A stretch of 38,731 nucleotides of DNA from a virus. The notes below the pieces were generated by a model that saw only the letters and a program-made list of their open reading frames with translations, was not told the origin of the DNA and made no database searches. This document shows, piece after piece, positions 1 through 38,731 of this stretch; position 1 is the first letter of the stretch; every line of letters starts with the position of its first letter. The stretch spans positions 1-38,731 of the IMG/VR virus record IMGVR_UViG_3300021477_000137. The stretch is one strand, 5' to 3'. The translations under genes and the position numbers were made by a program.

Positions 1-1435
1 TTGAGGTGGTAGAGGTTGCGTTGAATACGGGAGCTGTTGTGGTTGCGGATGAGACCGATTGACCTTGTGAGAATATGCCTCCCGGCCCGACTTGAATTGA
101 TGTGTTCGCTTGGATGCTATCCGCATTCAGTCTTCCGTATATGTCTTCGTTTCCCGTAGATATGCTTCCTACGGAAATCCCGGGAGAAGAAATCCCAGGA
201 ATGTTCATCACGGTGAGACTTCCGCCTCCAAAGGTGGTCACATATGCGTGGTTTCCCGATACTCCAATGTCATCTGGGAAATTAAGATTTACCGAATCAG
301 TCGTTGAACCGACGAGGACGGGATCTGTCGTGCTCGCAAGAGAAAATGTATAAAATGAATTATGAGTAGTCGGTCCGAAGTTATCCGTATCGGTTATGTA
401 CATGTAATTTCCGAAGACTTTGACGACCGATGGACTCATCCCTCCAATAGTAATCTGATTTACCAGGACGGGATTAGTCGGATTTGATATATCGGTGACA
501 GCTATTGTGTCGCTCTGGTCATTTGAAGAGTAAAGATATTTACCTTGAATATCAAGACCGAAATAATAGATAGAGCCTCCATCGTATACAACGAACGGAG
601 CAAGCGGATTGGATATATTTATTATCTGCAGTGTCCCGCTGGAATTGCCAGACATATAGGCGTAATTTCCTACCACTTTTATCCTTATAGGATCCGCACC
701 TCCTGTATTTATCTTAGAGACTATCTGCGGATTTGCAGGATTCGATATGTCGATGACATCCATTGCCCATGTTCCTAGACCTGACGGGGCTATATTAGTG
801 ACATAGGCATAATTCCCGACAACCTGAACGTCCTCAGGTTCGTCCATTATGCTTATAGGAGCAGTGACAGACCCCACAATCACTGGAGATGAAGGATTCG
901 ATATGTCGATGACCGAAAATGTATTTGAAAAAAGGGATGTCACATACGCATATTTTCCTTGGACATCTATGCCTTCCGCTCCGTAGAGTATGGTTGAACT
1001 GCTTATCTGTCCCACTAGGATAGGATTTCCCGGATCTGATATGTCTATTACGCTCAAAGTGGAACTGGCGTGAGGCCCTGAGTACAGTTCGCTATCAGAA
1101 GTCATGTAGGCATACTTTCCCACTACCTTTAATCTTGTTGCTCCTTTAAAGTTAGTGTTGAACAATGCACTTTCGACGGTGGCTAACCCTAGCGGAGCTT
1201 TTAGACTTTTCGCTTGAAGCGGCCCTACAAACGTGCTCGTCGCAGTAGTGGAGGTGGCGACATAGTAGGGAGCCTGGATGTTGTCTATGAATCCATTGAT
1301 AGGATTCGGGGAAATATAGCCTGGGTTTGTGGAGGTAGCAACCCAAGTCGCAACGGTTCCAAATGCTATGGCGGGAATGGAGCATATTCCCAAGACTCCC
1401 ACTATCCCTATAATGATTTTGGTTATGGTTCTCAT
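1..1435 (-). CDS. Secreted LVIVD-repeat beta-propeller protein, C-terminus off the window
   Basis: The frame is open from an ATG at 1435 to base 1, so at least 478 residues are present and the 3' end is missing. Residues 1-25 form a signal peptide: basic start MRTITK, hydrophobic core, and an AIA-F cleavage-like site. A threonine/serine linker (TSTTATSTF) follows. Then come about seven repeats built on VVGNYAYVT...VIDISNPSSP, the LVIVD/beta-propeller repeat found in surface proteins. The region near the edge turns low-complexity again (SSATTTAPVFNATSTT), as in fibre linkers. The ATG overlaps the upstream stop as ATGA, so translation is probably coupled. An export signal is unusual for a virion protein. 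It may be displayed on the host surface, or be the N-terminal part of an adhesin. I am sure of the repeat type but not of the role. Confidence 0.85.
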   Translation of the reverse strand, partial: MRTITKIIIGIVGVLGICSIPAIAFGTVATWVATSTNPGYISPNPINGFIDNIQAPYYVATSTTATSTFVGPLQAKSLKAPLGLATVESALFNTNFKGATRLKVVGKYAYMTSDSELYSGPHASSTLSVIDISDPGNPILVGQISSSTILYGAEGIDVQGKYAYVTSLFSNTFSVIDISNPSSPVIVGSVTAPISIMDEPEDVQVVGNYAYVTNIAPSGLGTWAMDVIDISNPANPQIVSKINTGGADPIRIKVVGNYAYMSGNSSGTLQIINISNPLAPFVVYDGGSIYYFGLDIQGKYLYSSNDQSDTIAVTDISNPTNPVLVNQITIGGMSPSVVKVFGNYMYITDTDNFGPTTHNSFYTFSLASTTDPVLVGSTTDSVNLNFPDDIGVSGNHAYVTTFGGGSLTVMNIPGISSPGISVGSISTGNEDIYGRLNADSIQANTSIQVGPGGIFSQGQSVSSATTTAPVFNATSTTS

Positions 1436-2148
1436 GCTACTGCAAATATGCTCTGATTAGGCGCTACTGATAATATGGTGCTCGTGGTTCCGGTCCAATT
1501 TGTCGTGCCTCCCTGCTCTGTCTTTTGGATAGTCGCCCCGTCGACTACGATTGCACTGGGAGTAGTCACCCATGTGAATGTCTGATTCACTCCGTTCACA
1601 ATACCTGTCAGGGGAAGCTGGAATCCTGAACCTGAACCGCCGCTTACTGTTATATCAGTCCTCTTAAAGGTGTCATTATTCGCAGCTGACCAACCCGATG
1701 TGATGAAGTTCACATCGGCATATCTCGTCATTATCGTCGTACCGTTTATCTGCCACTGACGGGGCATGGAGCCTCCTCGGTTATTTTGGTATCCCCTTTT
1801 TAAGGATGCTATCTCCTGCAAGAGTTCATCCTTGATCTGATTTATTATCTTCTCTTGGTTCTTTTTATAAGAAGATGCCTCTGATCCGCTGTCTTGAATG
1901 CTCTTATTGAGCTTATCAAGCTCCTTCAAAACAAAGTTTATCGCCAAAGTGTGGTCCCCTATCTTTGATGATAATTCCTCTGTTCGATCATGGAGAGGTT
2001 TCAGATCAGGAGCCTTGGGAATCTTCCCGTTCAGCATTTCTACTTCGTCCAAAATACCGTCGACTACGGAGAAGTCGAAATCGCTCGAACCTCCTATCTT
2101 TTTAAGGAGATTTGCCGCTTTTCTTTTTTGTAGGATGCTGCTAGCCAT
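1432..2148 (-). CDS. Coiled-coil virion-type protein with C-terminal beta domain
   Basis: The protein has 238 residues. Residues 25-120 are charged and heptad-like (LSSKIGDHTLAINFVLKELDKL and the following stretch), predicting a coiled coil. Residues 125-238 are Thr/Gly/Ser-rich and aromatic (PRQWQINGTTIMTRYADVNF, then TNWTGTTSTILSV), resembling small beta domains of phage neck or tail proteins. It overlaps the upstream HAD/ATP-grasp gene by 8 bases and the downstream propeller gene by ATGA, so the three should be co-translated. The upstream protein also ends in a coiled coil, so the two may pair. I do not recognise a named family; a structural role is inferred from context. Confidence 0.8.
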   Translation of the reverse strand: MASSILQKRKAANLLKKIGGSSDFDFSVVDGILDEVEMLNGKIPKAPDLKPLHDRTEELSSKIGDHTLAINFVLKELDKLNKSIQDSGSEASSYKKNQEKIINQIKDELLQEIASLKRGYQNNRGGSMPRQWQINGTTIMTRYADVNFITSGWSAANNDTFKRTDITVSGGSGSGFQLPLTGIVNGVNQTFTWVTTPSAIVVDGATIQKTEQGGTTNWTGTTSTILSVAPNQSIFAVA

Positions 2149-3976
2149 TGATTATCTGTTTTATCTCTTCGCGGATCGAATCCATCTCCTTGGAATGGTC
2201 TTGCTTCATTCTATCAATCAATCCTTCGTACGTCCTCTGCATTTCCGACGACTGGATGGATACTTTCTCGTGATATGTATTCCTCGACTCGTCAGTATCC
2301 TCGAAATCAGGAGCGTCATAATATACACCATTGGTCATCTTGTATCTGTTGACTACTGACGTTGGAAAATCGGATAATGCATCCGTCTTAGAACGGGCAT
2401 ATTTCTCCTTGAATGAGAGGCTTTCGTAATTCGAATATGCCGAATCTATGGCTTGCTTGGGAGTGTCACCTGTTCCAGTGACGACTCCTAAATCCCATGC
2501 GCATCCCAAGGATACCATCCTATCCCCGTCTTTCTTTGTCTCATAAAGCCAAGTCTCTTCATTTGATTCGGTCGATATCTCTATGTCTTTCTGACGATTC
2601 AGATTGAACGTCCGTATTGAGAATCCGAAATCCTGAACCAGAGGATTTTCTCCCCTCATAATCTTGGAGAAATACGCCAAGGCTCCTCCTGACATACTCA
2701 TTTCCGTCAAAGACGCGTCGTATCCGAGGCGATTCGAACAGAACTCGCCGAAGAATATCCCTTTTTCGGTTATGTAAAGAGAAATATCCCAGATGAAGAA
2801 TCCATTTCGTTTCTTTGCCATGTGATGTATCTTCGGAGGAAACGCTATCTTGTTTATCCTGTCTTCAAATCCGGTCTTGATAATGAGATTTGTCCCGCAT
2901 CCGACCTGATTCCCGTTATTCTCTCCGTCCCCTATATTCTTCGTTTCCAAATCAAGCGTAGTATACACGGGTTCCCCGTTCCAAAACACGATTTGAGGGG
3001 TTATCTCAATGGGCTTTATCAATTTTTCCTTCAAGACTATCTCCCCTTTCGCATAATCGGAAGCATGCTTGTCCAATGCATCCATGATCTGCTTCTTGTT
3101 TATCTCTAAATCATCGGGAGGGCATATCGTAGAGACAAAATCCCCTTTGCTCTGAAGGACCATGGGAACATCGGATTCCTCGGCCATTTTCTTTGCCTCT
3201 TCGACTGTCTTGGCTATCTGGTAGGGGATTATCTTTACATCGGGATAGTTCTCCTGAACGAAGTCCATTGCCCGTTCCCTGTCCTTTTCAAAATCGAAGT
3301 CATCCTTCAAAGGGAATAGTCCTTTGGTGAACCCCGCTTTGAGCAATTCTTCCGCATACGGATATAGGTTGTTCTGGTCGAAGAAGATGAAATAATCATC
3401 CTTGTTATCTATCTCTTTCAATGCCTTTACCAGCTTTGCCGCAGGATATTTTTTTATCATTCCGTCATATTGCGATATCCTTTGCTCCTTATCTTCCGGT
3501 TCCTCATCGTCTTCCTGATCTATCTCTTTTTTTGATTGGATCATACCGACAACCGAATCAGTGCCTTCATTTTGGAGATGATATGCTATCGGCATTCCAT
3601 CCCATCCCATCGAGAAAGTCACCCAATGGTAAACGGGGACTTCGATTATATTCAAATCAGGATTGAGCTTCCTTAGTATCGCTATTTCCCCTTCATGTTC
3701 GTCATAATATGTCTTTATGCCCAGTTCCTTGATTATTTTTGACTTCCATCGTGCGATGCCAGAAGTAGAATCATTTTCATCAGAAGGAAGCGCATATATC
3801 CTCATGTCTTCTCTACCTATCTTCTTTAGATATAGCTGTATATCCTTTGTTTGACCTTCTTTTGCGCCAGAAATTACCACAGCATCCTTTTCAGGAGCGA
3901 TTCCAGAGTTTAAAGTCCCGTGGAAGTCATATCCGACAAGACCTTGCTTATTATTTTTATCTGTGGTAATGTTCAT
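2141..3976 (-). CDS. HAD-like plus PurD-like ATP-grasp fusion enzyme
   Basis: The protein has 611 residues. The N-terminal part (about 1-130) has a HAD motif I, YDFHGT, with nucleophile-position Asp17. VVISG around Ser36 fits motif II, and a later Lys/YDEHEGE region fits motifs III-IV. His19 replaces the usual second Asp. Residues about 190-540 resemble glycinamide ribonucleotide synthetase (PurD). GDGENNGNQVGCGTN matches the family's GDGDTGPNTGGMG loop. KGIFFGEFCSNRLGYD matches the Glu/Asn/Arg metal-ATP site (EFNxRFGD). VVTGTGDTPKQAIDSAYSN matches the C-terminal GDTxxEA segment. The last 45 residues are a coiled coil. It sits among virion genes, not purine genes, so a virion- or glycan-modifying ligase is more likely than purine synthesis. 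The fold assignment is fairly strong; the substrate is unknown. Confidence 0.75.
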   Translation of the reverse strand: MNITTDKNNKQGLVGYDFHGTLNSGIAPEKDAVVISGAKEGQTKDIQLYLKKIGREDMRIYALPSDENDSTSGIARWKSKIIKELGIKTYYDEHEGEIAILRKLNPDLNIIEVPVYHWVTFSMGWDGMPIAYHLQNEGTDSVVGMIQSKKEIDQEDDEEPEDKEQRISQYDGMIKKYPAAKLVKALKEIDNKDDYFIFFDQNNLYPYAEELLKAGFTKGLFPLKDDFDFEKDRERAMDFVQENYPDVKIIPYQIAKTVEEAKKMAEESDVPMVLQSKGDFVSTICPPDDLEINKKQIMDALDKHASDYAKGEIVLKEKLIKPIEITPQIVFWNGEPVYTTLDLETKNIGDGENNGNQVGCGTNLIIKTGFEDRINKIAFPPKIHHMAKKRNGFFIWDISLYITEKGIFFGEFCSNRLGYDASLTEMSMSGGALAYFSKIMRGENPLVQDFGFSIRTFNLNRQKDIEISTESNEETWLYETKKDGDRMVSLGCAWDLGVVTGTGDTPKQAIDSAYSNYESLSFKEKYARSKTDALSDFPTSVVNRYKMTNGVYYDAPDFEDTDESRNTYHEKVSIQSSEMQRTYEGLIDRMKQDHSKEMDSIREEIKQIING

Positions 3977-4012
3977 GTATGATATACTCTGTCATAATCG
4001 TCCTCATCTGCA

Positions 4013-5566
4013 TCACTGCTGTTGCTGTGGATTCGAGGTAGCAGCGTTGATTCCAAGACCCACTTTGGTTGCGATAGGAGCGATTCCTCCTGAAGATAAG
4101 GCCCTCTCCGCGAGATTCCTAGCAAGACCCGGGAGCTTGGTCGATGCTATCTCACCTGCTGCTCCTCCTATAACTTTTCCTCCTAAGCCCGGCATTATCA
4201 TCTGTCCTAATGCTCCGCCAGACGATATTCCGAATAGTCTTCCTACGATACCGCTATCTTTTCTGAATTGAGCTATATTGGTGAGATTTTTGGCAGATAT
4301 GGCATTGCTATATACCTTATTGAACTCGGGCAAGGAAACCGATTCATTTCCTCCAAAATATCCTTGTAGTTCAGGAGGTATATGTATAGGAACATTGGTT
4401 GAACCTGCGACATCTTCAATTGCCTTCTGATATCCTTGTTCTACAGCATACGATCCTATTGAAGTGACTTTGGGATCAAATACTTTTGACTGTTTGAATG
4501 CGACTTTTCCATAGGAGCGCTTGCCATCCAACGCCTCTCCTATGTCGATTGACGTACCAGGCTTGCTACCTAGGAGGTCTAGAGCTTCCTTAGCATCTCT
4601 GCTTGCGGAGTTATAGACTGCGGGATCTGTTCTCTTCAGCGAATCAAGGCTCTGATTCACATATGATGCGATGGCATCTTTATTTATCTGAAGCTTTTCA
4701 GGAAGGGAACTCTGAAGTGTATCTTCAAATGACTGCGTAAGATTCGTCAGCTTGGAATATTTATTAGAACTGCTTCCCAATATCTTGTTATCAGCCATGA
4801 ATTGTGCGGCAGATTCGACTTTTTGAGCAGCCTTGGCTTCGGCGGCCGGGGTCAACTTAAAATCCGACTTTTGCAATGACTTGAGCAATCCTCCTCCAAA
4901 TGATTCCAGCGCTTGTCCTGCCCCTCCTGCTATTGCTCCGAACAATCCTGCAGATTTCGTCTGCGCTTCATCTCCTCCCGTCTGTGCCGCAGTAACCGTA
5001 GCAGTGGAAGCTCCAGTGATAGCGGATTTTAATGCAGTCTTTAGTGTCCCAGTTATTGCGGTAGCTGCTTTTCCTTCAAGCCCTAGAGCTTCAGGCAGTT
5101 GGTCTATGAGCGAAGCCCCTTTATCGAATATCTGGCTTTCTGCCCCTTCTGGAAGGAAGAATTCAGCGACTTTCTCGGCTCCAAATCCTACCGTTTGTGC
5201 AGTGCCTACAGGCTGGCTCGCATTCTGAAGCTGCTGATCTAAATCAGGAGCAGCTTTTACTCCGAACAAGGAACCTATCCCGGTAGTTATTTTTTTCCCT
5301 ATATCAGCCAAACCAGATGCGGTCGATCCTACTCCCTTGGCAACTCCTTCTGCAGTCTGAATAGCGGTCTGTTCTCCAGGAAGACTGTAAGGCTGTTGTT
5401 GTGGCACGGCAGGCTGCTGAATCGGCTGCATATTCTGCAGCCATGTATTTCCGTTCGCCTTGAATGCGGTAGAACGGGCGGCACTGGAAGTTCCCATCTG
5501 GGCACGCACAAAATCAGAATCCTGATTGACCGGCTTCATTCCCTGTAGAAAATTAGATGTTGGCAT
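4013..5566 (-). CDS. Putative internal virion / ejection protein, Gly-Ala-rich
   Basis: The protein has 517 residues. It begins with a Gln/Pro-rich disordered segment (QPIQQPAVPQQQP). Long Ala/Gly-rich amphipathic stretches follow (GLFGAIAGGAGQALESFGGG near 210 and GGALGQMIMPGLGGKVIGGA near 460), and it ends in a poly-Gln tail. This composition and its place beside the other large Gln/Ala-rich gene match the internal-virion or pore-forming proteins that podoviruses eject with their DNA. No catalytic motif was seen. The ATG at 5566 lies one base after the stop of the upstream gene, so coupling is likely. Function is inferred from context only. Confidence 0.7.
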   Translation of the reverse strand: MPTSNFLQGMKPVNQDSDFVRAQMGTSSAARSTAFKANGNTWLQNMQPIQQPAVPQQQPYSLPGEQTAIQTAEGVAKGVGSTASGLADIGKKITTGIGSLFGVKAAPDLDQQLQNASQPVGTAQTVGFGAEKVAEFFLPEGAESQIFDKGASLIDQLPEALGLEGKAATAITGTLKTALKSAITGASTATVTAAQTGGDEAQTKSAGLFGAIAGGAGQALESFGGGLLKSLQKSDFKLTPAAEAKAAQKVESAAQFMADNKILGSSSNKYSKLTNLTQSFEDTLQSSLPEKLQINKDAIASYVNQSLDSLKRTDPAVYNSASRDAKEALDLLGSKPGTSIDIGEALDGKRSYGKVAFKQSKVFDPKVTSIGSYAVEQGYQKAIEDVAGSTNVPIHIPPELQGYFGGNESVSLPEFNKVYSNAISAKNLTNIAQFRKDSGIVGRLFGISSGGALGQMIMPGLGGKVIGGAAGEIASTKLPGLARNLAERALSSGGIAPIATKVGLGINAATSNPQQQQ

Positions 5567-5567
5567 G

Positions 5568-7427
5568 TTATTTTCCGATTACGTCTCCGTTAGCGTCATA
5601 TGTGTTCCCGTCACTCCCATTAAAGTTTCCCTGTGCAGTCGGAGTAAGCGTGACGCCAGGAAGGCTCGCATTCGTGAATGGATGTCCGACTGTGAATGAT
5701 TGGCCTCCGATAGTGACAGATTGCCCGTATGTCGAAAGAGCTGTGGCGGCTCCTGTCGGACCAACCGAAGACAAGGCGTTAAGATCCGGTACGACGGAAG
5801 TATAATCACTATAGCCGCTCGAATTGAGGGCATTTATGGCCCCATCATAAACCGGAATATACGCGGTCTGGTATTCTCCATAGACCGTATTTGCTATCTG
5901 TATGAGTTGCTGTCTTTGGGAATCAGACAGAACTCCTCCCTGCGCGGCAGCGGCATTTTTTATGACATCGAGACTATCGGCATATGAACGTCCGCCAGTT
6001 ATTGTCTGAACTTGTGCTTCGGTGACCTGATTTCCTCCCGAATCGAGCTGGATGACCGCATCCAGGAGATCATTGTCGGAAACGGAGCCTGGCGTCTGTA
6101 CTGCGCCTTCAATTCGCGAAAGCATCGGTTGCGCTGCAGCAAATACGGTATTCGCAGGAAGATTCATATACTGTGAAATAACTGATTGTGCTCCTGATGC
6201 ATTAGTTGCAAGAGTCCTGGAATCATAATACCCTCCCTGCATCGCATCCTTAGCTATGGTCGCATTCAGCGACTGAAGCTTATATTGCGCCGCATCAAGC
6301 GATGAGACAGTCTGGGGATTCTGTAATGTGCCAGGAGCAAGATTGAGAAAATTCTCAGCGTCTGCCAAAGCGCCGGGATTGTTTCCTATCGACTGGACAA
6401 GCGCGGAATATCCGTTCGCCGATGAAGAGATTATCTTCTGATAATTAGCCGTAGCCTGCGTTTGCATATTCTGATAGAAACTGAGATATCCTTGAGACTG
6501 GGTGATGTTATCGGTCAGCTGCTGCTCCGCCTGTTGCCTGTCGGATTCCTGGACAGACATCTGATTTTGCACTTCGTCCTGGGCGAATGAGAGCTGATTC
6601 TGTATCTGTGCGGCCTGTTGGGACAGGACTTTATTCCTTGTCGTAGTCAGTCCTTCGACATATCCTTCGCTTGCTCCGCCGCCCGATGAGGCAAGCTCGT
6701 TCTCTATGTCAGTCTGCTGTCCATTCATAAGATTTTGGATGTTCATCAGGCTCAACTGATCCTGGGGTATTCCGGCACCCTGCTCGAGAGTTGACTGAAG
6801 AGCGGTCAGCGACTGCAATGAGCTTTCATAGCTCGTCAGATTATTCTGCGCCTGAAAGTAATTCTGTGTTGCAGAATTGATCGCTTCAGTGACTGGGCCT
6901 TGCGCCTGACCCTGAGATTCCACAGTCGCTCCGATAGCGGAACGGGCATCGGCTCCCGTTTCAGGAGCAGCTTGTCCCGAAGAAGTCACTGCATTGAATG
7001 CATTGTTATAGGTGGATGCCGTGGCCGCGTATCCTGGATTCGTCGAAGCTATAGTCGAATTGGGATTTATAACGGCTGGATTATTATTCACTCCTGATGG
7101 ATTCTGAAACCCCTGTGCCGTAGCGGGCTGTTGAGGCGCAATCCCAGAGCCTCCAGGTTCTCCCGTAACCGGAGCTGTGGAACCTGAAGTTCCGGGAGAA
7201 GTTTGAGGGGGATTTGGAATTGCGGAGCTGACCTGGCTGGTAGTCACCGGGGTCACTGTGTGCCCTGCTATAGCGGGAACTTCCCCTGAAGAATTCGAAT
7301 ACGAGTTTGTTCCCGTAGAAGACCAGCCCGATGAGAGAGCTGCAGCTTGCTGTGCGGCAGTAACATTGGCATTCGGCGTCGCTGTATATGTCGTTCCCCC
7401 GGATGTAAGCGTTAAAGTTTGAGGCAT
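5568..7427 (-). CDS. Putative large virion protein, Ser/Gly/Gln-rich with central coiled coil
   Basis: The protein has 619 residues. The first 130 are low-complexity Thr/Ser/Pro/Gly. Residues about 175-330 are Gln-rich heptads (NLTSYESSLQSLTALQS, QQAAQIQNQLSFAQDEVQNQ) predicting long helices. The middle is helical, and the end is a beta-like FTVGHPFTNASLPGVTLTP segment. It is flanked by the nozzle-like gene side (small gene 7429-7731) and the Gly/Ala-rich ejection-type protein. Together these suggest a tail-length or internal-virion role. No family was recognised with confidence. Confidence 0.65.
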   Translation of the reverse strand: MPQTLTLTSGGTTYTATPNANVTAAQQAAALSSGWSSTGTNSYSNSSGEVPAIAGHTVTPVTTSQVSSAIPNPPQTSPGTSGSTAPVTGEPGGSGIAPQQPATAQGFQNPSGVNNNPAVINPNSTIASTNPGYAATASTYNNAFNAVTSSGQAAPETGADARSAIGATVESQGQAQGPVTEAINSATQNYFQAQNNLTSYESSLQSLTALQSTLEQGAGIPQDQLSLMNIQNLMNGQQTDIENELASSGGGASEGYVEGLTTTRNKVLSQQAAQIQNQLSFAQDEVQNQMSVQESDRQQAEQQLTDNITQSQGYLSFYQNMQTQATANYQKIISSSANGYSALVQSIGNNPGALADAENFLNLAPGTLQNPQTVSSLDAAQYKLQSLNATIAKDAMQGGYYDSRTLATNASGAQSVISQYMNLPANTVFAAAQPMLSRIEGAVQTPGSVSDNDLLDAVIQLDSGGNQVTEAQVQTITGGRSYADSLDVIKNAAAAQGGVLSDSQRQQLIQIANTVYGEYQTAYIPVYDGAINALNSSGYSDYTSVVPDLNALSSVGPTGAATALSTYGQSVTIGGQSFTVGHPFTNASLPGVTLTPTAQGNFNGSDGNTYDANGDVIGK

Positions 7428-7428
7428 A

Positions 7429-7731
7429 TTATGTAAGAAGTCCTAGATTACGGAGAGCCTTCACGACTTGGGCTATGGTATATCCGTCGAACGTCGAAGC
7501 GGTATTTATGGCAGTTCCTGAATTAGCCGTAAATGATGATGCCGCTCCTCCCGTCGCTGGCTGCGGAACTTTCGGCGTATTGAAGAAGCCTATCTGCTGG
7601 CTTGAACCAGTTATCGGAGAGTTTATATCGGTAACAGGATCATATCTCCTCGTAGTTCGGAATGCGGAAAGGCTCCTCTTTGCCGAAGCGATCTTTATGT
7701 CTATTATTCTTTCTATAGTCTTCTGATCCAT
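7429..7731 (-). CDS. Small tail-associated protein
   Basis: The protein has 100 residues. It starts with a helical MDQKTIERIIDIKI segment and ends in YTIAQVVKALRNLGLLT. That ending resembles the xxAQLVAALKxxGLL tail end common in small phage virion proteins encoded beside fibres. It lies between the nozzle-like gene (ends at 7736) and the 619-residue virion gene (starts at 7427) with gaps of only a few bases. A structural role is inferred; no named family. Confidence 0.65.
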   Translation of the reverse strand: MDQKTIERIIDIKIASAKRSLSAFRTTRRYDPVTDINSPITGSSQQIGFFNTPKVPQPATGGAASSFTANSGTAINTASTFDGYTIAQVVKALRNLGLLT

Positions 7732-7735
7732 ATGA

Positions 7736-9403
7736 TTATGAACCCATGGGCTCCCAGTCTAATTCGATTCGGTGTATGAACGGACTCACTGCTCCTACAT
7801 TAGTTATCCTTACGCCTATCGTTGACTGCGGAGCATGATTCGGATTGTATTTTACCACATCCCCCGTCGAAGTGAGCTGATTCGAGCTGGAAAAGGTATT
7901 GCTCCCCCCGGGAATGACGCTTCCGTCTATTGCTATAAGATCTATGGTGAACGCAACCAAGGATACTTCCGCACCGGGATATTCTAGATACACTCTGACC
8001 TCGGTTATCTTTACTTTCTTCGAGAACGGCTGATGCTGTGTCTCATATACTCCTGGTCCTGCGGCCTGTTGAAAATCGAGCACATTCTTGAATGCATAGA
8101 ATCCATATTTCGTCGTGGAACCATTGTATTCTATGGTTGAAAAGTATGTCTTACCCGTTCCGTCGTTCTGAAAAGGGACTATCGAAGTATATCCCTGCGT
8201 GATTCCGGTGAAATTCCAGGAAGATACCGCGGAATATGCAGGTATCCGTATCACGTCCCCTCCAGTGAGAGAAGAATACATGACGAGTTGCCGATACATT
8301 CCGACGGGAGTATGCTGATCCAATGTTCCGTATAAGTCCAAGACGGCATATAATTGCCCCGTCGTAAGAGAAAATCCTGTCGAACCCCATCCCATAAAGT
8401 CTCCCGATGAACCTATAGCGTTCGGAAGGGGAATATTCTCATATTCCAGGACTTCGAGCACTGTTCCTCCGCCTGAATTCGAGGTTGGCGATGCAAGCAT
8501 CGGGCCTCCTATCTGATTCCCGAATACATATTCGTTCGATGAGAAAGTATAATAAGTTGAAATCGTGAATGAAGGAAAAGTCGTCGAAGAAGTGTAGTTA
8601 TTATCGGTTCCATTCCAGTAATATAGTGATGAATTGGTTGCGCATATATTCCCTATATCGGGGGAAACCGACAGCATATCCCCCAAGGGGGTGCGTCCGC
8701 ATGCAGTGACGATATATCTTCCGTCGGCAGTCGAGGATATGGAACGGGCTTGTACATTGTTAGGAAAGCCCGTAGCCAAAGCCTGTCCATTGACGGTTCC
8801 AGCTCCTGTCATAATACATAGGTTCGATCCATTCGTGTAATATACATTACCATTGAATTGGATTCCCTGTCTTGGAACAGTCGGTGTCCAAGTCCCCGCA
8901 GTCGTCGTGATGACGGTCTCAGACGCAATGCTTCCGAATCCGCCTGCCCATGCGAGGGAAGTCACTCCTTGGTCGCATCCTATGTATATCCCTTCATTCC
9001 CTGTTAGGTTGAATATATTCAAGGATGCTCCATAATGAAATGTCTGGTTGTTGACAAGCGTGTAGAAAAGGACGGCATTATCATAATCAGGAGTGACGCC
9101 TGGATTATTAACCTGGATCTTATATATCCTTCCAGTGCTTCCGAGCGCATACACATAGCAGATATTATTGTTCTCGATGCGCACTTTCATATCCATCACA
9201 CAATCGGTTATCACTCCCGAACCGACGGAATAAGGTGCTTGGTCAAACGAAAGCGTACCGGATCGTTGAAACGTGTCATATCCCCACGAAGTATAGTAAT
9301 TCGCCATTCCGGAGTTTATATCCCCATCACGAAAGCGGGTCAGATTCCCTCCGAATTTGTTTATCTCTAAAGTCTTTAAATTGTCTTTCGGTTGTGCGGC
9401 CAT
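7736..9403 (-). CDS. Beta-rich tail nozzle / hub-like protein
   Basis: The protein has 555 residues and is almost entirely beta-type, rich in Gly, Thr, Tyr and Asn. Repeating blades can be seen (ICYVYALGSTGRIYKIQ, IYIGCDQGVTSLAWAGGF, VYYTNGSNLCIMTG), followed by a beta-sandwich-like C-terminus (VKITEVRVYLEYPGAEVSL). Podovirus nozzle proteins (P22 gp10, T7 gp12) are beta-propeller proteins of similar or larger size encoded after the adaptor, which fits here. The assignment is by architecture and gene order, not by a diagnostic motif. Confidence 0.6.
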   Translation of the reverse strand: MAAQPKDNLKTLEINKFGGNLTRFRDGDINSGMANYYTSWGYDTFQRSGTLSFDQAPYSVGSGVITDCVMDMKVRIENNNICYVYALGSTGRIYKIQVNNPGVTPDYDNAVLFYTLVNNQTFHYGASLNIFNLTGNEGIYIGCDQGVTSLAWAGGFGSIASETVITTTAGTWTPTVPRQGIQFNGNVYYTNGSNLCIMTGAGTVNGQALATGFPNNVQARSISSTADGRYIVTACGRTPLGDMLSVSPDIGNICATNSSLYYWNGTDNNYTSSTTFPSFTISTYYTFSSNEYVFGNQIGGPMLASPTSNSGGGTVLEVLEYENIPLPNAIGSSGDFMGWGSTGFSLTTGQLYAVLDLYGTLDQHTPVGMYRQLVMYSSLTGGDVIRIPAYSAVSSWNFTGITQGYTSIVPFQNDGTGKTYFSTIEYNGSTTKYGFYAFKNVLDFQQAAGPGVYETQHQPFSKKVKITEVRVYLEYPGAEVSLVAFTIDLIAIDGSVIPGGSNTFSSSNQLTSTGDVVKYNPNHAPQSTIGVRITNVGAVSPFIHRIELDWEPMGS

Positions 9404-9404
9404 A

Positions 9405-10634
9405 TTATGCGTATTCAGAATTTTGAGAAATCATCGAGAACCCACTGGCTCCGGCTCCCCCATTAGAGGATGCCACTCCAGTTCCGCCAGTGACTGCTGA
9501 GGATGCAGTACCTGAAGTTATACCTGCCCCGCCGCCGCCTCCCGAACTGCAGGTATTCACCCCGCTTCCTGTAACTGCAAAAGTTCCTCCCGTACCGCCT
9601 GTTATTGTTATAGTTCCGCTATTTGCGGTGAGAGAATTGTAGGATATGAGGCAATATCCGCCACCGCCGCCGCCTGCACCAGAAGCAACTGCCGCGTGGC
9701 CTGATGATCCCCCAGATGCTGTTCCTGAAGCTCCATTTACTCCCGCAACGCTAATAACTGCTCCAGTCCCAAAGTTAAATGCACCGCCGCATTCGATTAT
9801 AAGCGCTCCGCCGCCTGCTCCGCCAGTAAATGCAGTGGAAACTGCTCCGCCGCCGTTCCCGGTTGCTGCGCCGCCTCCTCCTGCCGACCCGACGAATATC
9901 TGCGAATATTTTAGGAGCGCTAATGACGGAGCGGTATATGTGGTAGTCGAAGAAATGGTGCCGCCTGCCGCTGCGGGAGAGGTCGATGATCCTCCGGCAG
10001 TTCCGCCGCCTCCTCCAGTCTCTATGAAAAGACCCGACCACACGGAATTATTTCCTGCCGTCGCTACGCCTCCTGGCTGTCCTCCTAATCCGCTGCAATT
10101 GACCGCAACAGTTGCAGTGGAAGTGATAGTCACATTTCCCTGTGATTTTATGATGACAACAGTCCCATTGGTATTGGGATTCGAGAATGCCAGAACAGCG
10201 CTTCCTGTTATGGAAATACTTGTGTAATTAAGGACAAATACCGCCGCATTGCCAAGATTTATCGTAGTCGTTCCTGAAGATATATTCAGAGCGCCGTTCG
10301 ATCCGTTCCCCCCATATTTGAACAACCCCGATTTATTGGCGAATACGCTGCCATTATAAGTCAATATATCCCCAGTGGCAGGAGAGGTTACGCTGAATCC
10401 CGTAAGCGACGCAAATGAATGCTTGTGTCCTGGGTCTATCGAAGAAGTGCTTTTAAGCAGATAATCTATCGTAGTGGTTACTGCAGAGCTATCCACTCCG
10501 ACCTTCGTTTCCAATGCGACGATGGCGTCGTTCTCCAGCCCATGTTGCGCGGAATGGGAAGGATTATTCAAGAACTGACTTGCTGTCGGGTCTTGGGGAG
10601 AATCTATTGAAGATGGATAAAGAGAGTTTGACAT
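9405..10634 (-). CDS. Tail fibre with glycine-rich shaft
   Basis: The protein has 409 residues. The N-terminus contains SHSAQHGLENDAIVALETKV followed by GVDSS, a phage fibre N-terminal signature (the HxxxHxxLNDAIxALExKxG type). HKHSFASLTGFSV follows, then a long beta shaft. From residue about 210 on there are repeated Gly runs (GGGGGTAGG, GGGGAATGNGGG, GGGGGGY), which could form polyglycine sheet bundles as in some fibre tips. Its start codon overlaps the upstream stop as TGATG. It probably contributes to host recognition or attachment. Confidence 0.75.
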   Translation of the reverse strand: MSNSLYPSSIDSPQDPTASQFLNNPSHSAQHGLENDAIVALETKVGVDSSAVTTTIDYLLKSTSSIDPGHKHSFASLTGFSVTSPATGDILTYNGSVFANKSGLFKYGGNGSNGALNISSGTTTINLGNAAVFVLNYTSISITGSAVLAFSNPNTNGTVVIIKSQGNVTITSTATVAVNCSGLGGQPGGVATAGNNSVWSGLFIETGGGGGTAGGSSTSPAAAGGTISSTTTYTAPSLALLKYSQIFVGSAGGGGAATGNGGGAVSTAFTGGAGGGALIIECGGAFNFGTGAVISVAGVNGASGTASGGSSGHAAVASGAGGGGGGYCLISYNSLTANSGTITITGGTGGTFAVTGSGVNTCSSGGGGGAGITSGTASSAVTGGTGVASSNGGAGASGFSMISQNSEYA

Positions 10635-10834
10635 CAGAAGTTTTTAGTCCATACAGGGCTTGTAGAAGAGGTCTTTGTCCACGTGGCATTTTGGTTATAC
10701 AACCCGTCGTACGTCACGTTCGTAGCATCGTATATCGTATTCGGATCATTATACAGCAGATATCCCGCGCTCTCCTTTGTCCATGTAGGAGATGTCGAAC
10801 CTGTCTTCGTCCATGTGAGATTTGCTATAGACAT
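10634..10834 (-). CDS. Small protein with two WTKT-STSP-WTK repeats
   Basis: The protein has 66 residues. It carries the same 13-residue unit near each end (WTKTGSTSPTWTK around 8-20 and WTKTSSTSPVWTK around 52-64), separated by a tyrosine/asparagine-rich centre. Short Trp/Thr repeats like this occur in small virion attachment or decoration proteins. It lies between the adaptor and the glycine-rich fibre and overlaps the fibre start by one base (TGATG). I do not recognise a family. Confidence 0.65.
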   Translation of the reverse strand: MSIANLTWTKTGSTSPTWTKESAGYLLYNDPNTIYDATNVTYDGLYNQNATWTKTSSTSPVWTKNF

Positions 10835-10837
10835 GAT

Positions 10838-11563
10838 TTATAGGCACCAGCCGTTAACGTCGTTCGATGCCCCGCCGACCAGTCCTTGGGGCTGAAGCTG
10901 CTGTTTCGACCCTTGTGCCTGAGTGACGATGATATTCTCTATCCTTGCTCCGTATTTCTTCTCCCAATAATCCGCTTCTGTGAACTTATTAAGTGACTGA
11001 TAATACAGCGATGCGACCCTCGTCCCCAACGCCTGCCAGTCCAACGTGTCGGGGTATACGATGCTATCGCTCAGATTCACATATACCGTCGGCTGGACGA
11101 AGTAGAGTATCTTCAGGGCGTTGTTGAAGTTCGTCGCGTGAGCGAATGAAGGGAATATCTCGAATACATTTCCCCTGTCATCGAACATCGGGTTATTCGG
11201 GTCCTGATTCACCCTCAGCCAGTCATATGAAGTTCCTGCAGGAGTATTCGCGGCATCCAAGGGCTGCGCCTGGATATAATCCTGTTGCTGCCCGTCGGTC
11301 ATATTGACTTCGATGGTCTTCAGGAAGAAATAATCAGTGGGAAATGCGAACACCGAACCCTGACCTGTCGGAGGTGCGCTAGGCGTCGCATATGCTTCGC
11401 TTATCTGGCCTGCGTCTATATTCCTCTTGATGAGGTCTTTCCGATAATCAACCACTGCGTCGTTAAGGAATGGAACTCCCAAGGTCGTATTGTTTATCGT
11501 ACCAGTCCCGGCCTGGGTCTTGTTCTCTGCATACGCGAGGATTGTGGATACGGTTGTGCTCAT
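10838..11563 (-). CDS. Head-tail adaptor (connector) protein
   Basis: The protein has 241 residues, a usual size for podovirus adaptors. It opens with a helical segment after MSTTVSTILAYAENKT. FAFPTDYFFLKTIEVNM comes next, a pattern typical of adaptor proteins where a bound residue pair is checked before the beta insert. DYWEKKYGARIENIIV follows late in the protein. It lies directly downstream of the major capsid gene and upstream of the fibre and nozzle genes, where the T7 gp11/P22 gp4 type adaptor sits. It should link the portal to the tail nozzle. Confidence 0.7.
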   Translation of the reverse strand: MSTTVSTILAYAENKTQAGTGTINNTTLGVPFLNDAVVDYRKDLIKRNIDAGQISEAYATPSAPPTGQGSVFAFPTDYFFLKTIEVNMTDGQQQDYIQAQPLDAANTPAGTSYDWLRVNQDPNNPMFDDRGNVFEIFPSFAHATNFNNALKILYFVQPTVYVNLSDSIVYPDTLDWQALGTRVASLYYQSLNKFTEADYWEKKYGARIENIIVTQAQGSKQQLQPQGLVGGASNDVNGWCL

Positions 11564-11617
11564 TGTGATTTGTGTCCTGCCCTCTCGATAGTAAGGGCAA
11601 AGACAAACCGCAAAGGT

Positions 11618-12658
11618 TTATGACGAAACTGCCGATTCAACGCGCGAGATACGATACACACCAGGCTGGTCCTCGAAACGGGTAGCGCCCAAAGTCACCT
11701 TCCCACCGATCGAGGTGAAGAGGTTCAGAGGGTTGTTGCTATCCGGCGTAGTGACCAGAATGGGAGTAGGCGGCTGGAAGTAGCCCCAACCGAACGACTG
11801 GTCGCCGACTACGAGTGTCGGGAACACGTTGGTCGTCGAGTTGAAGTAGTTCACGTACGCCGAACGCAGATACCTGATGCCTCGGAAATCTCCGAGAGCG
11901 CCCGCACGGAGCTCATCGACCGAGGTGTAGCGTCCGACATCGATGAATCCGCCCGAGGACGTATTCGACAGAAGGTCGGTTTCCACCTGCGGATGGATGA
12001 CTGCGGCATAGTACTTGCCGTCGAACGGACGAAGGCCTGCCGCGTTGACTGATGCCAGGTTGCGGTACGCCTTGGTCATCTCGGTCTGCGTGCAGAGGTC
12101 TCCTGCCGCGAGAGACGCACGGGTCGTCTTGCCGCCTGCATAGATGACACCGTTGACTCCGCTGTTGACGACAGTCTGAATCGCATCGTCAACCATTCGT
12201 GCCATCGCCATCTTGACCTGATAGGTGCAAGACTGGACGACTTCGATAGCGGAGTTGTGAACCAAGAGATCGGACACCTGCACGAGGATTCCGAACTGGA
12301 ACGGTCCGGTCGAGAATGCCTGTGCGCCCCATGTGACTGCTGTGGGGTTAGTGCCTTCGGTGATAGCCTGAATGCCTACCGAACCCGCCGAGAAGGTAGA
12401 ACCGTAGATCGACGTTCCTGCGCCGAATACGGAACCACCGTTGCCTCCCATCATCGTTGACGGGACTACGGCAAGCTGATAGGTCTGAGGGAATAGAATC
12501 CTATCCCATCCTTTTGGAGCGTCCCTTTGGACGCCGAGGCGTGCGAACTGGAGCTGAGGCTCCAATGCGCGGATCTCGCCTGTTATGTAGCTGACCAAGA
12601 GGTCGGAGGTGATAGTCGGTCCTCCGCCCCAAGCTGCGTTACGGATTGTTACTGCCAA
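11618..12658 (-). CDS. Major capsid protein, N4-gp56-like
   Basis: The protein has 346 residues. The ITEGTNPTAVTWG segment, the later QFGILVQVSDLLVHNSAIEV segment, the helical MAMARMVDDAIQTVVNSG, the P-domain-like YYAAVIHPQVETDLLS and GDFRGIRYLRS together match the N4-gp56 family of HK97-fold capsid proteins. The only reasonable start I see is a TTG at 12658, with a weak GAAAG seven bases upstream. This ORF is in the same frame as the scaffold gene and is separated from its TGA by seven codons. A weak start for the most abundant virion protein is odd and suggests translational coupling to the scaffold. Confidence 0.85.
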   Translation of the reverse strand: MAVTIRNAAWGGGPTITSDLLVSYITGEIRALEPQLQFARLGVQRDAPKGWDRILFPQTYQLAVVPSTMMGGNGGSVFGAGTSIYGSTFSAGSVGIQAITEGTNPTAVTWGAQAFSTGPFQFGILVQVSDLLVHNSAIEVVQSCTYQVKMAMARMVDDAIQTVVNSGVNGVIYAGGKTTRASLAAGDLCTQTEMTKAYRNLASVNAAGLRPFDGKYYAAVIHPQVETDLLSNTSSGGFIDVGRYTSVDELRAGALGDFRGIRYLRSAYVNYFNSTTNVFPTLVVGDQSFGWGYFQPPTPILVTTPDSNNPLNLFTSIGGKVTLGATRFEDQPGVYRISRVESAVSS

Positions 12659-12679
12659 TAGGGTGCTTTCAGTCTTCGG

Positions 12680-13159
12680 TCACTGCATGGAAATCTCGCC
12701 TGACTTCTCGGCATCTACGAGCGCTTGAAGGCGCTCTGCCTGCGTCATCTCAGAGGGCTTCTTGGAACCTCCGTTCATCACGGTAGTCCCTGCCGAACCG
12801 CCCACGGAATCCATCTTGTCAGGTTTAGATTCGACGGAGGTTAATTTGCCCGCCGCCGCCAAGACCGATACCGTTGCGTCTTCGACCGTATACCCTGAGA
12901 GCACCTTCGCCTTTATGGCGTCTTCGTGTTCTTTTGCATGGGTATATTTCGAAGCCTGTCCCGAGAATGACTTGTAAAAGTCCCTTTCCTTGGCTGCCGC
13001 CTGGGAGTCCGCTTCTGCCTTCTTTCGAGCGGCATCCGCCTCCTCCCTTGCCTTAGCCTCTGCTGCGACCTTATCTGAAAGCTCGTTAATCCTTGATTTG
13101 GAACGGCTCAGTTCTTCCTTGCCGTCATTGTCGAGGATGTCTGTTAAATCCTTTGCCAT
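12680..13159 (-). CDS. Capsid scaffolding protein
   Basis: The protein has 159 residues and is highly charged and helical. A coiled coil spans about 15-75 (RINELSDKVAAEAKAREEAD), followed by a Gly/Ser linker and a short helical C-terminus (MTQAERLQALVDAEKSGEI) typical of scaffold capsid-binding ends. It lies immediately before the major capsid gene, the standard scaffold position. A start-proximal AAGG lies about 11 bases upstream of the ATG. Confidence 0.8.
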   Translation of the reverse strand: MAKDLTDILDNDGKEELSRSKSRINELSDKVAAEAKAREEADAARKKAEADSQAAAKERDFYKSFSGQASKYTHAKEHEDAIKAKVLSGYTVEDATVSVLAAAGKLTSVESKPDKMDSVGGSAGTTVMNGGSKKPSEMTQAERLQALVDAEKSGEISMQ

Positions 13160-13221
13160 TTTACTACGTACCTTTTATTGAAAGGCCGCGATTAGTCTTG
13201 TAATACTACGTGTTCAGGCGA

Positions 13222-13296
13222 CTACTCCCGAACCGCGAATCTCATCGTCATACCACGTGCCTGGGCGATGAACTCCAGGCCGCGTAAACGGATCAC
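13222..13296 (-). CDS. Possible 24-residue microprotein
   Basis: A GTG start at 13296 overlaps the upstream stop as GTGA and reads 24 codons to TAG. The predicted peptide begins MIRLRGLEFIAQARG and ends in FAVRE. The coupled start is the only support, and the peptide could equally be chance. The rest of the gap to the scaffold gene (13160-13221) shows nothing clear. Confidence 0.25.
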   Translation of the reverse strand: MIRLRGLEFIAQARGMTMRFAVRE

Positions 13297-13730
13297 AGCT
13301 TGTTACGGAACCTATCCTCGTGCTTCTTCAGGCAATCGTACTGGCCGCATCTCACCACCAGCTTGAGCGGATTATCAGGGTGAGATGTGATGGTAAGAGG
13401 CTGATGATATATGACATCATCGGGATTCACCAGTTCAGAACAGTACGAGCACTGCAACTGTCCCACGTGCCTATAATGGGGGCAGAGCTTATATTGCTGA
13501 TGCGAAGGCTTTGAGCCGTCTATGACCCCGCAAGCCTCGCATACTCCTCCTATGACGCGGGGAAAGCTGTAGACCATCGCAGATGTCCGTGAGCTCTGAC
13601 GCTCGACCTGCGGACGAAGATGTCCCAGGGGAGCAACAACCTGTACTTCGGGCTGAGGCACATCAACCGTCTCGATGGGAGCAACAGGGGTTCCTTCCTC
13701 GTTCAATTCTATTTTCTTAGGCCTTGGCAT
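13293..13730 (-). CDS. Zinc-ribbon protein of the head gene block
   Basis: The protein has 145 residues. After a Pro/Val-rich disordered N-terminus it has CEACG (about residue 65), a later CPHYRH, CSYC (about 95) and CGQYDC near the end, consistent with one or two zinc ribbons. It overlaps the upstream coiled-coil gene by 14 bases. It may be a minor head or DNA-packaging accessory protein; no named family. Confidence 0.65.
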   Translation of the reverse strand: MPRPKKIELNEEGTPVAPIETVDVPQPEVQVVAPLGHLRPQVERQSSRTSAMVYSFPRVIGGVCEACGVIDGSKPSHQQYKLCPHYRHVGQLQCSYCSELVNPDDVIYHQPLTITSHPDNPLKLVVRCGQYDCLKKHEDRFRNKL

Positions 13731-14055
13731 GTTTGATTTGCTGTCTTATATTTGATAATTCTACTTCCAATACTCTTGAGAACTTTATGAAGTCTCCGAA
13801 CTTATCCGCCCATCCCAACTGGCCCTGCAGGCGGTATATCTCCTTCTCATCCTTCTCATTGGCAAGCATCCGCTGGATGGAATCTTTCAATCCGTCGAAC
13901 ACATTTCTTTTGAGTATCTTCCATTCCTTGGAATCTGCCACCGTCTTGATCGAAGTAATGGTTTCTTGGAGTTCCTTCTCCTTTGAGATGAGATACGGCA
14001 TCCGATCTATTATCGGCTCTGGCTGCATTGTTGCCGTATAAGTAGCGTTATTCAT
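13717..14055 (-). CDS. Helical head-block protein of unknown function
   Basis: The protein has 112 residues and is nearly all helical and charged. It contains EWKILKRNVFDGLKDSIQRM and EKEIYRLQGQLGWADKF, a pattern I associate with short conserved proteins in portal/capsid gene blocks. The ATG at 14055 abuts the stop of the gene at 14056, and the 3' end overlaps the zinc-ribbon gene. Probably a minor head component; role not known. Confidence 0.65.
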   Translation of the reverse strand: MNNATYTATMQPEPIIDRMPYLISKEKELQETITSIKTVADSKEWKILKRNVFDGLKDSIQRMLANEKDEKEIYRLQGQLGWADKFGDFIKFSRVLEVELSNIRQQIKHAKA

Positions 14056-14526
14056 TTAGTTCCTTGCGGATTGCGAAGTCTCGAACACATTAACGGTAAC
14101 TCCAGGATTCGTCCCGGCTCCGCCGCCATATACGATGCGCACCCTGATGTAATTTGAGAGGAGCGGAAGTCCTGTGTATGAACCTGCTCCTACTGCGCCT
14201 GCGGATGCAGTGAATGTAGAACCGGGATGAAAACCGACTCCGACCCCATCGACTGGGATCACTGCCCAGTTGGATGCGGCTTTGGAAACCGTCGTAGTCA
14301 TCTGAGGGAACTGGCAGCAGTCGTACCATGTCGTACCGCCGTCGGGAGTAGTTTGAATAAGAACGTTAGCGGTGACTGTCGAGAGAGCGCCACAGAAAGC
14401 CTGAACCACGATATTGCTAATGTCCTGATCAAGATACACTGTATTATCCACGATGCCTGCGCCCGTCGCGGTCGTATCCACGACTTGTAGCGAAGGTCGA
14501 GCCGATTGAACTTGTCTGATTGCCAT
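14056..14526 (-). CDS. Beta-rich minor head protein
   Basis: The protein has 156 residues. The pattern is beta-sandwich-like: alternating hydrophobics, TTPDGGTTWYDCCQFP in the middle, NYIRVRIVYGGG near the end. The DGGTTWYD-then-RVRIVY layout is common in small phage head or decoration proteins. It lies between portal and capsid genes. Structural role inferred. Confidence 0.65.
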   Translation of the reverse strand: MAIRQVQSARPSLQVVDTTATGAGIVDNTVYLDQDISNIVVQAFCGALSTVTANVLIQTTPDGGTTWYDCCQFPQMTTTVSKAASNWAVIPVDGVGVGFHPGSTFTASAGAVGAGSYTGLPLLSNYIRVRIVYGGGAGTNPGVTVNVFETSQSARN

Positions 14527-14550
14527 AATTATTTTTGTTAGTTGCTAGTA

Positions 14551-14646
14551 TTATTTTGATACCTGACTTCCCTGCGAACCGAACATCTTGTCTGCAGCCT
14601 TGGCCAGCATCTTATTCTTCCGTGCGGCCTTCTGAGGCTTATTCAT
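14551..14646 (-). CDS. Basic microprotein, 31 residues
   Basis: A short Lys/Arg-rich peptide beginning MNKPQKAARKNKMLAKAAD. I chose the ATG at 14646 because an AAGGA lies six bases upstream. An in-frame ATG at 14664 would add MKKGKK but has no ribosome site. Such basic microproteins are frequent beside the small MPFKSESQRRF-type gene found just upstream. Function unknown. Confidence 0.5.
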   Translation of the reverse strand: MNKPQKAARKNKMLAKAADKMFGSQGSQVSK

Positions 14647-14676
14647 TTTCTTTCCTTTCTTCATATGAATTATAGG

Positions 14677-14862
14677 TTATGAGTAATTGCGTGTCAAACC
14701 CTTCTTTTTAAGGGATTTCTTCACATGCATCGGCAGTCCCTTGTTTTTTGCCTTTCCTTCCTTCTTACCGGTTTTGGACGACCGACCATGCGCCCATGCT
14801 TCAGCTATTTTCGGATTTTTCGCCCACATAAATCTGCGCTGCGATTCGCTTTTGAAAGGCAT
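14677..14862 (-). CDS. Small basic MPFKSESQRRFMWA-type phage protein
   Basis: The protein has 61 residues. It starts MPFKSESQRRFMWAKNPKIA, the signature of a very widespread small phage/prophage protein family (K-S-x-x-Q-R-R-F/Y-x-W-A). The second half is Lys-rich. It is commonly encoded among head genes; its job is not established. It sits two bases from the next virion gene, so it should be expressed late. Confidence 0.75.
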   Translation of the reverse strand: MPFKSESQRRFMWAKNPKIAEAWAHGRSSKTGKKEGKAKNKGLPMHVKKSLKKKGLTRNYS

Positions 14863-14863
14863 G

Positions 14864-15286
14864 TCAGCGATACATTATCCAATACACATCTATCGATATG
14901 GATGAGATGGATGTGTTAGTGAACACGATCTGCTTGTCAGTTCCCTTGCCGAGCATCGCGAATCCATACTGGATATTTGCGGTGTTGCTCTGTCCAGTCT
15001 GTCCGTCATGGGCAAGGATATACTTTCCTGTCGCTGTTATTCCTGTCGTCCCATAGTTTGCGGTCTCCACAAATCCCGTGTCCGAGAATCTTTCCTGAAC
15101 TGAAGGAACAGTCTTGGTTCCGCTGAATGTCTTGACGTTGAGAAGCACGTCCATGCTATTTATCTCATTGACCGTAGATCCGAGCTTTGAAAGGCCCGCA
15201 GCGTCAAGAGCAGGAGTGAATGTCTGAGCTCCTCCCGTCGAGACTGCGAAGTTCCCCGCGAATATTATTGATTTACATAGTGCCAT
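14864..15286 (-). CDS. Minor virion protein of unknown family
   Basis: The protein has 140 residues with beta-type periodicity and many Thr/Gly (TATGKYILAHDGQTGQSN, then a C-terminal SISIDVYWIMYR). It lies directly downstream of the portal gene. The composition fits a small head or neck component. No motif identifies a family. Confidence 0.65.
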   Translation of the reverse strand: MALCKSIIFAGNFAVSTGGAQTFTPALDAAGLSKLGSTVNEINSMDVLLNVKTFSGTKTVPSVQERFSDTGFVETANYGTTGITATGKYILAHDGQTGQSNTANIQYGFAMLGKGTDKQIVFTNTSISSISIDVYWIMYR

Positions 15287-15295
15287 GATTTTTTA

Positions 15296-17254
15296 TTATA
15301 CTTTTTTAACTGTGTTAAGCGGCTGTACTGCCTGAGCCAAGGGAGCTGCGGCATTCATCGGATTCTTCTGCTTCTCCCCTACCTTGGGTTTCTTCGCATC
15401 CTTAGTCCCCTTATTCCCTCCCTTATCGCCTGAAGGAGCTCCGTCTCCCATATTCTGCTGTTGCGGCTGTCCTTGTTGCTGAGCCTGCTGTTGCTGTTGT
15501 TTCTTCTGTTGTCCGAGCAATTCCTCATGCCACTGAAGGTGTATCCACTTCGCCCAGGAGTTCTTCGCCATGTAGTGAATCATAATGTGCTGCTCGTGAT
15601 TGTCCGTCGGAGCGACCTGCGGAAGCTTATTGGGGTTCTTCTGCATCATCTCGTTCTCCTCCTCGGCCTTTATCTCGTCTGGCGTCTTTGGCATAAGTAT
15701 ATCAATGATGGTGGGGTCGTTCAAGAACTTGGGAAGGAACACGTATTTGTTGAAGTTCCTCATCCCGTCCGGTGAGAAGGTCTTCTCGAACTGCGGATAC
15801 ATCTGCTGTAAGTCCCTACGCAACACCAATTCCTTGTACTCCGCGTCTTTTGCCGAGAACACCATGATGCCGGGAGGATATTTGGTGTACAGGTTCGACA
15901 GGTCTATTTTCTCGAATGTGACCCCTTTGACCCCGACTATCGTGGCTATCTTCTCATCTCCGGCTTTTGAATATCTCTTATATCTCTGATACCAGTGAGA
16001 CCAGAAATCCATCTCTCCCTGCTGAAGTATCTTTGACTGGAGGGACTGCGCCAGGTCATTGAGCTGCTGTTGGATGGCCGTTTCAGTGGCCGACTGTTTT
16101 CCCTTCTTGGGCGACTGCAATGCCATGCCCGTGCCGATGGGATCGTTAGCCTCCTGCGTAAGCAATCCTATGAATGCGTTTAACCCGTTGTCCATCGGAT
16201 TGGCGGTATTCAAGGGCCTTATAGCATCGTTATCAGACACAGATATGTGCTGCGCTATCTGCCTGTTGAAAAGAGCGGATACATCATTCACTTTGTCGGG
16301 ATTGTACGTATACAGCGGATTCGCCTTATCCTTCGCGGCAATATACGCGAGGTTCAAAAGCACGCTCTTGGCACGATGCTTGTCATCCAGCAGATCAAGA
16401 ACTGAAGTCGAAATGGACGAATGGGGCTCGCGGAACATCTGCTTCCTGACTATCGGCCATTTGGACGATTTGTCCTCGTTGTCCCGAAGGTCGAGCTTCT
16501 CGCTCATCAAGCATTTGGAAAATCCCGAATCTATCCAGTAAACCCGCTTATCGCCGTTCTTGTCATATTTATATATTTCCAGTATCTGATATACGTCATT
16601 GTTGATCGAATCCGTGGCTACTGTATTCCCTGCCTTGGCGTTGTCGCGCAACGTCTTGAAGTTCCATAGATACGGGTCCATGCCTGACGGGATCTCGGAA
16701 GTGGATTTGATGCCGTCAATGATGCCCGCACGGATCATCTTTTCCAACTCCCATTTATTCTTACCGACCCACTTCCAATAGTATCTCCAGTCTTTTATGT
16801 CGGGAAAGAACGGGTCATATCCGAATACCAGAGGATTGATGATGTGGGGTTTCAACAGCTTCCGCTTCTTGTCGAAATGAAGCGTCTCGCACCACCCGTC
16901 TCCGAATGATGCCGTATCCCATAGCCAGTCATAGTCCAACTGCGCCTTGCCCATCTCGCGATAGTCGTTCTGTGCAAGCAGATTCAAGGAATTGACCTTT
17001 TGGTTATCAATCTCTTCTCCAGGAACGAATTTGATCTGCATCTTGTCATCGTATAGGTTCGATACGATACGATTGTGCAAAGTCAGTATCATCGACGAAG
17101 ATATGTTCTGATCCCCGCGCTGGAGATTATTCAGGAGCTGCAACTGATTCACTTGCCTCTGCTTCCTGTTGTATGTGAAGTCGAATGCCTCGTTGTAATA
17201 GCTCTGAATCGAGCTTATCTCAGGGTCTATGACTTTTGCTTGGCTAGTTGCCAT
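15296..17254 (-). CDS. Portal protein
   Basis: The protein has 652 residues, a usual length for podovirus-type portals. The N-terminus is helical, with RIVSNLYDDKMQIKFVPGEE and WLWDTASFGDGWCETLHFDK, a typical portal core pattern. INPLVFGYDPFFPDIKDWRY follows, then a long helical stem/crown region (ATETAIQQQLNDLAQSLQSK) and a Gln/Lys-rich disordered C-terminus from about 570. It is preceded by the large terminase and followed by head genes. It forms the DNA channel at the capsid vertex. Confidence 0.85.
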   Translation of the reverse strand: MATSQAKVIDPEISSIQSYYNEAFDFTYNRKQRQVNQLQLLNNLQRGDQNISSSMILTLHNRIVSNLYDDKMQIKFVPGEEIDNQKVNSLNLLAQNDYREMGKAQLDYDWLWDTASFGDGWCETLHFDKKRKLLKPHIINPLVFGYDPFFPDIKDWRYYWKWVGKNKWELEKMIRAGIIDGIKSTSEIPSGMDPYLWNFKTLRDNAKAGNTVATDSINNDVYQILEIYKYDKNGDKRVYWIDSGFSKCLMSEKLDLRDNEDKSSKWPIVRKQMFREPHSSISTSVLDLLDDKHRAKSVLLNLAYIAAKDKANPLYTYNPDKVNDVSALFNRQIAQHISVSDNDAIRPLNTANPMDNGLNAFIGLLTQEANDPIGTGMALQSPKKGKQSATETAIQQQLNDLAQSLQSKILQQGEMDFWSHWYQRYKRYSKAGDEKIATIVGVKGVTFEKIDLSNLYTKYPPGIMVFSAKDAEYKELVLRRDLQQMYPQFEKTFSPDGMRNFNKYVFLPKFLNDPTIIDILMPKTPDEIKAEEENEMMQKNPNKLPQVAPTDNHEQHIMIHYMAKNSWAKWIHLQWHEELLGQQKKQQQQQAQQQGQPQQQNMGDGAPSGDKGGNKGTKDAKKPKVGEKQKNPMNAAAPLAQAVQPLNTVKKV

Positions 17255-17660
17255 GGATTACTTGTTTCAATGTTAACGGATTCTCGTATAGATTATGCTT
17301 TGTCCCCCGTCCTGTTACGGACTTTTGGACTTCGCACAGGACTTCGATATAAAACTTGTTCTTCTTCCTGACTATCCCTAGGTCGCTGATGAGGTCCAAC
17401 CCGTCCTTCCAAAGGAAGGTGACTATCTTTGGACGATGGAAATTCTTCAACTGCTCATTGGTCGGAATCGCTTCCCCTTTCCTCATCGGCGGCAGTGAGA
17501 ATTCGAATCTTCGGATGATCCTGGCATCGCCGAATCCCGGGTCGGTAAGGAGGTTGTCAGACCTGGGAGTCTCTAATTTCGCTCCATGCCAATTCTCCGC
17601 AGACGAGAATTCGCGCTTCGCCTCATTTCCCTTTGAACCTATGACATCAGATTTAGACAT
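17244..17660 (-). CDS. Portal-proximal protein of unknown function
   Basis: The protein has 138 residues from the ATG at 17660 (MSKSDVIGSKGNEA). A TTG four codons upstream is less likely. It has RRFEFSLPPMRKGEAIP and PKIVTFLWKDGLDLISD segments and a basic C-terminus. It overlaps the portal start by 11 bases and the upstream small gene by 22 bases. A packaging or virion role is inferred from position only. Confidence 0.65.
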   Translation of the reverse strand: MSKSDVIGSKGNEAKREFSSAENWHGAKLETPRSDNLLTDPGFGDARIIRRFEFSLPPMRKGEAIPTNEQLKNFHRPKIVTFLWKDGLDLISDLGIVRKKNKFYIEVLCEVQKSVTGRGTKHNLYENPLTLKQVIHGN

Positions 17661-17881
17661 GTTTCGCAGCAATTCGCGCTATTATCCCAGTGCCAGGAAG
17701 ATTCAGGAGATTTCCTACCGTCTTTCAATTCATCATCGATACGTGAAGTTAAAACCACTGACTTCTCTCCGCACCACAGGCATTTCTTCTTTAGAAGGTT
17801 AGTGATATCTTTCGTGTTCGAACACGTGGACTTCGATAGAAAATCCTTTTGATCCTTTGTGATTGTCTGATAGTGAATCAT
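17639..17881 (-). CDS. Small zinc-binding protein next to terminase
   Basis: The protein has 80 residues with CLWCG (about residues 34-38) and CCETC (about 72-76), a single zinc ribbon. It has a charged helical start and starts one base after the large terminase stop. It may bind DNA or assist packaging. No named family recognised. Confidence 0.6.
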   Translation of the reverse strand: MIHYQTITKDQKDFLSKSTCSNTKDITNLLKKKCLWCGEKSVVLTSRIDDELKDGRKSPESSWHWDNSANCCETCLNLMS

Positions 17882-17882
17882 G

Positions 17883-19307
17883 TTATTTCCCTTTCCAAAT
17901 GTCTTCCATTGCGTCGTGAAAGACCCGATTAGACTGATATTTGACGATTCTCTTGGACTTTATTTGCGTCTGTGATACATCCATCGTGAGGCATGCGGCA
18001 TCAAAACAATTAGGCGACGCTATCCCTTGTCTCAGCAATTCGTCTTTCGGCTGCATGAAAATCTTTCCGTCCTTGTTCTTGTATTTGATAGTCTCAGCAT
18101 CTTCCCATCCTGAATCATACCATAGCTTGCCCCCTGTCAACAACCATTGCCGCTCTTTCCAGTACAGTTCGGCTTTACGGTTATAGAACATATCTGATTC
18201 CGCAGATGCTCCGAAATTGACTTCGACGACGGGCAAGTCCATCTGCTTCATCCTGTCATACACGCCCTTGCCTATCCCTGTGGCATCCACCGCGATGCAT
18301 TCGGGCTTGTCTTCATAGTATATCTCCGAAACCACGGACACTAAGTCCATCGTATCTTTTAGCTTTTGATTGAACCGTATCTCCTGAAGATTGCCTGACT
18401 TTAGAACGATAGCCGAGTTGTCGCCGCCTGCCGCAGGATCAACGCCAAGGACTTTATATCCCGCATGGAACGCTTCCTTGGTATAGCAGTTGGCAAGCTC
18501 CAAATCAGTCAGAAGCCGTATATAGCCATCGGCACCTATCTTATCAGCCGCGGGAAACTTGCATTCGAACAGCACGTCGAAGTTGGGTTTGGTCCTGGCT
18601 TCCTCGATGAAGTCATACGAGTATCTTCCCTCTTTCAATGCCTGCTTGAAGTCTATGAATATCTGCAGATAGCGCGGATCCCTAGAAGATTCATAAAAAT
18701 GATTCCGGTAGAATGGATTTCCTATCTTCACATACATCGCATCCTTCTTTCCAGCTATCATGCGGAAAATCGTCGCCTCGATTATATCAGGAATCAGACA
18801 TGATTCGTCTTCAATGACGGTCTTTGAGCCTTCACCCATCGCCGCCTCGAATCCTTTCTGGGAGTTTCCCGCTTGGACCGAAAGAACGAATATCCCTCCC
18901 CGATTTCTAAGAATCAACCTGTCTTTAGTCGTCTCCATCAAGAGCCGATCCACTTTATCCGTCTTCTCCAGCTTGTTATAGAACAATGGGTGGTCTCCCA
19001 GATGCTGAAGGTAATACCTCATGATGATATTTCCCTTCTCTTTTGTAGGAGCGGGTATGCTTATCAATTCCCCGTCTATGCAGGAAAGGTATACGCAGGC
19101 CAGAGCTACTATCAAAGACTTTCCATATTGCGTGCTCGTGATTATCTGTATCCTGTCTGACTTCTTTAAGACGATAGCGGCGAATATGAGCAATTGTCCT
19201 TCCGTCACTTTCTTGTCGGCTGATTCCCCGTCAATCGTAAAGAGCCTGAGTATCTTCAGGCAGTGCTCTCTCTCATCACTTCTTAGAACGAAAGAGGTTG
19301 GTTGCAT
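17883..19307 (-). CDS. terL: Terminase large subunit
   Basis: The protein has 474 residues. The ATPase domain has a Walker A STQYGKS (residues 58-64; an unusual QYGKS form) and a Walker B TVIEDES (163-169). The RNase H-like nuclease domain has GVDPAAGGDNSAIV (Asp290, Asp296) and IAVDATGIGKGVYDRM (Asp341), then CFDAACLTM near the end. It pumps DNA into the prohead and cuts it. Its ATG lies 32 bases inside the end of the small terminase-like gene. Confidence 0.93.
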   Translation of the reverse strand: MQPTSFVLRSDEREHCLKILRLFTIDGESADKKVTEGQLLIFAAIVLKKSDRIQIITSTQYGKSLIVALACVYLSCIDGELISIPAPTKEKGNIIMRYYLQHLGDHPLFYNKLEKTDKVDRLLMETTKDRLILRNRGGIFVLSVQAGNSQKGFEAAMGEGSKTVIEDESCLIPDIIEATIFRMIAGKKDAMYVKIGNPFYRNHFYESSRDPRYLQIFIDFKQALKEGRYSYDFIEEARTKPNFDVLFECKFPAADKIGADGYIRLLTDLELANCYTKEAFHAGYKVLGVDPAAGGDNSAIVLKSGNLQEIRFNQKLKDTMDLVSVVSEIYYEDKPECIAVDATGIGKGVYDRMKQMDLPVVEVNFGASAESDMFYNRKAELYWKERQWLLTGGKLWYDSGWEDAETIKYKNKDGKIFMQPKDELLRQGIASPNCFDAACLTMDVSQTQIKSKRIVKYQSNRVFHDAMEDIWKGK

Positions 19308-19578
19308 CTTTGATTGACAGCTCCAGTTTTGTTAATCCTTCGATCTCTCCTTTCATCTCGATAGGAGCCATCGGCTTTCCCCATACCCTGTCATGCAGTT
19401 CCTTGATAGCCTGCATATCCCCTTCCTGCGCAAGCGCGACAAGCTTATTGTTTATCGGCTCGGCGACTTGGAGATATTTGTCTATGAGCTGTTGCTTGGC
19501 CTTTTCAGCTTTAAGGGTATGGGGCATTTTAATTCCCCTTTTAAGCTCTCCTAGTTTGTTGCCTGGTGCAAATGGCAT
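19276..19578 (-). CDS. terS: Small terminase-like DNA-binding protein
   Basis: The protein has 100 residues. It starts FAPGNKLGELKRGI (the FxPGN-G...-type start) and continues with helical ALAQEGDMQAIKELHDRVWGK, then PIEMKGEIEGLT. This layout is shared by small phage proteins encoded directly upstream of the large terminase and usually called terminase small subunit. It overlaps the large subunit by 32 bases. The assignment is by this layout and position. Confidence 0.65.
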   Translation of the reverse strand: MPFAPGNKLGELKRGIKMPHTLKAEKAKQQLIDKYLQVAEPINNKLVALAQEGDMQAIKELHDRVWGKPMAPIEMKGEIEGLTKLELSIKDATNLFRSKK

Positions 19579-19599
19579 AGATCCATGAATTCATTGACA

Positions 19600-19704
19600 C
19601 TAGAACAATTTGATTAGCCTGTATATCCCGTATCCAACTACAGCATAGCAAGCCAATGAAAAGGCAAGAACGCCGTACATACCGATGATTGTTTTATTTG
19701 TCAT
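19600..19704 (-). CDS. One-pass membrane microprotein, 34 residues
   Basis: A short frame beginning MTNKTIIGMYGVLAF and ending in YRLIKLF contains one hydrophobic helix of about 20 residues and basic ends. An AGGA lies five bases before the ATG, the clearest ribosome site in this block, and the ORF starts ten bases after the upstream stop. It could be a spanin-, pinholin- or regulator-like peptide; no family is recognised. Confidence 0.6.
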   Translation of the reverse strand: MTNKTIIGMYGVLAFSLACYAVVGYGIYRLIKLF

Positions 19705-19713
19705 ATATATATC

Positions 19714-20100
19714 CTACAGCTTCTTCCATTTAATGTCAAGGTTCATGACTTTCTTATCGTATTCAGCCCAATCCTTTCCCGCCCATGCTATTATCATCCT
19801 TTCCACTTTCTCAGCCATATCATCAGCTTTCTCGTATATGGGATTCTTTGAGTACATGCGCTCGTCGTATGAACCGTCCCCTACGATGTCGTAAGAATCT
19901 ATCTCTCTCTGGCCGATTCCTTTTATGGCAAGGAGAGTGCGTTCGAATAGTTCGTGAATCGCGACTGCGGCAGTTTCTACATCATCCAGACCTTTTGCCA
20001 CTTGCACCAATCCGTTGTCGTACCAGTCCCCGCATGTCTCGTACCTCATGACAGGTTTGACCTCGAACTTCCAATTCTTTATTTTAAGCGATTTTTTCAT
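19714..20100 (-). CDS. HELFE-motif protein, possible zincin-like
   Basis: The protein has 128 residues. The centre contains AAVAIHELFERTLLA (about 44-58), an HExxE-like metal motif after RYETCGDWYDNGLVQVAKG. Small phage proteins with the W-x-D/N-G...HELxE arrangement are common and are suspected metalloproteins, but activity has not been shown as far as I know. It overlaps the start of the upstream HTH/zinc gene region by four bases (ATGA). Function tentative. Confidence 0.6.
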   Translation of the reverse strand: MKKSLKIKNWKFEVKPVMRYETCGDWYDNGLVQVAKGLDDVETAAVAIHELFERTLLAIKGIGQREIDSYDIVGDGSYDERMYSKNPIYEKADDMAEKVERMIIAWAGKDWAEYDKKVMNLDIKWKKL

Positions 20101-20555
20101 GAAATGAAATTACATTTGAAGCATTTTGAATCCCCTTCCTTTATCGGCACGAATCGTCCCTTGCATTGAGGGCAGATCGGGTATTCCTTGTGATCGAATA
20201 CGCTATTGGGCATCTTATGCCAGAAATATTGATTATCATAGCATGTATCGTACATGTTGGGAATGCATATCATATATCTTCGCTCTAAGGGAAAAATATC
20301 TCCGTATAAGATATTTCCCTTGGAAAATCTCTTTCCTTGGCCGATTTCATGCCCGATGTAATCCGAGTACCGGATTTTTCCTTCGTTCATCCGACCCACA
20401 GAAGTAGGATTGTTCGCCCTTTTAAGCGCAGTTATTCCAAGACTTTTATAGGATTTAACCACCTGATGGACATACTGCCTGCTCACTCCCAGCATCGAGG
20501 CTATCCGTATCTGCTTCACTCCTTCGGAATATAGTTTTTTTATCTCTTCAGTCAT
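20097..20555 (-). CDS. HTH plus zinc-ribbon DNA-binding protein
   Basis: From the ATG at 20555 (MTEEIKKLYSEGVKQ) the protein has 152 residues. Residues 3-40 form a helix-turn-helix of the IRIASMLGVSRQYVHQVVKS type. The C-terminal part has CPQC and CFKC pairs forming a zinc ribbon. An ATG at 20579 would add eight residues. The chosen start overlaps the methyltransferase stop (ATGACTGA) and begins at the family-like HTH start. It may regulate late transcription or act in packaging. Confidence 0.65.
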   Translation of the reverse strand: MTEEIKKLYSEGVKQIRIASMLGVSRQYVHQVVKSYKSLGITALKRANNPTSVGRMNEGKIRYSDYIGHEIGQGKRFSKGNILYGDIFPLERRYMICIPNMYDTCYDNQYFWHKMPNSVFDHKEYPICPQCKGRFVPIKEGDSKCFKCNFIS

Positions 20556-21192
20556 GGATATATAATGCGTCGGCTGCATACGTATCTCTTGAGGTGAAAG
20601 TGACGAATTTAAAGCCTTTTGATTTCAGGAATTTGTCCATATCCCCGAATAAAGGCTGTCTTTCATAGATCGGGAAGAACTCCACTTCCGTGTGGATCAT
20701 CTTAACATCATTGATCCGTTTCCCCAGACCTTTGAGCACCATCAACTCGCTTCCTTGGGCATCCATCCACAGAATATCTATCCTAGGAATTCCCCGTTCT
20801 GCCATAAAGGTATCCAATCTTGTGGTTTTTACCTTGATTCTGTTTTGAACATACTGCTCAGGAGGGTATTTACCCGTAGCTTTCAACAATGAGGACGCAC
20901 CCGGATTTCCGTCGGCATGGGAGGTAGTCGTCTTTTGAGTGTCTATCTGATAGAAATATCTGAAACCATCCTTGTCCGAAACTGCACTTTCAATGACATG
21001 AAATCCGTATTCATATGACCTGTTATGGCATCGAAGTATCGTTTCAGGATTGCATTCAAAGGCATACACGCTTGCCTTTGGATACGTCAATTTGAACCAT
21101 TTTGATTCATTGCCGTCCCTTGAACCCACCTCAATGATATATTCAGGTTCGAAATTGACATGACGGATCAGATTTTGCTGGTTGGATTCCAT
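20548..21192 (-). CDS. FkbM-family methyltransferase
   Basis: The protein has 214 residues. IIEVGSRDGNESKWF (about 19-33) is the SAM-binding loop, VYAFECNPETILRCH follows as the acidic loop, and RIDILWMDAQGSELMVLKGL is the hallmark FkbM segment (usual form D-xxDxxGxE-xxLxG). FkbM enzymes O-methylate sugars or related small groups, often on surface glycans. It closes the five-gene glycan cassette and starts with a TGATG overlap, so it is likely to cap or modify the glycan built by the four transferases. Confidence 0.85.
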   Translation of the reverse strand: MESNQQNLIRHVNFEPEYIIEVGSRDGNESKWFKLTYPKASVYAFECNPETILRCHNRSYEYGFHVIESAVSDKDGFRYFYQIDTQKTTTSHADGNPGASSLLKATGKYPPEQYVQNRIKVKTTRLDTFMAERGIPRIDILWMDAQGSELMVLKGLGKRINDVKMIHTEVEFFPIYERQPLFGDMDKFLKSKGFKFVTFTSRDTYAADALYIHD

Positions 21193-21854
21193 CAGAGTTT
21201 GATGTATTTATGAAGCTTTGAATGATGAAAAATGGGATTCTGTCCTTCGCCATAATAACATATTGCGGGGATTCCCAAGGCTGCTGCCAATGTCGCCTGA
21301 CCTGAAGTTACGCATGAATATTTCTTGCACGACAGGATCATATTGCAATAATCCGAAAGACCATTTGGCCGTAAATCTTCCGATTCATTTGATATCCGTT
21401 TGTAGCCTTTATCAAAGAATATTTGCAAATCGGTTTTCGGAGGATTTTTCCTGAAAGTTCCCACATTGGACACATAGTTTCCATCATACAAAGATTTTTC
21501 AACGGCATCAAAATCGGTAGCCATATATCTTAAATGGAGCTCTGGCTCATGCCATCTCTCACCATCATCCAATCCAAGGGCGATCATATTCCTATCAAGC
21601 AGATTCATATCTCCCTTCAAATCCAGGACTTTCCTCTCTAATTCCTTGAAATCCATCCCTTGTTCGTCTATAAAACCGTCTACATAGGGGTTATTTGCCC
21701 ATATAAACGATTTATATACGGGGTCCCGGTATTCAGACCTATTTGAGATTAAAACCTGTCCTACGCCATTTTGCTTGGCTATACGCGGTATGTGGGAAAA
21801 GAACAGATGATCTCCCAGTCCTCCGTACTTCACTTGTATCACAAGCTTACTCAT
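21192..21854 (-). CDS. GT-B glycosyltransferase, GT9/heptosyltransferase-like
   Basis: From the ATG at 21854 (MSKLVIQVKYGGLGDHLFFS) the protein has 220 residues. The GGLGDHLF loop is the nucleotide-sugar GT-B N-terminal glycine loop. The C-terminal CVTSGQATLAAALGIPAICYYG matches the GT9-type acceptor/donor site (SGxxHLAxALGxPxI). A longer in-frame extension to 21980 lacks family features. The ATG overlaps the GT2 stop by eight bases. It is shorter than typical GT9 enzymes (about 320 residues). Confidence 0.75.
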   Translation of the reverse strand: MSKLVIQVKYGGLGDHLFFSHIPRIAKQNGVGQVLISNRSEYRDPVYKSFIWANNPYVDGFIDEQGMDFKELERKVLDLKGDMNLLDRNMIALGLDDGERWHEPELHLRYMATDFDAVEKSLYDGNYVSNVGTFRKNPPKTDLQIFFDKGYKRISNESEDLRPNGLSDYCNMILSCKKYSCVTSGQATLAAALGIPAICYYGEGQNPIFHHSKLHKYIKL

Positions 21855-22530
21855 AAATCTTCGGGTGAAGCTTGCGAAGCATATCTTCAAGATATTTCTT
21901 CTTATCAGGCTCATTGCATTCATCGACCATGCTTTTTCCATGTCTGCGATACATGAAATATGCGGATGGAAGCCGTGCAAAAGCCGCTCCCCTCTCGAAA
22001 AGCTCCATATTCAATTCATAGTCTTCCCATCCAAATGTCATCTTCGGATTATATCCCCCGCAATCCATAAGGACTGACTTTCTGACTGCATATGTGTGAT
22101 GGATGGGATTGTTTGCCGCCAATTGTTCCTTGCTTATCAGATCAGGCATCGGAACCCGCTGGGAAAAATCCCCGAATATCTGCATATCAGGGTATATCAC
22201 GTCGGCATCGGTTGTTTCGATGAGCTTTGCCGCATCCTCGCAATACAAAGGGGAAATCATATCATCGGCATCGAGGGGAATTATGTAATCACCCTTCGAA
22301 TGATATATCCCCAGATTTCTAGCCGCAGACAATCCGCGATTCTTGACTTCTATATACGTTATCTTTTCTAGGAAAGGTTTAACCACTTCGGAGGTGTTAT
22401 CGGTGGAACCGTCATTTATAACGATAATTTGAATGTTTTCATACGTCTGTTCGATCGACGATTTGATGGCATCGGGAAGATACTTGGAGTGGTTGTATGA
22501 GGGAATGACTATCGAGAAATGAGTCTTCAT
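21847..22530 (-). CDS. GT2 family glycosyltransferase
   Basis: The protein has 227 residues. FSIVIPSYNHSKYLPDAIKS begins the GT-A fold, NDGSTDNT (about 39-46) binds the nucleotide, and LDADD (86-90) is the metal DXD site. GGYNPKMTFGWEDYELNMEL supplies the usual ED catalytic-base region. It transfers a sugar from an NDP donor. It overlaps both neighbours (ATGA with the GT6 gene), so the cassette is one translational unit. Confidence 0.9.
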   Translation of the reverse strand: MKTHFSIVIPSYNHSKYLPDAIKSSIEQTYENIQIIVINDGSTDNTSEVVKPFLEKITYIEVKNRGLSAARNLGIYHSKGDYIIPLDADDMISPLYCEDAAKLIETTDADVIYPDMQIFGDFSQRVPMPDLISKEQLAANNPIHHTYAVRKSVLMDCGGYNPKMTFGWEDYELNMELFERGAAFARLPSAYFMYRRHGKSMVDECNEPDKKKYLEDMLRKLHPKIYE

Positions 22531-23378
22531 CCTAATTTTTTTTGAAGTTCACCGAATTCTTTTCCTCCCTGCTTTGAGAGCGTATGAGCTTTGGTCAAAC
22601 AAAGCAGTTTTGGTTCGTAATCCTTGAGCCAAACTTTTCTGTAATAAGGGATCGTCGGGTATGGGGGCTTATCAGGAGTGGGATATGCCACTGGATAGCA
22701 GTAAGAGGGAGAAAGCACCTTTGCGGGTGGGTTATCCCACAGATATTTATTCCAATGAGATTCGTCATGCCAACGGGCGATGTAATTGTTCCCAAAATCA
22801 TCATCTATCGCCCGTTTGATCGCATACATTGCGTCAAGATATTTTTCTGTCTTTCCGACTTGGAACCCTCCGCAAAAATAGAGCTTAGGATAAGGAATGT
22901 ACGCGGTTGATTGAGGATTCGGCTCAAATGGCAAGAAATATATCTCGCCCGCGATGCCGTCTTTTTCCACATCCCAATGTTCCCTGTGAGGAAAAGCATA
23001 TGCAGGATGCCTCGTTGCGGTTATGCCGTCTGAAAGAACCTCATCTCCGACAGTGTCCACGAACAGCATGTCTACATCGCAGTAGATCAGATGATCATAG
23101 TCTTTCAGTTTTTCCTCTTCTTTCAGAAAGATGTGATATCTCATCAAAGTGCAATAGGGATACCCGACATTCTCGATGGGAATGACGTTTATTTTCCTTT
23201 TCAAATTGAAATCTTCCGGTGATATATCCCAATCGGTAAATAGGAAATAATCCACTTCCTGATTTGGAAGGAGGAATCTGTCCGCAGATTCAAGGACGGC
23301 ATTTATATATTGCCAGTACAAATGACCCGTCGAAATGATAAGAAGCGCTATCCTTTTTTTCTTTATATCCTTATCCAT
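22527..23378 (-). CDS. GT6 family (ABO-type) glycosyltransferase
   Basis: The protein has 283 residues. HLIYCDVDMLF supplies the metal-binding DVD (residues 101-103). KLYFCGGFQVGKTEKYLDAM matches the acceptor/donor loop, and WHDESHWNKYLW (203-214) matches the family's HDESHLNKY catalytic segment with Glu206. KVLSPSYCYP then matches KVLSPEY. GT6 enzymes are retaining alpha-1,3-Gal/GalNAc transferases, best known from ABO blood groups. They occur in some bacteria and rarely in phages. There is no membrane anchor, so it acts in the cytoplasm. Confidence 0.88.
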   Translation of the reverse strand: MDKDIKKKRIALLIISTGHLYWQYINAVLESADRFLLPNQEVDYFLFTDWDISPEDFNLKRKINVIPIENVGYPYCTLMRYHIFLKEEEKLKDYDHLIYCDVDMLFVDTVGDEVLSDGITATRHPAYAFPHREHWDVEKDGIAGEIYFLPFEPNPQSTAYIPYPKLYFCGGFQVGKTEKYLDAMYAIKRAIDDDFGNNYIARWHDESHWNKYLWDNPPAKVLSPSYCYPVAYPTPDKPPYPTIPYYRKVWLKDYEPKLLCLTKAHTLSKQGGKEFGELQKKLG

Positions 23379-23920
23379 GGATCGGGTATCTTAGTCCTTT
23401 CGATTCCATCAGAATACCATAACTTCGGGGCGATTATCTTCTTGCCGTGATTCGGACATAGCCATGCTGTCCACCAGCTCCAGGAGCTGTTGGCGATAAT
23501 ATGGTCGGAACAAGACGATTGAAGATTGAAATCAGATATCTCATCCGTCTTTTCCATCACTTGGAAACGGGAGGAATCTGAGAATATTTCCTGTTTCTTG
23601 CAAAAATCAGGATCATCGGAGAACACAAGAAACTTCCTGTCAGGGAACAGAGCTATAGCCTTTTCATAGTAATCAGTCTCCATCAAATCGATGTAAAACG
23701 GATTTCCAACGTAATCACCCCTCCTTACGTGTATCGAAACGTGCGGAATGAATCCTATATCGGTACCGAATAACCCTCTTATGTCATCTTCATTGTCTTT
23801 AAATAAAGATTCATCCTGACAATAATATTCTATCCCTTTTTCCCTGCAAAAGGAATAAAGTGCGGCAAACTCGAACATTTGATTCCCCAATCTCCCTGTT
23901 ATTTTTGTTATCGGTACCAT
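23363..23920 (-). CDS. GT11 alpha-1,2-fucosyltransferase-like, shortened
   Basis: From the ATG at 23920 the protein has 185 residues. GRLGNQMFEFA (9-19) is the GT11 start motif, SIHVRRGDYV (62-71) is the GDP-fucose-binding HxRRGDY motif, and IIANSSWSWWTAWL is the third family motif (NSSFSWWxA). Typical GT11 enzymes have about 290 residues. Here the stretch between the first two motifs is only about 45 residues rather than about 100, so part of the acceptor domain is missing. A GTG six codons upstream is less likely. It may be minimal or altered in specificity. Confidence 0.82.
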   Translation of the reverse strand: MVPITKITGRLGNQMFEFAALYSFCREKGIEYYCQDESLFKDNEDDIRGLFGTDIGFIPHVSIHVRRGDYVGNPFYIDLMETDYYEKAIALFPDRKFLVFSDDPDFCKKQEIFSDSSRFQVMEKTDEISDFNLQSSCSDHIIANSSWSWWTAWLCPNHGKKIIAPKLWYSDGIERTKIPDPWIRI

Positions 23921-23922
23921 GG

Positions 23923-24096
23923 TTATGATCCATTCCACTCATACTTAAATTGCTGATGTCGGAATAACCTATATTCCTTCAAGAGCTGATAGTATTCCTT
24001 CCTGAAATCCATAAAGCATTTCTTGTGGGTGATCCTATTCTTGTTCCAAGACCTGTTCATTCTTTTCTTGCAGAAGTGACACTTCATCCCCTTCAT
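23923..24096 (-). CDS. Zinc-finger microprotein, 57 residues
   Basis: The frame begins MKGMKCHFCKKRMN and includes HKKCF after CHFC, a plausible CxxC...HxxxC zinc finger, then a basic tail FRKEYYQLLKEYRLF. Its ATG overlaps the HNH stop as TAATG, and its own stop lies two bases from the GT11 ATG. GAGG precedes the ATG by about four bases. It may regulate the cassette or assist the HNH nuclease; no family recognised. Confidence 0.6.
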   Translation of the reverse strand: MKGMKCHFCKKRMNRSWNKNRITHKKCFMDFRKEYYQLLKEYRLFRHQQFKYEWNGS

Positions 24097-24434
24097 TATC
24101 CCTCATTCTTGGGGGGAAGTCTATGTGGATAGTGGCTTGATTCGTCCATTAGAATCATCTGTAACGTTACCTTCCTTTTTACCTTTCCGCTATTAAGATG
24201 CCACGTCAATCCAAGTTTATGGAGAGCAAAATGACATCTCTTACAAAGAAGCCTGAAATCAGTATGCCTCTCCCTAAATAAAATGGATTTTCCATGCCTT
24301 TTATATCTTTTATGATGGACATGCAATTCACAATTTTCCGCTCGGCATAAATAACATCTTTTCCAAGTTTTGCTCTTGAACTTAGAACTTCTCTGTTTCC
24401 AATGATCGGTCATTAAATATTCCCTGTAATTCAT
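24096..24434 (-). CDS. HNH endonuclease
   Basis: The protein has 112 residues. CYLC (27-30), LHVHHKRYKRHG (HH catalytic region) and LLCKRCHFALH give a complete zinc-supported HNH fold. It is the first gene of the late block. Stand-alone HNH genes are either homing-type elements or packaging-linked nucleases that work with the terminase. Its place before the glycan cassette does not decide between the two. Confidence 0.85.
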   Translation of the reverse strand: MNYREYLMTDHWKQRSSKFKSKTWKRCYLCRAENCELHVHHKRYKRHGKSILFRERHTDFRLLCKRCHFALHKLGLTWHLNSGKVKRKVTLQMILMDESSHYPHRLPPKNEG

Positions 24435-24783
24435 TCTTTAACTAGATTTATCAGTTGCGCCCCCTTTCCCCCATTGAGATGAATGGGATGAAATAGCGAG
24501 CGAAACCTTAAACTCTTTAACTGAGTTTATCGAAGCACTGCCCTAGCTTCAAGGTACGCTGGAACGGGACGATTTTACATGCTCCCGTTATACCCCCGCA
24601 TGCCAAAACGGACGCAAAAATACCGCTCGTTAAAGCGGCCTTTTGCCCTGTCCAAAGGATACAAGATGCGAAAGTATCACATACTGATTCCTGTAGGCAG
24701 AAGTTGTGTTTACTTTGGACATTGACGTAATGGTAGCAAATCCATTACAGGTGTCAATGGGGATAACTCCTACATGCCATCCT
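24435..24783. other. Non-coding segment with five predicted hairpins
   Basis: No credible gene lies in these 349 bases. They contain inverted repeats: CCCATT/AATGGG (24470-24487), TAAACTC/GAGTTTA (24509-24529), AACGGGA/TCCCGTT (24563-24589), CCGCT/AGCGG (24623-24638) and ATTGAC-GTAATGG/CCATTAC-GTCAAT with a four-base bulge (24721-24758). None is followed by a clear T-run on either strand, so they are not ordinary terminators. The segment lies between two minus-strand operons and could be the late-operon leader or a small RNA. Confidence 0.6.
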
Positions 24784-24954
24784 TCATTTAGGGACGTTGC
24801 GCAGGTTTGTTCTCCCCAGCCAATAAGGAAACCTTTTATAATCTCCGTCCATCATCATGCAGACTTCGCTTACCTGCTCTGCCCTGGCGCTGTTGGGAGG
24901 AGTTTGGAAGCGGCCGTGTTTTGGTTCTTCTAGGAGGGAGGAGATGGATTTCAT
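24784..24954 (-). CDS. Shortened paralogue of the 80-residue protein at 26298-26540
   Basis: A 56-residue frame whose centre (NSARAEQVSEVCMMMDGDYK, then RFPYWLGRTN) matches NSPRAEQVQAILDLMGED... and ...RFKYWLGRTK in the other copy. It then jumps to LRNVPK, matching the other copy's LRNVLK end. About 25 residues between GRT and LRNV are missing without loss of frame. It starts with ATGA coupling to the gene at 24951. Unknown function. Confidence 0.65.
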   Translation of the reverse strand: MKSISSLLEEPKHGRFQTPPNSARAEQVSEVCMMMDGDYKRFPYWLGRTNLRNVPK

Positions 24955-25265
24955 TTTTGGCAATTCTTACACCCTTTCCTTAAAATGTACCCTGTCGTAG
25001 TCATGGGACAGGTACAATAACTTTCAGCCTCAATATCTCTGTAATCTTTTATGGTTTCCTTAACTGGTTCGACATTTTCCACAAGACTGATTATCGACCT
25101 ACACACTTTCAGTATCGTCTCTGGCTTTGAGTTGGAGAAGTTGAAGGAATAGTCCTGGCCTATTCTTGTCGGTCTTCCGTTCATTATCTCCAAGTTTCCT
25201 GTAGGAAGCTCTTTGAGGGAGATTTGGGTGTCGGTGTCGATGAGTGTTGTGGTTTTTTTAATCAT
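24951..25265 (-). CDS. Early small protein with C-terminal Cys cluster
   Basis: The protein has 104 residues. An N-terminal beta-like part (TQISLKELPTGNLEIMNGRP) is followed by a helix and a Cys-rich end (YCTCPMTTTGYILRKGCKNCQK) that could hold one zinc. It overlaps both neighbours by ATGA. Function unknown. Confidence 0.6.
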   Translation of the reverse strand: MIKKTTTLIDTDTQISLKELPTGNLEIMNGRPTRIGQDYSFNFSNSKPETILKVCRSIISLVENVEPVKETIKDYRDIEAESYCTCPMTTTGYILRKGCKNCQK

Positions 25266-25453
25266 GTTCTTAATAGCTCGATTTCCTTATCAGTTAATGG
25301 TGCGAAAGTCAGTATATCTCCCGCCGGAAAGACCACCTTGATTGCTAGTCTGTCATTTCTGAGAAAGACAGCGGAGCCGAAAGTAACTTTACCTGTCATG
25401 TCTATAAGGTCGTAATCCTCGAAGCCTTTGCGGGGGATTTTCTTTTTCTTCAT
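25262..25453 (-). CDS. Small early protein, 63 residues
   Basis: A basic start (MKKKKIPRKGFEDYD) is followed by beta-type repeats (GKVTFGSAVFLRND, RLAIKVVFPAGDILTF) and a helical end (TDKEIELLRT). It overlaps the next gene by ATGA. No family recognised. It is part of the minus-strand microgene operon. Confidence 0.55.
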   Translation of the reverse strand: MKKKKIPRKGFEDYDLIDMTGKVTFGSAVFLRNDRLAIKVVFPAGDILTFAPLTDKEIELLRT

Positions 25454-25457
25454 ACCT

Positions 25458-25607
25458 TTATTTCTTAGGGTGGGCTTGATAATACGACTTGAAGTAATTA
25501 TTGACCACTATGCCGAACATGACTTTGAGCGTCCGGCCGTCTTTCTTTGCCATGTGCCGCAGGGTTTTCCTGTCCTTTTTGCTGATTCTGATGTTTGATT
25601 CTTTCAT
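25458..25607 (-). CDS. Ribbon-helix-helix-like microprotein, 49 residues
   Basis: The frame reads MKESNIRISKKDRKTLRHMA then KKDGRTLKVMFGIVVNNYFK. A short beta strand with alternating polar residues is followed by two helices, the shape of CopG/Arc-type DNA-binding dimers. It starts inside the stop of the next RHH-like gene (ATGA). It is probably a small transcription regulator. Confidence 0.6.
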   Translation of the reverse strand: MKESNIRISKKDRKTLRHMAKKDGRTLKVMFGIVVNNYFKSYYQAHPKK

Positions 25608-25774
25608 TTTATTTTTATGTCATCGATTACATTTTCAAGGATAGCTCTGATAATGTCTTGCTTGGTGGATTTGTTATCTTGTGCCATTTTCTCTATCTTA
25701 TCGTATACCCTTTTTGAACACCGCAAAGCCCCTATTATTTTGTCGCTTGTCTTGGTTAAGATAATTTCTTTCAT
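25604..25774 (-). CDS. Second ribbon-helix-helix-like microprotein, 56 residues
   Basis: The frame has GALRCSKRVYDKIEKMAQDN then STKQDIIRAILENVIDD, a strand-helix-helix pattern like CopG proteins. The spacing between helices fits the family. It is coupled at both ends (ATGA at 25774 and 25604). Two adjacent RHH-like proteins may form a heterodimer or control separate operators. Confidence 0.58.
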   Translation of the reverse strand: MKEIILTKTSDKIIGALRCSKRVYDKIEKMAQDNKSTKQDIIRAILENVIDDIKIK

Positions 25775-25965
25775 GTTTTTAATTCATTAAGGCATTCTTC
25801 ACCTGCTTGTACTAAAATATCGTTAATCATTTTCTCGTATTTTCGTTCCTTCAATTTTCTTTCAACTAACTTCGCTAATATTTCTGCCCTATTTTTGTCT
25901 TCATGTCGTCTGTACGAAACATGCAATTGCGTTTTAAGTGGTATATCCATGTCATTAGAAATCAT
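25771..25965 (-). CDS. Small charged helical protein, 64 residues
   Basis: A short N-terminal strand-like segment (DIPLKTQLHVSYRR) leads to a long charged helix (KNRAEILAKLVERKLKERKY) and a second helix (MINDILVQAGEECLNEL). It might be a further DNA-binding or toxin/antitoxin-sized protein. It overlaps both neighbours. No family assigned. Confidence 0.55.
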   Translation of the reverse strand: MISNDMDIPLKTQLHVSYRRHEDKNRAEILAKLVERKLKERKYEKMINDILVQAGEECLNELKT

Positions 25966-26155
25966 ATGCGTGCCTTTTTAATATTTTACCCTCAAACTCA
26001 CATTTTCCGGGTATTGCCGTCCAATTATTTGACTGGTTGCACCGAATACATCTTGCGTGGTCTAAATTGCAATCCATTCTACCGCATGGGCATACTCGAC
26101 TTTTTATGGCCGCGGTCTTTGCTTCTAAATATATTCTCCTTTCTTCTTGGGTCAT
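25955..26155 (-). CDS. Cys-rich small protein, 66 residues
   Basis: The protein contains CPCGRMDCNLDHARCIRCNQ, with six cysteines and one histidine packed into 20 residues. That is enough for one or two zinc sites or a treble-clef fold. It is the first gene after the intergenic segment at 26156-26297 and would open the distal part of the minus-strand microgene operon. Confidence 0.6.
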   Translation of the reverse strand: MTQEERRIYLEAKTAAIKSRVCPCGRMDCNLDHARCIRCNQSNNWTAIPGKCEFEGKILKRHAYDF

Positions 26156-26196
26156 GTAAATACTCTACCATATAGCCCTATTTTTTGCACGCATAG

Positions 26197-26205
26197 TTAT
26201 CCACA
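26197..26205 (+). other. Perfect DnaA box
   Basis: TTATCCACA, the exact DnaA consensus, lies in a 142-base intergenic segment directly beside tandem repeats and an AT-rich stretch. A single box can be chance. The location between early operons with repeats makes a replication-origin role possible for a phage without visible polymerase genes. Confidence 0.45.
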
Positions 26206-26208
26206 ACT

Positions 26209-26224
26209 GCGTACTTGCGTACTT
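26209..26224 (+). repeat. Tandem GCGTACTT repeat
   Basis: Two exact copies of GCGTACTT stand head to tail, four bases after the DnaA box. The core GTACTT also recurs at the divergent promoter region (27441, 27469 and 27559), suggesting a shared operator for an early repressor. Confidence 0.55.
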
Positions 26225-26242
26225 TTTGAGGACATGTATAAT
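26215..26242 (+). promoter_or_regulatory. Possible plus-strand promoter
   Basis: TTGCGT (26215-26220) and TATAAT (26237-26242) are 16 bases apart. A transcript from here would run antisense to the 80-residue gene at 26298-26540. The -35 overlaps the second tandem repeat, so repression by the same factor is plausible. Sequence match only. Confidence 0.35.
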
Positions 26243-26297
26243 GATACTAGAGTAATGTGAACTTTACAGCCAGCATATACTCCCTGCACATTATCCT

Positions 26298-26540
26298 TTA
26301 TTTGAGGACGTTGCGCAGGAGCCAGTTAAATAGGGCTTGCGGGTTATCGCCATCCCTCGCCTGCCTCAACATCCGATATATCGCATCGGGGGAGAGATGC
26401 TTTGTTCTACCCAGCCAGTATTTGAAGCGTGCCGTATCCTCGCCCATCAGATCGAGTATGGCTTGCACCTGCTCCGCACGAGGGCTATTAGGCACAGATG
26501 CTTTGATGGAGTATTTGGAGAAGAGGGCAGTTTCAATCAT
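26298..26540 (-). CDS. Conserved small protein with LGRT / LFNWLL motif, full-length copy
   Basis: The protein has 80 residues. The first half has NSPRAEQVQAILDLMGEDTA then RFKYWLGRTKHLSPDAIYRM. The end is DGDNPQALFNWLLRNVLK, which resembles the C-terminal NPxxLFNWLLK tail seen in some phage replication-associated proteins. A shortened paralogue lies at 24784-24954. Function unknown; a replication or repair accessory role is a guess. Confidence 0.62.
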   Translation of the reverse strand: MIETALFSKYSIKASVPNSPRAEQVQAILDLMGEDTARFKYWLGRTKHLSPDAIYRMLRQARDGDNPQALFNWLLRNVLK

Positions 26541-26679
26541 ATGCCATTGCTATGCTTTTATCTTCTGGGCACTGATAAATCCATGATCCGTGATTCGTAC
26601 AGGGGAGACAAATAGGTATCATTTCGTGGTTGCAGTCTTTACAGATGGGAGCTATTTTTATAGCATCTTCTTTTTTCAT
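26533..26679 (-). CDS. Cys-rich microprotein, 48 residues
   Basis: The frame begins MKKEDAIKIAPICKDCNHEM and includes a second CxxC (CLPC) and a final Cys, a likely small zinc knuckle. It overlaps the start of the 80-residue gene by eight bases. Function unknown. Confidence 0.55.
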   Translation of the reverse strand: MKKEDAIKIAPICKDCNHEMIPICLPCTNHGSWIYQCPEDKSIAMAYD

Positions 26680-26680
26680 A

Positions 26681-26848
26681 TCAGTAGGTATGCGGCATTA
26701 GTGGTAATTCTGAACAAGGGCACTCAACCTGAACCTCGACGGGGCAAGTAGTGGGACATTTCTTTTCATCTCCGCCACAGGCATGTCCCATTTCCACAGT
26801 ATATCCCAGATTTCCACAATTCCGACATATAACTTCTTCTTTATTCAT
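26681..26848 (-). CDS. Cys-rich microprotein, 55 residues
   Basis: The frame begins MNKEEVICRNCGNLGYTVEM and has eight cysteines in all (CRNCG, HACGG, CPTTC, CPCS), a rubredoxin- or ribbon-like zinc protein by composition. It ends one base before the next ATG and overlaps the upstream gene by eight bases. Function unknown. Confidence 0.55.
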   Translation of the reverse strand: MNKEEVICRNCGNLGYTVEMGHACGGDEKKCPTTCPVEVQVECPCSELPLMPHTY

Positions 26849-26990
26849 AAAATTTTGCAAGGATTACGCTCAACTGTTCTAATGTGATGAAAAGGTCATT
26901 GGTTCTACCTGTTATCTGTCTGCGGCTCTTTGCCATCTTCAATGAATCTTCGTATATTTCTTCAAGCATGGCGATGTGGATTCTTTTCAT
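26841..26990 (-). CDS. Helical microprotein, 49 residues
   Basis: The frame reads MKRIHIAMLEEIYEDSLKMA then KSRRQITGRTNDLFITLEQL, two charged helices. It has no catalytic or Cys motif. It overlaps neighbours on both sides. Unknown. Confidence 0.5.
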   Translation of the reverse strand: MKRIHIAMLEEIYEDSLKMAKSRRQITGRTNDLFITLEQLSVILAKFYE

Positions 26991-27105
26991 AAACGTGATG
27001 TTTAGCCCCTGTGCATTTTACTTTATGATGTGTAAGAAACAATTTCAATCTCCCGCATTTGATGCAATATGGGTAATTCTTAATCCTCATCTTGGTTTTC
27101 AGCAT
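26962..27105 (-). CDS. Basic Cys/His microprotein, 47 residues
   Basis: The frame begins MLKTKMRIKNYPYCIKCGRL and has CIKCG, then HHKVKC and KHH, a possible zinc finger. The start codon context is weak, and an alternative ATG lies five codons on. It overlaps both neighbours. Confidence 0.5.
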   Translation of the reverse strand: MLKTKMRIKNYPYCIKCGRLKLFLTHHKVKCTGAKHHVYEKNPHRHA

Positions 27106-27259
27106 TTTTACCATATATCTTCACGAAATACTGTATCTGTTTTATCCCTGCAATATATCCTTGTTCATATTCTGGAGACATTTGATGTTCGTGGCGAGTA
27201 CACCAGCTTAATTCTTCAGCAATCACTTTCATTATATCTTTTTTAGGTATATTTTTCAT
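27080..27259 (-). CDS. Small acidic protein, 59 residues
   Basis: The frame begins MKNIPKKDIMKVIAEELSWC and continues with HQMSPEYEQGYIAGIKQIQY, a helical pattern with a conserved-looking Y-x-x-G-Y-x-x-G-I segment common in early phage microproteins. AGGA lies just upstream, and the ATG overlaps the RHH gene stop (ATGA). Confidence 0.55.
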   Translation of the reverse strand: MKNIPKKDIMKVIAEELSWCTRHEHQMSPEYEQGYIAGIKQIQYFVKIYGKNAENQDED

Positions 27260-27402
27260 TCTTCCTTATTATTATAACCCCAATATAGCTCACGGATCAC
27301 CTCTGATAATGATATTCCCCATCGAGCTGAAAGTATCTTTAGCCTCTTGTGTAAAGAGGGTGTTACTTTAATCCTCACCGTTGCATTTTGTTGTTTTTTC
27401 AT
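27256..27402 (-). CDS. Ribbon-helix-helix regulator, 48 residues
   Basis: The frame begins MKKQQNATVRIKVTPSLHKR and continues LKILSARWGISLSEVIRELY. This is a textbook RHH: strand ATVRIKV, helix A, turn with G-I-S, helix B SEVIREL. It is the promoter-proximal gene of the minus-strand microgene operon and probably represses its own and the divergent promoter through the GGGGTACTT repeats. The -10 box ends only six bases before the ATG, so the message may be leaderless. Confidence 0.78.
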   Translation of the reverse strand: MKKQQNATVRIKVTPSLHKRLKILSARWGISLSEVIRELYWGYNNKEE

Positions 27403-27408
27403 AGCTCA

Positions 27409-27437
27409 ATTATAAGGTATAATAGATGGGGGCGCAA
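27409..27437 (-). promoter_or_regulatory. Minus-strand early promoter
   Basis: On the minus strand TTGCGC (27437-27432) and a perfect TATAAT (27414-27409) are separated by 17 bases, and the ATG of the RHH gene follows six bases after the -10. Transcription starting at the usual distance would begin at or next to the ATG, giving a leaderless mRNA. Confidence 0.65.
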
Positions 27438-27474
27438 GGGGTACTTATTAACACGTTGTCCACAGGGGGTACTT
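27438..27474 (+). repeat. Direct GGGGTACTT repeats, candidate operator
   Basis: GGGGTACTT occurs at 27438-27446 and 27466-27474, exactly 28 bases apart, one beside the -35 of the minus promoter and one overlapping the -35 of the plus promoter. A DnaA-like TTGTCCACA (27456-27464) lies between them. A third GGTACTT is at 27558-27564. The placement suggests one repressor controls both directions. Confidence 0.5.
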
Positions 27475-27500
27475 GTACTCCCTGATAGGTATGCTATCAT
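27473..27500 (+). promoter_or_regulatory. Plus-strand early promoter
   Basis: TTGTAC (27473-27478) and an extended -10 TGCTATCAT (TATCAT at 27495-27500) are 16 bases apart. It would drive the plus-strand block starting with the transglycosylase gene at 27587. Bases 27501-27586 would be its untranslated leader. Confidence 0.55.
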
Positions 27501-27586
27501 TCTAATAGATCTTTCATTCCGCCAACCAATAAGGCACGGATGGGAGGCAAACACATAGGTACTTGAAATATCTAACATCAAATCAA

Positions 27587-28057
27587 ATGAACTATCATAG
27601 GTCATTCAAAAGCGGTCAGTTCAAATCGTCATGGCTTGCAAAGCTGGGACGCTACGCTCGTGATGTCATCATCGTGGCATTGTTCCTGGAGTTCGGCCCT
27701 TGGGTAGCGTTGGGAACCTACTCGTACTTCGTCTCTCATACGGCGGATGCGCAGGTAGTGGAAGCGCAGGTAGCTACGAGTACGCCAGCAGTCGTATTGC
27801 CGCCAGTCATGCAGAGAATCGAGAAATGCGAGAGTTCGGATTCGCAGACCAAGGACGGCCAGACGCTCATCCATGTGAACGCCGACAAAAGCTATGATTC
27901 CGGCGAGTTTCAGATCAATAGCATTTGGAACGCCACGGCATCTAAGATGGGATACGACCTCTCAAAACAGTCGGATAATGAAGCATTCGCGCTGGTTCTT
28001 TACGCTAATAATGGCACAGAACCATGGTATAATAGTAAACAATGTTGGGACAAATAA
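27587..28057 (+). CDS. Membrane-anchored lytic transglycosylase-like protein
   Basis: From the ATG at 27587 the protein has 156 residues. Residues 27-48 form a signal-anchor helix and 55-72 a Thr/Pro linker (VATSTPAVVLPPV). The domain follows: MQRIEKCESS (candidate catalytic Glu82), DSGEFQIN (the GxxQIN motif), and a final ALVLYANNGTEPWYNSKQCW. This is the small SLT-type domain I associate with Parcubacteria and their phages. An in-frame TTG at 27563 is an alternative start. As the first plus-strand gene it could open the peptidoglycan for lysis or be displayed to remodel the wall early. Confidence 0.75.
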   Translation: MNYHRSFKSGQFKSSWLAKLGRYARDVIIVALFLEFGPWVALGTYSYFVSHTADAQVVEAQVATSTPAVVLPPVMQRIEKCESSDSQTKDGQTLIHVNADKSYDSGEFQINSIWNATASKMGYDLSKQSDNEAFALVLYANNGTEPWYNSKQCWDK

Positions 28058-28632
28058 TTAGGGATAAAGATGGTAGGTTTATCAAAGGACATAAATCCTT
28101 ACTTAAACCTGCTTGGTGTGGCTCAAGTGTATGTCCGGTATGTTCCAAGGAGATAAAGAAGAGTAGCCGTAATAGATTTCAGGTATTCTGCTCAAGATCG
28201 TGTATGAGTAAAGATTACAAAATAAGATTGAAAGGTAAAAGAGCTTACGCATGGAAAGGGGGAAAGATAAAAAGTAAATGCGGATTTTGTGGATGCAATT
28301 ATGTCCATTATAAATCGCAAAGAAAGGTTTACTGTTCAAATCGGTGCAGGCAAAATGGATGGATAAGAAGATTTGGAAAGGGTGGCATAAGCAAGGTCTT
28401 CAAAACAAAATATTGGTCTGCAAGATATAGAAATTGGAGAGGTAAAGTATTCGTTAGAGATGACTATACTTGTCAAGAATGCAATAGACGAGGCGGACGT
28501 ATCGAGGCTCATCACATAAAATCTTTTGCTCACTATCCTAGATCACGTTTTATCTTGAAGAATGGTATGACACTTTGCCACGATTGCCACAAGAAAACGG
28601 AAAATTATGGAGCAAGAAATCGAAGATATTAA
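28042..28632 (+). CDS. HNH homing-type endonuclease with zinc fingers
   Basis: The protein has 196 residues. The N-terminal part has paired Cys motifs (CPVC, CSRSC, CGFCG, CSNRC) forming zinc fingers. The C-terminal HNH is RDDYTCQECNRRGGRIEAHH followed by TLCHDCHKKT. It overlaps the transglycosylase end by 16 bases in another frame. This architecture is typical of free-standing mobile HNH genes inserted between phage genes. Confidence 0.88.
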   Translation: MLGQIIRDKDGRFIKGHKSLLKPAWCGSSVCPVCSKEIKKSSRNRFQVFCSRSCMSKDYKIRLKGKRAYAWKGGKIKSKCGFCGCNYVHYKSQRKVYCSNRCRQNGWIRRFGKGGISKVFKTKYWSARYRNWRGKVFVRDDYTCQECNRRGGRIEAHHIKSFAHYPRSRFILKNGMTLCHDCHKKTENYGARNRRY

Positions 28633-28690
28633 ACAAGGGTACGGGCGATTGGTCGGCCAGCGCATCGTGTTGGAATCGGTAAATCGCTAG
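28607..28690 (+). CDS. Possible 27-residue peptide overlapping the HNH end
   Basis: An ATG at 28607 reads MEQEIEDIKQGYGRLVGQRI and a few more residues to a TAG just before the leader hairpins. It has no clear ribosome site. It could be a real microprotein or the leftover end of a gene disturbed by the HNH insertion. Confidence 0.3.
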   Translation: MEQEIEDIKQGYGRLVGQRIVLESVNR

Positions 28691-28807
28691 GGAAGGCAGA
28701 TAGTTTGCCTTCCTTATGGGGTTCACCCCTCCTCGAAGTCGAAACGAGGATTAACAGTAAAGTTACGCTCTTGTAACACCCCCTTGTGCGTAACGAGGGG
28801 GAGTTAC
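28691..28807 (+). promoter_or_regulatory. Structured leader with alternative hairpins
   Basis: GGAAGGCA/TGCCTTCC (28691-28713) is followed by CCTCG/CGAGG (28731-28749). GTAAC at 28773-28777 can then pair either with the upstream GTTAC (28762-28766), or with the downstream GTTAC (28803-28807). In the second case CCCCCT/AGGGGG extends it to 11 pairs with one A-A mismatch. The two pairings exclude each other. AGGA, the ribosome site of the next gene, directly follows, so folding could control translation or termination. A 12-codon frame (from 28716) lies inside. Confidence 0.5.
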
Positions 28808-28818
28808 AGGAAAACATT

Positions 28819-28989
28819 ATGAACAAAGAGCATAAAACGTATCTCGACAAGCTCCGTAAGAGCGGGATAACAAATATGTTCGGTGCGGCTCCCTATATTC
28901 AATCGAAGTTCTTGATTGATAAAAAAGAGGCACAATCCATTTTGTCGGAGTGGATGAATAATTTCAAAATCGATCATGAAACCCAATAA
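28819..28989 (+). CDS. Conserved small phage protein (TNMFGAAPYIQ type)
   Basis: From the ATG at 28819, with AGGA seven bases upstream, the protein has 56 residues. LDKLRKSGITNMFGAAPYIQ followed by DKKEAQSILSEWM is a pattern shared by short proteins in many unrelated phages. Their function is not known to me. It is the first gene after the structured leader. Confidence 0.7.
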   Translation: MNKEHKTYLDKLRKSGITNMFGAAPYIQSKFLIDKKEAQSILSEWMNNFKIDHETQ

Positions 28990-29104
28990 GCATGAGATAG
29001 AGGTGATAGAGGAAGTATTCATCAGGGATGAATATGACGATAGGCTGGATGAAATAAATCCGTTCTATCACGCAGAATTACTAGCCGAATCAAATATACT
29101 ATGA
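28976..29104 (+). CDS. Acidic microprotein, 42 residues
   Basis: The frame reads MKPNKHEIEVIEEVFIRDEY and continues DDRLDEINPFYHAELLAESN. It is acidic and helical. It overlaps the previous gene by 14 bases and the next by ATGA, so it is probably translated by coupling. Unknown. Confidence 0.5.
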   Translation: MKPNKHEIEVIEEVFIRDEYDDRLDEINPFYHAELLAESNIL

Positions 29105-29208
29105 CTACATTTAAAGAATACGCATCGGCCATCGTAACCATTCTTCTTGCAGTCGTGTTGGTTGTCGCATTCTGGGCATTACTAATCGCGCTAACAGCAA
29201 AACCATGA
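29101..29208 (+). CDS. One-pass membrane microprotein, 35 residues
   Basis: MTTFKEYASAIV is followed by a hydrophobic helix (TILLAVVLVVAFWALLIALT) and a Lys end. It is coupled by ATGA on both sides. Size and layout fit small holin-like or inner-membrane phage peptides, but no family is recognised. Confidence 0.55.
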   Translation: MTTFKEYASAIVTILLAVVLVVAFWALLIALTAKP

Positions 29209-29378
29209 ATTATATAATTCCCCCCGAATTGAAAGAGATGCAAGAGTTCAATGAACAAGTGCGGAAATTGATAACTCAACTGAACAGCTCGATCGAGTTA
29301 TCAAAATTAGCCGCAGAAAAACTGAAAGGGATATTCAAGGATTATCACCTCGATAAAAATATAAATGTAAACGCATGA
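29205..29378 (+). CDS. Coiled-coil small protein, 57 residues
   Basis: The frame begins MNYIIPPELKEMQEFNEQVR and continues through KLITQLNSSIELSKLAAEKL, a heptad-like helix. It is coupled to neighbours by ATGA. Unknown function. Confidence 0.5.
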   Translation: MNYIIPPELKEMQEFNEQVRKLITQLNSSIELSKLAAEKLKGIFKDYHLDKNINVNA

Positions 29379-29545
29379 ATAACTCCGCAATCATAAAGAG
29401 AAACTGGGTGAGAAAGTCCGATGGTCCGCAGAAGTATAATTCCGCCTTCCGTGCCAATGTCGAGGAATGGACTGTCGAGACGGCGGCAGACGATAGGACG
29501 GGAGCGGATACAGGGAGCGAAATGGAACAACACAACCATGATTAA
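29375..29545 (+). CDS. Small polar protein, 56 residues
   Basis: The frame begins MNNSAIIKRNWVRKSDGPQK and ends in TGSEMEQHNHD. It is polar with no hydrophobic core. It overlaps both neighbours. Unknown. Confidence 0.45.
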   Translation: MNNSAIIKRNWVRKSDGPQKYNSAFRANVEEWTVETAADDRTGADTGSEMEQHNHD

Positions 29546-29675
29546 AGAAAACGAACGACAGAACTTGTGCATGTGCGGCGATATGGAACAGGAGCATGTA
29601 GATGCGTGCGAACAATGCATCATCGTTGGATGTGGATGCAAGCGATTTGAGCCGAGATCAGAAATTAAAGAATAA
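29538..29675 (+). CDS. Zinc-binding microprotein of the CMCG...GCGCKRFEP type
   Basis: The protein has 45 residues. CMCGDMEQEHVDACEQC followed by VGCGCKRFEP is a recognisable small zinc-binding family (CxCGxxxxxHxxxCxxC...GCxCxxFxP) found in phages and actinobacteria. Function unknown. It overlaps the previous gene by eight bases. Confidence 0.65.
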   Translation: MIKENERQNLCMCGDMEQEHVDACEQCIIVGCGCKRFEPRSEIKE

Positions 29676-29686
29676 CAATACACACT

Positions 29687-30199
29687 ATGAACAACACAAA
29701 CGATTTCTTTCCCAGCGACGATTACAAAGTACCAGAGACTTCCAACTACATGAAATTGAAGACGGAAGGAGCGCACAAGTTCCGCACACTTTCCTCTGCC
29801 ATTGTGGGATATGAGTACTTCAACGATAAGAACATCCCCGTGCGTTCCAAGACGCCGTTCGAGGAAACTCCTGGTATCAAGAAAGATGGCAAGGTATCCC
29901 ACTTCTGGGCGTTCCTCGTCTACAATTACGAAGCGGAGCGCGTACAGGTGCTGGAGATAGCCCAGAAGTCCATCCAACAGCAGATGAAGGCATACATAGA
30001 CAATCCCGACTGGGGCAATCCGAAGGAGTACGATATCACCATCAACCGCAAGGGGACGACCAAGAACGATACGGAATACACGGTCATGCCCTCTCCCCAT
30101 CGTCCTCTCGATGCGAAGATAAAGGAGAAGCTGGATGGGACGAAGGTTGACCTTGAATTGCTGTATGTAGGCGCTGATCCGTTCTCTCCTGAAAAGTAA
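29687..30199 (+). CDS. Putative single-strand DNA-binding protein
   Basis: The protein has 170 residues. The order KLKTEGAHKFRTLSSAIVGY, HFWAFLVYNYEAERVQVLEI, DWGNPKEYDITINRKGTTKN, then TEYTVMPSPHRPLDAKI matches a group of phage proteins usually called ssDNA-binding or replication proteins (gp32-like OB-fold). It is followed by recombination genes, consistent with that role. I did not see zinc Cys residues as in T4 gp32. Confidence 0.65.
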   Translation: MNNTNDFFPSDDYKVPETSNYMKLKTEGAHKFRTLSSAIVGYEYFNDKNIPVRSKTPFEETPGIKKDGKVSHFWAFLVYNYEAERVQVLEIAQKSIQQQMKAYIDNPDWGNPKEYDITINRKGTTKNDTEYTVMPSPHRPLDAKIKEKLDGTKVDLELLYVGADPFSPEK

Positions 30200-30532
30200 A
30201 TGAGCGTATACACAGGGGAACCCCATAAGAGGACATACTCACAGAACAATGCTCTTCACCTGTACTACGAACACTTGGCACAGGAATTAAACGATTCAGG
30301 TTGGACGATACAGAAGTTCCTTAGCCACGCCGTAGAGATAAACTGGACAAAGGACTTGGTGAAAGAATTGTTGTGGAGGCCGATACAAAAGATGCTCGTC
30401 GAAAAACAAAGCACAGTACAACTCGATAAGATTCAGGAGATAGACATCATCTACGACTATATCAACCGCCATGTGTCGGAACTCTGTGGAATTCATGTGC
30501 CATTCCCCAACGATCCTAATAAAATAAAATGA
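30200..30532 (+). CDS. NinB-like recombination-associated protein (tentative)
   Basis: The protein has 110 residues. RTYSQNNALHLYYEHLAQEL followed by WTKDLVKELLWRPIQKMLV and YINRHVSELCGIHVPFPND matches a common phage protein (xRTxxQNxALHxYxxxLAxxLN... type) often annotated NinB or recombination protein. The ATG abuts the stop of the ssDNA-binding gene. It lies four bases over the next gene start. Confidence 0.55.
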   Translation: MSVYTGEPHKRTYSQNNALHLYYEHLAQELNDSGWTIQKFLSHAVEINWTKDLVKELLWRPIQKMLVEKQSTVQLDKIQEIDIIYDYINRHVSELCGIHVPFPNDPNKIK

Positions 30533-30807
30533 ACAAAGAAAATCAATTAAGCCATAGATTCGATAGATTAAGCTCGTTTCATCCGAATGTCGGAAGCTAT
30601 ATCGTATTGAGGATGGCCGTCAGGGGAATGAATTATCCCCGCCATAAGATTTATTCTGCCTTTAACAAATATGTCCCTAAGAAAGATTACGATGAGAAGG
30701 ACAGGGATAACCTGATGGTATATCTTGAACGAATCAGTCTTGGGGGCAAAAAGTATGGCTTAACAGAGCCAAATGAAAAAGTTGAAATGCCCAGCCTGAT
30801 TAAATAA
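30529..30807 (+). CDS. Small protein of the recombination block
   Basis: The protein has 92 residues. It begins helical (NQLSHRFDRLSSFHPNVGSY) and continues LRMAVRGMNYPRHKIYSAFN, then YDEKDRDNLMVYLERIS. The charge pattern suggests DNA or protein contact. ATGA-coupled to the previous gene. Unknown. Confidence 0.55.
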   Translation: MNKENQLSHRFDRLSSFHPNVGSYIVLRMAVRGMNYPRHKIYSAFNKYVPKKDYDEKDRDNLMVYLERISLGGKKYGLTEPNEKVEMPSLIK

Positions 30808-30818
30808 TTAAAAATCCG

Positions 30819-31094
30819 ATGTCTGACACGCAACTGACCAAAATCATCAACCTGTGCCGAGACGGACACTTCCACTGCCAAGCGCAATTCTGGCCTATCT
30901 CGAAATCTCCTCATAAGAGAAGGAGCGATATAGAAGCGATGGGAGAATGGAAGTTTGAATCGAGGAAGTGCCAGCATGGAATAGTCAATTCGCATGATTT
31001 CAGGATGTACTCCGCCAAGACAGGAGCGATCAGGAAAATCGAGATAGTGACGATGCCGAATGGGGAGAGGAGGGCGGTAGAAAGAATCATATGA
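30819..31094 (+). CDS. Small protein preceding NinG, 91 residues
   Basis: The protein contains INLCRDGHFHCQAQFWPISK and CQHGIVNSHDFRMYS, Cys/His spread that might bind a metal, and it ends with beta-like GAIRKIEIVTMPNGERR. It overlaps the NinG-like start by ATGA and is presumably co-expressed with it. Confidence 0.55.
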   Translation: MSDTQLTKIINLCRDGHFHCQAQFWPISKSPHKRRSDIEAMGEWKFESRKCQHGIVNSHDFRMYSAKTGAIRKIEIVTMPNGERRAVERII

Positions 31095-31510
31095 AGAAGT
31101 CTAAACTTAGGAAACAGGGCAAGCAGAAGATATCGGTAATCCAACGCAAATTATGGCAATTGTGTAAAGAAATAATAAGAAAAAAATATGGCAATATCTG
31201 CTACACATGCGGAAGAACTGGATTGGAGGGTTCAAACTGGCATACTGGGCACCTCTTTCCTAAAGCCGCATTGGGTGCGTTTCAAAAATATGATCTACGA
31301 CTACTCCGTCCGCAATGCTATAACTGTAATATCAACTTGGGAGGAAATGGAGCGATATTTATTGAAAATATGCGGGAGCGAGAGGGAAGTGAGTATGTTC
31401 GGAGAATCATTGAAGACCGTCGGATCACCACAAATGCCTATCTTCACTACACTAACCTAATTTTGGAATGTACTGAAATCCTATCATCCCTTAATAGAAC
31501 ACCTAAATGA
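31091..31510 (+). CDS. ninG: NinG/Rap-like recombination nuclease
   Basis: The protein has 139 residues. CYTCGRTGLEGSNWHTGHLF, then KYDLRLLRPQCYNCNINLGG and NMREREGSEYVRRI, match the HNH-type NinG family (zinc CxxC, GH catalytic pair, CxxCN). Lambda NinG processes Holliday-junction-like recombination intermediates. In a phage without visible polymerase genes, recombination may help replication. Confidence 0.78.
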   Translation: MKKSKLRKQGKQKISVIQRKLWQLCKEIIRKKYGNICYTCGRTGLEGSNWHTGHLFPKAALGAFQKYDLRLLRPQCYNCNINLGGNGAIFIENMREREGSEYVRRIIEDRRITTNAYLHYTNLILECTEILSSLNRTPK

Positions 31511-31544
31511 AGTTATTAACGAAGCTCGTAATAAGAAATAATAT

Positions 31545-31844
31545 ATGAAAGAATATACCTGTGCAAAATGCGGCGGATTCGTAGGAGAACAAGGTAAGAC
31601 TTACAGCTATGCTGGTCAGTGGTGTCATTGTACCAATCCCATGACCACCACACCCAAGGCGAAGAAGAGAGAAGTGCTTAAACAGCATCATGGTCAGGTT
31701 CACTGTATCGCCCAGTGCATTGACTGTGGATGGAATGACGAAGGAATGAATACTGCGGCTCGTTCTGGTACGAAGCACTGCCGAGAAACAGGTCATCGAG
31801 TTCAAATAGAGCGTGGTGTAACTTATTCACTCACCGCAATTTAA
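31545..31844 (+). CDS. Double zinc-motif protein, 99 residues
   Basis: CAKCGGFVGEQG at the start and CIAQCIDCGWNDEG plus HCRETGHRV at the end give two zinc modules. The C-terminal one (C-x-x-C-...-A-x-x-H-x-x-x-T-G-H) is a common small zinc-finger form. It lies in the recombination block. Function unknown. Confidence 0.6.
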   Translation: MKEYTCAKCGGFVGEQGKTYSYAGQWCHCTNPMTTTPKAKKREVLKQHHGQVHCIAQCIDCGWNDEGMNTAARSGTKHCRETGHRVQIERGVTYSLTAI

Positions 31845-31868
31845 CAGCCTAATCCCCCTCTCATTGAT

Positions 31869-32036
31869 ATGAAGAAAGAAGTAAAAGTCCCCACAGAATA
31901 CTTTGAGCGCCTTAGACTTCTCAAGGAGGATGCGCAGGGTGAATTGAAAAATCTCATCGGGTGGGATAAGGGTAAGCTCTGGCAACTGATGGGATATATC
32001 GAGGCCATTACTGACCAATTCACACAAAACCAATGA
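31869..32036 (+). CDS. Small helical protein, 55 residues
   Basis: The frame begins MKKEVKVPTEYFERLRLLKE and continues through GWDKGKLWQLMGYIEAITDQ, two amphipathic helices. A GATAT upstream gives little ribosome-site support, but the end is ATGA-coupled to the next gene. Unknown. Confidence 0.5.
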   Translation: MKKEVKVPTEYFERLRLLKEDAQGELKNLIGWDKGKLWQLMGYIEAITDQFTQNQ

Positions 32037-32341
32037 CCCACCTCACCGATATAGTACAAGGGAATATGGAGAAGTTTGAGCGGGATTTTTCCGGGTATGA
32101 AACTAATTTCATATATGGCATATTGGCGACCTTCGGTCGAGACGGAAAAACAACGATAAAATCCGCTGTTCTTTCCCTTCAAGTCGCTCTCATACAGGCA
32201 ATCATAGAAAGGGTGAAGGGGAAGCCAGACAAGTTACCAGAGATGGAATCTGACCAGTATGATGCGGGCATGTTGGCTATGAAATACGCCATCCTCTCCG
32301 ACCTCGAAGCGGCGAAGGAGGATATAACAAAACTACAATGA
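32033..32341 (+). CDS. Helical protein of unknown function, 102 residues
   Basis: The sequence is amphipathic helical (NMEKFERDFSGYETNF, LQVALIQAIIERVKGKPDKL, MKYAILSDLEAAKEDI). It is ATGA-coupled at both ends within the plus-strand block. No family recognised. Confidence 0.55.
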   Translation: MTHLTDIVQGNMEKFERDFSGYETNFIYGILATFGRDGKTTIKSAVLSLQVALIQAIIERVKGKPDKLPEMESDQYDAGMLAMKYAILSDLEAAKEDITKLQ

Positions 32342-32661
32342 TTACATTTGAACTGGCTAAGAAATTGAAGGAGGCGAGTTATAGTCATAATGGAATCCAG
32401 AAATGCCTAAAAGACCATCAGCATCCTATATCTACAGAATCAGGAATATGTGAGTATCTTCCTTGTCCTACCCTCTCCGAGTTAATCGAGGCCTGCGGGG
32501 ATGATTTCGAGGCACTCACTATGGAACGCTCTCATGTGGGCAACGGATGGAATGCCATAGCTTTTCACTCCTCCAGACACGGTCATGGGTCAACCCCTGA
32601 TGAAGCCGTAGCCTCCTTGTGGCTCTCCTTACACCCTACGGAGATAACCAAGAATATATGA
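32338..32661 (+). CDS. Conserved small phage protein (PTLSELIEACGDDF type)
   Basis: The protein has 107 residues. CPTLSELIEACGDDFEALTM, then GWNAIAFHSS and HGSTPDEAVASLWLSL form a pattern recurring in many phage hypothetical proteins. The second half resembles a short Hicb-like or dsRBD-like beta-helix unit. Coupled at both ends by ATGA. Function not known. Confidence 0.6.
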   Translation: MITFELAKKLKEASYSHNGIQKCLKDHQHPISTESGICEYLPCPTLSELIEACGDDFEALTMERSHVGNGWNAIAFHSSRHGHGSTPDEAVASLWLSLHPTEITKNI

Positions 32662-32831
32662 CCCCATCACCTATACAGAGGCCGAGGAAGATAGAAAAAT
32701 GCCTGCACGATTTCCGATTTTCCCATCAGGAGAAAATCCCGTGGGGAGAAGGGACAACGTGCCAGTTGATAGACGTGGTAATCTGTTCTAAATGTGGCCT
32801 TATCAAACGCTCTGATTCTTTCCCCCAATAA
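32658..32831 (+). CDS. Small zinc-binding protein, 57 residues
   Basis: From the ATG at 32658 (ATGA with the previous stop) the frame reads MTPSPIQRPRKIEKCLHDFR and ends in VICSKCGLIKRSDSF, with CxxC and an upstream C/H that may share one zinc. Similar short CxH...CxxCG proteins are common in phages. Unknown function. Confidence 0.55.
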   Translation: MTPSPIQRPRKIEKCLHDFRFSHQEKIPWGEGTTCQLIDVVICSKCGLIKRSDSFPQ

Positions 32832-32836
32832 CCCCC

Positions 32837-32896
32837 ATGCCTAACCCAACAATCCAAAGCATATTGAGGGAGTTTAATGTAGATACAATGTCATGA
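32837..32896 (+). CDS. Possible 19-residue peptide
   Basis: The frame reads MPNPTIQSILREFNVDTMS and stops with ATGA overlap on the next gene. Coupling is the main support. It may only serve to load ribosomes for the downstream membrane protein. Confidence 0.35.
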   Translation: MPNPTIQSILREFNVDTMS

Positions 32897-33033
32897 GCCG
32901 ATTCGGAGCAACACGATTTGATGGAGGCGGATGGAGTGAAGAGCATCACCCTTTTCGAGCAATCATTGTTTCGATTATCATCGCAATTCCTTTAGGGCTT
33001 ATTATCGGATATGTAATGTCACTATACCCATGA
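32893..33033 (+). CDS. One-pass membrane microprotein, 46 residues
   Basis: MSRFGATRFDGGGWSEEHHP is followed by a hydrophobic helix (IIVSIIIAIPLGLIIGYVM). It is coupled to neighbours by ATGA. It could be holin-like, but the charged N-terminus is atypical and no family is recognised. Confidence 0.55.
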   Translation: MSRFGATRFDGGGWSEEHHPFRAIIVSIIIAIPLGLIIGYVMSLYP

Positions 33034-33122
33034 GCCAGAAGCAAACAAAAAAAGCGAAGAAGCACACGGTCAACGTCATCCAAGCCATCGTAAATAGTCT
33101 CCTCTCCAATCCTAGTAAATAA
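33030..33122 (+). CDS. Basic microprotein, 30 residues
   Basis: The frame reads MSQKQTKKAKKHTVNVIQAI and ends NSLLSNPSK, a basic head with a short helix. It is the last gene of the plus-strand block and ends two bases before the terminator. Unknown. Confidence 0.45.
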   Translation: MSQKQTKKAKKHTVNVIQAIVNSLLSNPSK

Positions 33123-33123
33123 C

Positions 33124-33150
33124 AAAAAGGCCCATCATACGGGCCTTTTT
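33124..33150 (+). terminator. Strong intrinsic terminator, bidirectional
   Basis: AAAAAGGCCC (33124-33133) pairs with GGGCCTTTTT (33141-33150), with a seven-base loop and T-runs on both strands. It ends the plus-strand early block and would also stop minus-strand transcripts arriving from the right end. Confidence 0.88.
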
Positions 33151-33189
33151 TGTATCTCCCTACCTAGCGGGCATTTTCTATTCTATCAC

Positions 33190-33354
33190 CTATGCCGTGG
33201 TCGTGCCAGTAGAATTGTACCATTCCAAGAGAGAGTGAACGATGGTGCCGACGGTGAGCGTGTATACCCCATTCGCCGTGATGATCTGTGTGACAAGGCC
33301 GAAGAGGCCGACGACGATGACGTGAATCCAGGTGTTGTTTATAAATGCTTTCAT
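33190..33354 (-). CDS. Small membrane protein, 54 residues
   Basis: The frame begins MKAFINNTWIHVIVVGLFGL and continues through VTQIITANGVYTLTV, one or two hydrophobic segments, ending in EWYNSTGTTTA. It lies just before the bidirectional terminator on the minus strand. It might be a holin partner or another envelope peptide; start context is weak. Confidence 0.55.
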   Translation of the reverse strand: MKAFINNTWIHVIVVGLFGLVTQIITANGVYTLTVGTIVHSLLEWYNSTGTTTA

Positions 33355-33363
33355 GTGTATAAA

Positions 33364-33477
33364 TTACTTTGTAAGTAGAAACTGATGGCTAGCTCCGAAG
33401 CTGGACGTTCGGAACCCGCACGGAGGACGAACAATATCATCAAAATACCTAACTCTTTTTCTAAGCTCTTTTCCCAT
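33364..33477 (-). CDS. Possible 37-residue protein inside inverted repeats
   Basis: The frame begins MGKELRKRVRYFDDIVRPPC and ends in SHQFLLTK. Its last part covers the left arm of the 15-base inverted repeat. There is no clear ribosome site. It may be chance or a microgene carried by the repeat pair. Confidence 0.3.
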   Translation of the reverse strand: MGKELRKRVRYFDDIVRPPCGFRTSSFGASHQFLLTK

Positions 33478-33523
33478 GAATTGAGAATCTAAACCAAAGA
33501 ATAATCCCAGCCATCAGTTTCTA
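33376..33523. repeat. Perfect 15-base inverted repeat enclosing 118 bases
   Basis: TAGAAACTGATGGCT (33376-33390) is repeated in reverse complement at 33509-33523. The core GATGGCT recurs at 33739-33769 and, as AGCCAT, near 33557. The enclosed segment holds a possible 37-residue frame. It may be a long-range RNA stem, a mini mobile element, or a recombination site. Confidence 0.65.
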
Positions 33524-33531
33524 TGGCCTAA

Positions 33532-33699
33532 TTATACCACCAATCTTTGGATGACAACAGCCATGAGGGGACAGGCATAGAGCAGGAAAATGAACCCGAC
33601 TATAGGCCGTAGCTTGGGAGTTTTCCACATGTACAGCCCCACTATCCCCATCCCTATGAACCCTGATATGACGACAAAGGTCATCTGAATCTGTCCCAT
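33532..33699 (-). CDS. Two-helix membrane protein, holin candidate
   Basis: The protein has 55 residues. MGQIQMTFVVISGFIGMGIV begins the first membrane helix, a short loop KTPKLRP follows, and IVGFIFLLYACPLMAVVIQR is the second. Two helices, small size and place near the protease and transglycosylase suggest a holin or antiholin. A longer frame on the same stretch (33521-33739) is a shadow. Start context is weak. Confidence 0.6.
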   Translation of the reverse strand: MGQIQMTFVVISGFIGMGIVGLYMWKTPKLRPIVGFIFLLYACPLMAVVIQRLVV

Positions 33700-33738
33700 A
33701 TAGGTAAGACGGATGGGAGGGGGGATTCTTATAACACA

Positions 33739-33769
33739 ACAGCCATCCCCGTTAAACAGTGATGGCTGT
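33739..33769. other. Hairpin with GATGGCTGT stem
   Basis: ACAGCCATC (33739-33747) pairs with GATGGCTGT (33761-33769) around a 13-base loop. There is no T-run on either side. It reuses the GATGGCT core of the nearby 15-base inverted repeat. Confidence 0.5.
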
Positions 33770-33872
33770 CTGTGCGGAACTGGGAGATATTTACGACATG
33801 CTCATTGAGCAATCCACAAGTCAAGGGTTTCCCCTCTCCCATAAGGCCGACAAGTTGTTGGCCTCCATGTAG
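33762..33872 (+). CDS. Possible 36-residue plus-strand peptide
   Basis: The frame begins MAVCAELGDIYDMLIEQSTS and ends in SHKADKLLASM, with a helix-hairpin look. Its ATG is inside the hairpin at 33739-33769 and no ribosome site is evident. Low confidence. Confidence 0.25.
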   Translation: MAVCAELGDIYDMLIEQSTSQGFPLSHKADKLLASM

Positions 33873-34042
33873 ATTCATTATATACCAGATAGCAACAAAC
33901 GCCTATCACGGGAGATTACCACCTAACCCTTTCGGGTTATAGGGGCTTATTCTTTGTATTCAGCCCTCTCCAACGATATGGCGTTTGCGGCTTTTCGAGA
34001 AATGGCAATCTTTCGATTGCCCCCATATCCTACCAAATAAAA
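33873..34042. other. Non-coding segment with hairpins
   Basis: No convincing gene. It contains a CCTA-ACCC/GGGT-TAGG hairpin with a TTTC loop and TA bulge (33931-33950 region), and GGCAATC/GATTGCC with a TTTC loop (34004-34021). Together with the adjoining terminator it makes a structured 3' or intergenic segment. Confidence 0.4.
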
Positions 34043-34062
34043 GGCGCTCAATCAAGAGCGCC
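34043..34062 (-). terminator. Intrinsic terminator for the right-end minus-strand genes
   Basis: On the minus strand GGCGCTC and GAGCGCC form a seven-base stem with a six-base loop, followed by TTTTATTT. It lies directly after the stop at 34067, so it ends the fibre/protease transcript. Small membrane genes further left (33190-33699) would need readthrough or another promoter. Confidence 0.8.
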
Positions 34063-34066
34063 GTGT

Positions 34067-34270
34067 CTAGTCATGCCTCGGTATCCGTTCCACGAGGCCG
34101 TGGCGGGAGAGGAAATCCACCTTATGAAGAACCGAGCAGAACTGCTTGTCTTCATGGGTGATAGTCGGATCTGCAGTCTGGCAACAGCACGCCAAATCAC
34201 AGTAGCGCTTCACAAGGCGCTGTCTGCGTTCCCGATTTGCCGCTAAGTGGAGAAGAAGTTGGCGATTCAT
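34067..34270 (-). CDS. Small protein with Cys cluster, 67 residues
   Basis: The frame begins MNRQLLLHLAANRERRQRLV and includes RYCDLACCCQTADPTITHED, a basic helix then four close cysteines. Its ATG overlaps the upstream stop by ATGA. A longer 143-residue frame through a TTG at 34498 also covers it, but the two-gene reading has a good ribosome site. Unknown function. Confidence 0.45.
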   Translation of the reverse strand: MNRQLLLHLAANRERRQRLVKRYCDLACCCQTADPTITHEDKQFCSVLHKVDFLSRHGLVERIPRHD

Positions 34271-34395
34271 CGCTTCCTCCTTCCCGTCACGGCGTACCTC
34301 TGGGATTTCTTGAGGTACTTCCATGACACGATGCCCTTCATGTGGACTGGCGGAGAGAACGTCACCGCCTTGATGAACTGCGTGCGTAGGCGCAT
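34267..34395 (-). CDS. Basic microprotein, 42 residues
   Basis: The frame begins MRLRTQFIKAVTFSPPVHMK and ends WKYLKKSQRYAVTGRRKR. AAGGA five bases before the ATG is one of the best ribosome sites in the window, which is why I prefer it to the overlapping TTG frame. Bases 34396-34494 then form a short gap after the protease gene. Unknown. Confidence 0.5.
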   Translation of the reverse strand: MRLRTQFIKAVTFSPPVHMKGIVSWKYLKKSQRYAVTGRRKR

Positions 34396-34494
34396 ATGAA
34401 TCCTTTGGTTGTAAATGTGCTAATCCAAGGCGTCGTTGCCCTGGGTCAGCTCCGTCTTTTAGGCCGCCACTATGAGAGCGGAGATGGAGCTGGC

Positions 34495-35448
34495 TCAAGG
34501 TGCGACTGCTTTTGCCTTACCAAGAAGCGTTCCTATACCGTTCAGCCAATTCATAATGATAGTCCAAATCGAATCCTGTTTATGGTTCTGTGGCACCGGG
34601 TTTATAGCCGCTGGCTGGATAGCGGTGACGATGATTTGAATGCAACTACCCAGAAAATATCCATTCATCAGAACTTTGAACCAAGGATTGTACTGATCTA
34701 AGATCGGATATCCTGCCGTATTCGGCTGTTGATATCCTGTTACCTCATGGGCTAAGTCCCCCTGCGCCACAGCAGGTACATTCACCTGATTCCACTCCAT
34801 ATCATTCACAGGGATTCCGTAATTGACGGGTGCCTGGCAAAGAGCGGCTGACAGCACATCCGTCGGAGGCGTCGTCCATTCGGTCCCTATCCTTTGGTAG
34901 GCTATGTTCACAAAGGTGAGGAATTGCGCACCGATTGCCTGCATCGCAGGAGTAACGGCAGAAGGATTAAAGTAATCGGCATCGAACTGGCTCTGGTTGA
35001 CCCATTTTTGAGCCTGGGCTACAGAATATCCCAAAACCGACCTAGGTATCAGCCCATGCACCTGCATGAGCGTGGCGGCCTCTGTAGCGGCTCCTCCCGT
35101 GTCGGTAGCCCCGGAGAGTATCTCCAAGTATCTCTCTGATAGGGCAAACATGCCGTTTGAATCGTAATATCCATTCGATTGGAAGAAATTGAGGGCTTCG
35201 GGAGAGAACATATTGTTGTTCTTCAGGAGATTCAACTGCATTTCAACAGAATTGCAACTGCTCAAACACCAGCAACAATCCGAATCACTTTGACCCCATT
35301 TTTGTGGTTCATAATCAGTTGAGATCAGTGATGTCCAGTTTCCATCAGCTACTCTCACTTCATACTGTATCGGAAACACAAAGATTCCTTTGACTTTACC
35401 CCAAACCTTCTTATGGAAAGCATATTTCTTTTTTACCTTGAAGGTCAT
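34495..35448 (-). CDS. Papain-like (C1-type) cysteine protease
   Basis: From the ATG at 35448 (ATGA with the upstream stop) the protein has 317 residues. GQSDSDCCWCLSSCNSVEMQ contains Gln53 and Cys59-Trp60 at the papain spacing (Gln, six residues, Cys-Trp). ALSERYLEILSG follows where C1 enzymes have LSE-x-x-L. GDLAHEVTGYQQPN holds the candidate catalytic His234, and DQYNPW lies where the Asn/Asp helper is expected. The C-terminal 60 residues are hydrophobic (GYFLGSCIQIIVTAI, WTIIMNWLNGIG), so it may be membrane-bound. It could degrade an S-layer or cell-surface proteins during entry or exit, or process virion proteins. Confidence 0.75.
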   Translation of the reverse strand: MTFKVKKKYAFHKKVWGKVKGIFVFPIQYEVRVADGNWTSLISTDYEPQKWGQSDSDCCWCLSSCNSVEMQLNLLKNNNMFSPEALNFFQSNGYYDSNGMFALSERYLEILSGATDTGGAATEAATLMQVHGLIPRSVLGYSVAQAQKWVNQSQFDADYFNPSAVTPAMQAIGAQFLTFVNIAYQRIGTEWTTPPTDVLSAALCQAPVNYGIPVNDMEWNQVNVPAVAQGDLAHEVTGYQQPNTAGYPILDQYNPWFKVLMNGYFLGSCIQIIVTAIQPAAINPVPQNHKQDSIWTIIMNWLNGIGTLLGKAKAVAP

Positions 35449-35705
35449 AGATGTAGATTTTGAATTAGCGATACACCACCAATCGTTAGTAATGCTGATA
35501 TCACTGACCACACGGCTATAATGACAGTCTTGCTTCCCTTCTTCTCTCCGTCGTGGAAAGCACCTATCATCTCGATCTTTCCTATCCTAGCTTCCTGGGT
35601 CGCTACCTTGCTATTGAGGGTCGCAAGATGGACATTGATGCCGACCAGAAGCTCCTTCTGAATCCCCAGCTGAACCATTATTTCAGTGTGTTCTTTGACT
35701 TCCAT
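35445..35705 (-). CDS. XhlA-like coiled-coil membrane protein
   Basis: From the ATG at 35705 the protein has 86 residues: a coiled coil (VHLATLNSKVATQEARIGKI), a short charged linker, and a C-terminal membrane helix (TVIIAVWSVISALLTIGGVS). This layout matches hemolysin XhlA-type accessory lysis proteins. It starts one base after the fibre stop and overlaps the protease by ATGA, so fibre, this protein and protease are one unit. Confidence 0.7.
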   Translation of the reverse strand: MEVKEHTEIMVQLGIQKELLVGINVHLATLNSKVATQEARIGKIEMIGAFHDGEKKGSKTVIIAVWSVISALLTIGGVSLIQNLHL

Positions 35706-35706
35706 A

Positions 35707-38700
35707 TTATTGCGTAGCGACGACGCTATAGCTGAACACGTCCCCGGTGGCAATCGTGGCGGCCGTTATGGTGAATCCGGTCGTTGAGATTGACTGGGCA
35801 TCGGAGGATAGGATAGTCCCACTGTCCTCATTCACAAAGACGTGCACAGTCGTTCCGGTCGGATATGGATGGGCGAACAGCACGCCGCAGCTCGTGAGTC
35901 CAGTACCGAAGGTTATTGCGCCTGTCCTATCGTTACTGGCGGAATTGACTGAACCGCCGGAACAAGAAGTAAGTGTCGGTGCGTCACCCGAGACTATGAG
36001 ATGACCCCACTGATCTATCTCTTGGAACAGTTTGACCACCCCATTTTCAAGCCCCGCGATAATGGACACAAGCCCTTGGTATGCGTTGGATGCCACAGTC
36101 GAGGACGCGGCCACGGTGACGAGTTCAGCTGTAGGAGTACTTGTGCCCATTCCCACGAGTCCCCCGATTCCCACCACCATGAGGTTAGAGGTAGCGTTCG
36201 ATATGGAAAGCACATTAGGGCTAGAAGTTCCCACCACGGTAAGTTCAGCTGTGGCATTCGATGTTCCCACTCCCAAATTTCCGTTGTTCGTGACAGTCAG
36301 CTCGGTGTAGGGGGTTCCCTGGAACACGGTGCTGGAAGCTACGAGCAGATTCGGAATATTCTGGGTAGATGAAGCGTCGATTTCGAGCATAGCTCCAGGG
36401 GTTGTGGGATTGCTTCCGTTATTTCTCATATTCACGCCGACTCGATTATCCTTGGTGGCGGCGAGTGCGGCATTCGTCGGTGAACACGTGCCAACCAATC
36501 CGAAGCTGTTGCCGCCGAAGTAGAAGCTGTGGGCGGCGTTTGCATACATCACTGTGGTCTGTCCAGCCGTGGAGGCACCTACAGTCTGTGAGCTCGGGGT
36601 GATCTGCATGATAATGTCTCCGCGCGTAACTCCTCCGTTCTGGTCTCCCCAGCAGTCGTCGTTCATTCCCAATACCATGCCGCCTCCTGTATCAGTCGAA
36701 ATCCATCCGCCAGCAGAAGTCAGGAATTCACCACCACTAAAATAGGTTCCATGATTGAAGGTTCCGAAATACCCGGCGTTGGGATTGGTGCTATTGCCGA
36801 GTTGCATGATGCGGCCGTATGAATTTCCCACTATGCCGAGGAGCGCGTCAGGGGTCGCTGTGCCGATGCCGACCAATCCTTTTCCCGCCGCCGTTGCCAA
36901 TGCGACGCTGCCGTCAATGGTGGAAGTGGCAGACGTGCTAGTGCTTGTGAAATAGTTGAATGTGGGAGATGTGGAGGAAATCGTCGTGCCTGAATTGTTG
37001 ACCCCAAGCCATCCTTGGGTGGTGGGATTGGAAGAACCGCTCCCACAGGTGGTTGTTGCCATTAGGCCGATCGTGTTCACATCCACGCACGGGCTTCCCG
37101 ACGAAGCGAGAGACGAGACTACCTCGTTCGTGGTCGAGGCCGTACCTGATGTCGTTATGGCCGTCGTAGAAGCATACGGAAGCGTGGAAGCAACTGTGCC
37201 TGTAGCTGTGTACTTATTCGCTACGACGCCCGAAGCCCCTACCACGGAGAGGGCGGTGTACGGAGTGGTCGTGGCAATGCCGAAGAATTGGTTACTGCCT
37301 CCGAAGTTGGTGCAGTCATTGCATCCCACTTTTGCTCCGAATCCGAAAGCCATGGCGTTGTTAACCCCGGGCGCGAGTATGTCGGCACCTTGGCCGAAGA
37401 TGCCATCGTCCCCTTCTGCCGTTATCGTGCCTCCCGCCTGATCGCCGATGACGGTATCATTGCTGCCACTCGTCATATTGACGCCAGCCTGCCAGCCGAG
37501 AAGCGTGTCGAAAGAGCCGTTCGAGATTCCATATCCTGCGACTCCGCCCACTGCCGTATTCCCATTCTGTGCATCCTCGTTATAGAGAGCCTGGTAACCT
37601 AGAGCAGTTTCATTCGCGCCAGTTGAGTTGTTCCAAAGAGCACCGCTCCCTACGCAGGTGTTTTGAAATCCAGTCGAATTGTACTGGTCGCAATAATTGC
37701 CGATGTTCGCGTTGTCGCGTGCGGTCGTGACGTATTTCCCCGTCTCGTAACCCACATTCAGATTGTCAACGCCGGTCGAAGAAGTGCCTGTGCCTCCGCT
37801 TGCCCCGATATTCAAATCTTTCATGCTGGAAGAACCCTCTATCGGGACGATGGCCGATATGATATTACCGATATTCTGCTGGGTGATTGGAGCGTCCGAT
37901 GTGACAGGCGCACCTTGCGCGTTCAGATACGCGGCAAGGAGTTGTGCTTCAAGCGTGTAGCCTGCTCGGTTGAGGTGTAGATGGTCGGTCGAAAGGAGGA
38001 TGGAAGGCGGCAGCGTATCGCCGACGCATCCCACGTTGTCGCCGGGGATGTTGAGGGCGCACTGGGCAGTGATGAGTTCCTCACGGATGTCGAGATAGTG
38101 TCCGGGGAAGTCGGCAGCGAGCTTGTTGTTCATGGCGATGACTGAGGCGTATCCGGTCGAAGTCGAGACCTCGCTTCCAGTCGTGGTCACGGACATGACG
38201 ACATAGTGCTTCGGATTCGGAAGCGCGGCTACCTGCGCTTGGATTGCTGCGGGGACTGTCGAGGTCGAATTGGCGGTATCGTCGTTCCTACCCTCCCAGA
38301 AGACCTGATAATCATTCCAACGCTCGGGGTGCTGGAAGAACTCCGCCGCGATTTGAGATGTGATATATCCCGGATAACCGAATGCTGACGTTCGCAGGAC
38401 GCTAGACGATGCGGACGGCCACGATAGGTACTGCGGGAGCATCTCGATGAAGGATGTGACCGATCCTCCCGTGAGACCGCTTCCAACGCCATAGGTCATG
38501 CTGTCGCCCCACGCGGTGATGGCGTAATTGGCAACGACGTTGGTTGTGGTTGCATAGGTGGTCGTTCCCGTACCCCCGCTTATAACGGAAAGCGGCGTAG
38601 TCGTGCCAGAGACCGTCGTACCATTTACCGAATAGTAAGCAAGCTGGCCGAAGTTTCCTGAATTGACTGTTCCTGAACCTCCTCCGCCTGTGATACATGT

Positions 38701-38731
38701 ACCTAAGACAGCGTAACATCCTGCCGATAGA
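35707..38731 (-). CDS. Giant fibre/adhesin with SGNH esterase and YadA-like repeats, 5' end off the window
   Basis: The frame is open from the right edge and encodes at least 1007 residues. A Cys/Gly start (YAVLGTCITGGGGSGTVNSG) and linker lead to an SGNH hydrolase: WGDSMTYG (Ser at about 77), WEGRND (Asn at about 149) and STDHLHL (Asp/His at about 249-252). Then NLNVGYETGKYVTTARDNAN-type YadA-like head repeats occur between about 310 and 480. After them come repeats of the VGIGTATPDALLGIVG form. It ends in a small beta domain (GTTVHVFVNEDSGTILSSD). SGNH domains in fibres usually de-acetylate surface glycans. The repeat style is one I know from Parcubacteria. Confidence 0.88.
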   Translation of the reverse strand, partial: LSAGCYAVLGTCITGGGGSGTVNSGNFGQLAYYSVNGTTVSGTTTPLSVISGGTGTTTYATTTNVVANYAITAWGDSMTYGVGSGLTGGSVTSFIEMLPQYLSWPSASSSVLRTSAFGYPGYITSQIAAEFFQHPERWNDYQVFWEGRNDDTANSTSTVPAAIQAQVAALPNPKHYVVMSVTTTGSEVSTSTGYASVIAMNNKLAADFPGHYLDIREELITAQCALNIPGDNVGCVGDTLPPSILLSTDHLHLNRAGYTLEAQLLAAYLNAQGAPVTSDAPITQQNIGNIISAIVPIEGSSSMKDLNIGASGGTGTSSTGVDNLNVGYETGKYVTTARDNANIGNYCDQYNSTGFQNTCVGSGALWNNSTGANETALGYQALYNEDAQNGNTAVGGVAGYGISNGSFDTLLGWQAGVNMTSGSNDTVIGDQAGGTITAEGDDGIFGQGADILAPGVNNAMAFGFGAKVGCNDCTNFGGSNQFFGIATTTPYTALSVVGASGVVANKYTATGTVASTLPYASTTAITTSGTASTTNEVVSSLASSGSPCVDVNTIGLMATTTCGSGSSNPTTQGWLGVNNSGTTISSTSPTFNYFTSTSTSATSTIDGSVALATAAGKGLVGIGTATPDALLGIVGNSYGRIMQLGNSTNPNAGYFGTFNHGTYFSGGEFLTSAGGWISTDTGGGMVLGMNDDCWGDQNGGVTRGDIIMQITPSSQTVGASTAGQTTVMYANAAHSFYFGGNSFGLVGTCSPTNAALAATKDNRVGVNMRNNGSNPTTPGAMLEIDASSTQNIPNLLVASSTVFQGTPYTELTVTNNGNLGVGTSNATAELTVVGTSSPNVLSISNATSNLMVVGIGGLVGMGTSTPTAELVTVAASSTVASNAYQGLVSIIAGLENGVVKLFQEIDQWGHLIVSGDAPTLTSCSGGSVNSASNDRTGAITFGTGLTSCGVLFAHPYPTGTTVHVFVNEDSGTILSSDAQSISTTGFTITAATIATGDVFSYSVVATQ

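Follow-up and report, generated by a model that had tools for sequence, protein, structure and literature searches.

A terminase-linked glycan locus in phages of about 40 kb and its reduced form in one genome

Layout and content of the cassette

The window, by which we mean the whole stretch of viral DNA analysed here (38,731 nt, IMG/VR record IMGVR_UViG_3300021477_000137), carries a run of glycan genes that lies, together with its flanks, on the minus strand. In the sense of transcription, the locus opens with an HNH-like ORF of 112 aa (24096..24434), which matches phrog_119 at 2.9e-4 and the Pfam HNH family under its cut-off (E 0.18), and continues with a Cys-rich entry of the ORF list, 57 aa long (23923..24096) and with no Pfam family over the cut-off, at which the overlapping run begins. 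The cassette follows: a compact GT11-family glycosyltransferase of 185 aa (23363..23920; PF01531, 7.6e-24; phrog_2644, 9e-42), whose start we place at the ATG at 23920 rather than at the GTG at 23938 used by the mechanical ORF list; a GT6-family glycosyltransferase of DXD type and 283 aa (22527..23378; PF03414, 6e-27; phrog_3317, 6e-43); a GT2-family glycosyltransferase of 227 aa (21847..22530; PF00535, 5e-35); an unplaced protein of 220 aa (21192..21854); and an FkbM-type methyltransferase of 214 aa (20548..21192; PF05050, 2e-27). Between the cassette and the terminase lie an ORF with an HTH and a zinc ribbon (20097..20555; PF13551, 1.7e-6; PF13384, 9.8e-6) and an ORF of 128 aa (19714..20100), a homologue of which adjoins the glycan cluster in one relative, G028. 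A small-terminase-subunit-like ORF (19276..19578; phrog_5909, 1.6e-7) and the terminase large subunit, TerL (17883..19307), come next, so that the run reaches the terminase and head operon co-directionally; TerL has homologues in the relatives described below and provides the reference point for the conserved location.

GT11 and GT6 overlap by 16 nt, GT6 and GT2 meet in an ATGA, GT2 and the unplaced protein overlap by 8 nt, the unplaced protein and FkbM join in a TGATG, and the stop of FkbM is overlapped by 8 nt by the HTH/zinc-ribbon ORF, whose ATG is at 20555. The initial annotation had reported overlaps of the TAATG, ATGA and TGATG types among five glycan genes; the last two do lie within the cassette, whereas the TAATG is the junction of the HNH-like and 57-aa ORFs. 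Its placement of the cassette between an HNH nuclease and the terminase describes the position correctly, but the HNH match is weak and three ORFs separate FkbM from TerL. GC content is even over the cassette region, and promoter and terminator scans of the window gave a signal no better than that of shuffled sequence.

Four of the five family calls made at that stage (GT11, GT6, GT2 and FkbM) are borne out by Pfam, while the fifth, a GT-B or GT9 type for the unplaced protein, was made by eye and is at most possible. The GT6 protein scores 94.7 bits against a cut-off of 25 and has the expected catalytic features, D101-V-D103 (the DXD) and WHDES at 203-207. Its PDB homologues include BoGT6a of Bacteroides ovatus (4.7e-30) and the human ABO transferases (about 5e-21), with which it shares the family and the catalytic stretch; it has DXD where BoGT6a has NXN, and its 283 aa include no membrane anchor. 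At one GT6 position where glycine is otherwise nearly invariant, the window protein has Val. GT2 scores 121.3 bits against a cut-off of 23.3 for PF00535, and FkbM matches the full domain of PF05050 (1-173/173); FkbM genes also occur in three relatives (G012, G022 and G024).

The GT11 protein scores 84.9 bits against a cut-off of 23.9 and contains the motifs HVRRGDY and ANSSWSWW, yet its Pfam match begins only at position 128 of the 298-position model. This shortness is common to the lineage, whose GT11s measure 180-205 aa as compared with 242-270 aa for most GT11s of other phages, a few of the ORFs compared being longer or having an unclear start. The lineage proteins do not have the full-length N-terminal (acceptor) half, about 65-80 aa of which are missing, while stretches of the HxRRxD and ANSS(F/W)SWW types are kept. 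In the AlphaFold model the C-terminal half is good and residues 1-40 fall below pLDDT 60; the best enzyme match is FUT8, which the C-terminal half resembles, with a low overall TM. The enzymatic activity of this compact form is putative.

As for the unplaced protein, it has no Pfam or PHROG match and no useful PDB match, its predicted structure (pLDDT 34) is too poor for fold matching, and a scan of IMG/VR with it returned no confirmed relatives. A single weak tblastn match falls inside a glycan cluster of Prochlorococcus phage P-TIM68 (E 1e-5). We rejected the idea that the pair of unplaced protein and FkbM is common to both phages, since the neighbouring gene in P-TIM68 is a short-chain dehydrogenase.

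Conservation and variation in related phages

The window MCP, used as a scan query, matched two contigs (69% and 63% identical), and a second scan with an alignment of those two brought the total to 34 contigs, the two included; a TerL scan of IMG/VR and an MCP scan of genome contigs gave no confirmed relatives. GT6 (PF03414) is present in 8 of the 22 records searched, the window counted, and by gene calling these are exactly the records with 11 kb or more of sequence upstream of TerL. All eight (again with the window) carry GT11, GT6 and GT2. Contigs with a shorter upstream stretch end before the position of this core, several of them already showing a terminase-proximal GT17, DUF3431, GT11b or FkbM; in G019 no glycan gene was found within its 3.2 kb upstream stretch. 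The core always lies upstream of, and co-directional with, TerL, portal and MCP.

In the seven relatives the locus comprises about 10-13 genes in shared order, as against about five in the window phage. Outward from TerL it runs GT17, DUF3431, a second GT11-like gene termed GT11b, and DUF5672, then RmlD-, GalE- or DegT-type sugar genes, then GT2b, then GMD, RmlB-like, RmlC-like or Fcl-like genes, and finally the core GT2, GT6 and GT11, with HNH genes interspersed. The window phage keeps the core and lacks the block from GT17 to DUF5672, in place of which it has an unplaced protein and an FkbM variant of its own. That the same genes occupy the same place in seven relatives is far beyond chance, and that every long-enough relative has a bigger version makes the locus an old component that this virus group has maintained. 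The window cassette is a reduced, window-specific form of this lineage-core glycan locus. A search for the same gene order in related contigs had been proposed, and it recovered the core set and its position in all seven; the suspicion of a chimeric assembly or a host fragment is ruled out by this recurrence and by the level GC content.

The relatives also carry a variable set of donor genes, namely GMD, RmlB/C/D-like, GalE-like and DegT genes; of the GMD proteins, that of G024 scores 418.9 and so exceeds the NCBIfam equivalog cut-off of 415, while that of G022, at 405, falls just under it. As the initial annotation had noted, no nucleotide-sugar genes were found in the window contig by Pfam, PHROG and further scans of its proteins. 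Its description of the pathway as self-contained is not supported, there being no donor genes, no known acceptor and no initiating enzyme, and neither is its fucose/ABO-type product: neither donor nor acceptor follows from the family alone, and the combination of one core with different sugar modules in the relatives speaks against a single fixed sugar.

The eight GT6s of the lineage group as a single clade (support 100/99) in a tree of 59 GT6 proteins; the window GT6 branches first within it, and the closest neighbours of this clade are other phage contigs mixed with cellular sequences. The catalytic motifs are retained over 40-48% identity among lineage members. All 22 phage GT6s that we examined carry DXD, the motif of metal-dependent GT6 enzymes, while the five Patescibacterial ones share the NXN of BoGT6a (PMC3961637 for the meaning of the motifs). 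Known sequences do not support an origin of the phage gene from Patescibacterial GT6s, because the five known ones are of the NXN type and fall in a different clade. GT6 is rare in Patescibacteria in any case (1 of 287 genomes, the one being the centre genome, which was picked because it bears GT6). In a rough Mantel comparison of only eight genomes, distances of GT6 (r 0.66) and GT2 (r 0.78) follow those of the portal protein (p about 0.02) and those of GT11 do not (r 0.03), which suggests a core that is inherited mostly vertically with some exchange, GT11 being the gene probably exchanged between relatives. By its portal protein, G028 is the relative nearest to the window phage.

A Patescibacterial host, proposed as probable in the initial annotation, is moderately supported by protein matches. 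The lysozyme-like protein at 27563-28057 has matches in 9 of 333 Patescibacteria genomes and in none of 247 Bacteroidota or 195 Verrucomicrobiota genomes, which are several times larger, and distant MCP homologues occur in 2 of 380 Patescibacteria and 0 of 247 Bacteroidota genomes. The support stays moderate because the lysozyme may have spread by lateral transfer and MAGs can contain wrongly binned phage contigs.

Possible acceptors of the glycan

The reading that we find most likely, while seeing it as evenly balanced with doubt, is cytoplasmic glycosylation of the virion with host donors. Late in infection, soluble transferases would draw on nucleotide sugars made by the host to equip proteins of the capsid, tail or fibres with a short branched glycan, for which GT2 and the unplaced protein would supply the inner sugars and GT11 and GT6 the branch, while FkbM would O-methylate a residue. 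The enzymatic activities, the order of addition, the use of donors from the host and the role of the virion as acceptor are all presumed here, and late expression is suggested by gene order. In favour of this reading count the constancy of the core in all eight informative contigs, the single GT6 clade, the agreement of GT6 and GT2 with the portal protein, and the retained catalytic motifs. As in phage virion glycosylation, the transferases are encoded with structural genes, in synteny upstream of TerL, portal and MCP, and in G022, G026 and G028 the stretch from cluster to terminase also holds chaperonin genes, which fits a segment devoted to virion maturation. A GtrABC-type system for serotype conversion, with a multi-pass GtrA and a membrane GtrC, was not found: a simple hydropathy scan of the eight genomes turned up no candidate flippase, GtrA or polymerase with at least four predicted membrane segments; the sole ORF with that many is of low complexity, and two or three segments occur in some small ORFs. 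Together, the lack of multi-membrane ORFs, the lack of a base-modifying enzyme in the scanned set of window proteins and the fixed position at the terminase favour virion proteins as acceptors. On the other hand, GT6, GT11, GT17 and genes of the RmlB and GMD types are also typical of LPS and capsule building, the compact GT11, whose activity is putative, lacks part of its N-terminal half, and the late timing comes from gene order only.

A serious rival, possible if clearly less probable, is that the enzymes remodel the surface polysaccharide or glycoprotein of the host envelope during infection, whether to block superinfection or the adsorption of progeny to debris, or to alter the attachment of an episymbiotic host. 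It is serious because similar genes in cyanophages (PMC9602691) and in Patescibacteriota phages (PMC12911398) have been interpreted as modifying the cell wall or envelope of the host; the family content also resembles O-antigen and capsule clusters, and the variation in sugar genes among relatives would be in keeping with an arms race over surface glycans. The membrane scan speaks against it, although host carriers could serve, as does the siting with head genes, which suggests late action. Furthermore, the window ORFs scanned yielded no integrase, which makes lysogenic conversion unlikely and leaves little gain from long-term conversion.

We regard it as improbable that the cassette is a decaying relic, most of the cluster having been lost and the remainder being non-functional or drifting. 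The 10-13 genes of the relatives, the short GT11 and the Val in place of the GT6 glycine would fit such decay, but every ORF is intact and overlapping with its catalytic residues kept, and the short GT11 is common to the whole lineage. The unplaced protein and the FkbM variant, both specific to the window, sit in the gap, which looks like replacement, not decay. Somewhat less probable still is that the transferases glycosylate modified bases of phage DNA as a defence against restriction. Characterised GT6 and GT11 members act on sugar acceptors, the scan of the window proteins turned up no base-modifying enzyme, whether thymidylate-synthase-like, TET or other, and there is no unassigned early ORF of such size on the plus strand. 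What speaks for DNA as the acceptor is a sub-threshold match of GT2 to a TET-associated glycosyltransferase model (E 0.084) and the occurrence of DNA glycosylation by phage transferases elsewhere (Pyle 2024, as cited in PMC12619734).

Known systems and meaning

The initial claim that such a pathway is undescribed was too strong. Clusters with GT6 and GT11 are annotated in cyanophages P-SSM2, P-SSM5 and ACG-2014f, and two cyanophage GT6s are mentioned in PMC3961637. In P-SSM2 (PSSM2_265/268) and ACG-2014f the two genes lie close, as in the window, at about 1-2 kb compared with a 16-nt overlap. The cyanophage clusters are also alike in GT2, nucleotide-sugar genes and overlapping genes, with an FkbM-like methyltransferase in P-SSM2, and S-SCSM1 has GT11 with GDP-fucose genes. 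They differ in belonging to 215-250 kb myoviruses of cyanobacteria, in lying near hli, ferredoxin and tail-fibre genes rather than the terminase, in a GT11 of 264 aa versus 185, and in GT6s placed elsewhere in the tree; the GT17-DUF3431-GT11b-DUF5672 block was not detected in the clusters compared.

Groundwater phages assigned to Patescibacteriota, the host phylum proposed for the window phage, carry the O-antigen sugar genes gmd, rmlB, rmlD and galE; the excerpted account is a gene inventory that describes no GT6/GT11 core or terminase-linked locus (PMC12911398). A precedent for virion glycosylation comes from the mycobacteriophages Che8, Corndog and Myrna, which use transferases of their own to modify their capsid and tail-tube proteins (Freeman 2023, as relayed in PMC12363180); the present lineage likewise encodes its transferases, but its conserved cluster numbers from three up to a dozen enzymes. 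Chlorovirus PBCV-1 puts a complex, fucose- and rhamnose-containing glycan on its major capsid protein with virus-encoded enzymes and GMD-type donor synthesis (PMC4691112), a likeness by description in a eukaryotic algal virus with another capsid.

Phage clusters of GT6 and GT11, sugar-nucleotide genes in Patescibacteriota phages and virion glycosylation by phage transferases are, in short, known already. Among the open-licence papers searched, we found no description of a terminase-linked, lineage-core glycan locus with a compact GT11 in phages of about 40 kb. Tentatively, these phages, as presumed viruses of ultra-small Patescibacteria, may share a lineage-defining virion-glycosylation operon, in which the compact GT11, GT6 and GT2 would build a branched, blood-group-like glycan on the particle while donor genes are swapped between relatives and, in the window phage, dropped, leaving it dependent on supply by the host or the host's host.

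Phage glycan genes are usually classed as accessory 'moron' or auxiliary metabolic genes. Those of this lineage act like core genes, fixed beside the terminase and combined with exchangeable sugar-donor modules. If the glycan is on the virion, a genome of about 40 kb would hold a multi-enzyme virion-glycosylation system, and if the hosts are possibly of minimal sugar metabolism, donor supply would be a real limit. Overall, core-like conservation at the terminase argues that the glycan belongs to the basic life cycle of the virus.

Open ends of the window and a lysozyme-like protein

Minus-strand frames run open at both contig ends, one encoding an LVIVD beta-propeller with a signal-like N terminus (2-1435) and the other a Ser/Thr-rich tail-fibre protein (35707-38730) with a weak GDSL match and motifs of TTTPYTALSVVG type, an arrangement consistent with a nearly complete, circularly permuted genome. 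The plus-strand protein at 27563-28057 looks lysozyme-like by eye and carries a membrane segment at its N terminus; it has relatives in Patescibacteria genomes, and Pfam gave no matches for it.

Distribution of GT6

GT6 is spread across a wide range of phyla (Dependentiae, Chlamydiae, Verrucomicrobia, Planctomycetota and Patescibacteria) as well as in one archaeon-labelled MAG, and these loci (L090-L169) fall into DXD and NXN clades. Near the GT6 gene of one related phage contig (L031, G001) lies an SPFH/stomatin-like membrane protein, recognised by eye (8043-8834, minus strand).

Genes around and within the glycan cluster

In some related phages, the stretch that separates the glycan cluster from the terminase holds chaperonin genes: GroES with GroEL in L073 of contig G022 (4640-6423), and GroEL-like genes in G026 (18398-19840) and G028 (19805-21268). 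L073 also carries a ParB-N and DNA methylase fusion in this stretch (6423-7559), as does G012. Directly upstream of the cluster in L033 (G002), an ORF contains a long CDSCDSCDYCDSC repeat (2592-3269, plus strand).

HNH-type genes, several identified by eye, recur as insertions amid the glycan genes of relatives, singly in L033 (5184-5747), L031 (5246-5809) and L070 (3478-4017) and at two separate positions in L075 (4465-4971 and 10372-11058). These interleaved genes may drive the exchange of the glycan cluster.
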